Positions 1 to 64,000 of a stretch of DNA of 64,000 nt are shown here, piece by piece. The DNA is from Branchiostoma floridae (taxonomy: Eukaryota > Chordata > Leptocardii > Amphioxiformes > Branchiostomatidae): NCBI RefSeq assembly GCF_000003815.2, contig NC_049995.1:16258437-16322436 (forward strand), in the 5' to 3' direction. The stretch's first letter is position 1. The number at the start of each line of letters is the position of its first letter. The position numbers and the translations under genes are program-made. Under the pieces are notes generated by a model. The model was not told where the DNA came from. It saw only the letters and a program-made list of their open reading frames with translations, and did not search any database.

Positions 1-157
1 AAACCATATCCAGGTTGCTTGAGTAACTATTTTTGGCGTAACTTGTTTACTGTTATTAGTTTCACACTCTATTTACAATACAATTGAACAAAGTTTTAAG
101 AACCCAGTTGGCAAATAGAGAACCTAATAAAATCAAACCGTTTTGTTTATTCCATAG

Positions 158-3100
158 GCTGGCTGTCTGACCAAAAGCTGTCAGGGGAGCACAAAGACCT
201 GCACTACGGTATGTAACATCACTGTTTCTGACTTCTAAAGACTGTTCTATCTGCATTCCCTGTTTATATCTAGACTGGCTAAGGGACAGCGAGCTCTCTG
301 AAGAACGCTCCAGTCTGCACTACGGTACTGTAAATCCATTTATAGATTTTTATAGATATTTTTATTTATCCACAGGGTTGGACAAGTTTTCTAAAATTGA
401 CTTGTCCTATCGGGCAAGTACTTAAAAAATTTACTTGCCCGAACCAACTTTTCACTTGCCTGAAATCTAAATGACATTTTTCTATGTACAGTCATGGCCT
501 TCAATGGAATTTTTGTTATTGGCTCTATTTTCTGTGTTAATCAATGCTTGATGTCATGACTTTGAAAAGTAGCAAGTACATCAAAGTCTCACTCAATGAT
601 GAAAAGCTAACTTGTCCGATCGGGCAAGTGGGGAAGGACATGCACTTGCCTGATTGGCATTTTCACTTGCCCGGGACTATAGGGCTAGTGGACTTGTTTA
701 TCCCTGATCCATGTGTGTCAGTGTGTGTGATATTTTCTGTGGTTTTGGTTACGGAAAAGGTCAAAGTAGCAGAAAGATATTTCCGTCATGTGGTAGTAAT
801 GGGAGAGGGCAGTGTCTCTGGTGACAGTGCTGTGTGCAGATGTGCATGCACAAGTTTTGATAAGGGGGCCCACATAATGATAAACAAAAAGTAAATATGG
901 TATACATGAAAAAGATTTATCTTGTGTCGAGAGGGTTACAATGCCAGTGGGATGTAGATACTCCACTTAACAGATTTTTTTATAGCGAAAAGGACCATTG
1001 GTTGGACTTTTGATTTAGAAGTTTTCACAGAACATGGACCTGATCCGTACCTGTGCCTGAATTTTCTGTACCAGTACACGCCCCAGTACCATGTGCTAAT
1101 TGTGGAGGAAGAAAGTTCATTCATTAATGCAGCTCTTTCTGTAGGCATCGAAGAGTGCCTGGAGTTTCCCTTCACAGCGAAGGTCTGGCTTCCTGACGAC
1201 ACCACGGTGAAGGCCAAGGTCACGGGGTTCATCGAAGGTGAAGATGGGAGCAAGAGGCCGGGGACTGGGATCGGCTTCAAAGGTACAATACTGACATGCA
1301 GGTGTAAGAATCGAACAGGGGGTCTGACCCCAGTTCTGACTGTTAAGAAAAGAAAGGCTTTGGCTTTGAGTTTGAATGGACTTCCCTATAGCTGTCGATT
1401 TTACCTACTACTTGCCAAGAATGTTGTTTTTGTGAGTGTTTGTATGTTTGTGTGCGACAGCGTGAGAAAGCCTTGATGTATTTTTGTGATATTTGGAATA
1501 TGAGTAGGTCGTAGTTCTATGAGAAAATTATTAGATTCTGGACATCCTAGCAGCTTGTTAAGGTGTTCTGCAAATGAACTTGATATGTTCTAGACATGCC
1601 TCTTGCACAAGAGAATAATAAGTAGTATATGTTTGGGTCCCCTATCCGCTTTTTCTGAACTGAATTCAAAAGAGAAGAACTCAAGAAGGGGTTGACAGAT
1701 CATGACTTTTGGTATGTTTCTTGTGTATTTTCCAGTGACCTATCTGGACCAGGAGCTGTTGGTTCCCACAGATGCCTTCGTGGATGAGCTGGCTGATCCT
1801 GACCAGCTGGACGATGACTGGATGCACAGCGGGGAGGCAGTACCAGCTAAGGTGGGTAGATCACCTGAAGTCTTGGGATCAGGGTTAAGAAAGGATTGAG
1901 ATTAAGATTAGGGTGATGGATATGGTCAGCAACTAGCTGGACAATGGCTGGATGCACAGTGGACAGGCCGTACGAGCCAAGGTGGGTTTAAGAATTAAGA
2001 TTTGGGATATGGCAAGCTTAAGGAGTAACTTTCTTTTGCTTGATGTTTTGTTCTACTTACAGTTTCTTTAAAACATGATGACAAGAACCCTATGTATGGT
2101 CTTGACTCATGAATAACAGACATATAGAGAGTATTATAGGGCAAAAAGAACTGGATCATTTTACTCTGTTGTCTACTTGTGTCCCATGGGCCTCCATAGA
2201 ATAATGCAATCTGTCAAGAATTCAAATGTCTTATGGGGACTTTGAAAAGGACAATAACAATTTTTTTTGTTAGAGGACACAAAACTTTTGTCAAATTTTT
2301 GCATTGAAATGTCTTGAGTGTTTCAATCATATGGCGATCCAACATGTGGGATGGCTAAAACCTTGGTCATAAAAACTGAGGAGATAAAATACAGTCAAAC
2401 CTGTATTAGGGGCCACCTCTACAGAGGGGCCACCTGTCCATAGTGGCCACTTTTTGTCGGTCCCTTGGGTATTTTATCTACAAGTTGCCACCTCTATACA
2501 GAGGCCACCTGTCTATAGTGGCCACATTTGTCCGGTCCCTTGAGTAGCCACTATAGACAGGTTTGACTGTAGTAGTCTATGTGTCTCGTTTCTGATTTCA
2601 CAGAGATAACTAAATATGATTCCCCTCCCCAGGTGTTTGCAGTTCTGCGAGAGTTTTACGATGGCGCCATCTTCACCAACATCCGGAGCTTTGGAGACAT
2701 CTGGTGTGACCTGCGCTACGATGTGGGGGACGAAGGGTTCAAGAAAGAGAAGAGAAAGGTAAGTTTGATGTGTGAGTGATATACTGAAGTTGTTTTGACA
2801 AGATTGTGTGGCCCAAGGGCTTCAGAAATGGATATGTTCTTAATGTAACTTTGCTGGGACCTAATAGATACATTGAAGTAACGCTGGTTCACCTTTATCC
2901 ACTGATTAACCTATATCCGTAGTATTTAAATTGAGGGTAGTTACTGGGGATATCAAGTCAATGGACGGTATTTTCAACCTGCAATGTTTTTAAATCACCG
3001 ACTTGATATCCCTTGATAACCTGTTCTTAAATACAACTGTTAAAAAAGGATAAAAAGGATATAGGTTACCCCACGGATAAAGGTGAACTAGTGTTACAGT

Positions 3101-6100
3101 GAATCTTGTTTCTACAAATTCATGACACTGAAAATATGCTACTGATGTATTCGTACTGTATTACAGGGTTTTGTGTACTATCAACCATAAACTGTTAACA
3201 CCACAAAAACCTCCTTTCTTGTTCTACCAAGAAATAAAGTCCCCATGAGAATAATTGAGTTTACTGTGAGCAAAGGGCTAAACTTTTAGACACTTAGAGA
3301 CACTGTAATTTTAACCTTTGTTATATTGGTTGGATTGGAAGGTGACAGCAGCCATGAAGAAGGACTACATCAGCAACCCGCCCAAGATCAAGAAGATCAA
3401 ATCCTTCCCGAAGGTGGACACAAGTGAGCGGCTGTGGAACGTGCACTCTTCAGCCTACCCTCTCATGCAGGTAAAAACGCTAAAAACACCTCCGAAAATA
3501 ATTTCATCAGGTTGGTAGAATATATGAGATATATAGGAGAATTCTTGAACACAACCAAAATTAAACTTACTTGCTTACGTTTCGGTGTCTATCAGACACC
3601 TTCCTCAGAGCTTCTGACTGGAGTTCTGCTTCTCGTCGCTAGACACCGAAACGTAAGTTTAATTTTGGTTGTGTACAAGAATTCTCCTATATTATACTAA
3701 AAACACCTTTTTCCACCGGGTAATCTATATCCATTGTACTTGAAATTAGGGTATTTAGAGATATCTACATCTACATAGCTACAACCCCCAGATAATCCCA
3801 TCAGGGGCAAAGTAGGGTAGAGTTGAGGTACCTGGCTAAGGCAGGCAAGGCTCAAGCCTGGCACAGAATGACCCGCAATATTAGGTAGACAGAGTTTTTT
3901 TCAAATTATTGCAGTTTGAAACCACTGTCTGTTGACTTGGTAGCCATCAATCAGCGTTCCCGCCAGGTTCTTGAAAGTATGCGTCCAAATATTGGGGAGG
4001 GGGGTAGTGAGCGCCGGAGGCGCGAGACGAGCGCCGCAGGCGCTCGCTTTCTAGGGGGGTCCGGGGGCATGCTCCCCCGGGAAAATTTGGATTTTCAAAC
4101 CCTCTAAAACACAATTTCCTGCAATTTGAGAGGAAAATCATGCGCTTGAGATTGGATGTCGGTTGCCTCTTTTACTCCCGTTATTCAGTAATCGACGACC
4201 GCCCTCTCGAACCCCAAAAATACGTTATATGAAAAAAAAAAACTATAAGCACAGGGAATCAGCCTTCCGTGATCTGGCCAGGGTATAATTTGTCCAGACA
4301 TAAAAAATTTTTGATGCTTCGCAACAGGGCTCTAGCCAGTTCGTCAGCCCATGGAAAAATTTTGCCAATTTTTTCCGTCATTGAATAAAAAAAAGGTCTA
4401 ACGTTACCGAGTCGTGCGATCGATGTTGCGCCCTCCCGCATCAAATAGTTTTCCGAGACGATAAAATAACGACGCCATCACGCACATTTTGTATTTTTTT
4501 TCTATTTTTCCCGATGATTTTACTCAAAATTTTCGTATCGGTGGGGTTTTACAAGGCCGTGCCGTCATTTTCCACGACCGTGCGACCTCAGGTAACCCCG
4601 TTTTCGGCGTGAAATCTTTGGCTGGATTTCTTTTTAAATAGACCAAGAACGTTATACATTACTCGAAGGAGGACGATATGCTGCCTTTTTGGTAGTGATC
4701 AGTGCCGGTGTAGCCTTGAAGCAGTAGCCAGAAAGACGCACGTCCCAACGTGCTGGGCGTTGCGATCGACGATCCGTCTGGGGAGGGGGGCGTGCCGCGC
4801 CATGTGCCACGGAGGCCAGTGCCAGTGCACAGCCGACTCGATCGACGCTTGACAACAATATTGCGGCCCCTTTTCTGCCACAAATTTTGTCTTTTTGAAA
4901 CATCAGAAATTTTGCAAATAACAAATAAAGTGTACAGTTTTGGATTCTTCACTTATTTACCGCGCACCGCTTTTTTAACTTGGATAAATGGGGACACTTT
5001 AATAGTAAATTGTTAGCAGCTAGGGAAGAAACTTGCCAGGCGACACGGTCGGCTACCAATATCACAAAACAACGTCACGTGCGCATAATACTCCGTAACT
5101 TTTGTTTTTTTTCCCGGTGACCAATGACAGAGTACAACATTACATTTATCAAACGCTGATTGGTTATTAAGATGATTGGATTTGGACCTGGTGGCCAATC
5201 TAGACTGCTTGGCGCCGGTGGCCTGTTGCCAAAGATACCGACTGCCAATCAATTGCCCACAGCGTGAGAACTTTTGTTGAGATGTGCAACACTCGCACAG
5301 AACAGTTTGTTTGCTCAATACTAGTATTACCCACACATCTTTAACAAATACGTGAAAATGAGGATAAGTAAGTATCATGTTAAAATCAGAATATAAAATC
5401 TATATAAGATTTCTTCCAGACGAGTGTTAGAGAATGCTGACTGTCAGATGTATGTCACGGACTACAAAAAATTACATTGCGCAACGGACAGCTCAGACTG
5501 GCGCGTGGCTGGGTGTGTCGTACATGGGTCCGCTAGTTGTAAAACGTGCCGCGCTTCGCCCCATGCCCAGACTATTGGGATGACCGGAAAGTGAACAATT
5601 TGAAGTGTAAATTGTAAAGGTAGGATTCCTTCTTATAAACACAGATTTTTGAAAGATTCCAGATACATTTTGTACACTGGTGGTACAGGTCAGCCTTTCT
5701 TTCAGATTTTTTTATGGACGCATTCAGCCGAGCCGAATGCGTCTTTCCAGAAAAACATGCGTCCAAAGACGCAAAGACGTATGCCTGGCGGGAACGCTGC
5801 CATCAATACACTGTTTTTGATACAAAGGATATAGGTAACCTTGCCGACAAAAGTGCACCAGCATTGCTGTAGTCAAACTTGTGCAAATCAATTCAGGTGC
5901 ATCATCACCATGTTTAGAAGACTTGATAGTGTATTGTAACACAAAATAACAGGTAAGTTATCCTGGACCTGTTCAAGACTCTCTTTTCTTTGTACAGAGA
6001 AATCGTCTGCAAACTTCAATGTGTAAATTGTATAAAAGATACAACTGTGTTGAATTTGTTCTTCCTTTGTTGCTCCAGATGTCCCTGGCCTTCCACACGT

Positions 6101-7026
6101 ACCTGGCATCGCTCGGCCAGTTCCCGTTTGAGGTCAAGTTGAAGTATGGAGGTGGGATCGTCACAACAACTGGGATGGTGCCTTACAAGGCTAACAAGTA
6201 CTTCCAGGTGGGTTCCTTGTCATGCTTAGAACTAAAAGAGTATGAAAAATTCTTTGATATACATGTAGAGTGAATGGTTGGTAAATCTTGTGGCCTTTGA
6301 TGAGGCCGTGTGGGCAGAAGGTCATTATCTACTGTATCCAGGGCACAGTCACTCCCTCTCCTTCCACTGCTTTATACTTCACCAAATGAAGTCAGGTACC
6401 TGCTTTTACAACTGACTGGAGTGAAAGTCATTTTAAGCTCCTTTCCCAAGGACACAACATTGGTGGCATGTCAGGGGTTTCAAACCCAGGACCTCTGGGC
6501 CAAACAGCCAACACGACACCCCAAAATGCTGTACTGTTAAAATATAATGCTAATGAAAAAAGCATACTGTTATTGTAAGCTATAACATTTAGCAAAATAT
6601 ACTTTTAATGGAAAAACTGCATCCATGGAAAAATGCACAGTCTAGTACCCTTGGATAATAATTAAGCTTGCCTGATGCCGCAGTGATGGTACTTTTGATT
6701 GTACAGGGCATTCGGCCATGTCTTAATACCTGGTGTTAATATTTCTTTCCATTTCTTAGGAGTCTCGCGGAGTATATGTTACCATCGACCTCCCAAGCGC
6801 ATCAGGGGAGCCCCCTAGCAAGAAGTCGAAGAACTGCATCACGAAGCACGTTGCCATGAGTGTCCACGGCGTGGAGGCCTGCGATTCGACCCCTGACCCC
6901 GTGAAGAGGTACCTTGAGGATATAGACACACTGATGGGGTATCAGGGCCTGTGCGTGGACAAGTGGCGCTTCGAGCAGTGCAGGCTGCTTCCCAAGGACA
7001 TGTACTCTGGGGGGTGGAGATACTAG
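158..7026 (+). CDS. Unrecognised multi-exon gene, 3' part (eight exons, 5' end outside window)
   Basis: I do not recognise this protein. Exons inferred from AG/GT boundaries and unbroken phase: 158-208, 274-324, 986-1282, 1736-1851, 2633-2758, 3342-3470, 6079-6207, 6760-7026 (stop TAG 7024-7026). Together they encode about 387 residues after a split codon. The first two exons are both 51 bp, phase 1-1, and encode related 17-residue units (WLxDxxLSxExxxLHY), so they are a tandem exon duplication. The next part is acidic and globular (LYQYTPQYHVLIVEEE; DELADPDQLDDDW), then a lysine-rich stretch (PPKIKKIKSFPK), and the end is YSGGWRY. No membrane segment or signal is visible. A conserved intracellular protein is likely, but function is unknown. 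Introns carry many repeats, including a hAT element at 3952-5799. Exon edges are echoed at 1930-1985 and 7085-7270. Exon structure is well supported; identity is not. Confidence 0.75.
373..706. mobile_element. CAGGG-ended MITE with ACTTGCCCG subterminal repeats
   Basis: A 334-bp element in an intron. It starts CAGGGTTGGACAAG and ends CTTGTTTATCCCTG, and is flanked by ATCCA on both sides (368-372 and 707-711), which reads as a 5-bp target-site duplication. The ends are packed with copies of ACTTGCCCG and CTTGTCC in both orientations. There is no transposase. The design matches the element at 31359-32088, which has a different tag. Confidence 0.6.
1930..1985 (+). pseudogene. Duplicated 3' edge of exon 1736-1851
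   Basis: This stretch repeats the end of the upstream exon and its donor (GGATGCACAG ... GCCAAGGTGGGTTTAAG, against GGATGCACAG ... GCTAAGGTGGGTAGATC). It lacks an acceptor and the start of the exon, so it is an exon fragment, not a usable exon. Confidence 0.6.
2390..2571. mobile_element. MITE with ACAGTCAAACCTGT termini
   Basis: A 180-bp element with inverted ends ACAGTCAAACCTGT (2391 on) and ACAGGTTTGACTGTA (2557-2571). The interior repeats GGCCACCTGTC-TATAGTGGCCAC several times. Related ends occur at 26871-27315. It is non-coding. Confidence 0.65.
2878..3097. mobile_element. MITE, GTAAC(G/A)CT(G/A)GTTCACC family
   Basis: Inverted ends read GTAACGCTGGTTCACCTTT on the left and, reverse-complemented, GTAACACTAGTTCACCTTT on the right. 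The interior contains GGATATCAAGTC and its complement. Fragments of the same family lie at 3715-3775, 5820-5870 and 7038-7350. Confidence 0.65.
3527..3697. repeat. Near-perfect fold-back palindrome
   Basis: A stem of about 70 bp with a short loop. The left arm includes ACACAACCAAAATTAAACTT and GTTTCGGTGTCT; the right arm carries the complements, and both arms extend outward through AGGAGAATTCTTG. It is likely a palindromic MITE and lies in an intron. Confidence 0.65.
3952..5799. mobile_element. Non-autonomous hAT-type DNA transposon
   Basis: The termini are a perfect 16-bp inverted repeat, CAGCGTTCCCGCCAGG (3952-3967 and 5784-5799). They are flanked by a perfect 8-bp direct repeat, CCATCAAT (3944-3951 and 5800-5807). 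An 8-bp target-site duplication with CAG..CTG ends is the hallmark of hAT elements. The 1,848-bp interior has no transposase reading frame, so it would depend on a partner in trans. A GC-rich module near the left end (about 4000-4140, with a palindrome around GGGGGCATGCTCCCCC) recurs as an array at 35522-36370. The element sits in the intron between exons 3342-3470 and 6079-6207 of the unrecognised gene. Confidence 0.8.
6300..6522 (-). mobile_element. tRNA-derived SINE, family 1
   Basis: Read on the minus strand it starts with a tRNA-like head: GTTTGGCCCAGAGGTCC, then GGGTTTGAAACCC as a degenerate B box. It continues into a body shared with 11325-11595, 32165-32440 and 40625-41260 (for example CCCTCTCCTTC and GACTGGAGTGA). 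It lies in an intron. Confidence 0.6.
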
Positions 7027-8556
7027 CGCTGCTGACTTAACCTTTATTCGTGGGGTAGCCTATATCCATGGTTTTTAGAATGGAATTTTATAGGGATACC
7101 CAAGAACATGTACTCTGGAGGGTGGAGATACTATTGTAGCTCAGACTTAACCTTTATCTGTGGGGTAGCCTATATCCATTGTTTTTTTTAAACGGAATTA
7201 TGTTAGCCCAAGTGGCGCTTCGAGCACCTGCTACCAAAGAACATGTGCTCTAGGGGGTGGAGATACAGATGTAACCTTTATCTGTGGGGTAACCTTTATC
7301 CATTGTTTTTAAAGACAGTCTTTAGGGATATCAGGTTGACAGACGGTTTCAAATTCAAATCATTTTTACTAGTACATCATAGTTAGAAGGAACCGTCATC
7401 TTGATAATGTATCTTCTACCATAGCCAATACTGATATCTAAACAAAAAAACAACAAAATGCAAACCTTTTTTTACACCAAGGTTTCTTTTTTAGAAGTAT
7501 TTCACCATGTACAAAGAATAAATCCTATAATATTTCTTGATATCATTTTGTATTGTACAGATCATTTCTGGCTCTCCTCACTTTTATCATCCTTAAGAGA
7601 ACTACATGTGATATTTAAACATTGTGACAAAATTGTACAGTTGAAATGATCTACATGGTCTTAATTCTTCTCTTGAAACAGTAAGGAATTTTTAGCAGGC
7701 CTGAAATGAAGGAACATAATATGTACTGACTTAGTTTAGGTCTAACATCTAGAAATATGGTAGTGACAGTCAAATACAGCAGAGGTATAAAATAACCAGG
7801 AGTTTAGTGCATCATCAACTAGTATCATGGCAAATTAGTACCAATACCTATACTTATCACAACCACAAGCCATTTTTACACTAAGTTTTCATTTTTTGGA
7901 AGAAATCCTTGTAGTTGATTCCACCTTGTACAAATAAATCCTATTTCTTACTACCAATTCTGTATTGCATAGATCATTTTTATCTCACCACACTTTTATA
8001 CTTTAAAGAAATAGAGTATCTACTGGAATATACTTGCGGTGCTCACTTCGCCATTAACTTAAAACCACTGTGGGAATGCTTGCTCTGTCTTCTGCTCAGC
8101 TTGTTTCAACCTAAAACTCAAAACCACCTAAAACACTCCATTTTATCCCTTCCACGAAAATGGAATCCTTGCAAACTCAAATCCTTTTACAGTACATAAA
8201 CATTGTAACAACTACAATGTACAGTTACCAAGACTCTACACCATCATAAATGCTTGTTCAACACAACAAGATGCGGTATTGATATGTCCCAGCAAAATCT
8301 CAACCAATATTGATATGTTCAAGCTAAGTCTCAACCATACCTAACTCTACATTGCACATAACATACATATTCAACTAAACATTTCACATAAGTTGGACCC
8401 CAAAAATAACGACACCTGTTTGGAAACGTCGCGTATACACTTCTCTATTGTGTGCCCTCCACAAGATTTTACTTCAGCAAACTCATTTCTTTCTACTCCA
8501 AAAAAAGTACATTGAAACTTGGCTGTAAACAGAACTGATTTTACAATATCCTCCCC
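7027..8556. other. Intergenic, convergent 3' ends; duplicated blocks
   Basis: No gene is seen. Directly after the stop, the end of the last exon plus a MITE end is repeated twice (7085-7200, 7205-7330). A diverged direct duplication follows (about 7455-7640 against 7870-8030; shared words include TACAAA-AATAAATCCTAT and CAGATCATTT). A 30-bp tandem pair with TATTGATATGT lies at 8277-8334. The rest is A/T-rich unique DNA. Confidence 0.5.
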
Positions 8557-10982
8557 CTACAAAGTTTCTGGGTCTACACTTCCTACACGAGTCCACACCG
8601 TATCTGGTCCTTTGTCAACAACACTCATCTCTGCAAAATCTATGTAACCGTCTTGGTCCAGATCATGTTCGGTCAGCAACTTGTCTACCAAACCCTCCGC
8701 CTGAAGTACAAGAAGAAACCAATGAAACTGGGCTGGAAGCAAAATTGATTTTACAATATCCTCCCCCTACAAAGTTTCTGGGTCTACACTTCCTACACGA
8801 GTCCACACCGTATCTGGTCCTTTGTCAACGACACTCATCTCTGCAAAATCTATGTAGCCATCTTGGTCCAGGTCATGTTCGGTCAGCAACTTGTCTACCA
8901 AACCCTCCGCCTGAAGTACAAGAGGAAACCAATAAAGTAAATAAATTAGATCATTTGAAACTTAAATTGTAAGATGATTTGCTTCTAAGATGAGAAAAAG
9001 TTGAAATGTATCTAGTAACATTTTACTTGTAAAAGGGAAATGTTTGCCTTGGCTTTATGCTGGCATTTCTTTCACCTCTTTGCTGTGACCAAAAATGGCA
9101 GCAAATATTTCCCATTTATTGGAAGACATAATCTCCAAGCAGATCCTACAGTGTTGGTAAGATAATAATAATTCAAAAGCTGGCTGAAGGAGTGTAGCAG
9201 GCCTAGGAGTGTGCATTTCCCACGTTCGGTGGACACACACCTTTGGCACACTCCTAGGCCAGCTCATGATACTACTGTAAATGCATTTAAGTTCGCGGGG
9301 ATTTAATTTCGCGGTAGCGGGAAAAGGGACTTTTCGCGGTGGATTTAATTTCGCGGTTACACCATAGACTGCAGCCTAATACCACAATAGAAAAAATTTC
9401 GCGGTGGATTTAAGTTCGCGGTGAAGTGGTCACCGCGAAAACCGCGAATATTAATCCACCGCGAACATTTCTGCATTTACATCTTACTGTAAATAAAGAA
9501 ACTTTCGCGGTGGTTTAATGTTCGCGGTGGCTGCTGCACAAACATTTTCCATGGCAGTAAGAGACAACAGTGCATGGTGCTACCGTGAACTTACAACCAC
9601 CGTGAAAAGTCCTTTTTCCTGCTGGCGCGTAATTGATTCCCAGCGAACTTAAATGCACTTACAGTATCCCATCGTAGGATCTGCTTGGAGATTAAGTAAC
9701 ACGCTGCATAAGCAAGTTTGCCTACATGTATAGAAATGAACAGGTGACCCCTGACCTCTTTAAGAACCATGGTCCCTCCCGTTTGCCCTGATTCGCTGAC
9801 CGGTACCGTGTCCGCAAAGTCGGTCAGCAGAGCCAGCCACTCCAGACCGTCCAGCTTGTTGTTCCTGTCGAAATCGTGCAGTTGGAACAGGTAGAACATG
9901 GCTGCAAGGGGGGAGAAAAGGTGAAAAATCACTAGAAAGGTAACATTCAATATATTTGGTGACCAACCCCTAGCTCTGTCCTGCCACTTGCTACATGAAG
10001 TAATCGAATGCCACAGGGTGTCTACCACTAAAGTTTGTTGTTCCTGTCGAAATCTCGCAGTTGGAACAGGTAGAACATGGCTGCAGGGGTGGAAAAGGAG
10101 GGAAGAATGGTAGATAATCACTGGTGAGGAAACATTTGCAAGCATACACACAATTTATGCCTTCACGTGGTCTAACATAACCAAGCTCCATGACATAAAC
10201 TACTTCTCTGTTAGTCTTACTCATTTCGTATAGTACCCAACACACACACACGCATGCACACACACACATGCACACACATACACACTCAACTTATACACAC
10301 AAACATACACACACATATACATACATACATGCAGACACACATGTACACACACACAGAGTAACACACATACACATGCACATACACACATGTACACACACAT
10401 GTACACACATGCACAGACACACACACACAGAGTAACACACACACATGCACATACACACATGTACACACACACACACATGCACAGACACACAACACTTTGA
10501 AAGCATGTATGGGCACATTTTAGAGGAATGAATGGCAACACCACATACCTTGCCCGTCATCGATGTCATCTATGCCTTCAGGAAGTTTGATGATTCTACT
10601 CAGATGTTCCTTAATGTGTCTGCACATCAAGGAGGAATTTTTGTATTAAATGAAACTCTGAAACCAATAGCAAATTCATACACACAGGCACAAACATGGT
10701 CACGTGATTAAGGGGATTTAAAGTTTAACTAGAGTCTTTGAACAGGTCTTAACAGTGGACAATAAACAAAGAATTTAAATATAAAGTAGGTCTTGAAATG
10801 TTCGCAAACGTTTTATTCTCGAGGCTGTCTCCTGACACTACTGCAAATATTTTCAACCTTGAAGTCAAAGTACCATTAAAAAAAGAGAAATTAAGTCCCT
10901 GCAAAAATAATACGTTAACCTACGGTACCTGATGCCCTCTTCATCCATGTCTAGCCTGTCGAACAGGTGTTTCAGCTGGTGT
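8557..10982 (-). CDS. EF-hand protein of the MCFD2/CGREF1 type (5' exons unresolved)
   Basis: Exons on the minus strand, with matching phases: 10929-10982, 10549-10619, 9756-9901, and a terminal exon present twice (8767-8910 and 8557-8700). The protein has the order known in MCFD2 and CGREF1: a helical lead (HIKEHLSRII), a first EF loop DFDRNNKLDGLE, a linker, and a second loop DLDQDGYIDFAE. Both loops keep the calcium ligands at positions 1, 3, 5, 9 and 12. MCFD2 is a secretory-pathway cargo-receptor partner of LMAN1; CGREF1 is secreted. Which of the two this is closest to cannot be decided by eye. A signal peptide is expected but its exon was not found; 11906-11963 holds an ATG and a donor and could be a 5' exon, weakly. 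The two terminal exons encode the same 47 residues and stop. Confidence 0.75.
8767..8910 (-). CDS. Proximal duplicate of the EF-hand terminal exon
   Basis: This is a 144-bp terminal exon, 210 bp from its twin at 8557-8700, with the same acceptor (CTTCAG), reading frame, EF loop and stop. The coding parts differ at four positions, and all four are synonymous by inspection (Val, Gly, Asp, Asp third positions). Being nearer to the upstream exons it is the default splice target; the distal copy would be used only if this one is skipped. Confidence 0.75.
   Translation of the reverse strand, partial: AEGLVDKLLTEHDLDQDGYIDFAEMSVVDKGPDTVWTRVGSVDPETL
9130..9693. mobile_element. Nested inverted-repeat elements (TTCGCGG family inside a larger foldback)
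   Basis: The outer arms are a perfect 20-bp inverted repeat around CTCCAAGCAGATCCTAC (9130-9149, 9674-9693). Inside lie a hairpin with 15-bp arms GGCCTAGGAGTGTGC (9200-9214, 9246-9260) and an element at 9273-9666 bounded by TACTGTAAATGCATTTAAG and its complement. The latter is filled with TTCGCGGTGG and CCGCGAA words and has an internal second pair of ends near 9478-9490. It is non-coding and lies between two EF-hand exons. Confidence 0.6.
10030..10086 (-). pseudogene. Partial copy of the first EF-hand exon with its acceptor
   Basis: It repeats about 45 bp of the start of exon 9756-9901 together with its acceptor and pyrimidine tract (CAGCCATGTTCTACCTG). The copy stops after FDRNNKL and lacks the donor, so it is an exon-edge duplicate. 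Confidence 0.65.
10228..10498. repeat. Compound AC/TG microsatellite
   Basis: About 270 bp of (CA)n with ATACAC and ATGCAC interruptions lie in an intron of the EF-hand gene. Cysteine/valine-rich reading frames here are products of the repeat. Confidence 0.9.
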
Positions 10983-11022
10983 CTGGGGAGAGACAAAAGA
11001 AGAGGACGAGTCAGAAATAGCA

Positions 11023-11245
11023 TTGTATAAGCCCTCTCACAGAGATCTGAATGCATGTGCGGTGACAAGAATTCTAGGTAATATGTCGTCTTGCCCATTG
11101 TTTCAGTTTGCATAACAATATCCTGACGGGTTTTGTTTTCTTTTATGGGGACTTTACCCTTGACATGTTACCTATAGCTTAAGAATTCCTGTCGCCGCAC
11201 AAGCCTTCTGATCTGTGACTGTGAGAGGGCTTATTGTATTGTATT
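11023..11245. mobile_element. MITE with AAGCCCTCTCACAG termini
   Basis: Inverted arms of about 50 bp: AAGCCCTCTCACAGA...GATCTGAATG...GTGCGGTGACAAGAATTCT at 11023-11075 and its diverged complement at 11183-11243. No open frame. Confidence 0.55.
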
Positions 11246-11324
11246 GCAAAATAGATCCCCAATTTCTTCCGCAGTGAAAACCAATGATGAATGTATACAA
11301 AAATAGTAAAGGTAAAGGTAGTAC

Positions 11325-11595
11325 CATATAGCCTTTTTAAGGGATAGCGGCAGTGGGTTGTTATCCACTGTGTCTTAAAAATAAGGGCACGATATTGAAA
11401 TGCAGAGCCCATCCCTCTCCTTCTACTGCCAACCTTCCCAACCAAAGCCAGGTGACATTTTTTACACCTGGATGGAGTGAGGAAGGTCCTGTAAAGTGCC
11501 TTTTCCAACGGCATAAGATTGGTAGCACGACAGGGGATTCAAGCCCAGGATCTTTGAGTTCTGGGCCAAACAGTCTACATGACAACCCCCCCCCC
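11325..11595 (-). mobile_element. tRNA-derived SINE, family 1
   Basis: Same family and orientation as 6300-6522. Shared landmarks are CAGTGGGTTGTTATCCACTGTG, split here by the 20-base limit as CAGTGGGTTG and TTATCCACTGTG, then CCCTCTCCTTC, TTTACACCTGG and GGGATTCAAGCCCAGG (B-box side). Confidence 0.6.
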
Positions 11596-12063
11596 CCGCC
11601 CCAAATCGCTGTATTGTTACAAAGAAAAACATACTGTTAATGTTATTATAAGTTAAAAACACTTGTCAAACGTACTTTCAGCACAGTTTTTTGCCTGGGG
11701 CACCTGTAAATTAGGTCAAGTAATTAAGTGTGATTTTACTGGTAAAACAACAGAGATAAAATCAAAACTTATTCTTCAATTGTTAGCTCTCCTTGACTGA
11801 TCTGCCCACTGTCTTGACTTCTAAGTCTTCTAAGAAAGCCTATGGAAACACAACGTTCAAGTCTTAGCGTAAACATAGCAACTATCCGTCTACGTAGCGG
11901 CTTACGTTTCTTCGTCTGCGTGAGTTTCGTGAAATTCCGCCGAGTCGTCTGTGGCTGCTGCATGTTGCTCGTGACATCTTACCCCTATAAATAACGCGAA
12001 TGTTGCGGTGAATATTAAAACATACAGTCTTTTCAAGGCCAACATTGTGCAAGACTCCAGACA

Positions 12064-13082
12064 ACTCGTGTTGTCTGTGTGTGTTCGCTCTCACCAAACC
12101 CGGAAGTGAAGTGTCGAGCCAAACTTCAAAACTTACCACTGAGTACAGCCAACCAACAACAAAAACCACCTGCTTGTATTGTCACACAAATCATTATCAA
12201 TTAAGAGTTTTGCCACTTTGTAAATGTCATTTGTATTTAATCATACACAAATTCATTGAATGCATTAGTGATTTCCGATTCTGGGTTCTAATTTGTTAAT
12301 ATGCGTACATTGTCATGCTATCTGAAAGTTTGCCCGCAATGCCATCTTGATTCAACTTTATTGATGACATCAACGCGCGCGTCAATTTTCGTTTAAAAAA
12401 AGATTCGATCATACTTTAATTCGTAGACACTGCATAATGAACAAAGCCATGTCGTGAATTGAAAACAATATTGGAAAATGGATAGTAATGCCGTGAAATG
12501 CAATAATCAAAGTCAAAGCAGATAACATAAACCATCATCATCCGGGCCTGCTGGTTGCACGGATGGACATTACAACATTATAAAAGAACAAAGATGCAGA
12601 ATATGGTGTTCGTTCAGAATATATAACACAAATATGATATAAGACTCATACTCTTTGTGATAAGTTATTTGTTTAACATTCCTCGCCACTTAGATTTCAT
12701 AATAAAGACATCCTTTTTTTGCCAAACCTTTTTTTATAAGTTTTGCGGTTGCAAACGATGTCATCCATGCAATCAAATCAACATGGCTAATGTTTAACAG
12801 GTGCAGGTTAGTTAGGTAATGATTTGTTTACCGTTGACAAACATTGAGGGACGCACATGTCGTACTCGTGATTATTCCACACCCTATAACGGCAAAGTGC
12901 TGGTTCAATCTAGCTTCATTTGTGCAAGGAGCTGTTCGAATGAGGTTGTGACTAGTTTTCGAGGTCTTCAGCGTCCAAAAAAGGCTTCCAAACTAGGATC
13001 TGGTTGTTACAAGGAGGAGAAGAAGAGTGTTAAGGACTTACTGACTGTTTAAGGATTGCGTTACCCACCATTTGATCCCAAC
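12064..13082. other. Intergenic region between divergent genes
   Basis: No gene is seen. It separates the minus-strand EF-hand gene from the plus-strand FG-GAP gene and presumably holds both promoters. No TATA box or strong motif was recognised. The last 100-150 bases may be 5' UTR of the FG-GAP gene. Confidence 0.4.
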
Positions 13083-16000
13083 ATGGCGACCAAAAGTGTA
13101 AGTTTCGTCCTAGTTCTGTGCGCTTGCGCACAGCTTTCTCTGACTTTGACCTTCAAGCAGGTCGCTGTCATGGACGTAAGGTCACCTGCGTTCCTGGGTC
13201 TCCTACCGAACGTGACGTCATCGGGAGTTACCAAGTACGATCTCCTGATTAGCACGTTCAGCGGTATTCCCTTCACTCAAGACTACGTCTGGGGGGTCCC
13301 CGATGTGGGCAGCCGGCTTGAGAAGCCCGGGAGTTGGACCCCCGAAGTCATCACCAACCAACTACACTGGCCGAATGAGATTGAACCCGTACCCGGTACG
13401 TAACGTCACTTACGTATATATACTTAGAATATGCATGTCATACGTATTAAATAAATAATGCTTAATACGTATACCAAGACCACTACAACGTTCGATATGT
13501 GCGTTTTGGGCCGGGTTATCACAAGGGGTTCTATCGTTATCGATATATTATCACATGGGCTTCTATCAAATAATTCGGACGCACTCTGAGTGCATAGTTG
13601 TCAGTGAACCCATTCCCGATGCGTTAAGTCATAAATGTCATACTTGGGCCATTACTTACAACATTCAGGTGTTCCGGACCAAGTTATCACTTCGAGCGCG
13701 ACGCACGCTGTCGATGATCCAGATACTATTGTTACAATCTTTTAAATTTGTTTGAGGACAAACTTTATGTGGCTTGTTACAGAAAATTCTGCCCGTGTTC
13801 AGAAGTCTCTGTTAGAGTTAGAGGCCAGGGACTTTCCTTTTCCGGCATGATATTTTTTTTTCTGAATTTTCAGTTGACGTGTTTGGCAAGGGTGGTGTAG
13901 TCAGTGTTGCCGGTGGATTTTTCCTGCCCACGAAAACCGACGGTGGTTTATTCCTCATTGACGGATGGCCCGGAAAAGCAGGTGGGTTCATCTATGTCAA
14001 TGACAATTCTTTTTGACAGAACACAATACAATCAATAGACGTACACTGATTTGTGTTGGGGGCTTGCAGGTACTGTTTTTGGCAAGTTTGTCTGTTTGTC
14101 TTTCTGTCGACTCTGTCTCTCTCTGTCCCTCTCTGTCTGTCTCTCTGACTCTCTCTCTCTCTCTGTGTGTCTCTCTCTGTCTCTCTCTCCCTCTCTCTGT
14201 GTGTAATATGGGCCTCCTGGCGACTTTCCTTAGCGCTGCAGCAGAGCGTCCGTTTTCCTTCTCCTATCTTTCGTCATCGGCATGCTATGGCCTTGTTGCT
14301 CTAGAGAGCTCAATACGTCTTGATAAAAACTATATTCTTTAAGATGACCCATACTGCAGATTTTTACACTGACCTGATTTTACGGCATAACACGTGAGTC
14401 TTTAGTGTCCTGGGACCGGTTTACGTACATAGGGTTTGCTCACAACTGATTAGCGAATCACAAAAGGGTAAAAGGTCGCTGGGAAAGAGAGATAAATCTT
14501 GGCCACAGTATAGTGCCACGTGCCGTGATGTAAGAACTTACGCAACGTTATGACAAAAGTCCAGCGGTCATCAAAATTTGCGACATGAAGTTCTTAAAAT
14601 AAACGTGTTTATACATACAGGCCTCAGCCGTCAGGGTTGTGATCACTTTGGGGGGGGGGGCATTGTATATAAGCCTTCTAGGCTTCTTGCCTTCTTCTGT
14701 ACGTGCTTTTGTTTGCCTCTCATATCATATCATATCCGTATCATATCATATCATTTTTCCGTTCAAATCAAATTGGCAGTTCTTATACAATTACACTGAA
14801 TTGTGTGACTAACATTCCGACAATTAATAATGATACATTGCATTGCACTTAAAATTGAAAGTTCAAAATGTATAGACTAGTTTAAACCATTTTGTGAGAC
14901 AATAACTTTGTTTGATATCCTGATTATGTAATTTCTTGTTTTGTAAGCAAACAAACAAACAAACTATGATTTATGAACAGGGTCGCCGGCGGACATCTCT
15001 AGCAATGACGTGAAGCAGGACTGGTTCTTCCACCGGGTGGAGTGGTTGGACATGGACGGGGATGGACGGAAAGACGCGCTCACCGCCAGGGCTTTCTTCA
15101 ACCCTCTAGGTATTCTCGCCAAATTGCTATCTGAGCTAAAAGCTTTAAGGGTATCTCAATAAACTCAATTACTCAAGCAACTGGATATGATTTTGGAAAC
15201 GGTCATACGTTTCCGGTACATGTAGAATCCACTACCTTTCGTCAGTGAATTTTAAGAGACCCCGTTGGAGAGCAGGTTTTATATCAAAACTTTGATATGC
15301 GAGTGAGATCTAGTTGGAGAACAGGTGCCTAGCGTTTGACTGATGCTTGAGTACATGTTAGTGCTATTTGGCGTATCTCATTAACTGGGTCTCTATTAAA
15401 CCTTCATCGACGTATCCCTAGGTATTCTGTTAAAAACTTTACACCGTATCTTATGGTAGATATGTCTTATCAACTCAGGGCAAGGAGAAACACAACTTGG
15501 GCTAACGTCACATTTCAAAGTCGCTGCTCGACCGGGCTGTTTGTTAAAATGAAAATAGAAATGTATACGTAAAATTAAACAAATAAGGTCAATGACCTGG
15601 TTCAAACGGCTATCACCATGGTTACTGTGTAACGTCAACTTGTGGTGTTGGATTACATACCGTAGTGAGTGGCAGGACAGAGCTGGAATGGCTGGTCGCC
15701 ATCAATATGAGTATGCTTGAGTAGGTAAAAATTACGGTAAACTTTATGTATTTTTTTGATTGTTAGATTTCTAGTGATTTGATATTTTTCTCATATAGGG
15801 GGTACCTCGAAAGGAGAACTTCTGTGGTTCCAACAACCTGAGTCCGACCCCGTCAACACGCAGTTCTGGTCGCTACATAAGATCATTACCGGCCCGGATA
15901 CCTTCTTTCGCACGGCTAGCCTGCCTATTGGTGGAAAGTTGCGAACAGTCATCATCACGTGCGGATACTTCTCCAAGGAGCTGCGCATCACGTGGACAGA

Positions 16001-19000
16001 GGGTGAGCATCACGTGATTTTAGCATGAAAGTTCATCTGTGTTGGTAAATGACATTGTGGAAAAACTAAACTTTACTTAACCAACACCAAGTTTAATTGG
16101 GACTTACCCCAAATTTTCAGCCGACTCCGTCAGCCTTGTTCACGGAATGGACCCGTCTGCTGTAGCTTCCGGACGTGACGTCAGGGACACACGACTGCAG
16201 CAGAGGGTCGTAAATGCCAGATTTGTTCGCGTGATTTGTTCACGTGGACAGAGGGCGATCGTCACGTGAACAAATCGTGATCTATATCATTTTAAGACGA
16301 TTCAATCTCTACAAAATTTTGCATACTATCCTGACGAACTAGTGACTTTGACATGCTCAAGTGTTTCTTTCAGTTAGATGTATTGGTATTGAATGGTTCT
16401 GCCACTTTATTCTAGTGACATTGAAGAAGAGCGGTGATTGTCACTTCAAAAGTCCGAAGGAATCTCCGAATTTTTTCCATGATGAAGACATTGAATCGAG
16501 TAATATTACACTGTAGCATCACATGAACAAAGTTCTGTAACTTGTAAACGTCCACCGGTTATCATGAATGCCAGCCGCTCTTTAATGTTCAAAGACCACA
16601 TGAGGATAGTTTTTGTTAAACTTTTCTCCCAAAACAATCAGCGCCTTCCATAAAAATAATTATAAATGCTAGATTATGTTTGCTGTTCAAAAACTGTATC
16701 AAGATGGATAAACAAAACGTATTTCTGCAGACCCAAAAGGAAACTGGACGAACGCAAAAAGCATCAACTCTGCGGTGATAGATGATGGGCTACAGTACTT
16801 CTCTGTGGAGGTTAGTAAGGCGTTTGTTTGTTTGTTTGTTTTTATGCTTTTTGTTTGTTTTGTATAACGGGTAAACTACTTTTATGCTTAACACACCAGT
16901 TGTTTGAGTGCTAGTAAGACATAATTGTAAGGCCCGATTCACTCCAAAGAAGGACCCTTGGTGTTATTGACAAGTGTGAGGGGTTCTTTAACATACCCGA
17001 GGTGTGGCTATCCTCAAACACAGGACCTCTGGCGTACCGTCCCATCCAAGAAAGAAATTCCCTAACCGAGTTTTATAACAGTAAATTATAATTAGTTGAT
17101 ATGCTTATTTTATTTGTTCTGGTATAGGTTGCAGATTTGAATGCAGATGGCAAAGATGACTTGTTGGTGACCGTGAACAGGTAAAACATACTGAAGTAAT
17201 CTACTTCCATGGTTATATTTTTCATGTTATTCAATAATTCATATAAACATTGCGCTGGTAAAAGATGTTTAATTTTACAGTTCAAATGATTATCAAGAAA
17301 AATGATAACAGTATCAGGTAATAACAATTTTCTTTTTAACTTGAAAGTCCATCTCTGTGTTGGGGGAAGCATTTCTTAAAGTAGCTGAACTGTAATCTCC
17401 AACACAAAAATTGGACTTACCCAAATTTTCGACTAAACAGTTCTATGTCAAATAATGAACAATCCACTGCTGCCGTGACGTCACATTATGCACATGACTC
17501 AGTGAGCAGTGGGTCATAAGTAGCAGGAAGTCTATGGCGCCCACCATCTTTTCTTTGTTTTGTTCGGTAGCCCTAACAACGGTACAGTGTACGTGTTCGA
17601 GGTTCCGGATGACCCGGTGACGCAGCCGTTCGAGCGGATATTACTGAAGAGCGGCTACAGCGTGCCCGGGTTCTTCCTGAACGGGAAAGGCGCTCCGGGA
17701 TCTGCCTTTCCTTTCTATTCATCTACTAACGGGTAAGAAAATCATTACTATGAAGAACTGTTCTCCAACTGTTGAGAAAAACTGTTGATATTCCCCAAGA
17801 ACCATTATCAACTGGAATAAACTATATTTCCCAAGAACCATTATCGACTGGAATAAACTGCCATATTCAACCACCCTTCAAGCTAATCCTGTTAAGTTCA
17901 AGGAAGAGGTGTTACAACACCTAAAGGAACGACCAATAAAACAATAGTACTGCGCCCTGGGCCGGGTGGATTGCCCCAACACTAAGGGGTGTTACCCAGA
18001 ATTTATACAAGAACAATAAAAGGCTGGTGCACCCTAAAAGGCCCTGTCGGGCAGTTCACGGGCTTTTTTCTCTTTCGGACGTGACCCCTACGTGGCCCTG
18101 TGGGACTTAAAATGAACCCGGGGCCCGGTAACAACTAGAATCTGAAAAGCCTGGTGTCTCATTTGCACAAACGTATTTGTATTCTATTGTCCAGGCTTAG
18201 GTGGGACAACATAAATCTATGACTATTTATGCAAATTTATGCAAATTAGGTAAATATGCCCAAATATTCATGTTTGTGTTGATTAATCTTTATACTTACA
18301 GGAAAGGAAAACCGTATATTCTGGTCTCTGGCGACGATGACAGGCATGCTTACGTCATGACTCCGCTGAGCCAAGACCCAAAAGACTGGCGGTAAGACCT
18401 ACGTCACATTTCCAAACCGGGGCCCGGCCGGGCAACTTTCGGGAACGAAAAGTATGATATAAAAGACACCAAATTACACAAAGAGAATACCCGTGGATTT
18501 GTGTACATTGTTGCGTATACATTTCTTCTTTTCGTTTCCACGAACAGCCTGACTGGGCCTGGTTTGGAATTGTGACGTTAGTCTAAGACGCTCTCGTCTT
18601 TCACAAATGTATACTTGTATTTTAGTATTTGTGGCACGGTATTGAAGCCAAATAACCTGAAATATAGTAAATGCCTACAATTTTTCATTCACATTTGGAG
18701 ATACATGATTTTTTTTGGGGGGGGGGTGCCATTCTCTGACAAAAATGTATATTTTGGGCTTTACCTTAAAACAAAATTACCTGAAATTCGGTGTGAGATT
18801 GCATGTAACCAGTGCACAGAGCTCGAGTCTAATTATATAAATGATGTATTTTTCATTGTTGTTTGTAGGGGGGGGGGGGGGGGGGTACTATTTTCAGCCA
18901 AATCATGAACATGGTAGAACCCCACCATTTTTTTTTTCTCAGCTACAAGTAGGTTACGATGTATTTTCCATTTTTTTTGTGAGGGGGTACTATGTTGATA

Positions 19001-19419
19001 GCCTCTACCAGGCTCCCCAGGTCGCTGGAAAAATAGTACAAATTGCCCAAATAGACAGAAAACACACCAGAGGAGTTCGTTGGTCGAGGAGTATAGTTTG
19101 CGACGTAAGTTACTCCTCGGCCAACCAACTCCTCTGGTGTGTTTTCTGTCTATTTCACCAATTTCTACTATTTTTCAAGCGACCTGCGGAGCCTGGTAGA
19201 GGCTCTATTTCAGCCGGATCATAAACATCAGAGAACCCTCCGCCATTTTTAAAAAATATTTTTCTCAGGTACAAGCAGGAAACAGTGTACCATGGCGGCG
19301 GCACGGTGGGACAGATTGTGATGGCTGACGTCAACGCGGACGGGATCCAGGAGGTGTTCGTGCCAGCTTACAGCGATAACAAAGTCTTGGTGTACCAAGT
19401 CACGGACACAGAAGGGTAG
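13083..19419 (+). CDS. Secreted FG-GAP/VCBS-type beta-propeller protein
   Basis: Nine exons, all phases consistent: 13083-13395, 13874-13981, 14981-15109, 15799-16002, 16731-16810, 17128-17180, 17571-17732, 18302-18391, 19269-19419 (stop TAG). They give 1,290 nt, or 429 residues. ATG 13083 opens a signal peptide (hydrophobic SVSFVLVLCACAQLSL). The protein then shows FG-GAP-like calcium loops DMDGDGRKD (exon 3), DLNADGKDD (exon 6) and DVNADGIQE (last exon), each followed by a hydrophobic strand, as in integrin-alpha-like propellers. There is no transmembrane segment, so a secreted calcium-binding propeller is inferred. I know no named vertebrate orthologue. A possible polyadenylation signal AATAAA lies at 19456-19461. 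Introns contain MITE fragments and echoes of two exon edges (16234-16270 and 18940-18960). Confidence 0.85.
14085..14205. repeat. CT-rich microsatellite
   Basis: A run of TCTCTCTGT and CTCTC units in intron 2 of the FG-GAP gene. Confidence 0.8.
16024..16200. mobile_element. MITE fragment, 'TTCATCTGTGTTGGTA' family
   Basis: It shares GCATGAAAGTTCATCTGTG, AACTAAACTTT, GGGACTTACCC and GTGACGTCA with the full copy at 29003-29275. Another partial copy lies at 17341-17520. Only one arm is recognisable here. Confidence 0.55.
16234..16270 (+). pseudogene. Echo of the 3' edge of exon 15799-16002
   Basis: CACGTGGACAGAGGGCGATC resembles the exon end and donor CACGTGGACAGAGGGTGAGC, followed in both places by GTCACGTGA or ATCACGTGA. 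The donor GT is GC here, so it is probably unused. Confidence 0.5.
19001..19203. mobile_element. Palindromic MITE with GCCTCTACCAGGCTCC ends
   Basis: The two arms, about 95 bp each, are near-complete complements (GCCTCTACCAGGCTCC to GGAGCCTGGTAGAGGC; the inner arms include AGAAAACACACCAGAGGAGT). It lies just upstream of the last FG-GAP exon, between a decayed copy of that exon's start (18940-18960) and the real one. Confidence 0.7.
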
Positions 19420-21007
19420 TCATTATGACTGCTCATCAGAATCGACAGGCTAGCTAATAAATACCATAACAACTTTCAGGTGTATCAATTCGTTTCGTTT
19501 TCCCACCCTTGACAAGAAGGTTTACTTAATGTTTGTCTCTCTCTTTCTGCGTCTTTCTGTGTGTGTGTGAGAGAGAGTGTGTATGTGTGTGCAGTATTTG
19601 TGTGTTTTGTATGTGTGTGTGTACGGGTTTGTGTGTGTGTGTGTGTGTGTGTGTGCGTGCACGCGCGTATGTGTGTATCGACTGCATAACTCACGAAGCT
19701 GTGGGTGGATGCCTATGATATTTGGTGGGTGGGTAGGGTCTGAAAAAATTTGGGCCTCCTAGCGGTTTTATAAAGTACAGCAGTAGAACTTTTGATATCT
19801 CGTGTTCTGAACATGCTATGTTTGTAATTTCAACGTGGTAGATAGCTCTTGGTTTCGTATCGCAGTTGTCCTTTTTGTTGGAAACTTTGGAAGACGGCAG
19901 GGGTTGATGAATCGTCACTTTTGCACGTAGCCACCTTAGGCAATGCTTAACATGAAATGCACGACATGCAAATCAGGCATACCTAATTAACATAATCCTT
20001 GAGGAAAAGGTAACAGTTGCTGTCCCAAGATCTAGTTATCTACCAAATGATCGATAGACGGAATGTTAAATTAGGAACCTTTGTTTTCATTTACTTCACT
20101 GTTCACACTTTAGGAAGCGTTTGTCAAAGCAAAGACGTCTTTAGTCAGGTTGTCTGCTATAAAGATGCAAATTTTTTTTATCGAATGCCACTTAGTCTGA
20201 CACGTTTTGTGTTTGTCTGATTCAGACTAATACTCGAGACAACAAATGTGGTAAATATCTTTGGTCCAAGAATGCCTCTGTTCTTTCTCGACACCGTGGT
20301 TGCCACGCAACAGCCTGAAGACTTAATCAATCCACACCTGTGACAAGCTGTGTGGTTTAATAGTCCGCAGCAAGACAATTTTATGGATGACATCAGCGTG
20401 CTCATTAATTGTTGTGCAATAAAGTTATATATTGTCACCTAATTTTAGAAGAAAAAAATTGTTTCCCTCCGGATAAAGTTAAAAAGAGAACATACCAAAA
20501 TGGGAAAATATGTCGTACATCTCTAGCCTTGCTTTGATAGACGTGATGCCAGTGAGATACGTGTGGCTATGACCGTCGTTGTAGAAGTGAAACTAGTTAA
20601 GAAGTAAATTTGGCGCCAATGTGGTATCCTTGACTGTAGTTGCCAACTTGGTAAATGGCACTGATCTACCACACATCTTCAATGCAAGAATAAAATACGT
20701 GTTGGCTGTGATACCATTTTTTGTCGCTTGTATTCTTGTTACAACGTTTATGGTGTCGCTTTCTCTCATTAAATGTGGAGTCTGTTGAGGATGCCATGCA
20801 TATAGTTTACTTACTGTGGCCTTAAAGTAAGTAGGACTAGAACGCTGCTGCGCCGCGACAGAGAACACAGCTACTCTCTGTGCCGTCCGGGCGCAGACAG
20901 ACTCCACTACAGGTAACACTTTTGAAAAGCATCTGGTAAGGGGAATATGGTCATGCACATCCCTTTGTTGTAGCCTATTGATATCAATGGTAGGTTAACG
21001 TTCTATC
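19420..21007. other. Intergenic region
   Basis: It contains the 3' UTR of the FG-GAP gene, a GT microsatellite at 19555-19675, and otherwise unique A/T-rich sequence running to the LRR gene start at 21008. I see no further gene or clear promoter element. Confidence 0.5.
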
Positions 21008-24000
21008 ATGGCGATGAAGTTGATGACAAAGGTTTCATTGTTGCTGCTTGTGCAGTTCCTAGTGTCACCACGCATAGACGCCGGTAGCTGGCAGAGCTGC
21101 CGCGAAGTGTCCGTGGCGAAGTGTGGCGTAGGCGACAGCCGTAGCGATGGCCGTGAGTACCGGTATGACATTGGAGCGTACCAGTACAAGTGGACTAGGT
21201 ACCCCAATGCTGTAAGTGTGTACTACGGCCCATTTCAAACCCTTGCTTTGAGTCAGGTGTTCCAATCCTGTCAGGTATGCTCAAATGCAGCAACTCCGAC
21301 CCAGGGGGGTCCCACCCAGAACCCCTCCCCACCCGCCAGAACCAACATCATGATCGTTGACAACGACGTCGGTAAGCTTGACATTGAAAAGGCAGAGCTT
21401 CTCTCTCAGATCCCCTGTGGTAGCGATTGTAGGCTGTGGTTTGTGGGTTGCAACCTAACGGACATAGAGGGAGGGGCGTTTGCTGAGTTGCCACAGGTGT
21501 CTACCCTGGTCATCTGGCGGAGCAATGTCCAGACTCTGAGGAACGGCACGTTTGCTGGGATGGACGGTCTCAACCGTCTTCTGCTGCTGGAGAACAACCT
21601 GACACATCTGGAGGTGAGTTTTTTTAGTTCTTTTTTGTTTATTGTGATACCGGAGTCCCTTACAATGCTAATCTTCCGGGGTTAAAAGAATTATCGGTTC
21701 TTGGTGGCCAGGAGACCAATGTGCAGATGTTGGAACATTGACGCACCAAATCCGTTGTGTGGGCGTCACTCCACCATCAGGGAAAGTCGTGTAAAAAGCC
21801 TTAGTTTCCTATAAGGGCACAACGTCGGGGCACGTTGGATATCGACCTCAGGACCTTTCGATTCCGAGCCATAAGCTCTACCAGTTACGCCACATTAACG
21901 CCAGTAATCTTCCAGGGTTCAGAAAGGAGAATGACACTTGTAAACATATACACATGCATTAACATCTAAGAAATTAGTCAAAGAGCGATATTGCGTATAG
22001 ATTATAAATACAGCAAACAAAATTTGAAATCGTCAGACGTTTACAATCTTGAGCATTTCTAACATATTATATAGGTTTGGGATTCCTCAAATTGAACTTT
22101 GTTTGCTATAGCTTACTATAATAGGTATTTTGCTACAAGGCCACGCTAATGTCATTCTATTGCATGCTATCCTATATTAGTATATATGTTGTACAGCTTT
22201 GATTTGATACTTTCTTCTGTGTCGTTTAGTTGATTTACTAACCTAATTTCTATGTTGATTTACTTTCATTCTTTCTTCTTTTGTATCAATATCTATTGAT
22301 TATATGTTGTGCTAGTTTGTTATGATTGTGTCGGTATGGTGACCTTGAAAATATGACCTTGAACATTAACAACGTATGATAAATGTACGTATTGATTATG
22401 ATTTATCACACGATCATATGTTTTTTTAGTGAGCCGCTGTTTTTATATCATCTTCGGTATCACGGAATCTGTTCTGTGTTGGTAGTAATCATAGTACAAG
22501 GCTAGACGTTCTTCCAACAGTAAGGTATACCTGGATCAAATTTTCAACGACCAATGCTGCCTTCTTCAGGATCAATACTGATGACCAATCACTTCAGAAC
22601 GTAAACTCGTGAGAGCTTGACCTTGACGTTCTGAAGTGATCGGTCATCAGTATTGATCCTGACGAATTGTATTGATCAATGGTCGTTGAAATTTGATCCG
22701 GGTATACCTTTATGTTGGAGGAAAGTTTCTAATTGTACTACGAATTCGAACTTACACATATTGTCCCGCTGTAGGACGACTGCTTTGGTGGGCTGCCCAG
22801 CTTGTCCGAACTCATCCTTGTGGACAACCAGATCCTGACGCTGTCACCTGACACGTTCCGGGGAGTGCAGCCGTGGTGGTTTGACGTAAGTGCCAATCAC
22901 ATCTCTAACGTAGCACCCGGGACCTTACAGGCGATCAAGTCCGTAGAACATGTCCACGCTGTTGAGAACAAACTGACAGCGATCGACGCGGGGATGTTCT
23001 ACGGTCTTGGGCGGCTGCGGTTTCTGATCCTGGAGGGTAACAGAATCTCCCACATCGCTGCAGGCGCGTTCAGCACAAACACGAAATTGTCCAACCTAGA
23101 TCTGGCGAGAAACAGGCTGACCTTCCTCTCTGGAGGTTGGTTTGAAACGGTGTTTCCATCTAGGCTCGTGCTGCGTGGGAATGGCATTGCCGCCATTGCG
23201 CATGCGTTGGAAGGCAGGATGCTGAGGTCGAGGTTTGTCAAGCTAGACAATCCACCGCGCTGTACCTGTGCGAATGAATGGCTGTACGAACGCGAAGGGA
23301 ACAGCATTCGTGTTCGTACGGAGTTCAAGCAGCGGTTCATCTCGGCAATAGGCGTTCTCTCCGCGTCGAGCTGTCCCGGCTCGACGCTGAAACCAAATTC
23401 TCCCGCGCCAGTCAATCACAGGTCACTGCCCTGTCCGTCACCACTGGTGCAGATCTTGAATGTCGAACGCAGCGCCGCGCACAAGTACGACGCCGTTGGC
23501 GACGTGTACTGGGAGCAATCGCCCACAGTGTCCTTTGCCTTCCCTAACGGCTTACACCACGAGGTTGACATGACATACGACACAAACACGACCATACACG
23601 ACAGTCTGCCGACAGGCAACCTAACCGTGAAAGTGGTGACTGACCTGAAGGCCGAGGGCTGGGTGAAATGTGATGAACCAAATGACCAGTTGGAGGGATC
23701 AGGAAACCACAGCCTGTGTACTAACTACATGGGGAAGTCTAGCTTCACCCTTTGGCTTGAGACCGCCGAGCCCTTGGCCTTCGAGAACACCACTTGCACT
23801 GCCTCTTCTGAAACTGGCTCCCACACTGTCTTCTTCATGGCAAACGAGCGCGCACACTCTGTCATAACAACACCCCAAGCCACAGAGCTGTCACTCATGA
23901 ACACGACACCATTCTCCACCATCATCAGCACCACACCACTATCCACCAGCGCGAGCGATGCTGGCTATGTAGATCCCGCTAGGTACATTTTGTGGGCATT

Positions 24001-25141
24001 CATTGGCCTGTTGACGCCTCTTGCTGTGATGGGGGTTGGGGTATGCGCCATGTGCATCTGGCGTAGGCTCCGTGGTAAAGTCCCAGGCAACGACGCAGCC
24101 CAATCCCGCAATGGCACCCCGATCGCTGGCTGCTCCAGGTGGCCTCTTGGAGATGGTGGTCACCTGGACCAGTCAGTGATCAGTCCGTACGCAGAGGGTC
24201 GTTTGGAGGATCACGGTAGCTTGGGTGAGGCAGATTCGACCATCAGCCCGTACGCCGAAGGTCGTTTCACTGACCACGCGAGCTTGAATGATTCAGAATC
24301 AGTCATCAGCCCTTATGCTGAGGGCGGTTTCGGGGACCACCCTGATCTGCGCAGGGCCGACTCTTCTCAGTCAGAAACCGTCCCGTACGGAGAGGCTAAG
24401 CTTTGCGCAGCGTACGCAGGCCGCGCCCGCGCGCAGACACACCCCGTGCCGTCCCGCCCGTACAGCACCGAGCGCCCTCGTCTCATACCGAAGAGGGAAG
24501 GGGCCGTCCTGGCTGCCTATGGCCCAAAAGGTCGCGACAAGTCTGGCAAAAAGTGCTACCAGCATCCTGCCACTCTAACCAACCCTGGCGCCGCCCAGTC
24601 CTCTGCCTACCAGCAGCGTGGTAGGTACGAAAATGCTCCCGCCGGAAATTCTAACATGTCTGACCAAATTTGCTACCAGAACCCAAACCGGGGCGCCACC
24701 CAGTCCTCTGCCTACCAGCAGCGTAGTAGGTACGAAAATACTCCCGCCGGAAATTCTAACATGTCTGACCAAATTTGCTACCAGCACCCAAACCCTGGCG
24801 CCTCCCAGTCCTCTGCCTACCAGCCTGAGAATGCTAACACCACCCAGCGTTCCCGCAAGGCACCTTGCTACAACCCCCCTGCCCTGGCCACTGACCAAGA
24901 GCGTGCCCTGTCCAGCACATATGACCAGAATGACCCTAGAGAGGCCGCTCAGGGTTCCCGCAAGGCACCTTGCTACAACTCCCCTGCCCTGGCCACTGAC
25001 CAAGAGCGCGCCCTGCCCAACACGTATGACCAGCATGACCTTAACGAGGCAGTCTGCAACTCCGCAGAGTGCCCTGTGGTCGAAAGCTACGAGACCGCCG
25101 CCTCGCCCAGTAGTGAGACGGGTACTCATGATGAAAACTAA
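21008..25141 (+). CDS. LRR type I membrane receptor with tyrosine-repeat cytoplasmic tail
   Basis: Two exons, 21008-21613 and 22775-25141, joined in phase 0, encode about 990 residues. Order: signal peptide (LMTKVSLLLLVQFLV), a Cys-containing N-terminal region of about 80 residues, some eight leucine-rich repeats (residues about 115-390, for example LSELILVDNQILTLSPDTF), an LRRCT-like cap (PPRCTCANEWL), a Thr/Ser-rich stalk, a transmembrane helix (about 602-629, ILWAFIGLLTPLAVMGVGV) and a roughly 360-residue cytoplasmic tail. The tail has four SPYAEG-like repeats, two RYEN(A/T)P units inside a 105-bp tandem repeat with CYQ(H/N)P, and two PCYN-PALATDQERAL units followed by TYDQ. RYEN fits the pYxN consensus bound by Grb2-type SH2 domains. 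A signalling or adhesion receptor is inferred; no TIR or kinase domain is present. A candidate polyA signal lies at 25370. Confidence 0.85.
21705..21898 (-). mobile_element. tRNA-derived SINE, family 2
   Basis: Reverse-complemented, it begins GTGGCGTAACTGGTAGAGC (A-box region), followed by a degenerate B box and AACGTGCC. The same head is on the plus strand at 55655. It lies in the LRR intron. Confidence 0.6.
22502..22733. mobile_element. MITE, 'GATCAATACTGATGACCAATCACTTC' family (complete copy)
   Basis: Two complementary arms: CTTCCAACAGTAAGGTATACC and GATCAATACTGATGACC on the left, with complements on the right. The loop holds ACTCGTGAGAGCTTGACC. Partial copies lie at 30748-30790, 36893-36980 and 56680-56790. 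The left-end motif in this sentence is 21 bases or fewer per word as read from two adjacent words. Confidence 0.65.
24597..25060 (+). repeat. Tandem coding repeats in the receptor tail
   Basis: Two back-to-back families: a unit of about 105 bp repeated about 2.5 times (24597-24840, with SSAYQQR, RYEN and QICYQ) and a unit of about 102 bp repeated twice (24846-25050, with RKAPCYN and TDQERAL). DNA identity is high, so expansion looks recent. The antisense strand is open here but is only a shadow. Confidence 0.8.
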
Positions 25142-25421
25142 TCTATAAGATGATTTACTGGCTACAAAGCAGATTTAACCATTACGAAAAGGGCCACATA
25201 AGTGTCCAAGTGGCCACTTCGGCTCTACTTTGGTCCTTTTTATACTGTTTTATATACGGGTAAATATGAAACACCCTTTCAAAAGATGTGAATCTTAAGT
25301 AACAAATTAAAAGAAAGAATGAAAATACTGAAAAAGTACCAAAATTGACTAAATCATCCTTTTGTTGCAAATAAAATAAAATTATATACTAGTATACAAA
25401 GTACCCACAAGTACAGTCAAA

Positions 25422-25859
25422 CCAAGGACGTTACATCAGAAGGACTGAGTTCAGACTCAGTGCCTATTCATCAAGCTTCGATTCATATTCTATTTAGAAA
25501 TAACGTTACAGTTTATAAAAATAGAACCCGATGATTACTACTCTTGCTTCAGTTGCGTGAATTTTTTTATTCAGACTATGTGGCCTTTTCGGCAAAGCTG
25601 TATGCTCTATGACGTCGATTGAGTGGCCTTCCCTTCCCCAGCAGTTTGCGACCTGAAAATGCACAAACATGGACTCGATAAGATTGGGAACCTAGATGTA
25701 CAACGTTAACGTTACATAAACAAATTGATATGAACTTGTCCGCACATGTCTCCACGTATTCCGGCATGTAGCAAACGATTTTAGCTTCAGAAGTTCCCCA
25801 ACGATCCCCAAAAAGTACGGACTTTTCCCCCTCCCACCACGTTGATGTAACGTCCTTGG
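25422..25859. mobile_element. 438-bp TIR element with 5-bp target-site duplication
   Basis: A perfect 17-bp inverted repeat CCAAGGACGTTACATCA bounds the element, and TCAAA flanks both ends (25417-25421, 25860-25864). The interior is non-coding. The superfamily is not identified. Confidence 0.7.
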
Positions 25860-26870
25860 TCAAACCAACTTATGATTTGGCTCAATTTGTATCATGCAAT
25901 TCAATGAACGGTTTTGTTTTGTGCTTGTCTTTCCGTGTTTCTCCAATTATTTATTTTCCACATGCTACTAACGTTCACATTGAAGTGAATGACAAACACG
26001 TCAAATGTTAATTAAACCCTTATTTGCATCATGAATGAGCTACAAACTACAGTTAAACAAGATATAGGAGAAATTGCACGCAGGTATGAGGTCTTCGAGC
26101 TCTTGCTGAACTAGGTCAAGCCTTGTTCAAAACAGCCAGACACACTTTTGATTTATTTTCAGTTATTGTGAAAGTAAAATTGGTTCACTAACGCTCCAAT
26201 TTTTATCAATTTTGCACAAATTTCTGCTTTACAAATCGACCTATCTAATAGATGTTTCTGGCGTGAAAAAAGAAGTTATAGAACTGTTTTATAAGTCAAT
26301 CTGTCAAAATATGTTAAATGTCAAATATATGTCAATATTATGTCAAAATACATCAAGACTATTGTCAAAATGTCAAAATATGCCAGGAAGATGTCAAAAT
26401 TCAAAACAAATTCTGGTGTGTTTTAAACTTCCAAACAAACATTGCAGTTATGAGATGGTGTTATCAAAATCATACCCAAAAATCAATTTTTTGTACATGA
26501 CAAGGGGCCGGCTTTAAATCAGACAAACGCAGATATGCACATTGCAGATTCGGAAACTGAATGTGGGAGGAGAGTATAGTACTGTCTCCTTGAAATACTG
26601 GCCCTAAAAGTAAATTGTGACTAAAACTCCCTTGTTTAAATTCAATATGGCCTGGATGATATCTTGCTTATGTTTAAGAATATTTCAGAGGTGACTGTTT
26701 TCAGGGCAGTATCTAGGCCATAGCAAGCGCTGGTATACTTTGAACATCATATTCTAAAATCTTCTTCTAAAACTTGTAATTCTATAGTCATGTTAGGCAT
26801 TGGATACTCGACTCCATGAGGTGGGGTAACTGAGGTTCTACTTTAGCATATCTGTTCAGTGCTAGATTAC

Positions 26871-27315
26871 AGTCAAACCTGTACAAACTACATGAAGGAA
26901 TATTGTGACCGCCTTCTAGACAATTTTTCCTATTGGCAGTTTCGGTATGATTGTACATTGCACAAAACTATGTGACAAGTTAGAAAATAGCATAACCTGC
27001 ACAGAATATTCCTCACAGACAATTAACACAAAGGTGATAAAAACGAAATGTCTTGAAAAAATCATTTGGTCCCCTTGCATCTTAAAACCATTCCATTATA
27101 ACTGCGTTTCTTACCGTTCTACCTTAGCATATTTGTTCAGTGTTATAATAGTCAAACCTGTACAAGCGACCAATGCTACATAAAGGATAACCTGAACATT
27201 GTGACCGCTTTTTAGATAATTTCTCCCATTGACACAAACCTGTCTAAACTGACCACCTGTCCACAAAGACCACAAAGATTTGACCGTTCTCCTGAGTGGT
27301 CGTCTTTGGCAGGTT
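26871..27315. mobile_element. MITE cluster with CAGTCAAACCTGTAC ends
   Basis: Ends TACAGTCAAACCTGTAC (26870), ATAGTCAAACCTGTAC (27147) and AGGTTTGATTGTAC (27312) suggest two overlapping or duplicated elements. Related blocks such as AATATTCCTCACAGACAATT occur at 27005 and 27373, showing a direct duplication of the flank as well. Confidence 0.5.
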
Positions 27316-28278
27316 TGATTGTACATTTCGCAAAACTATGAGGCAAATTAGAAAATAGCATAACCTGTACGGAATATTCCTCACAGACAATTAACACAAA
27401 GGTGATAAAAAGACATATCTACAGTGATCATGAGGTCGTTTACCCATGAAAAAAAAATCCTTTGGTCCCCTTGCAATTTCAAACCATTTCTGATTATAGA
27501 CATTCCATTTAGAAAACGTTGTTTGTAGAAATATTCTGTACAAAGAACAGTAGTAAAAGATACATGATACACCTGGAAGTAATTATAGATTCTAATCACC
27601 GCCTTAAAGAATCGTTGCCTTAAAGAACCATCGTCTTAATCATTGTAAAGAAGAATGTGCTGGTGGTGCCACATTGTAAATAGTGTAAAAAAACATATAA
27701 TTTGTCGTGTTTATTTGTGAAACCATTGTGATGTATTTTCTCTACCGACTAGTACTATATCAGGGACACCTTTTGTAATCAGTGCCATTCATATAATGGC
27801 AAACATTATTCATTGGTAGAAAAAAGAAAGGAATTGTTCCGAAATTCCTGACATTACTGGGAAGCTGTAACGTTAAGTATGCAGTAGTGTACTAAAAGTA
27901 GTCTGAAAAATGATTTGTGTACAAGTAAATTAAAGGCATAGAAAAGTACAAATGTATGTATGTGAAGGACACGATCCTCTGGCTAGCCTGATTTAGTCAC
28001 AGCCCACTCAACATTGCTGGCCTCTGTTGGTAGCCTACTAGGGGCCTGTTACAGCCTGGACAGCAGAGTTTGTGTTACACAGACTACGCTTGCCAGCTTT
28101 TGATAATGAGTTGCTTGGAGATTAACGTTACATCTCTGCGGCCTTCGTTGTACTTAAATTACACCCCTATAGTGGAGTGGACGATTCCGCGCCTCCGCAA
28201 AGGATTGTGGTAGACAAGAAAGACACAACGCGTTGCCGGAAGATTCTTCGTCAGTTTTGGGTGCTTTTCACAAGAAAA

Positions 28279-30085
28279 ATGCCGATTTTAGAGAAGAGGA
28301 AAGCCCAGGAGATGGCCCTGGTGGCCTCCAAGAGACAGAGGAACGAGCTGGTGGCCGTGGCTTCTCAGGAGAGGCAGCTTTTACAAGCGGTGAGTGTTTT
28401 TTAGTAGTTCGTACCGCGTACCGCACGCTTTTTAAGGTGGGAGGGGGGCAGCGGTTTTCTCCCAACAAAATTTTCGACATGAAAGCAGGGCTCGAAAATA
28501 CCACCTGCATATGCAGGTTAGTGCAGGTGAAATTGGAGCTGTGCAGGTATTTCTGATGTCTACCTGCACCTAACCTGCACTGGTCCATATCATGGGTTTC
28601 ATACATAAATGTCCTATGATTAAATAAATAAATAAATAAATAAATTTAGGTGTAAATACTAAAGGGATTGTTATTAGCTGCATCATTTTTATTTTGCTTT
28701 TAACACCTATAAAGTTTAAAATAAATAGATATATTTATATACATAGCAACGGTGCTCACCATTTGTATGATCCTAAGAGTGTNNNNNNNNNNNNNNNNNN
28801 NNNNNNNNNNNNNNNNNNNNNNNNNNNNNNNNNNNNNNNNNNNNNNNNNNNNNNNNNNNNNNNNNNNNNNNNNNNNNNNNNNCCAGCACATAGCATTTAT
28901 CATAGATCTATCAAGACCAGTGGAAGAATAGCTCTTCAGTGAGCTATACTGGATCCATATGATATCACTGTCTTATGTCATAAGTAAAGAAGTAAGAAGT
29001 TAGCATGAAAGTTCATCTGTGTTGGTAGAATACATTATAGAAATAGCTAAACTTTCTTTCCAACACTGAATTAATATAGGGACTTACCCTAGAGACGGGG
29101 GGCGGCACAGACTTTCTGATATTATGACCCCCTCCTGCAAAAGTGGCGTGTTCCTGACGTCACTGCTGGAGATAGGGTCATTCTGTGAACAAGGTCGACG
29201 GACTTGGCCGAAAATTTAGGGTAAGTCCCTATATTAATTCAGTGTTGGAAAGAAAGTTTAGCTATTTCTATAAGTAAGAAGTTGTTTTGTATTTTTGTCA
29301 CCAGTCCTGTGGAATGTGTACGGAGACTGTGAGAACTACGCTGTGCTGAACGGGCACTCTGGAGCCATCATGGAGCTGCAGTTCTCAACAGACGGCAGGT
29401 TCGTCTCGTTAATTCATTTATTGTTTTATAATTCTTGATTACCTGTAACCTCAATTAACTGAGTTACTTGCTCCACTGGTTCCCATAACAAAGGACAACT
29501 GAGGTGCATATAGCAGGGAATTAAAGATGAGAAATAAGATATCCATTCTGGAACCATTTCGGGACATTTGAGCTCACTTCCTGTTCGTGTCCAACATGCC
29601 TAACTTGTGGGAATAACTAGAAACACCCACAGACAAACAGACACACTAAGTCACTAACTAAGATAGATACTTTCTGTAGTGTTTCTTGGAGTTAATGTAC
29701 CCAAAAAAGTCTGCATTTTGTTCCAGAACACTTTTCTCTGCGTCCACGGACAAAACAGATAAAGGTTCACTTGCCTAATGTGGGAATAATTGTAGAAAAA
29801 CACGCAAGCAAACATCTACACATTAGCTAAGAAAGATACTTTCTGTACTGTGCTGTTTCATTGAGCTAACGTAACAAACAACATCTACATTTTGTTCCAG
29901 CACACTTTTCTCTGCCTCCACGGACAAAACGGTGGGCCTGTTTGACGTGGAGACCGGAGCGCGGATCAAGCGGCTGAAGGGACACTCCACATTCGTCAAC
30001 TCCTGCCACCCGTCGCGCCGCGGGCCACAGATGGTCGTGAGTGGGAGTGATGACAGTACCATCAGGGTGAGACCTCTCTCTTTCC

Positions 30086-30133
<48 letters not shown>

Positions 30134-33100
30134 GGCCACAGATGGTCGTGAACGGGAGTGACGACAGTACCATCAGGGTGAGGCATCTCTCTTCTCTTCC
30201 TCTCTTAGTCTTACTCCCTCTCTCTGTCTCTCTCTCTCTCTCTTCCTCTCTTTTCGTCTCTTCATTTCTCTTCCTCTCTTCATCTCTCTTTCTCTCTCCC
30301 TCTCTTTCTGTCTCCCGCTCTCTTTGTCTCTCACTTCCTCTCTCCCTTTCTCTCCTCCCCTCACTATCTCTTCCTCTTTTTCTTTCTCTATCTTCCTCCC
30401 TCTTTGTCTCTCTTCCTTTCTGAGTTTCTCTCTTCCCCCTCTCTCTCTCCTTTCTCACTCTTTTACTCTCCCTCTCTTTCTCTGTCACTTACTCTTTCTC
30501 TGCTATTTGGGTTGTATTTCCATCCCATCCAACTTTAACAAGATGAGCTATTTTTATGCAATATTACATTGAAACATACAACATAATAAGTCTAACAACT
30601 TAGCACCACATACATATATGTGTAAACAGGGAAACAGGGCTTTATTTCGGTTTCCCCTGCAAAGTAGGACGTCTAGTTTTCTTTGTTTTTTGAAGTGCAT
30701 ACTAAACTTTATTCCAAGACAGATCTGATTTTAAACAGCCACTCTCCTCTTCTTTAGTATCAATACTAATGACCAATCACTTCAAAATCTGCAGCTGTGG
30801 GACACCAGAAAGAAGGGATCGGCACAAACCTTCCAGAACACGTACCAGGTCACATCCGTGTCGTTTAATGACACAAGCGACCAGATCCTGTCTGGTGGCA
30901 TCGACAACGATATCAAGGTAAGTGCAACCGCTGTCTCAAAGGCGTAATGTAGCAAGTCTACTGTAACCGTTATTCTATCGCTACATCCATAGCAAATGCT
31001 AAGCAGAACTTCACTCTTTTGTGCTTCCACAACAAACTTTCTTGGCAAGAACACATTTTCCCACTTCCAGGTAAGAATCCTTTTTTCTCCATAACCCATC
31101 TCTTAGAAGGAAGTTCCATGCTGAGAGCTTCTTTCCTAGAACTACATTGTTATGAAACAAGCTTCCACAGAATTGCTTCCCTGTGGGGTTCAATCTGAAA
31201 CTTTCAAGTCAAGGGTAAACAAACATTTTTCTTCAGAGTCCAGTACTGTAACCCAAAATGTATGAGTGGTTCCACGAGCCTAGTTTTGTGGCAAACTTTA
31301 AAAAAATTTATGGCAGACAACATGGCAGCACCCATGTCTGTGTTGGTTAAAGCTAAAGCAGGGCTCGAAATACACTTTTCAGTCAACTTGCACCAGTGCA
31401 AGTTAAGCCAAAGGTAACTTGCACCAAAAGAAACTTACTTGCACAACCCAAAATAGTGAACTGTTAACCCTTTATTCTTCTTCTGAAAATTTGCAAATAT
31501 ATGGGGATACATAAAGACCACATGTTTGGATATTTGTTTTCCAAAGCGTATTTTATTTTGGATTTCAAATTGTACAACAAATGTGAATTTAGGCTTAATT
31601 TAAGACAATTCAATGTCTACAACTTGATAAGATCAATAGATTTCTTCTGGACTCTTCGAGTGACTTCCATCACTATTCTTAACCATCGCTAGAACAACTC
31701 AATACAAACACATATAACTGGAAAATCCAGTTGATCATATCAAAGTCACTAAATTGTATGCAAAATGTATTTACTCATATGCAAATCAAGGTAAGACAAC
31801 ACCATAGGAATTATTAGCATTATAGAGATGGAATTGTCTTCAAATTTTGTTTACCTGGATGTCTAACCAAGTTTAGAAATAACAAATTTAGGCTATTTTT
31901 TTATTCAGTGTTGTTTTCTTTTACCTTTCAATGGCAGACAATATTCTTGGTGTGTGTAAGCTTTTTCTAAAGTCAGGTATTAGTGGATAAAAGTAACTTG
32001 CACTGGTGCAAGTTTGGTCCAAACTTACTTGCACCACACCAATTTTACATGCACAAACTTGCATATGCATGTGGTATTTCGAGCCCTGCTAAAGGGTTTT
32101 GCCTATGTGTTACTGCTTGTAGAAAGAGAGACAGGACTCAAGAAACACAAGCTCATGAAGTAAAGTAGTTGCATGGCTTTTTGTAAAGGCCGTAGGAACA
32201 GTGGGTTGTCATCCACTGTGTCTAGTCCACGGTATAGGAAGGTGGAGCCCATCCCTCTCCTTCAACTGCCTTTTACCTCCATGACCAAAGTCAGGTAGCC
32301 ATTCTTACACCTGGGTGGAGTGAGGAAAGTTGTGTAAAGTGCTTTTACAAAGGGCTCGATATTTTTAGCACGACAGGATTCGGACCCAGGCTCTCTAGGG
32401 TCTGGGCCAAGCACCCTGCAGTTATGCCACACTACAGAAAAAGTCAATGAAGTTGAATATTATGTTTATTCCTCTGTTGTCACAATGTTGGAACCACTGC
32501 CTCAAGATCGTTAGCATGGCAGGACTCAAACTAAGGACCATAATACTGCAGTTATGCCATTATGACCAAGTTATGTTATGTTTATTCCCCCTCTGTCACA
32601 GTGTTGGGACCTGAGGAAGAATGACGTTATCTACAAGATGCGGGGCCACATGGACACGGTCACGGGCCTGAGTCTGAGCAAGGACGGGTCCTACCTCCTG
32701 TCTTGTGCCATGGATAATACAGGTAAACACTAACTTCTCACATTATCAGGGTTTTTCTCTACACATGGACACACCAACAGGTCTGAGTCTGAGTAGGATG
32801 GGTATCAGGGTTTTTCTGTACACATGGACACTGTAACAGGCCTGAGTCTCAGCAAGGATGGTTCCTATGTTCTGTCTTGTGCCATGGACAACACAGGTAA
32901 ACACTAATTTCTCACATTGTCAGGGTTTTTCTGTACACATGGATACTGTAACAGGCCTGAGTATGAGCAAATATGGTTCCTATAGGCTATATGTACTGTC
33001 TTGTGCCATGGATAACACAGGTAAACACAGCCTGGAAACTCAGACTTTTCATACTTTCTCGAATAAAGTACAAAGTTAACCTAACTTTTAAATCTCCAAT

Positions 33101-34917
33101 AGGTAATTCAACTCTCGTCATAACAGTCTTAATTTTTCATTCCCCCACAGTTCGTATCTGGGATGTGAGACCGTTTGCTCCACAGGAGAGATGTGTGAAG
33201 ATATTCCAGGGAAACCAGCACAGCTTTGAAAAGGTGGGTACAGCATTGTATTTTAGCCTATGGGGATTTGAATATATGGATGACATCCTAAGTGTTTCCC
33301 CCAACTGATACAAGCATGCAGAAAGAGAAAAGTTGGGAAAAGATAGAAATTGCCTTTATCATAAAATCTTAGTGGTCAGGAAGGTCAATACCACACAGAA
33401 TAATGGTATAGATTTATTTCAAGTCAACCTGTAGGCCACTTTTTATTGAGGTCATGAGGGAAGGGTCAGCTGAAATATAACAAAAATATTGCATTGAGTT
33501 GATCTGAAAAGAGCTACATGCAGGGAAAACTTCAAAGTACAATGATCCTTTAAGTACTGTACATATTGTCTGTCTTCTCTGTCACGACCAGTGGAACGTT
33601 TGCTCATCTAGTCATTTGAGCAAAAGTGGTTTGAATTTCCTTTATTTTTTTCACTTTATTAATATTATCTTCATGGCCTGTCCATTTCAGGACTAAGAGA
33701 CTTTGCTTTATTTCCACCAATCTGTCACTATTGAAACGTCAGTGTAGTAACAGGAGTGTTACGCCGAAGGGCGGTTGTAAGCTGGTGTGCTACGCCGAGG
33801 GGCGGTTATACCGGCTATATAGATACAGATACAGTCAGGTAATAAAGCAATGGTTGTGAAAAAGTCTCTTTATTCAGTCACGTACCAACCAGAAACTCTT
33901 CACAGATGATCTGTTTCATTCCTTCCAGAACCTTACTTGATGTTCTATTTCATCCTCCACAGAATCTTATCCGGTGTATCTGGTTCCCTGATGGTAGTAA
34001 AACCACTGACCGTTTCATGTTTCGTTTTATAATTTTTGTTCATCGCTGTTTTGTTTCATCCTCCACAGAACTTGATCCGATGTAACTGGTCTCCTGACGG
34101 CAGTAAGATCACGGCGGGTTCGGCCGACCGTTTCATGTTTCCTTTTTTAATTTTTGTTCATCACTGTTTTGTTTTAGCTTCCACAGAACAGAACCTTATC
34201 CAGTGTGACTGGTCGCCTGAGGGTAGTAAAACTGCTGAACGTTTTATGTTTCTTTTTTAAATTTTTGTTCATCGCTGATTTGTTTTACCCTCCACAGAAC
34301 CTTATCCGGTGTAATTGGTCTCCAGACGGCAGTAAGATCACAGCGGGCTCGGCCGACCGTTTCGTGTACGTGTGGGACACCACAACGCGCCGCATCCTGT
34401 ACAAACTTCCCGGGCATGATGGGTCCATCAACGAGGTCGACTTCCACCCCTACGAACCCATTGGTGAGTAAAACATATCAACAGTTTAAGGAGCTGTCAC
34501 ACTTGTGCCTATCCTTATCGTTTCGTTAAGTTTCCTGAATACAGGCATATGTGCAGTACAGTCCAGTAAGTTTGTTAGCTTTGGACATGCACAAAAGTAT
34601 TGCATTTTGTGTACAACTGTATAAGAAAATGTCAGTACATGTATTTGATTTGGAATTAGAAAACAAAAACAAGTGTAACAGCTCCCTAACAATCTAATGT
34701 AGGCGCAATGTTATCCACCTTCCCTATTCTAGTTTTGGTCCGGTGCCTGTTAATAGTAGAAGCAGAACAAGTTGTATTTGTATTTGATGATTGAAAAAGC
34801 TAAGAAAGTGTTATGACAAAAACATGAGCTCCTCTCTGACTTGTTGTGTTCTCTCCTTCTTTTCCAGTGCTGTCAGCTTCCAGTGACAAGAAGATTTACT
34901 TGGGGGAGATCCAGTGA
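28279..34917 (+). CDS. SNRNP40: U5 small nuclear ribonucleoprotein 40 kDa protein (WD40), one exon missing
   Basis: Spliceosomal WD40 protein of the U5 snRNP that binds Prp8. Exons: 28279-28389 (PILEKRKAQEMAL), [missing], 29305-29398, 29901-30066, 30795-30917, 32602-32722, 33151-33233, 34298-34463, 34868-34917 (ends YLGEIQ, stop TGA). The family landmarks NVYGDCENYA, STDKTV, RIKRLKGH, QTFQNTYQV, SGGIDNDIK, AMDNT, RPFAPQERCVKIFQGN, SADRFVYVWDTT and RRILYKLPGH are all present in order. Exon 1 ends in phase 0, but exon 29305 needs one extra base before it, and the first WD40 repeat (about 54 residues by comparison with human length) is absent. The 100-N gap at 28783-28882 lies exactly in that interval. 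Several exon edges are duplicated in introns. A polyadenylation signal AATAAA lies at 35178. Confidence 0.93.
28486..28600. mobile_element. Left end of a CAGGGCTCGAAA element with CCTGCA tags
   Basis: It starts CAGGGCTCGAAAATACCACC and is filled with CCTGCA, TGCAGG and AACCTGCAC words. The matching right end (GTATTTCGAGCCCTG) is not seen and may lie in the assembly gap. Confidence 0.5.
28783..28882. other. Assembly gap (100 N)
   Basis: Exactly 100 N, the usual placeholder for a gap of unknown size. It falls in the SNRNP40 interval where one exon is missing. Confidence 1.
29003..29275. mobile_element. MITE, full copy with complementary arms
   Basis: Arms: AAATAGCTAAACTTTCTTTCC, AACACTGAATTAATATAGGG and ACTTACCCTA on the left, complements on the right ending at 29275. 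The centre contains GTGACGTCA-like sequence. It lies 30 bp upstream of SNRNP40 exon 29305-29398. Word lengths are given as separate stretches of the arm. Confidence 0.7.
29722..29765 (+). pseudogene. Copy of the 5' edge of SNRNP40 exon 29901-30066
   Basis: TTTTGTTCCAGAACACTTTT, followed by CTCTGCGTCCACGGACAAAA, mirrors the acceptor and first 40 bases of the real exon. It then diverges, with no donor. Confidence 0.7.
30068..30510. repeat. CT-rich (pyrimidine/purine asymmetric) tract
   Basis: About 440 bp of CTCTCTTTC-type sequence in a SNRNP40 intron. It contains a copy of the 3' edge of the preceding exon at 30133-30186. Arg/Glu-rich antisense frames are artefacts. Confidence 0.85.
30133..30186 (+). 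pseudogene. Copy of the 3' edge of SNRNP40 exon 29901-30066
   Basis: GGGCCACAGATGGTCGTGA, AGTGACGACAGTACCATCAG and GGTGAGGC repeat the last 48 bases and the donor of the exon, with two or three substitutions. It is embedded in the CT tract. Confidence 0.75.
31359..32088. mobile_element. CAGGGCTCGAAATAC-ended element with ACTTGCAC tags
   Basis: Termini are a perfect 15-bp inverted repeat CAGGGCTCGAAATAC, flanked on both sides by CTAAAG (31353-31358, 32089-32094). Subterminal ACTTGCACC and GGTGCAAGTT words occur in both orientations at both ends. The 730-bp element has no transposase. Confidence 0.75.
32165..32440 (-). mobile_element. tRNA-derived SINE, family 1
   Basis: Same body as the copies at 6300 and 11325 (GTAGGAACAGTGGGTTG, CCCTCTCCTTC, TTACACCTGGGTGGAG, GATTCGGACCCAGG). 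It lies in a SNRNP40 intron. Confidence 0.65.
32741..33022 (+). pseudogene. Two extra copies of the 3' half of SNRNP40 exon 32602-32722
   Basis: After the real exon, the segment ACATGGACAC ... CAGGCCTGAGTCT ... GCCATGGA-AACACAGGTAAAC is repeated at about 32820-32900 and 32935-33025, with a shorter trace at 32760-32800. Donors are kept; acceptors are not. Confidence 0.7.
33735..33840 (+). repeat. Dispersed copy of the 56-bp minisatellite
   Basis: GTTACGCCGAAGGGCGGTT, GCTACGCCGAGGGGCGGTTA and TATAGATACAGATACAG match the array at 60209-60975. About two units are present here, 27 kb away. Confidence 0.75.
33950..34245 (+). pseudogene. Three tandem copies of the 5' half of SNRNP40 exon 34298-34463
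   Basis: A unit of about 116 bp (pyrimidine tract and CCACAG acceptor, then roughly the first 66 bases of the exon, up to GACCGTTTC) repeats before the true exon. The copy at 34068-34135 is nearly identical; the ones at 33961 and 34188 are more diverged. Each keeps an acceptor but no donor. Confidence 0.8.
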
Positions 34918-37022
34918 TGCCAGGGGGCGGTCTACCACTTAGGGGGGATCCACTAATGTCTGCACATTGCTTTTATACATTGTAGATTGAGCAGCAAATA
35001 TAGTACAGTTTGTCCAAAAAACATTTGATACTATCCCCTCCTAGTAAGCAGTAAGCTATAGAAAAGCCCTTGATCAAAATTGCATGTACATATGTTAACT
35101 CTTCACCATTAAATTGGCTCTTCAAAAATGTCCCTTGAATGACTACTGTAAAAACATTGTTTCTACTTCTACTGTGAAATAAAGCTACTGTGCAAGTAAA
35201 ATAGTTTACAGTAGTCTTGTGACAGGCACCAGGATAGTGCGCTTTGGGCACCTGTGTTCTATTTTAGCTTAGTTTATAATTTTGTAAATACACCATATAT
35301 TGGTAGTGTAGTATTTTGAATTTTGGTCATAGAAGTACAAGTCTTTTTTAATATGGACAAGAATGTACATGTACGTTTTATTCGCAACAGGAGCAAATGT
35401 CTGAAACATCTGAAAATGGAATTTCAAAATAGTTTTGTCAATTAAATAAGTCACCTTCAAGATGTCTCTTGTTCTTCTGAGTGATTCATTTTTAAGGTCA
35501 AACATCACTAACAGAATTTTGCGGCTCACGCTTCTGTAGCGCCAAAGGCGCTGCGACCACGCTAGGGGGGTCCGGAGGCATGCTCCCCCGGGAAAATTTG
35601 AAATCTAGACCCTCTAAAACGGCATTTCCTGCGTTTTGACGGGCAAATTTTGCTGCCAGACTAAGCAAAGTTTGATGGCAATTCTGTTGGAAAGACACAT
35701 GGTTTTAGCGAGGGCGATGCCCCCAAAATATTTTCACGATTTCGAGTGCTGAAGGTGCGAGCTGTCGCAAGGTTGGTTGGTCTTGGGAAATTTCCAAATC
35801 TGCACCCTCTTATTCTTAAACGACATTTTCTGTATTTTGAGGGACAAATTTTGCTGGTAGACTATGCTAAATCTTATGCCATTTTTGTCAAAGAAAAAGA
35901 TGTTTGAGGGCGATGACCTAAGCTACCACGCACAAATTTTCACCATGTCGTTGTGAGCGCCAGAGGCGAAAGTCATTGCGTGGGAGGTCCGGAGAAAATT
36001 TTTAAATCTTGACCGTCGGAAACGTCATTTCCTGCATTTTAGTGGCACTTTCTGCTTGTAAACTAAGCTAAGTACGATAGTACAATTTCTATTGGTTTAA
36101 AAGATTTTTCAGAGCAGCGCTACAGCAAAATATTGTCCTGCGCCAAAGACGCAGCCGTCACAAGGGAGGTCTGGCGAAATTTTGAAATCGGGACTCTCTG
36201 AAACGCCATTTCTTGCCTTTTCAGGGGTATTTTGCTGTTAGACTAGCTTGATTTTATGAAATTTCAATCATCAAAAAAATACACAAGGTTTCAGCTTGAT
36301 TTTTTTGGAGGGCGACGCCCCCCCCCCCCAACATATTTTCCGGGGGGGCAGCCGCCCCCCCTGCCCCCGGTGCCGCCGCCACTGCATACAGACGATGCAA
36401 TGTTAAACATTAGAATCTATCTAAAGCTACGACTAAAAGAAATAAAAAGGAATGGTCGAATGGGAGGTAAGCGATCTGTACATGTGCTGGAGGAGCTAAA
36501 AGTTTGAGGAGGTCATTTATGATCACGTTCCAAATTACAAAATGAAATTCCTACACATCTCATTGCTTGAAAATGAGGCTTTGTACAAATCAGAACAACT
36601 TTTACAAACATCTGTAGTCTAGGGCGGTCTCCGGCTTTATATATTTTTCCATCCCATTCCTTCCTTGTTTCAGATCAATATGTAGTTCTGACAGTTTCAA
36701 GTCATGAAGTTCAGATTTGTCGGAGGGAAGGGTTAAGATTTTTTCGTTCCAGCAAGCAAATTTCTGTCTGAGGCCTACATAACTTAAAAAAGATTAATTT
36801 CTCAAGTCTCCTTTAGTCTGCCTTTTATCTGCAAGATCATGTGATAATGAGATCACGTGTCCGTAACTCTCATGAGTTTACTTCCTGAAGTGATTGGTCA
36901 TCAGTATTGATCCTGAAGAAGGTGACAGTGGTCGTTGAAAATTCGATCCGTATATACCTTTGTGTTGAAAGAAAGCATTGTACCATGATAACTACCAACA
37001 CAGATGAGCTACCATGACAAAT
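34918..37022. other. Intergenic between convergent SNRNP40 and DTWD1
   Basis: It holds the SNRNP40 3' UTR (AATAAA 35178-35183), the GC-rich module array (35522-36370), and a partial MITE at 36893-36980. No gene is seen. Confidence 0.5.
35522..36370. repeat. Diverged tandem array of the GGGGTCCGG module
   Basis: About five degenerate units of 150-190 bp. Each has a GCGCC-rich start, GG-GGTCCGGxGG, GGGAAAATTT, a (G)ACCCTCT-AAACG stretch, CATTTCCTGC-TTT and TTTTGCTG-AGACTA. The first unit matches the module inside the hAT element at about 4000-4140. Confidence 0.65.
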
Positions 37023-39013
37023 CTAAGGATCTTTGTTATCCTTTAGTCTGCCTTTCTCCTGCTTGCTTTTCTGGACTATCTGGAACATGAAGGAGAAAAA
37101 GTACAGCAGGTTGTCGTATCTACCATCGTACACCACGCCGACGAAGATGTCGTGAAACTCCCGCAGGAAATAGTAGATGGCTTCCACCGTGGCGAGAAAG
37201 GTGTCCGGTTTGTCGCGCTGGTGGCGCCAGAAGTGTGTGATGTGGTTCTTCAGGATAACACACTGGAGACCTGGGGGGTTGAAACAGGCAAGTAAAAAGG
37301 TTAGACAAAAAGGTTAAATCCTGCCACACAGCTTTGTGCAATAACTACAGCAGGGGGCTAGTCCACTGGTGGTGGTGTGTGTCTTCAACTTCCATGTGCA
37401 AACACTATACAGCTGGGGGATTGGAACAGGCAAGTAAAATAGGAACTTGAAGTCTTTGTACTACACTCTGGCAACTATAGTGGTGACCATCTACAATTCA
37501 AAGCCCTTGGGCCACAGCTTTGTGCAATCACTACAGTAGGGAGCTAGTTCACTGGTAGTGGTGTGTGTGTTCAACTATCACACACACAAATGCTGAGTGC
37601 TAAGCAGAGAAAGCAGCCTGTACCATTTTTTTAAAGTCTTCAGTTAGTTTGGTATAATAATAATAATAATATTGGGTGTATTTGCAGCCAGTGCCATAGG
37701 TATGACTCAGCCGGAGATTGAACTCACGACCTACTTAACAAGGCATCAATCTGTGCTTTTACCTTTGAGTCGTTCGTCGTGAATATCCTGTGTGTTTGGT
37801 TCCACGTGCTGTCAATAAAGATCACACGCTCAAACGGCGCAGATACTCGCTCCTCTGTACGCTGCTTTTTCAGCGGTGGCTCTCGAACTTCACCGCTCTG
37901 TTTCTCAACATCCTCTTCCTGTGCTGCCGTATTATCCTGCTTTTCTTCTCTGCCGTTTTCTGTATCTGTGCTTTCTGGTGTTATTGTCTGTGTTTTTTCT
38001 GTGTTCTGGGGTTTGTCCTTCCCCTTTAATAGTCCATGTTGCTTTTTGCTGAGATCCTCCAGGGAGAGAGCATTCAACCCAGGGAAAACGATGACCACCT
38101 TGGAAGTACAAAAAAAGGAGCAATGTTAAATTTTTATCTTATCTTTAGGCAATGTTACACACAATATCTTACATTACATGAAAAGGGATAGCGACCCCTC
38201 CTTGCAAAAAATATATCCTGCTACTGAAACAATAAGGAAACTTACTAGCCTATGTACCACTATAGCCTAGGCATTACAAGGTGAACAACTAGGAAAATAT
38301 ATACACAAGAAAACTTGGTGACCTAAGTACAATGACAACAGCCACTACTGACCTTACTGGGATCAGAGAACTCAGGAATGATGGGATAGGTGTAGATGCG
38401 GACGTCCTCCGGAGCGATAATGGCGGCGTGCGCGGCCGTGCTCTTACCGTCCACCTCCTTAGGGTGCTTAATGATGTCTACTTTGAAGGGCAACTGTTGG
38501 GAGAACAATCACAGATATCATTCATCCATTCTTTCATATACAAAATCACAGATGCTGTCAACACAGAAATGCTTGGTGTATTCTTATATTTACGCTTCAA
38601 GCAAACTCACATGGACGTGACCGTCACGTCCCATGTTCGGGGAGAGCTACACTTCGGGAACCCACCACACTGCTAAAGTTATCGAAAAGAGTACGGATCC
38701 TTCCCAGTTCAGTGTAGATCAAACCATATGCATAACACGTTACAGTCTGGTCTGTTTGGCATCAGTTGTGTCAGTCCTTCAACAAATGTGTTACATCTCA
38801 CTAACGTTATAAAGATAAACTCTAACTTAGAGTCCGACTCACCTTAACTTTAGGGACCTTCCCCTCTAACTCAGCCACCAGCACGTAGCACGTGTAGCAG
38901 AAGTACTTCCTTGACTGTTGACACTTTGGACACACCGTCCGCCGGTCCAGGGAATTCAGGCACTCCTGAGACGCCAACTTCAGACACCCAAAGGGGTCCT
39001 CACCACCAGCCAT
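37023..39013 (-). CDS. DTWD1: DTW domain-containing protein 1 (tRNA uridine aminocarboxypropyltransferase), with frameshift
   Basis: Family proteins add the acp group to uridine in tRNA. Minus-strand exons: 38843-39013 (MAGGEDPFG..., Zn-binding CPKC...CYTC), 38353-38493, 37763-38098, 37023-37270 (stop TAG). The DTW signature is the IDSTWNQT stretch of exon 3, and the last exon has the conserved [20 protein letters not shown] and [11 protein letters not shown]. Exon 3 is 336 bp long and ends in phase 0, yet exon 4 (248 bp) needs one preceding base. The family reads IFTDERL at this point; here one base is missing after IFT, giving TNDSK in place of DERLK. Either an assembly error, a null allele or a pseudogene. 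The middle of exon 3 is a long low-complexity acidic insert. I am confident of the family. Confidence 0.88.
37300..37620. repeat. Direct duplication of about 180 bp in DTWD1 intron 3
   Basis: CACAGCTTTGTGCAATAACT, ACAGCAGGGGGCTAGTCCAC and GGTGGTGTGTGTCTTCAACT recur with few changes about 175 bp on. A third partial copy at 37405 repeats the acceptor-side GGGGGATTGGAACAGGCAAG. Confidence 0.6.
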
Positions 39014-40379
39014 CCTAGGAGCGACTGCAGAAAAATCAACACAGAAATTTGAGGTTAGGAAGAGAAATCCTTACCGCTTCGCTTTCATGCATCTTCACAC
39101 ATTTTTCTTCTCCCCTCTACGATCGCTAGGCTTTTTAAAGCAAGACAATTGTGACGTCTTTGTGAATATTTTGCACCAACAAAATATTATTGCACACGCC
39201 CCCCTCCCCACACCTAACATGCGCTTCGCCTAACACGTGTTTGCCGTCAACTTGAAGCGCTAAAAGTAAACTAAAAGAGATCTAGCAAGTCAGATACCTT
39301 TCCGCTACTTGTTGCAATTGCTCTGAACACGCTGCAATGGTTTTGAGACGTTTGAAACAAGGGACACAGCTGGACATACGATTTACAAGTACCCAGCTCA
39401 GTAGATATTGAAATAACGCCCTCTAGCGAAATTAAGCTAAACGACACGTTGCGGAACTTAAAAAATGGTAGGCAAATACACCGCGCGTTTCGACCAATGT
39501 ATAATGTTCAGCGAATAGAAATAAATGCGTTTGAAGAAAGGCAACCTTACAAACTCATCTATAGAATAGCTGCAACTCTTGTGAGCAACAACAACAAAAA
39601 AAACACGGTAAAAAATTGTATTCGGGACTGAAGATGATGATGATACGAAGGAAGGAACAATGTTTAACAGACGTTTCATTTAAAGCGTATAAATGATATT
39701 AAAATCTATTGTATCTGAATAAAGGTAACCTAACAAACCTTTTTCACATAGCCACAATTCGTATAAGTAAAAAAAGGTATGATGAAAAGTTTGTAAACGA
39801 TTGTACAACGTCGTTTTAATTAAATTGATTAATTATATGTTAAATGAAGAACATTAAGTTCATTTCAATAGTGGTCACCTATGACAAACTCGTCTAACGT
39901 TATGAAAAAGCTACAACTCGTGTTGGCAAAATATAGGTCAAAAGAAAGTATGTGACGTTAGATCCCCGAAACAGTATTTTCAAGGTTTGACTCCGAAAAC
40001 AACAGAACGACTCGGAATAAAAGTCATGGTCATTTATACGTGCAAATATTTGAAATATTTAGATGCCTTATTTGGCCATTTTCAAAGTCAAAACATCGAT
40101 CCTTAGATAGGCTGTACTTTTGAAACGGATCTAACAATATATATTTTAATTAGGACGTATTTTACAGTAAATGTTTTTATATTTGACAACAAATGAAATT
40201 GTTTAATGACAATAAAGATCAATTGTAACAGATTTAGCCAAAGTAGGTTGGTACGAACGTGCGACTTTTGAACCAACGTAAACAACTTTTATCAACACGA
40301 TCGCGACCTTCGACCATGCCTGTGATTTAAAGTCGACCGTCGGAAATAAAAAAACAAAAGAAAAAGACATCTTTAAGAC
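39014..40379. other. Intergenic region between divergent genes
   Basis: It lies between the DTWD1 start and the orphan exon at 40380. The sequence is A/T-rich, with no repeat family or exon recognised. Both promoters presumably lie here. Confidence 0.4.
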
Positions 40380-40550
40380 ATGTGGAGGACACTTCTAAGG
40401 AGATTCACCGGGCTTCTCCTTATCCTAACAGCGGTGGCGTTTCTTGTGATCGGTCTGCAGGAACCTCGGCACGGCCCTCGGCTCAAGGCTCACTTCGGTG
40501 CACAGCGCCCTCGGAACGGTACCGGGGGCCCCAGGTCCTCAACACACACG
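40380..40550 (+). CDS. Orphan first exon of a putative type II membrane protein
   Basis: ATG 40380 opens 57 codons ending at a good donor (ACACACG/GTACGT), phase 0. The product has a short basic head (MWRTLLRRF), one hydrophobic helix (TGLLLILTAVAFLVIGL) and a basic stem, the layout of Golgi glycosyltransferases and sulfotransferases. No downstream exon was found before the FABP gene at 44174, so the rest may lie far away or be lost. The enzyme class is a guess. Confidence 0.4.
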
Positions 40551-40624
40551 GTACGTTCAACGTGGTAAAAAGAGTAAAGGTAGTCCCATGGCGCAAACTC
40601 ATAAACTGTAGCTAGCAATACAAG

Positions 40625-41260
40625 TTAAAGGTAGTGGCATATAGCCTTGTTGAGGCTGTAGGGCTAGGGACAGTGGGTCGTTATCCATTGTGTGAAACAG
40701 GCAGATATTACAATGTAGCCCCAGTCCAAAGGTTCTGCCCTTTCTGTCCAAAACATATTGAAGATGAATTTCACTTTTTAATGGAATGTTCTAAATACAC
40801 TATTTTACGTAATTTCTAGAATGTATTACAGCAGATTTCAAGAACCTCGATGCTAAAGACAGATTTGTATATATCTTTAGATGCCACAACTCCCACAATG
40901 CAAAGTTAGACAAATATATCAAAGACTGCTTTGTTATTAGAAAGAATAATGAAAGCCATGATTAGCCCAACTCGATTGTAACATTATATCTTGTTTTAGC
41001 CCTTTTTGTTATGTTAATAAGGATGTTAAGTCTTACTCTATACACCTATTTTGTACTTTGTGTAATAGTTGTTGCCATACATTGTACCATGTACAAATGT
41101 CGTGCAATAAAGTTCTATCTATGTGTCAGACAGTCGGGAGTCAGTGAGTAGGGCACGGTATTGGAAGGTTTAGGCCACCCCTGCCTTTCCTCCCACTGCC
41201 TTTTACCTTGCCAGCCTAAGTCAGGTACCCACTTTTACACCTGGGTCGGAGTGATGGGAC
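40625..41260 (-). mobile_element. SINE (family 1) split by a LINE fragment
   Basis: SINE parts lie at about 40625-40690 (GGGACAGTGGGTCGTTATCC) and 41130-41260 (GCACGGTATTGGAAGG, TTTTACCTTGCC, TTTTACACCTGGGT). They are separated by the LINE fragment at 40692-41122, a nested insertion. Confidence 0.6.
40692..41122 (+). mobile_element. 3' end of a non-LTR retrotransposon (CR1/L2-like)
   Basis: The frame ends with a C-x2-C...H-x4-C zinc-knuckle-like C-terminus (CPFC ... EFHFLMEC) and a stop, then a 3' UTR ending GCAATAAAGTTCTATCTAT. Such a tail is typical of the reverse transcriptase C-terminus in CR1/L2-type LINEs. The 5' part is absent. Confidence 0.6.
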
Positions 41261-41960
41261 CTACTCCCGGGGTAGGTGTCACATTCCTACTCTGTAACCT
41301 CGAATGAGGGGGTGGAGCTCCGGTAGTCGCTAAAGGATGGACCTCACCCCTCACCCAAGAGGGTGAAAATGGGTTGGCGTAGGGTCAACTACCCTACCTG
41401 TAAAAGAGCCACCAGTAACCAGTTACAGAAGCCACGATGATAAGAATCCAAAAACCCGTCATGGGCAAGGAAGGGTCTCCACAAAGGGGGCGTATGACGC
41501 AGGGCAGTGAAAGCCGCAAGGAAGCTGCAAGGCTGACTCCCCTTCTAACGCCCAAGACAACCATAAAGATAGGTACATGGAACGTAAGAACTATGTACGA
41601 ACCCACAGGGCAAGCGAAAGAGGGGAAGGCCCAAGAACAGCTGGAGAAGGGACACTGAGGAAGAGATGAGCAGCATAAGTAACAGCATGAGTAACAGCTT
41701 ACTCATTACCGCCTAGATTTCTCTTTGGATATGTGATAATTCCTGTGTGGATTTTGTGATGTTATAAGGAGAACTGTTTTCTTTTTGTCGGAGAATGTTA
41801 AGAAGTTTGGATGGAAACAATGAAATGAAGCTGGCACGACCTGAGAAGGAAGACCCAAAGACGTGTACAGTGGAGGACGATCATCGGTGGCCTATGTTCC
41901 CACCGGAGCAAAGGGCCCAAGTAAAGTAAGAAAGAGTAATGAGGCGTGTTAAGTGCTTTT
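41235..41960 (+). mobile_element. Internally deleted RTE-like LINE
   Basis: A 5' region and the start of an endonuclease (KIGTWNVRTMY) run within about 25 codons into the typical 3' end of the RT protein (RPKNSWRRDTEEE-like, in another frame) and a 3' UTR. Nearly all of the endonuclease and RT is missing, which looks like an internal deletion derivative. Confidence 0.6.
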
Positions 41961-42389
41961 CCCAAGGGCACAACAGCAAGCCTGGACGGTCAGGAATCGA
42001 ACACGCGACCTGTCGATCTGGTATCTGCTCGCAGGGCTTGACGCCATTGGTTTAAATAAGGACTTGCCGTTGTCAGAGTAAAATAGTTGAATAGTTGGTG
42101 ATTATCTCATTTGTGCCCACATCAAGGTGATGACTGATAAATTTATGAATAAATCATATTCATGAATGAATTATTGATGGTTTTATATTAAGTGGTTTAG
42201 GATTCGGGAGTTTTTGGTTTATTATCATTCACAGCTTCATCATAAACTCATGTCACATATCTATAAGCTCCATACTGATCAGAGTGTTACAATTCACAGT
42301 ATATCTAAATTTATTCAATTGTACTAGTGTAACGCGTCACATACACGAGAATACACACACGCACTGTATGTAGCATGAGTACGTTTGTA

Positions 42390-44170
42390 ATTTGCCCGTA
42401 AGGTCATTCACCCTTAGGGGTCGTGGACCGGTAACATGGACTATACCATTGTTCTAGGTGGTAGGTGACGTTACTGAGACGTGATGTATACAGAGGTTTT
42501 GTACAAACATTCTGATAATAGAAACACATTAATCAGTGATACTTTCTTGCTAAACACTGGTGTACTTTGATACATGATACAGATATTGTCGTATATGCTG
42601 TTACTAAGCTTGGTATCGAAATGTACACCCCCTATCCGAAAATGAGTGGGGCCGTCTGTCCGCTAGGGCGAGGTCAGAAGGTCTACCGATAACAAAAGAC
42701 CCGAGAGGAGAAGTCAGGGGGCGTGGACACGTTTGCTGTTGTTTACCTGTAATCTCCTTGATCTAAGGTATTGTAGACTTTAATATATGTGTAGTATTAG
42801 TCATATAGTCAAAAGCCACACCTATTGCACCTACCAGTGTAGAACCAGTGTTTTTTAGAGCGTTTAGGGCACCAGAAAAATTTAAGTTCGCTTGTACTGT
42901 TGAACATGTGTTTGTATTGAGTTACCTGTTAACCTGTAATCTCCTTGATGTAAGGTATTGTAGACTTCAATAGATGTGTAGTATTAGTCATATATCAAAA
43001 GTTGCGCCTATTGCACCTACCAGTGTAGAACCAGTGGGTTCTTTAGGGTGTTTTTTTTTACGAGAAAAACGTACGGTTCGCTTGTACATGTGTTTGTATT
43101 GGGGGTTACCTGATCTCTGCCCTCAGGTGACCCAGTAAAGCTGTACAAAGGTCAGATCTACCTGAATTGAATTTTATTAAATATCCTACAGATTAGCACT
43201 TATGCGTAGCTCCGAATTGTGTCTATTTTACAGTTAAGTCATGAAGGAATATTTGCCTAAAGGAAAAGTTGATTATGTTCGAATTACAGTTCTACTTACT
43301 ATGTCTAACCGAACCTGCTTTCTAATTCTGGGCCTTGGAATATGTTGATGTCAAGCAAAATACTAGTTTTGTCTCACGTAAGTCACAAGTGGCAAGTGTA
43401 CCATGTAAGGTTATTATATGTTGCAGTATGTCTGTCTTTTTTTAGATTCGGATAAAACATTACTTAGATACAAAGTAGATATGGGAACAAAAAGTGATCT
43501 GAAATATCAACAAGGGTGTCTAGCCGTGAGAATAACGGCCGTGTGGCCTATCAAAGTAGTGTCAAAGGTCACCTGCTGTATTTATAAATAGATGCGTGGG
43601 TGTATCTTAGCAACGATATACTTGTGCCTATAGGCTTAGGGTAAAATGTACCTTCAGTGTTAAATATCATCTGACCATGCCTTTGCACATCCAAACTTGT
43701 ATTGTGGCAAAATTTTGTTTCAATTGTTCTAGTAAAAAGTTTTGGAATCAAACGCCATCTTGTTTGACTGATGGTGATGATAATGATGCTTGAGTAGAAA
43801 TGATGATGATGATGATTTTTTAGTAAAAATTGTAAAGACAATGATATATACTCTTCAAGTAGTGGTTCAGATCCAGCTGTTCTTGACGTGTTTTTTGTTT
43901 GTTTGTTTTTGCGTTGCCGAACATCCGCTTTGAGACTTTGAGACTTTATTAGAAAATCCATTAGTGACGTGCCCTAGGGCACTCCACTAATCTTCCTGGA
44001 CTTCATACAGACAGCATACTAGTACATACAGTGATCATTATTTACATACATGTCAATTAAAAACAGTCATCAGCCATGCCATCATGCTCTCTGACTATCC
44101 GCTTGGATAGTAAATGATATATGCATTTCTTATACTGATCATATCATCTTAATAACGATTCTTCTTCTCT
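42390..44170. other. Upstream region of the first FABP gene
   Basis: AGGTCATTCACCCTT at 42401-42415 resembles the nuclear-receptor-like site near the third FABP copy. A direct duplication of about 190 bp lies at 42740-42900 and 42920-43090 (GTAATCTCCTTGAT-TAAGG, CACCTACCAGTGTAGAACC). The non-coding first exon and TATA box found for the two other FABP copies were not recognised here. Confidence 0.4.
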
Positions 44171-44185
44171 CAGAACCGATCCAAG

Positions 44186-47100
44186 ATGACGACCGACTTC
44201 AATGGAAAGTGGAAACTGGTCGACTCGGAGAATTTTGATGCTTATTTACAAGCTGTGGGTGAGTTCGTCCTTCTCTCTCTCGATCCCCCCCCCCCTTCTG
44301 TCTCTCATCTCTTTAGTAGCTATGTTTCTTTAGCTGTCTATCTCTTTCTAAGTTCTCTCTTAAGCTCTCTCTGTCTCTTTAGCCCTCTCTTACTAGCACT
44401 CTCTCTTTTTAGCTCTCTTTATCTCTCTATCGCTCTCTAAAGCTATCTCTCTCTTTAACTCTCTATCTCTTCTCTTGGCTCTCTCTCTCTAGCTGTTTCT
44501 CTATGTTTCTCACTTCTCTCTCCCTCTCTCTTTGTGCCTCTTTGACTATAGCTGTCTATCTGTATTTTTGTCTATTGTCTCTCTCTTTAAGTTAAAACGC
44601 TCTGTCTGCCTCTATAGCACTCTCTCGCTCTCTCTGTTTCTGTCACCATAACTATCTCCCTCCGTCCCTCTCTATCCTGTGTGCGCAACCTTGAACTTGA
44701 AGTTCCCACAATCACTGTTTAACCACAACAGTACACAGCAGGTCCCTTTTTTATGAAATCTCAGGAGCATTCTGTATTTCTGTCCCACCACACAGGAGTA
44801 AACTTCATGATCCGTCAGCTGCCTAAAGCGGCCACACCCAGACAGGTTCCCTTCCTATTGTGATCACGCACTAATATATTAAGCAAACTTTTAAAAGCTG
44901 TAGAAGAACCGTGGTGAACAAGAGAAATTCACTACGCAAAACGACAATTATGTTCTTGGTTTGAGTTCATTGCATGAGCATTCTGTTAACGTTTCTGTCG
45001 CACCTCACAGGGGTAAACTTCATGATCCGTCAGCTGGCGAAAGCGGCCACCCCCAGACAGGAGGTTCAGCAGAACGGCGACAACTTCGTCATCAAGAGCA
45101 GCGGACTGCAGACCAAGGTCACCAACTTCACCATCGGGGAGGAGTTCGAGGATGATTCACCCATCGGAAAAGTCAAGGTGGTTAACTTCCTGTATTCTTG
45201 CTAATCTTTGGTGGGGGTTAGCACATGGGCAGCGCAAGTACAATAGGAGTAACGCGCAAGTGTAGGGCAAAAGCAAGTTCGGCACAAGTATAGCACAAGT
45301 TCGGCGCAAGTGTTGCGCACGTGCCGAGCAAGGACAGCGCAATAGTAGCGCAAGTAATGCGCAACTGTACCGCAAGAGTAGCGCAAGTGCAGCTCAAGCT
45401 CGGCACAAAAGTTGTGCAAGTGCCACACATGTCTAGCTCCATTTGAGAAAAATTTCTTTTGGTAATTTTTATTAATTGATCGCAAACGGTATTTGTCTTG
45501 GTGCGGCCCGTTTGCCCTTTGACACGGAACACGTGAGAGTGACGTCACTCGAAGTTTGCTGGGCAGGCGGGTCGGACGTTTCTTTCTGCTCTCCTTTTTC
45601 AAAGTTTGTGTCTCGGATGTGCTGATATGGAGTCAGATTTTGCGAGAGAGACGTCGGGACGTCGCTGTAAAGTGTGTCGACTCCCGGTGAGAGGCCATCC
45701 GGGTCCATATGGCCGCGGGAAGTGCAAGTTTGAGCGACGGGAAGGTTCATCGGACGAGGAATACTTCAAGCAACAGCGGGGCAGCTCTCACGTTGAGGAG
45801 AAGTTACAAAGTCTCCGTCGGGAAAGCAAAGTTTCCGACCTCGTGCGAGCGGCCTGGTCGGACAGCATCTCCGAGGACACGGACGAGACGCAGGTGAGAC
45901 AGTCGAGATCACTCAACTTGAAGAGGTCTTCGGGCCGCAGCAGGGAGAACGCCAGCACTCGGGCTAGAAGCGAACCCCCTGTCCAGTCTTCCCGCCATCG
46001 CACACGGAGTAGCAGCAGCGAGGCTACGGCAACACGGGACAAGGCGAAGCCTGACATTCGTGATCTCAGAAAGTCTCGGGGTTTAGTCAAGGAAGTAGAC
46101 AAAGCGCTGGACGAGTTGTTGAATCCAGATATCAGCCATGGGAAACAACCCAGAAGCAAGCGCTACCAGGATCGCGGCTCCGTTTCAAGTTCGTCACAGT
46201 CAGACAGCACGGAGTCGGATTTCGTGAGAGAACCGGCCAGGAGGCGCCAGCGACGCAGGGGGTCGCGTGGCAAGAGTGGCAAGATGACAGGGAAACACGT
46301 CTCTTCAAAGCGGCCCGTGTCACGCCGACGCTCTGATAGCTATGATTCGGACACTTCTTCTGGCATGGCTGATGATTCCCGCTCACGTTCTACCAAGCGC
46401 CGCCGACGCCGGGCAGGTAAGAGTGGCAAGATGAAAGGGAAACATGTCTCTTCAAAGCGGTCCGTGTCACGCCGGCGCTGTGATAGCTATGATTCGGACA
46501 CTTCTTCTGGCATGTCTGATGATTCCCGCTCACGGTCTACCAAGCGCCGCCGACGCCGGGCAGGTAAGAGCGGTCGAAAACGTACTATTAATGATTCGGG
46601 TACTCGTCGTGTAAAAGTTGATTGGCCACAGCACAGAGTACACTTCCCAGGACATGGGAAGGAAGGGGGCGTGACTTATGATCAGTTGTCCTTGCCCATG
46701 TTTGTACACGGTTTTCTGAAGAATGTTCTGTATTCGGAGCGGGTTTCGGTTGACGCGGAGCATAAGTTGGTTCATCTAGCAGATCTTATGTTCGATGCTG
46801 TGTACTATAACTGGGAGTTAGTTCGGGAAGTCCACGCATCTTTACTGTACGGGATAGAGTATGGTTCGCTCACGTGGGGTAGCCGCGGCACCTTTGATGC
46901 CGTCAGAGAGAGACACTACCGGACACAAGCTGGCGTCGCTCGTGGCAACCCGTCGTCATCGAAGGCGGGTCCTGTCAGGGAAGCTCGCGCGGCGGGAAGC
47001 AGGCCGCGGTATTGTGGCGGGTTTCAGTACGGCAGCTGTTCCCTACAATCCGGCCATTGGAGTTCACGGTGGAACGCCCCAATGCTACACGTCTGCAGTG

Positions 47101-50100
47101 CGTGCTTGATAGTACGGGGCATACAGGAACCACATTCGAGTCAAGATTGCCAGTACAAACCCCGGCCATTTCTCGGCTCGACAGGGGACACCGCCCACCT
47201 CTCCCAGAGACCGGGTCCCTCACGCGGACGTTCACAGAGTGATCAAGTTACATGAAGAGGTTGCCACACTCGGTAATCTTCCCAATTTTATCGGCGCACG
47301 TAGACCAGTGAATTCAAACCTGAATATACATACTTGGAGAACGTTACTCGAGAATTATGAACACAGACATATAGTAGATTATTTAGAATTCGGTTGGCCT
47401 ATCAATATTCAATCAGAATCGTATATTCCACCGTCAGTTTTGCACCCGAGGAATCACAAATCTGCTACTTTGTATGCTTCACATGTGGATCAGTTTATTT
47501 CGGAAGAGTGTCAACATGATGCCATAGCGGGGCCGTTTGCAACAAACCCGTTTCCTTTCCCTGTGGCCACACTACCTCTACAAACAGTGGAGAAACGCAA
47601 TAGTGATAAGAGAAGAGTTGTAGTGGACTGTAGCTTTCCATATGGACATTCGTTAAATGAAGCAGTACCCAAGGATACATATTTAGGGGACACAGTCCAA
47701 CTGACATACCCATCGGTTGATACCATGACTCAGATGATTTTGAATAAGGGAGCTGGATGTTTGATTTATAAGACTGATCTGAGCCGAGCATATAGACAAT
47801 TGCCTGTTGATCCTAAGGATTACAAATATCTGTGTTATCGTTGGAGAGGTGCCTTCTATGTGGACACTAGACTTGTATTTGGGCTCCGATCATCGGCCTA
47901 TGTTTGTCAGACAACAACATCAGCAGTGACTTTTATACAGAAGGAGAAAGGCTATGACGTGTGTAATTACTTAGACGATTTTGGAGGAGCTGAGGTTCCA
48001 GAAGTAGCTGATACAGCTTTTGCCGATTTACAGTCAACTCTAGCAAGTCTCGGCCTGGACGAGTCAGAACAGAAAGCTGTACCTCCAACCACGTGCATGA
48101 CGTTCCTTGGAATCGAGTTTGATACAGTTTCTATGACCAGGCGTGTACCGCAGTTTCGGTTGGAAGAGATCAGGCTTCTGATTAATTCGTGGTTAAACAA
48201 GAAGAAAGCAACCAGACGTGAACTCCAGTCTCTCATCGGGAAGCTCGTTTTTGTTTCCTCCTGTGTGCCACCAGGACGGCTGTTTATATCTCGAATGTTA
48301 GAGGCTTTGCGTTCATTACGGCGGAATCACCACAGACTGCGGTTGTCACGGGACTTCCGACTGGACCTTCTGTGGTGGCACAGATTCATGGACACATACA
48401 ACGGTGTATCTATGATGGTTACCGATATTTATAGCTACCCGGACGAGTTGGTTATGACTGATGCCTGTGCCACGGGGTGCGGTGCATTTTGTGACGGGCA
48501 GTTCTTCCACAGTGTGTTCCCAGACCACGTGTTGGAGAAGTTTGGATCAAAGATACACGTACTCGAGATGTTGACTATCGTCCTTGCAGTCAGGAAATGG
48601 GGGCCACGTTGGTTCGGACAGCGTATCTCTTTATACTGTGATAATATGGCCTGTGTCTATGTGTTGAACTCCGGACGTGCTCGTGATCGAGATCTGTTAC
48701 ACTGTGCTAGGGAGCTGTGGCTGTTGGCAGCCAAATTCGAGTTCCAGGTTAAAGCTTCGCATATTCAAGGCAGTCACAACCGAATTGCAGATCACCTTTC
48801 CCGGTGGCATCTCTCGGCGTATCATGCTCAGCAGTTTACCCGTCTCACACAGCATCGGTTGACAGTTGAGATTCCGGTATTCCAGGAGGACTTCATCTTG
48901 GATTGCCCTTATTAGTAGAGTAGGTTTTAACGTTTGTTTGTTCTGTTGTGTTTATTTCAGCCCGAATTGATCTTGGACTACTACGTGATCAGGTACGACA
49001 GACTAAGAGAGCAGCGTTTGCTGATGGGACATGGGAGAACTTGAGGACACATTTACGGACTTACCTGCTCTTCTGCACATTCTACGACATAGTCCCGTTT
49101 CCGGCAAAAGTGGATACCCTTGAAACTTATGCTGAATTCCTGAGTCGTTCATTTCGTGCCCCAGCGTCAATAGCAAACTATGTTAGTGGTATTAAGACTT
49201 TCCATATCCTGTTTGGACTGGATACGGCGGCGTTCTCTTCTATGGACTTAGCTCTACTACTACGAGGACTTAAGAAACAGATGAGACATACGCCTCGTCA
49301 GAAGCTGCCTTTCACACCAGACGTCTTACTCAGGATTCATGAACACTTAGATACTTCAGACTCGTTTCAGGCTACTATGTGGACTGTGATACTGTTAAGT
49401 TTCTTTACATTTCAGCGAAAATCTAACTTTGTGTCTAAACATGGTTTCGACCCTACTAAGCAGTTCACTATTCATGATTTTGTTGTATACAAGGGAATTT
49501 TGTTGATCAGGATCAGGTGGTCCAAGACTTTACAATGTGCGGAGAGAGTATTGTATGTTCCGGTGATGGAGATCAAGAATTCTCCCCTCTGTCCAGTATC
49601 AGCGTTCTGTAACATGGTTAGGTTAAACCGCAACAAGAATACGAGTGCGGCCTTTGTTAGACCACATAGGGGTAGATTTGTACCATTGAATCAGAATATC
49701 TTTGACAAGGCCTTCAAGCAGATACTAGGTAGAGCGGGCCTAAGTCCTGCTAGGTACTCTCTCCATAGTGGGCGTAGAGGAGGCGCCACATTTGCATTCC
49801 GTGCAGGAGTTCCCATAGATCTAATCCGCCTCCAGGGTGATTGGCGTTCTGATGCTTACCTACTGTATTTGAAGGTTCCCTTGGCTACAAGATTACGTTT
49901 GTGTTATAGAATGGTTAAGCATATCCAGTGGAAGACGCCTCGGTAGCGTTGAAGGCATTGCAGTGTTCGTAGAGTAGCAATTTCGAGATTACAGTTTGTT
50001 AATTTGTTCATGGGTAATGGGGTCGTGGTGTCTCTCGTCACCTTCATGTTTAATTGTAATTCTGATATTTTTTGTTTTTCTTTTAGCGGTTTGGCCTTTT

Positions 50101-53100
50101 GTTTTTGGTGTTTTCCCCGAAAAAGTTTTTTCCTGATTAAACTTTTTCCTTTTTTCTGCCAAACCGTGTCTTTGTTTGAGTTTGTCCGATAATTTGAGAA
50201 AAATTTCTTTTGGTAATTTTTATTAATTGATCGCAAACGGTATTTGTCTTGGTGCGGCCCGTTTGCCCTTTGACACGGAACACGTGAGAGTGACGTCACT
50301 CGAAGTTTGCTGGGCAGGCGGGTCGGACGTTTCTTTCTGCTCTCCTTTTTCACCCTCCACCACCCCTTTTCTCCGCCAAATGTTATTGAAGGTTAAGTAT
50401 GTTATTATAGTTGTTGAAGTAGTATTACTATTAGTGCTGTGTTTTCCCCGAAAAAGTTTTTTCCTGATTAAACTTTTTCCTTTTTTCTGCCAAACCGTGT
50501 CTTTGTTTGAGTTTGTCCGATAATTGAATGTGTAAAACTTCATCAATGCAGTCTCTTTCCGTTTTGATCATCAAAGTCAACTTTCAAACTGATAGTAGCT
50601 GTAGAACACCTGTAATGAACAAGTAAAACTCATTGAGCAAGACGACAGACAATTATGCTCATGGTTTGAGTTATTGGCATTTAGGCCATGTTGATTTGAT
50701 TATATGGATGACATCCTCCGGGAACTCCAAAACTGATGCGAGCGAGCGAATAAAAAAAAGTTTGGCCAAAAAAAAGTTGCCTTCAGTATGAAATCAAACT
50801 GGCCAGGAGGGTTGAACATAGGACTAAACACACATAGTATGGTATGCCATGATCCTCTGGACCTGAATTTTCTGTACTGGTACCTCCTCTAACCAACAAT
50901 AGTTGTTTTTTTTTTCTTTTCGTCCTTTCACATCTTATTCTTTGACTTTAGATTCATTTGGCATTCTATATATGGCATTAGTTATCTGTTTTCTGATACT
51001 TTTTTTTCAATCTACGGAATATTTGTGCTCATTTTACAGCTGCTTTGCACAATTTTTTGTGTGGTCGAAACTTTTTTTTTTTTTTTTTGGAAATGGCCGA
51101 AATTGGTGCGAGCGCGGATGTCATCCATATAATCAAATCAACATGGCCTTACATAAAATAAGGGTGCAAATATAGCCTGTAACCCGACCGTTATTGACTG
51201 ATATATACAAAATTCTACCACTAATCTATCACTGATAAAATCTGATAATAGATAGTGCGAAGTAACGTTGTGTTTTTATTTATTTGTTTATTTTTTATTG
51301 TTGTTTGTTTCCTACGCAGTGTACAATAACCTGGAAGGACGGGAAGCTCCACACCTCTATAGAGGGACCCCGAGGTCACATGTGGTCAGAACGAGAGATG
51401 CGGGAGGACGGCAGGTGTTATCTCGTGAGTTGATTCATGCCTTTATTTTGAATGAATGAATGAATGAATGAATGAATGAATGAATGGTTTATTGCACTTC
51501 AATAAAAAGAAACATTTTGCAGCCAGTTGGTTGAATTGCACGTTGTTTTACATGTTGTCAAGGTGACATCAAATGGAACTGGACCGAGTTCAGTGGTTTT
51601 TCGAGCGCCTTAGTGCCTCAGCTTACACCTTGTGAATTTAGACACCTCAAAGAAGAAAAAACACATTCAGAAGTGAAACAAATATTACAAAAGCTTTGAA
51701 TATTTCCAGGCGGTAGGAGACTCCGTTGTTGTTATCAATGTGTTGGAACCGTTTATTTCTACAGACGATGTCGGCACCGAACGGGACGACTGCAGTCAGG
51801 ATCTTTGCCAGGGACGAGTAGCCATGGTAACCGTAACCATGGCAACCAGACGACGCTACCATGTCTGATTACAATTTAAGAATCAATCAGTATGTTTTTA
51901 CTGTTCAGAATTGTGAAGTTTAAGGTTAGATATAAAGTGTTATTAATTACAACAAATTATCTTAAAGATACAAGTTAGCCCATCTTTGGGAGGGAAAGCA
52001 CTGCATCCGAAACCAACTGCCACAGGTTCTACAGAGTCCACCAGACAAACAACAAACCCCACAAGCTATGGACACTAGCAAGACAACAGCCAGAGTATCA
52101 GAGAGACCTTAAGAACCTCATACTCCTCAGTACCATCCCAACCAGACACACCGTAAAAGCATGTCCAACCTGCCACAACGCTACAGAAGACTTGGTCGGT
52201 CATCTATTCACCAGATGTTTCACTTTTGACCACTTACGACAAACCCTGGCAGAAGAAATAGCAAACACCCTGGGAGTAAGAGTCATGGCAAAAGTGCACG
52301 AGCAACCAGATGAGAGGTTCACAGAGGTCATGCTGGGTGCCGAGATAGTAGAAGAAGCTGTAGAACCAGCTGTGTGGAGCGCCTTCATCACAACAACGGC
52401 CAGATTGCTCCGCCCTCTAGCAGCCATGGCATTAAAGCACGCCACCTGGAAAGAGAGGCAAAACTGCAGCACGGGGAAGGAGAATAGAACACACGAGAGC
52501 TGAGGACGTACAGACGAGAGAAGAAGAAAGAGCTGAAAAGAGCTAGACTTAAACTACCCCCAACAAAGGCTACAACACAGCCTCGACAGAAGCTAGACTG
52601 TGAGTTAAACATACGAGCTGTGGAGAACTGAACTGTGTAGAGTCACAAGGAGTTGTAGAGAATGATACAGAAAGGGTCACTGAACCTTGAAAGTGGAACT
52701 CTAAAGAACTTTAGAGAACTCTTGAGAGTTATGTGTACAATGCACAGAAATAGAGACGAGAAGAGACAGTTATTATGGTATGATAGATCTGATCGAGTGA
52801 TTTTTTTAATGTCCCAATGGTCAGCAGTAGACTAGACGTTTGGGGCATGGGATACCCCTGGCAGGTTCGTTCACCTGCCCTCCGAGAGATTGTAAATATG
52901 AGTACGAAATTACGACAGTATAAGGATATAATTTATTTTATTTTAACAGGATTGCTATGTACCACATGTTTAATGTCACGGCTTCCCCTTTGTAAATACT
53001 TCAGCTATGCAATGCTCTCCCAAGGGAGGAATAAAGTACAAGAAAGAAAGAAAGAATGAATGGTTTATTGCACTTCAATAAAAAAAAACATTTTGCAGCC

Positions 53101-53398
53101 AGTTGGTTGAATTGCACGTTGTTTTACATGTTGTCAAGGTGACATAAAATGGAACTGGACCGAGTTCAGTGGTTTTTCGAGCGCATTAGTGCCTTAGCTT
53201 ACACCTTGTGAATTTAGACACCTCAAAGAAAGAAAAAACACATTCAGAAGTGAAACAAAAATTACAAAAGCTTTGAATATTTCAAGGCGGTAGGAGACTC
53301 CGTTGTTGTTATTAATGTGTTGGAACCGTTTATTTCTGCAGACGATGTCGGCACCGAACGGGACGACTGCAGTCAGGATCTTTGCCAGGGACGAGTAG
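44186..53398 (+). CDS. Fatty-acid-binding protein, copy A (interrupted by Ngaro element; last exon doubled)
   Basis: Intracellular lipid carrier of the FABP/CRABP family. Exons: 44186-44258 (MTTDFNGKWKLV...), 45011-45177, 51320-51424, and a last exon present twice, 51765-51821 and 53342-53398. Exon sizes 73/167/105/57 and phases follow the family's conserved four-exon plan; the product is 133 residues. FNGKWKL at the N-terminus and the terminal RIF in VRIFARDE fit the fold (the arginine binds the carboxylate). Intron 2 (6.1 kb) holds a tyrosine-recombinase retrotransposon; intron 3 has GAAT repeats. Both last exons encode the same 18 residues. A copy of the exon 2 start with its acceptor lies at 44793-44850. 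Whether the gene is expressed normally with this load is not visible. Confidence 0.9.
44270..44660. repeat. CT-rich tract in FABP-A intron 1
   Basis: CTCTCT, TTAGCTCTCT and related words over 390 bp. Confidence 0.8.
44793..44850 (+). pseudogene. Copy of the 5' edge of FABP-A exon 2
   Basis: CACAGGAGTAAACTTCATG, ATCCGTCAGCTGCCTAAAGC and GGCCACACCCAGACAGG repeat the acceptor and first 50 bases of exon 45011-45177, then stop. Confidence 0.75.
45217..45430. repeat. Degenerate GCGCAAGT minisatellite
   Basis: About 15 imprecise repeats of a 12-16-base word (AGCGCAAGT, GGCACAAGT, TGCGCAAGT). It ends just before the retrotransposon's left repeat. Confidence 0.7.
45627..47255 (+). CDS. Gag-like ORF1 of the Ngaro element
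   Basis: A 542-codon frame from ATG 45627. Near the N-terminus a C-x2-C...H...C cluster (CKVC ... GRGKC) looks like a zinc knuckle. The middle is very Arg/Ser-rich, with a tandem pair of about 48-residue repeats (around 46270-46560: GKHVSSKR, DSYDSDTSSG, STKRRRRRAG). The C-terminal third is more globular. This would be a nucleic-acid-binding structural protein. It overlaps ORF2 by 17 bases. Confidence 0.75.
   Translation: MESDFARETSGRRCKVCRLPVRGHPGPYGRGKCKFERREGSSDEEYFKQQRGSSHVEEKLQSLRRESKVSDLVRAAWSDSISEDTDETQVRQSRSLNLKRSSGRSRENASTRARSEPPVQSSRHRTRSSSSEATATRDKAKPDIRDLRKSRGLVKEVDKALDELLNPDISHGKQPRSKRYQDRGSVSSSSQSDSTESDFVREPARRRQRRRGSRGKSGKMTGKHVSSKRPVSRRRSDSYDSDTSSGMADDSRSRSTKRRRRRAGKSGKMKGKHVSSKRSVSRRRCDSYDSDTSSGMSDDSRSRSTKRRRRRAGKSGRKRTINDSGTRRVKVDWPQHRVHFPGHGKEGGVTYDQLSLPMFVHGFLKNVLYSERVSVDAEHKLVHLADLMFDAVYYNWELVREVHASLLYGIEYGSLTWGSRGTFDAVRERHYRTQAGVARGNPSSSKAGPVREARAAGSRPRYCGGFQYGSCSLQSGHWSSRWNAPMLHVCSACLIVRGIQEPHSSQDCQYKPRPFLGSTGDTAHLSQRPGPSRGRSQSDQVT
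47239..48915 (+). CDS. Reverse transcriptase-RNase H ORF2 of the Ngaro element
   Basis: The 558-codon frame is in the +1 frame relative to ORF1 and has no early ATG (it opens on GTG), so frameshift or other coupled translation is likely. RT motifs: TDLSRAYRQLPVDP, FGLRSSAYV and the catalytic YLDD. RNase H motifs follow: DACATGCGAF, LEMLTIV, DNMACVYVLNSG and a final HIQGSHNRIADHLSR. The order and spacing match DIRS-group RT-RH proteins. Confidence 0.85.
   Translation: MIKLHEEVATLGNLPNFIGARRPVNSNLNIHTWRTLLENYEHRHIVDYLEFGWPINIQSESYIPPSVLHPRNHKSATLYASHVDQFISEECQHDAIAGPFATNPFPFPVATLPLQTVEKRNSDKRRVVVDCSFPYGHSLNEAVPKDTYLGDTVQLTYPSVDTMTQMILNKGAGCLIYKTDLSRAYRQLPVDPKDYKYLCYRWRGAFYVDTRLVFGLRSSAYVCQTTTSAVTFIQKEKGYDVCNYLDDFGGAEVPEVADTAFADLQSTLASLGLDESEQKAVPPTTCMTFLGIEFDTVSMTRRVPQFRLEEIRLLINSWLNKKKATRRELQSLIGKLVFVSSCVPPGRLFISRMLEALRSLRRNHHRLRLSRDFRLDLLWWHRFMDTYNGVSMMVTDIYSYPDELVMTDACATGCGAFCDGQFFHSVFPDHVLEKFGSKIHVLEMLTIVLAVRKWGPRWFGQRISLYCDNMACVYVLNSGRARDRDLLHCARELWLLAAKFEFQVKASHIQGSHNRIADHLSRWHLSAYHAQQFTRLTQHRLTVEIPVFQEDFILDCPY
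48948..49946 (+). CDS. Tyrosine recombinase ORF3 of the Ngaro element
   Basis: A 332-codon frame with the tyrosine-recombinase plan: an N-terminal core-binding part, a first catalytic Arg (RKSN), HSGRRGGAT as the H-x-x-R motif, GDWRSDAY and a nucleophile-region YLLYL. It integrates the circular intermediate. There is no ATG start; the frame opens 33 bases after the ORF2 stop and just after a splice-acceptor-like TTTATTTCAG (48951-48960). Confidence 0.8.
   Translation: MFISARIDLGLLRDQVRQTKRAAFADGTWENLRTHLRTYLLFCTFYDIVPFPAKVDTLETYAEFLSRSFRAPASIANYVSGIKTFHILFGLDTAAFSSMDLALLLRGLKKQMRHTPRQKLPFTPDVLLRIHEHLDTSDSFQATMWTVILLSFFTFQRKSNFVSKHGFDPTKQFTIHDFVVYKGILLIRIRWSKTLQCAERVLYVPVMEIKNSPLCPVSAFCNMVRLNRNKNTSAAFVRPHRGRFVPLNQNIFDKAFKQILGRAGLSPARYSLHSGRRGGATFAFRAGVPIDLIRLQGDWRSDAYLLYLKVPLATRLRLCYRMVKHIQWKTPR
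51478..51987 (+). repeat. 510-bp direct repeat, left copy (contains FABP-A last exon)
   Basis: Starts GAATGAATGG inside a (GAAT)n run and ends CCCATCTTT. About ten small differences from the right copy, none within the coding exon. It runs straight into the LINE fragment at 51988. Confidence 0.85.
51988..53053 (+). mobile_element. LINE 3' fragment between the 510-bp repeats
   Basis: An open frame (about 52010-52503) ends with an RT C-terminal knuckle (CPTC ... HLFTRC) and a stop; a 3' UTR with AATAAA at 53030 and an (AAAG)n tail follow. The 5' end is truncated at GGGAGGGAAAGC. Its ends coincide exactly with the ends of the 510-bp direct repeats. Confidence 0.7.
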
Positions 53399-53564
53399 CC
53401 ATGGTAACCGTAACCATGGCAACCAGACGACGCTACCATGTCTGATTACAATTTAAGAATCAATCAGTATGTTTTTACTGTTCAGAATTGTGAAGTTTAA
53501 GGTTAGATATAAAGTGTTATTAATTACAACAAATTATCTTAAAGATACAAGTTAGCCCATCTTT
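53054..53564 (+). repeat. 510-bp direct repeat, right copy
   Basis: About 98 percent identical by eye to 51478-51987, including the acceptor, last FABP-A exon (53342-53398), stop and 3' UTR start. It continues into unique 3' UTR with AATAAA at 53691. Confidence 0.85.
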
Positions 53565-53864
53565 AGTTAAAGATACACAGGTAGTTGTTAGTTGTATTTG
53601 TGTTCTGTAATATTCTGATGTTTTGTTGATTCTGATGTTTTGTTGTTGTTGATTGCATTACTTTTATGAAAATTGATTATTTCTTTTACCAATAAATGTT
53701 ACGGAAAAATATCATTCTTTTTTTTAATAAAAGCTGCATTTGAGAAATAAATTATCATCAGCATCAAAATGTATCAAAGATGAAAGAGAAAATGTAACTA
53801 ATTATGCTCTGTAAAATAAAACACTTCTCAACATGTTTGTGAGTCTGTCTAAGTGTGCACACAC

Positions 53865-54010
53865 CTATATTTTGGCGTAGAGTAGCGGTAGGGTGTTTGG
53901 CTCAAAGCCCAAGGTCCTGGGTTGGAGTCCCTAGTATGCCCCGACGTTGTGCGCTTTCAGGTTTGAGTGGATCAATTAAATCAGTCCGGATATGCATCCT
54001 GTGTCCTTTA
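53865..54010 (+). mobile_element. tRNA-derived SINE head
   Basis: GCGTAGAGTAGCGGTAGGG (A-box-like) and GGGTTGGAGTCCC (B-box-like) are spaced as in a tRNA but lack tRNA pairing, and the sequence continues with a SINE-like body (CCCCGACGTTGTGCGC). Confidence 0.55.
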
Positions 54011-54690
54011 GTACAAACCTAAATGTGTTACGCCATGAGGCGGTTTGCAATACAGTCCACGTAATCCGTAGACCTGAGTCAGCTTACAGATGTGCCCTTT
54101 GTGGCAAAGACTGTCATTCTCGTATAGGACTGTTTAGCCACAGTCGACGCTGTAGGGCTGATATCAATTAGGATTTTACCATGGCCAATATTGACCGAAG
54201 GAGGCCATATATAATCCGTAAGGTTGAAGTCTGGATGTGACAGATTCTTTGAAAGCGAACAAGGAAAGGCGTAAAACTATACATGTGTACGTGTCCCTGT
54301 AGTTCAACATGGTAGCAGCCTCACAGTTGAGCTTTTGGTGCCAAGTAGTTGGTAACAGGGAGAACAGTTACCGTATTTTTGAAGCGACGTAAAGGGCCGG
54401 GGGGGGGGGGGTCAGTCCCGTGTTCGAGGAGGTGTCTAGAACGAGGACGTGACTCGAGCAAGGAGAAGGGCTTGCTAGCAACCCCTCCATGTACGTACAA
54501 AAGTGCCCTGCTATTGAAACAGTACTAGCAAGGAAACCTGTTGCACTACGAAACGAACGTAATGCCAGATTTGACAGAGAAAGTCAGAACAGCATTACAT
54601 TTCAAAAGAAAACGTGAAGGTAAAGTTGCATACCCTTCCCCCACGAGCTAGCGCTCCAGTAATGTTCATGCGAAGCTTTTGACCGTGCGG

Positions 54691-54735
54691 TCATCGGTCA
54701 AAGGACGAAACCTTAAGGTCATGTTCGTACGTTCA
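54691..54735. promoter_or_regulatory. AGGTCA-type half-sites upstream of FABP-B
   Basis: GCGGTCATCGGTCAAAGG followed by TAAGGTCATG, about 160 bp upstream of the TATA box. These resemble nuclear-receptor half-sites. Function is inferred only. Confidence 0.4.
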
Positions 54736-54879
54736 CTCATATTTCACCTGACGACACCCTTTTAATTCATGATTGTTTGTCGCGATGAGTCAGAGGTTCA
54801 ACACACTTTATAATGTACTTCGGTAATAACTAATTATAGTATTTGTCAGGCTTGTTTGATTTCTAAAAGAGGAGTAACG

Positions 54880-54980
54880 TATAAATACAGGGCCACCCTC
54901 TACCTACGGTACTTCTGAAGCAGATCCCAGCTGACTACAGTTACTCGGGCTATACCGGAACTACACGTTGTCAAGTAAAG
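54880..54980 (+). promoter_or_regulatory. FABP-B TATA box and non-coding first exon
   Basis: TATAAATACAGG at 54880, then about 90 bp ending at a donor (AAAG/GTGAGG, exon end 54980). The same TATA word and exon text (GAAGCAGA, CTACTCGG or TACTCGGGC, GGAACTACAC) recur at 61206-61297, so both are paralogous promoters. Confidence 0.7.
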
Positions 54981-55032
54981 GTGAGGCATGCAGTGTTTTA
55001 TGTCATTTTTATAGGACAGCAAACATGATCAG

Positions 55033-55155
55033 TTCGTGTGTGTGTGTGTGTGTGTGTGTGTGTTAGTACGTGTGTGTGTGTCTGTGTGTGTGTGCCTATG
55101 TGTGTGTTTGTGTGTGTGTCTGTGTGTATGTATGTGTGCGTGCGTGTGTGTGTGA
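55033..55155. repeat. GT microsatellite, FABP-B intron
   Basis: Begins GATCAGTTCGTGTGTGTG, the same anchor as the microsatellite at 61352. Confidence 0.85.
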
Positions 55156-55423
55156 AAACAGAGAGCGAGCAACCTTGATTTGTAAATTGAATCTCCGCAT
55201 TTCATTTAGGCCACGGTCGCAAGTACACCTTTGCCCGTCAGTGATGTAACCTCAGCCTGGCCACAAATTTGTCCCGGTGGACTGACGGATACCGGGGCAC
55301 GCCTTTTCTAAAAATTCACTGCTCTTTCAAAAGCGCTTTAACAACATGTAATTACAGTTGAAGCCATTGAATATAACTCTTCTTAAACTTTTCCTTCTTT
55401 TCCGTTTCAGTACAACAACCAAG

Positions 55424-57627
55424 ATGGCTGCTAACTTCACCGGAAACTGGAAGCTAGTTGAGTCGCAGAATTTCGACGAATATCTGCAGGCCCTTGGTGA
55501 GTCATAATATACTTCTTTCACATCATAAAGTCCCAGGTATAACATAAACCAGTCTATATAACAGTTCTTGTCTAGACTTTATATTTACTTTACTTTACGT
55601 TGTTACTTGCCAAGAAAAAAATGTAAAATACACACTAAATGTCTGTTTGTGGCGTCGTCTGTGGCGTAACTGGTAGAGCGTCCTGCTCGGAATCCTAGAG
55701 GTCCCGAGTTGGATACCCGCCATGCTCCCAACGTTGTGCCTTTTGAAAGCTACACAGGCTTCCTCATTTACATGGGGAAAAAATGGGTACCTGACTTCGG
55801 TTGGGAGGTAAAAGTAAATTTTGCAATCCTGTGTATGTGGCGCTGTTAAAATAAGTTTCTTCCTTGAGTGCAGTGCCACATTGTCCTCGTCTGTCAAAAA
55901 TTGGTACCTGACTTCGGCCGGGAAGGTAAAAGTCTACCTTTACCTTCTGTCTGTACCGTGTATGTGGCACTGTTGATATAAGTTACAAACTTGAGTGCAG
56001 TGCCACATTGTCCTCGTCTGTCTGAAATGGCTACCTGACTTCGGTCGGGGAGGTGAAAGAAAAGATTACCGTTACCTTCTGTCAGTACTGTGTATGTTAA
56101 AATAAGTTACTAATAAACTTGCAGTGCCACATTGTCCTCGTCTGTCCGAAGCAAAATAGGAAAAAAAAGCTATGGGAAGTGAATGAGGCCACTTGCATCA
56201 GTGTCCACTAACCGAGACGGGGGTTGATACCAACTTCCAGGCACCTTTGACGCTTTGCTGACGTCACAAATCCGGTCTGAGTGTATGACATAGGCTTTGG
56301 CTCATTTCAACTTGATAAGGATCAGAGGACTGATGGAATTAGCGCTTTATTTTGTGTCGGATAGAAAGTTGTAAAATTGTAAATAATGTTGACTACCGTC
56401 ACAGATGAACTTACATTCAAGAAAAAAACTCTCTGTGTCCAATCCAGGCGTGGACGCCGACAAGCGGAAGATCGTGGTGAGCGCCAGTCCTCGTCACGAG
56501 ATCCAACAAGACGGTGACAGTTTCACGGTCAAGACCACCGGCCTCCAGAACAAGACTATCAGCTTCAAGCTCGGAGGACAGTTTGAGGACGAGTTGCCTT
56601 CGGGCAAAGTCAAGGTCAGTACCATTTTTCTGATCTTTAAAATGGTTAATATTTAGCGTCCCCTGCTCTTAGTACAATGCTAGACTTTCTTCCAACACAA
56701 AGGTATACCATGGATCAAATTTTCAACAACCACTGACGCCGCTCCTGACCAATCACTTCAGAACGTAAACTCGCGAGAGTTAAGAACACGTGGTCTTGCG
56801 GATCTTTGACGTCAGCAGTTGGTCAAACGTGCCAGGAAGTTTGATAACAACCAACGCAGATATTACATGTCGGTAGTATATGTCACTTGCAATCAGTTGG
56901 GCAATAATTTGCAATAAACGCATGTATAATTAATAATCTTATGTTGCATATTATGTATCACCACAGGTCGTGCCTACTTTAGTCGGAGGCAAGCTGCATT
57001 TTGAAATCGAAGGACCGAAGGGAAAGATGACCACCGACCGGGAGATCCGCGCAGACGGCCGGCTCTACATGGTCAGTACTTCTGCGAAATGAAAAATGCC
57101 CCTGCAGTTCCAAAGCAAGCTGCTAGGGGGCCAAACATACAATACGCCTTCCGTACATCCGTAGCTATATGCCAAAAAAATCAAGACCATAGCATGTCCA
57201 GGTAAAAATGATTTTAGAAAATCGAAGTTCTGCTGCAGTACCAAGGTCACATAACAGGGGGCCCAGCATCGACCCTGGCCTTCCTCTTTCCAATATATAC
57301 CCACATACCAAATAACATTACAATTCATTCAGATGTTCTAATGTTATGCTGACCACAAATATGCGGAAACACAAACACGCAGATAGACAGACACATAGCT
57401 AGGTACAGCAGAGAGACAGACAGACACACCAAAAACTAGACCTCCATTTTTCATAGAGGTAATAATGAGAAAAATTAAGATTCTATATAGTCTTCCTCGC
57501 TCAGTTTACTGATCAAACATCGTTTTGTCACAGCAGACTATAAATCTGTTGTTTTTGTTTCCATGATTGCCAGGTGATGACGGCTGGGAACGGGACCACC
57601 TGCACCAGGATCTTCGCCAGGGAGTAA
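55424..57627 (+). CDS. Fatty-acid-binding protein, copy B
   Basis: Coding exons 55424-55496, 56448-56614, 56967-57071, 57574-57627 (stop TAA) give 132 residues, with exon lengths 73/167/105/54, almost as in copy A. Translation starts MAANFTGNWKLVESQNFDEYL. The shared exon 2 pattern is QQ-GD-F-K--GLQ-K, and the end RIFARE carries the ligand-binding arginine. An upstream non-coding exon (about 54910-54980) has a TATA box at 54880 and splices to 55411. Copies A and B diverge strongly in the middle of the protein, so the duplication is not recent. A polyadenylation signal lies at 58114, which would give a 3' UTR of about 490 bp containing several X-box-like palindromes. Confidence 0.92.
55645..56150 (+). 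mobile_element. tRNA-derived SINE (family 2) with triplicated tail
   Basis: The head TGGCGTAACTGGTAGAGCG and GAGTTGGATACCC lie at 55660-55720. The tail unit (TACCTGACTTCGG ... GCAGTGCCACATTGTCC) then repeats three times with a period of about 116-128 bp. Confidence 0.65.
56680..56790. mobile_element. MITE fragment (22502 family)
   Basis: CTTCCAACACAAAGGTATACC, then GATCAAATTTTCAACAACC and CCAATCACTTCAGAACG: one arm of the family described at 22502-22733. Confidence 0.6.
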
Positions 57628-58040
57628 CTATGGAGACTTGTTACCATGGACACCCGTCACCAGGGCAACGGGTGTAAACTTACCGGCATGCTGATTTTCC
57701 TGTTTTTATTTTCTGCAACTTCGTGAATAAGACGAGCAAATCATTACGTAACTAACCACCCACCTTGATTGTAGCATAATACGTAAGGGGTTCTTCTGAA
57801 GTCAGCGTAAAGCGATGTCAGGACCCCCAATGCAGACCCTCTTGAATAGCAACACTAGTGTATGTGGCAGCTGGAACATTTTGCAACTGCAGTAACCATA
57901 GCAACTAGCAATGTTAACATGCAGTAACTATAGCAACTAGCAATGGTCACAGTCAAGGCAAAAGCAAGAGCCTAACCTCTGCTTGGAGAATAGCCAAGGC
58001 AAGTTTGACTCACGGACAAACCGTTAGTAACCATGGCAAC
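57624..58040. promoter_or_regulatory. X-box-like palindromes after FABP-B stop
   Basis: Matches to GTNRCC-N2-RGYAAC: GTCACCAGGGCAAC (57656-57669), GTAACCATAGCAAC (57892-57905) and GTAACCATGGCAAC (58027-58040), with near matches at 57624, 57640 and 57924. RFX factors bind such sites in other animals. They may instead act as RNA hairpins in the 3' UTR. Confidence 0.45.
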
Positions 58041-58189
58041 TAGAAACACAGGAAACAGCTTCGTTGACAGTGTAAACAATCATGTGACTGGTTTTCTCAC
58101 GAAACTTTGGCAAAATAAAATCCACTTCAGTTCAATTCATGGCTACTTTTGTCCTTCTGATAATTACCTCCGAGAAAATGGAGATATGT

Positions 58190-58245
58190 TTTTGTGTGTA
58201 TCTGTGTGCGTGTGTTTATCTGTGTCCTTGTGTCTGTATTTCTCT

Positions 58246-58312
<67 letters not shown>

Positions 58313-58790
58313 TATTTGGGTGGGTGAGTGTGTTTGTGTGTGTGTGNNNNNNNNNNNNNNNNNNNNNNNNNNNNNNNNNNNNNNNNNNNNNNNNNNNNNN
58401 NNNNNNNNNNNNNNNNNNNNNNNNNNNNNNNNNNNNNNNNNNNNNNNNNNNNNNNNNNNNNNNNNNNNNNNNNNNNNNNNNNNNNNNNNNNNNNNNNNNN
58501 NNNNNNNNNNNNNNNNNNNNNNNNNNNNNNNNNNNNNNNNNNNNNNNNNNNNNNNNNNNNNNNNNNNNNNNNNNNNNNNNNNNNNNNNNNNNNNNNNNNN
58601 NNNNNNNNNNNNNNNNNNNNNNNNNNNNNNNNNNNNNNNNNNNNNNNNNNNNNNNNNNNNNNNNNNNNNNNNNNNNNNNNNNNNNNNNNNNNNNNNNNNN
58701 NNNNNNNNNNNNNNNNNNNNNNNNNNNNNNNNNNNNNNNNNNNNNNTGCTTTGTGTGCGTGTGTCTGTGTGTCTGTTCGTGTGTTTTCAC
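58190..58790. repeat. GT microsatellite containing an assembly gap
   Basis: (GT)n on both sides of 400 N (58347-58746). The gap probably reflects collapse of the repeat. Confidence 0.9.
58347..58746. other. Assembly gap (400 N)
   Basis: A run of N inside the GT microsatellite; an estimated-size gap. Confidence 1.
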
Positions 58791-58937
58791 GATTTCTTTC
58801 CATAAGCTCGCCGTGGACACTGACAGGAAATAATAGGTCAAAGGTCTCAGAATATATTGCTGCCCTGTGTGCCATTAGGCACCACAAGAGTCTGAAAAAA
58901 AAGAAACATTAAAAAAGAAACCACTGGTATAGATGTG

Positions 58938-59517
58938 CGAGGGGCGTTCAATAAGTAATAACTCTGACCCACTTCCAGTTGTCTGATCTAAATGAAATTT
59001 GGCATGTGTAACGATTCATATCTCTATAGTTTATGTTGCAAAAAAGCCAGCTCTGAACTAATTGTGGTTTCTGATTTACTGGTGTTTGAACTGAGTTAGG
59101 TGTGAAATGGACCAGGTGTGAAAAAGAGCCAGCCGAGTGTCGCGCAGTGATCCGGTTTTTGTATTTGAAAGGACTCACACCAAAGGAGACTTTTGATGAA
59201 ATGAAAGAAACTTATGGTGATGATGCCCCATCATATGACCTTGTAAAACGCTGGCGTCCTGAATTCAAACATAGCCGGAAGTCTATGGAAACAGTTCCCA
59301 GAGCTGGTCGTTCCTCTTCTGCCATTGATGAGGCATCTGTTGGAGGACCAACCTGGGGTGTCCTACAAAAACGGTGTCCAGAGCTGCATCAAACGATGGA
59401 AGAAATGCACAACTCTGGGTGGTTCCTATGAAGAGAAAGACTAATAACTGTGCCAAGTTTCATTAATCTCCTGCTATGGGAAATGAGTCAGAGTTATTAC
59501 TTATTGAATGCCCCTCG
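58938..59517 (+). mobile_element. Internally deleted mariner-like transposon
   Basis: Terminal inverted repeats of 20 bp (CGAGGGGCGTTCAATAAGTA, one mismatch) enclose 580 bp. The interior encodes the N-terminal helix-turn-helix of a mariner transposase (LYLKGLTPKETFDEM, EFKHSRKS-E--PRAGR) and then, in another frame, its C-terminus (IKRWKKC, GGSYEE). The catalytic region between them is deleted. Confidence 0.75.
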
Positions 59518-59808
59518 TACCGACGACTCTCACTCACTCACTCCGGCGAGCTCGCTCGGAATCTCCGCATGACTAGTAAGCATGACTACTAGCATGACCG
59601 ACTACTATTAAGTATCAAATACCTCCTCACAAAGGAACACGAAATAGAAATGCCTTAGTTATGAAACCAGAATTGATTTGTTCAAGTAATAAATTCTTAA
59701 ATGTTTTTCCATTGATCTCCGGTATAATACGTGGAGCTCGTTGCCAACAAGTATTGTGGGAACATCCTTATCAGATAGCTAGAAAAACGCAAGAATGGCA
59801 GTTACATA

Positions 59809-60204
59809 CTAGCCTCAAATATCTTTCGTGTTGGGGTCTGGCAGGATGGCTGTAGAAAGGTTCTCGAAGGCTCTTGATCAGAGGGAGGAGAACCTAGGAT
59901 TGATGACCACTCACACCACAGGTAGCCAGCTACAACACACCACAGTTGGTCAGCAGGCTATCACAGTAGCGAATAAGGTACTTAGTGGTCACTGTTATGG
60001 ATTAAAATTAAAGAAATACAGTTGGGGGTCTTTAACCAATCATGGTAGGGTGTAATTACCTCCTGCTGATTCTGCTACTGTTCTATTGGTGGAGTTTTTT
60101 TGCCCACTATAAGGGGCAAAATTGAGAAGAGTTCCTATGTCATCCTGCCAGACCCCTGCACGATAGATACTTGAGATCGGGCTGGGGTTTGGTAACCAGG
60201 CTAG
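59809..60204. mobile_element. MITE with 7-bp target-site duplication TTACATA
   Basis: Ends CTAGCCT...AGGCTAG with longer imperfect arms (GGGGTCTGGCAGGATG and its complement). TTACATA flanks both sides (59802-59808, 60205-60211). Confidence 0.65.
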
Positions 60205-60208
60205 TTAC

Positions 60209-60975
60209 ATACATATAGATACAGATACAGAAGCTGGTGTGTTGCACCAAGGAGGATATATGGTTACACCGAAGCTGGTATATGTGTTACACCGAAGGGT
60301 GGTTATAAATACGTATACCGGCTGTACAGCACAGAAGGCCTTATATACCGGCTATATAGATACAGATACAGCATGTTACACCGAAGGGCGGTTATACCGG
60401 CTATATAGATACAGATACAGAAGCTGGTGTGTTACACCGAAGGGCGGTTATACCAGCTATATATTAGATACAGATACAGATACAGAAGCTGGTGTGTTAC
60501 ACCGAAGGGCGGTTATACCGGCTATATACATACAGATACAGAAGCTGGTGTGTTACGCCGAAGGGTGGTCATATTTATGGCTATACAGATACAGATACAG
60601 AAGCTGGTATGTTACACCGAAGGGCGGTTATATCGGCTATATAGATACAGATACAGAAGCTGGACGTGTGTTACGCAGAAGGGTGGTTATACCGGCTATA
60701 CAAATGCAGATACAGAAGCTGGTGTGTTACACCGAAGGGCGGTTATACCGGCTATATAGATACAGATACAGAAGCTGGACGTGTGTTACGCAGAAGGGTG
60801 GTTATACCGGCTATACAAATGCAGATACAGAAGCTGGTGTGTTACACCGAAGGGCGGTTATACCGGCTATATAGATACAGATACAGAAGCTGGTGTGTTA
60901 CGCCGAAGGGCGGTTATACTGGCTATATAGATACAGATACAGGCGCTGGTGTGTTACACCGAAGGGCGGTTAAGC
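60209..60975 (+). repeat. 56-bp minisatellite array
   Basis: About 12 units of GATACAGATACAGAAGCTGG - TGTGTTACACCGAAGGGCGG - TTATACCGGCTATATA, with variants ACGCCG, ACGCAG and TGCAGA. All three forward frames are largely stop-free, so long spurious ORFs appear. Confidence 0.9.
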
Positions 60976-61050
60976 TAAAGCAACGCCCCCATAACTCCCC
61001 CTTACCTTGCTACTGTTGTTTGTCCGCTGCCCTTAAGGTCGTCGTCATTA

Positions 61051-61077
61051 GGGTCATGCTCGTAAGGTCATTGACCC
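61051..61077. promoter_or_regulatory. IR1-like nuclear-receptor site upstream of third FABP copy
   Basis: AGGTCATTGACCC (61065-61077) is an inverted repeat of AGGTCA with one base between, with an extra GGGTCA at 61051. It lies 130 bp upstream of the TATA box. Further similar sites lie at 62127-62139 and 62165-62177. Confidence 0.45.
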
Positions 61078-61205
61078 TTGGGTTTGACGTCATGTTTTGT
61101 CTGTCTACTGTTACGATGAGTCGGCTGGCTGCCACGCCTAATTATGTAATTCGATAATTACCAGTATTTGTTAATGCGTGGTTGAGTTTCAAAAGGTGGG
61201 CAAGG

Positions 61206-61297
61206 TATAAATACAGGCCGCCAGCCGCTACCCACAGTACTGTGAAGCAGACACCAACTGTGAGCTACTCGGCATATACGGGAACTACACAATCAAG
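61206..61297 (+). promoter_or_regulatory. TATA box and non-coding first exon of a third FABP-like gene
   Basis: TATAAATACAGG, then a leader ending ACAATCAAG/GTAAGA. The layout and words match the FABP-B promoter (54880-54980). No coding exon follows up to 64000, so the gene continues outside the window or is dead. Confidence 0.65.
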
Positions 61298-61351
61298 GTA
61301 AGATTCTAGAGTTTTCTGCCGTTTTATAGGACGATTGTAATACATGTAAGG

Positions 61352-61366
61352 ATCAGTTCGTGTGTA

Positions 61367-61410
<44 letters not shown>

Positions 61411-61600
61411 GGTGTGTGTGTGTGTGTGTGTGCATATACGCGTGTTTAATTTTGTGTTATAACCTATGTTATGTATCCGCGTATGCGTGTAACGTAAGTG
61501 TATGTGTCCGCGCGTATGTTTGTGTCTGCTTGTGTGCGTGTCTGCGTGAGTCTCTCTGTGCGTCTCTTTCTTTCTCCCTGTGTTGGTATTGAAAGAAAGA
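61352..61600. repeat. GT microsatellite after the third FABP-like first exon
   Basis: Anchored by GATCAGTTCGTGTGT as in FABP-B. It is interrupted and ends in a GA-rich stretch. Confidence 0.85.
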
Positions 61601-62661
61601 GAGGGAGAGAGCACCTTTCCTGTGATTTGTATGTGGCACTGTGGACTTTAAGCATGTCAGCCAAAATTTCCTTTGCTCACCTACAAATGGACACGGGTTT
61701 CCTAACATCTGGTTTACAGCGATCGGGTCTCAAATTGAGATTGAAGATTGTACATAATTCTAAACATTGTTGAATCAAAAAGAAATGCGCTTGTAAGTGT
61801 AAGTAAGCACATGCCATGTAACTTGATACTGGCCTTACAGAAAGGTGTGTGGTAGTTGTGAGAAAATTTGGATGTCTAAGATATTTTCCCAGAGAAGTAG
61901 AACGGCAGACGAACAGCGAACCAGCTGCAGTCTGCTTACGTTGAGAAATGAAGGCAATTTTCATATTACACATAATTTTGTCACTCGTAAGATCACCGTG
62001 TTAGGTCGGATCGTTTGTCCGAAAGGTCATTTATGATTGCTTAACCCCAGTCACGTTGTCATGGCGACATATAATAATAATAATAATATGAACATGTATG
62101 GCGTCTAGAAGCAAGTTCTGACCGCGAGGTCATTAACCTGAAACGCTTTCTGGTCTTAACCGAAAGGCCATTGACCTTTCGCGTCCACAGCATTTGTTAA
62201 TAAAGCAATCCTAATTTGTCTAGAGTTTTACAACGGCGAAAAAATAACTATTGTGTCGTTTACTACAAACTAGCTATTCTGCTTGCCTAAGATTTAGCTG
62301 TGTTCGTTAGAAAGAATTGGAAATTAATATGAAATCATACTGTAACTTGTAACCATCCCCCTCCACTGAATGGAATAGCCCACCGTGTGATTCAGAGTAG
62401 ACGCGTGGCCACGCCCACCTTTGTAAAAAGGTAGACCTGCGAAATAAAGACATAAAAATGCCAAATTTCTGACTGGCACGCTTCAATCAAGATTGTTATT
62501 GGTCGTTCTTCCAATTTCCATGCTATATTAAGTCAAGTAAGTCAATTAGTTGCACTAAGGAGGTTATATTTATGGGTTTCTTATAGGGCTATAGAATAAC
62601 CTCCTTGACCTTGGTTGCCCTGGTATTTGTGTCTATCAGGTGACAGCGTTGTCACACCCGT

Positions 62662-62790
62662 CAGTTCTAGAGTTAGCTATAGTATACACTTGTTGTCTGA
62701 TACAAACCATACTGGAGTCAGGACTGGAGTTCTAGAGTTAGCTATAGTATACACTAGTAGTCTGATACAAACCATACTGGAGTCAGGACG
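62662..62790. repeat. Tandem duplication of about 68 bp
   Basis: GTTCTAGAGTTAGCTATAGT, ATACACT and ATACTGGAGTCAGGAC occur twice in a row with few changes. Confidence 0.8.
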
Positions 62791-62839
62791 CACTCAAGTC
62801 AAGGTAGGACACTGTCGCTTCTGGGTGTAACGGCCACTA

Positions 62840-63235
62840 TACACCTTTCTCACGCGGCGGCCATGATAGATCTAAAACGAGTTCAATGAGGCAAACAAAA
62901 GGCTGTCCATCATAATTAGCAGTTCAACTAATGATATCCTGCCAATTAGGGAAGCGACCAATAAGTGAAGTCCGTCAAATATTTGCATTATTATGTTTTT
63001 ATTTTGCATCTCTTAAGGGACTATGGGACCAGTCTACACTACTTTAAATTGCTACATTTTTCGGTGCATAACACTAATTATGATTTTTATTATTCTATCT
63101 TATATCATGAAAGTTTGTATGGTTTCGGGGAAAACTAAATGGGACCTGATTTTAGAAATAAGTTTTGTCTGTTTGCCTCATTGACCTCGTCTTCGATCTA
63201 TCATGGCCGCCGCGGCGCCGCGTGAGAAAGGTGTA
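62840..63235. mobile_element. MITE with TACACCTTTCTCACGCGG ends
   Basis: Inverted arms of about 30 bp (TACACCTTTCTCACGCGG, GGCCATGATAGATC and complements) at 62840-62874 and 63196-63235. The inner arms also pair (GAGGCAAACA). Non-coding. Confidence 0.65.
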
Positions 63236-64000
63236 TTAAACACAATTCCGGCGGTCACATCTATTAAATTCATCGCCTTGAAAAATATACGTCTGAAGAC
63301 TAGTATGATCTTGTATCTTAACTGTGTATACGGGGTGAGGGTAGTGGACTAGAGATCGCTCAAACACAGTCTGTGTTTCAATAAGACTTAAGTTATGTTA
63401 GTTTAGGTTATTTATGTAGGAACCTTTTTTTCTGTAAAGATTGAGGCGTTTTCAACTAGAAAATCCTCAAGAATTCCCCACTATTCAATCGTAATGCACC
63501 AGATTATCTATAGTGCTTTAGCCCCAAATCGTCGACACAACAATTACTGAAAACTGGTTCTTCCACATTCTCCAAAGTAAGTCTGTCAGTCATGACAATC
63601 TTTCCCCAATCTCTTTCCGAATGATTACGTCTTTTCAATAGAAAATGGCAATTACAGGTTAATTAAGGTGACCGAATGCAAAATACTAACATTACATAGA
63701 TCTATTACTATTGTCGTGGATGCCATTGTAAGCACGATATATTCGCTATTCTATACAATTTATATATTGTTAGTCATTATTATCCTTTGTAAAATTCCAT
63801 GGTAAAAATCTGTTGTCCTTGTCTCTGTCAACAGGGCTAGCCCTTTGTAATAGCCACAGGGTATTTGGACAGCCCTGGCTGTGTGCGCTGAACAGCCAAA
63901 CTGATAAATAATATATTAACAGGTCTATCCATACAATCATTCTAGGCCCTACTTAAAACCTATACAATGCAAACAGTCAGTCAATATTGTAGGAGTCTTA

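Follow-up and report, generated by a model that had tools for sequence, protein, structure and literature searches.

Background

The target-site duplications (TSDs) of LINEs are usually short; in DT40 cells, L1 typically makes TSDs of 15 bp and ZfL2-1 of 5 bp (PMC4245944). Among 25 inserts of ZfL2-2 in wild-type DT40 cells, one carried a TSD of 1,228 bp and the other 24 showed target alterations of 20 bp or less; 3' microhomology was found in about 80% of the genomic copies of this element (PMC2666801). The TSDs of L1 in NER-deficient human cells range from a few base pairs to several kilobases. In three NER-deficient lines, TSDs longer than 100 bp were found in 4 of 7, 21 of 23 and 22 of 28 inserts, compared with 3 of 9 in a complemented line and never more than 10% in earlier HeLa data, and the authors suggested that long L1 TSDs could duplicate exons and later recombine (PMC5223499). 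Extremely long TSDs and target alterations, often with 5'-truncated L1, have also been noted in HeLa assays and were thought to be a peculiarity of HeLa cells, but the study that mentions them covered only TSDs of 5–30 bp and lends weak support to a long-TSD reading (PMC2912911). A study of lepidopteran RTE elements beside microsatellites has, in the part drawn on here, no bearing on priming at microsatellites (PMC2887409). In the parts of these papers drawn on here, the very long LINE TSDs were found in cultured or repair-deficient cells. Long TSDs make up only a small share of those in normal cells, which weighs against a long-TSD reading of a natural locus.

In this study, the duplicated last exon of a FABP gene was analysed in a 64-kb stretch of lancelet DNA, hereafter the window. 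Two near-identical copies of the exon lie in direct repeats of about 510 bp on either side of a LINE-like insert. The locus resembles the long-TSD insert of ZfL2-2 in having an insert with 3' microhomology between direct repeats that greatly exceed 20 bp; unlike that de novo insertion of a marked element in culture, it is an aged reference copy, with a LINE-like insert and a duplication that spans an exon. It also resembles the large L1 TSDs of NER-deficient human cells, which measure hundreds of base pairs to kilobases, but here the insert is a LINE-like fragment that has a microsatellite tail and lies in a microsatellite target, in place of human L1 with its poly(A) tail. A natural germline case within a gene would, if true, mean that exon duplication by a long TSD occurs in nature and is retained, and would offer a locus for comparing two last exons with different 3' UTRs. 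If the arrangement came instead from allelic exchange or assembly error, it would call for caution with exon duplications read from draft sequence.

The FABP gene and its last exon

FABP genes have a four-exon layout with a short last exon. Gene A in the window has this layout, with exons of 73, 167, 105 and 57 bp encoding a protein of 133 residues (Table 1), and it has the lipocalin/FABP domain as well, residues 6–92 matching Pfam family PF00061 at E 2.2e-12. A second FABP gene, a paralogue with a matching exon layout, is located at 55424–57627, and its last exon, VMTAGNGTTCTRIFARE, is similar to the duplicated exon 4. An earlier candidate acceptor near 51707 was dropped; the exon 4 peptide of the paralogue fits the downstream acceptor. 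At 44777–44846, a 70-bp partial copy of the start of exon 2 and its acceptor was observed, 91% identical to 44992–45061.

Table 1 Features of FABP gene A and of the repeated block, in window coordinates
Feature	Position	Strand	Basis
FABP gene A exon 1 (coding)	44186..44258	+	ATG to GT donor; joined model of 133 aa plus stop
FABP gene A exon 2	45011..45177	+	joined gene model; Pfam PF00061 on joined protein
FABP gene A exon 3, followed by GTGAGT donor	51320..51424	+	gene model
(TGAA)9.5 microsatellite in intron 3, with left edge of repeat inside	51449..51486	+	repeat detection
Left copy of 510-bp direct repeat (R1)	51478..51987	+	alignment
Exon 4 copy 1, acceptor CTACAG, stop TAG, peptide TMSAPNGTTAVRIFARDE	51765..51821	+	gene model
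TTAAAG, its AAAG beginning 24 bp before 5' insert junction; possible ordinary LINE target if insertion and exchange were separate, a weak cue	51962..51967	+	motif scan
Insert between repeats, LINE-like 3' fragment, 1,066 bp	51988..53053	+	alignment boundaries, open frames
Insert part of open frame (51979–52503, stop to stop), CPTC-x9-H-x4-C motif	51988..52503	+	open frames
AATAAA near insert 3' end	53030..53035	+	motif scan
(AAAG)n tail of insert, continuing into GAATGAATGG of R2	53040..53053	+	sequence, alignment
Right copy of direct repeat (R2)	53054..53564	+	alignment
Exon 4 copy 2, acceptor CTGCAG, coding sequence same as copy 1	53342..53398	+	gene model
First AATAAA past R2 stop, probable original poly(A) signal	53691..53696	+	motif scan

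An earlier note on this DNA had claimed that a FABP last exon with acceptor and stop codon lies in both repeats, and the same 57 bases were indeed found in each. Because both copies are the same complete exon, the protein is unchanged whichever of them is spliced, and it is ruled out that the two last exons encode different proteins. According to the gene model, the choice of exon 4 can alter only the length of intron 3 (340 bp with copy 1 or 1,917 bp with copy 2, by coordinates), the 3' UTR and the poly(A) site.

The direct repeats

The repeats R1 and R2 were placed correctly in the earlier note, and their alignment covers 511 columns and contains 8 substitutions and a single one-base gap. 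Only 9 differences over this length rule out a chance repeat. R1 is continuous with the upstream flank and R2 with the downstream flank, giving the order R1, insert, R2, and the matches to R1 in the window are R2 and otherwise only the last exon of the paralogue.

The local alignment extends slightly further (51466–51987 against 53042–53564; 11 mismatches and 1 gap). Its first three mismatches, at 51469, 51473 and 51477, set GAAT units of the target on the left against GAAA units of the tail on the right and thus mark the switch from target to insert tail, so the repeat proper begins at 51478 and 53054. That no base separates repeat and insert, as had been stated, is true, but only by defining the insert as the sequence between the repeats. 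At the right junction, GAA is common to the GAAA tail of the insert and the GAAT target. The rest of the (TGAA)n array is kept on the left flank, as a simple split of the array would predict. Read in reverse, the left edge of the repeat (51478–51510) ends in TGCAATAAACC(ATTC)n, and it could represent the 3' terminus of an older element on the opposite strand.

All 9 differences between R1 and R2 fall within the left 285 of the 511 columns, and the right 226 columns are identical (P 0.005 for a clear right end; P 0.049 for any clear run of at least 226 columns). This pattern leans against even ageing of two copies identical at birth, which would need conversion or constraint to fit it well. The clustering could reflect gene conversion after the duplication, constraint acting on exon and UTR, or descent of the copies from different alleles.

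The age of the duplication was estimated from the lancelet mutation rate of 5.89e-9 per base per generation (PMC12862219, as far as that source was drawn on). By arithmetic, 8 substitutions in 510 bp correspond to about 1.3 million generations, assuming that the copies were identical at birth. The diversity of 0.0397 given in the same source implies a mean allele coalescence of about 3.4 million generations; the estimated age is smaller, and therefore an empty-site allele might still segregate.

The LINE-like insert

The open frame at the left of the insert encodes a CxxC-H-C motif (CPTC-x9-H-x4-C), a pattern typical of the C-termini of LINEs, which we take to be the C-terminal zinc knuckle of a LINE. 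It is followed by 550 bp with many stops in that phase, AATAAA and (AAAG)n. The AATAAA and the (AAAG)n tail are both present at the right end of the insert, the latter as a short run, and the simple-repeat tail thus stands after the 3' UTR as it does in LINEs. Judged from the C-terminal frame, the CxxC-H-C motif, the AATAAA and the tail, the insert looks like the 3' end of a 5'-truncated LINE.

Among Pfam families, none matched the 174-aa frame of the insert at E 0.01 or better, and DUF2939 alone was listed when the limit was raised to E 10, at 0.032 and below its cutoff. The PDB search returned two rows, at E 0.73 and 1.1, both unrelated, and these negative Pfam and PDB results count against a LINE insertion. 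The insert would hold only the C-terminus of a LINE, which limits the comparison of RT and endonuclease by Pfam and PDB. No second copy of the insert was found in the 64-kb window by blastn, and tblastn of the frame returned only the frame itself. The predicted fold of the 3' end of the insert had a z of −1.75, and 10 of 200 shuffles were as stable.

Origin of the duplication

The block of two repeats around a LINE-like insert is a real feature of the sequence as given. We lean towards its origin in a LINE insertion by target-primed reverse transcription (TPRT) from the (GAAT)n tract, with a TSD of about 510 bp. The LINE RNA would have been inserted in sense orientation after a first nick, on the bottom strand, within the (GAAT)n microsatellite that lies in FABP intron 3; the exposed end there could pair with the GAA-rich LINE tail. 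An early stop of synthesis would leave a 5'-truncated copy. The top strand would be cut about 510 bp downstream, compared with the usual few to 20 bp, and fill-in of both ends would duplicate the greater part of intron 3, all of exon 4 and the beginning of the 3' UTR. The repeats, the microsatellite junction, the tail and the duplicated exon are seen in the sequence itself; we infer that the insert is a LINE, that TPRT brought it in and that a single event also produced the duplication.

The layout is that of TPRT: direct repeats immediately flank the insert, whose bounds are set by them, and the tail end is beside the downstream copy. Priming is consistent with the GAA that tail and target have in common, and one event accounts for both repeat ends. 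The earlier note had recognised the layout of a TSD and the duplication of a complete terminal exon, and both are borne out; it had regarded 510 bp as far longer than usual, and this length, although rare, is within the published range of LINE TSDs, so no new mechanism is needed. The same layout is, however, also expected from an ordinary insertion with unequal exchange or from a haplotype switch in the assembly, which leaves a TSD as one of several possible sources of the arrangement.

An assembly artefact is unlikely in our judgement. LINE-bearing and LINE-free alleles would have been joined head to tail at the tetranucleotide tract, leaving a false tandem duplication, and the right junction does lie in low-complexity sequence. 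In the part of PMC9516828 drawn on, 4–16% of the sequence in older assemblies of three vertebrates consisted of false duplications, most of them of diverged alleles and with exons among them, and some were bridged by wrong gap filling. The locus is like such false heterotype duplications in its near-identical neighbouring copies, allele-like divergence and draft-looking sequence. The window has N runs at 28783–28882 (100 bases) and 58347–58746 (400 bases, beside (GT)n), and lancelet heterozygosity is given as 3.2–4.2% in the part of PMC12862219 used. These two N runs are the only ones in the window, however, and no gap separates the copies, whereas false duplicates are most often separated by gaps (PMC9516828, in the same part). 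Both junctions are clean, and the copies flank an insert, unlike typical duplications of this type.

Two separate events are improbable as the origin but would produce the exact layout, including a right junction inside the microsatellite. An ordinary LINE insertion with a short TSD would have taken place where the repeat ends on the right (TT/AAAG, 24 bp, is one candidate), and a later unequal exchange with an insert-free chromosome would have joined the (GAAA)n tail of the LINE to the (GAAT)n tract of the intron. A second repeat would thereby be placed after the LINE, and R1 and R2 would derive from two alleles. At about 3% (9 of 285 columns), the left part of the repeats differs much as alleles do in a highly heterozygous species, and a mosaic of alleles would readily give clustered differences. 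Homologous exchange is poorly served by the junction, where tail and tract are alike at only 9 of 12 positions, and two events are required. The TTAAAG shortly before the 5' junction would be a suitable target for an (AAAG)n tail, and a TTAAAG this near is rare over three larger stretches of the window (26 of 7,300, 198 of 27,000 and 312 of 29,000 positions; 0.4–1.1%). The cue is weaker locally, where it applies to 19 of 547 positions around the repeat, counting the site itself, and to 32 of 835 immediately downstream, with plain AAAG this near at 123 of the 547, and it was picked after looking.

Taken together, an exchange or an assembly origin is a serious possibility, though not the one we expect. 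A tandem or template-switch duplication unrelated to the insertion, with the LINE there before or inserted after, is very improbable: both repeat ends would have to coincide by chance with both insert ends (themselves set by the repeats), and nothing specific speaks for it, although the partial copy of exon 2 shows short duplication elsewhere in the gene. Copying of FABP mRNA into the locus, or 3' transduction, was rejected, as R2 contains intron sequence and no poly(A) stands between it and the downstream flank.

A natural long-TSD insertion of a LINE that copied an exon is the most likely reading of the block. Long TSDs are already published, and such an insertion would most likely be a further case of a known process.

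Polyadenylation and the two 3' ends

No AATAAA was found between the left stop codon and 53030, and only ATTAAA at 52431 occurs there. Use of the polyadenylation signal of the LINE by the left copy of exon 4 is therefore plausible from the motifs. Downstream of R2, further AATAAA motifs are located at 53726, 53746 and 53815. It is doubtful as a whole that a germline LINE insertion with a 510-bp TSD gave a working gene two last exons for the same protein with different 3' UTRs, one of them supplied by the LINE. Were it so, the locus would be a natural case in which long-TSD retrotransposition duplicated an exon in one step.

Other putative mobile elements in the gene

Intron 2 of FABP gene A contains a tyrosine-recombinase-type retroelement at 45441–50525. 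Its RT frame (47113–48909) matched Pfam RVT_1 above the cutoff and RVT_3 below it, and its recombinase frame (48924–49943) matched Phage_integrase at E 1.3e-4, below the cutoff. The element has split direct repeats, with 45441–45601 equal to 50192–50352 (161 bp) and 50108–50194 equal to 50439–50525 (87 bp), all 100% identical, and the sequence suggests that it was inserted recently. The order of RT, recombinase and split direct repeats is presumably that of Ngaro/DIRS elements. A 467-bp element at 50683–51149 has perfect inverted ends of 34 bp, with a TTA at either end that shares one base with the arm, and it looks like a MITE. Diverged partial relatives of it were observed near 12338–12787 and 33245–33385.
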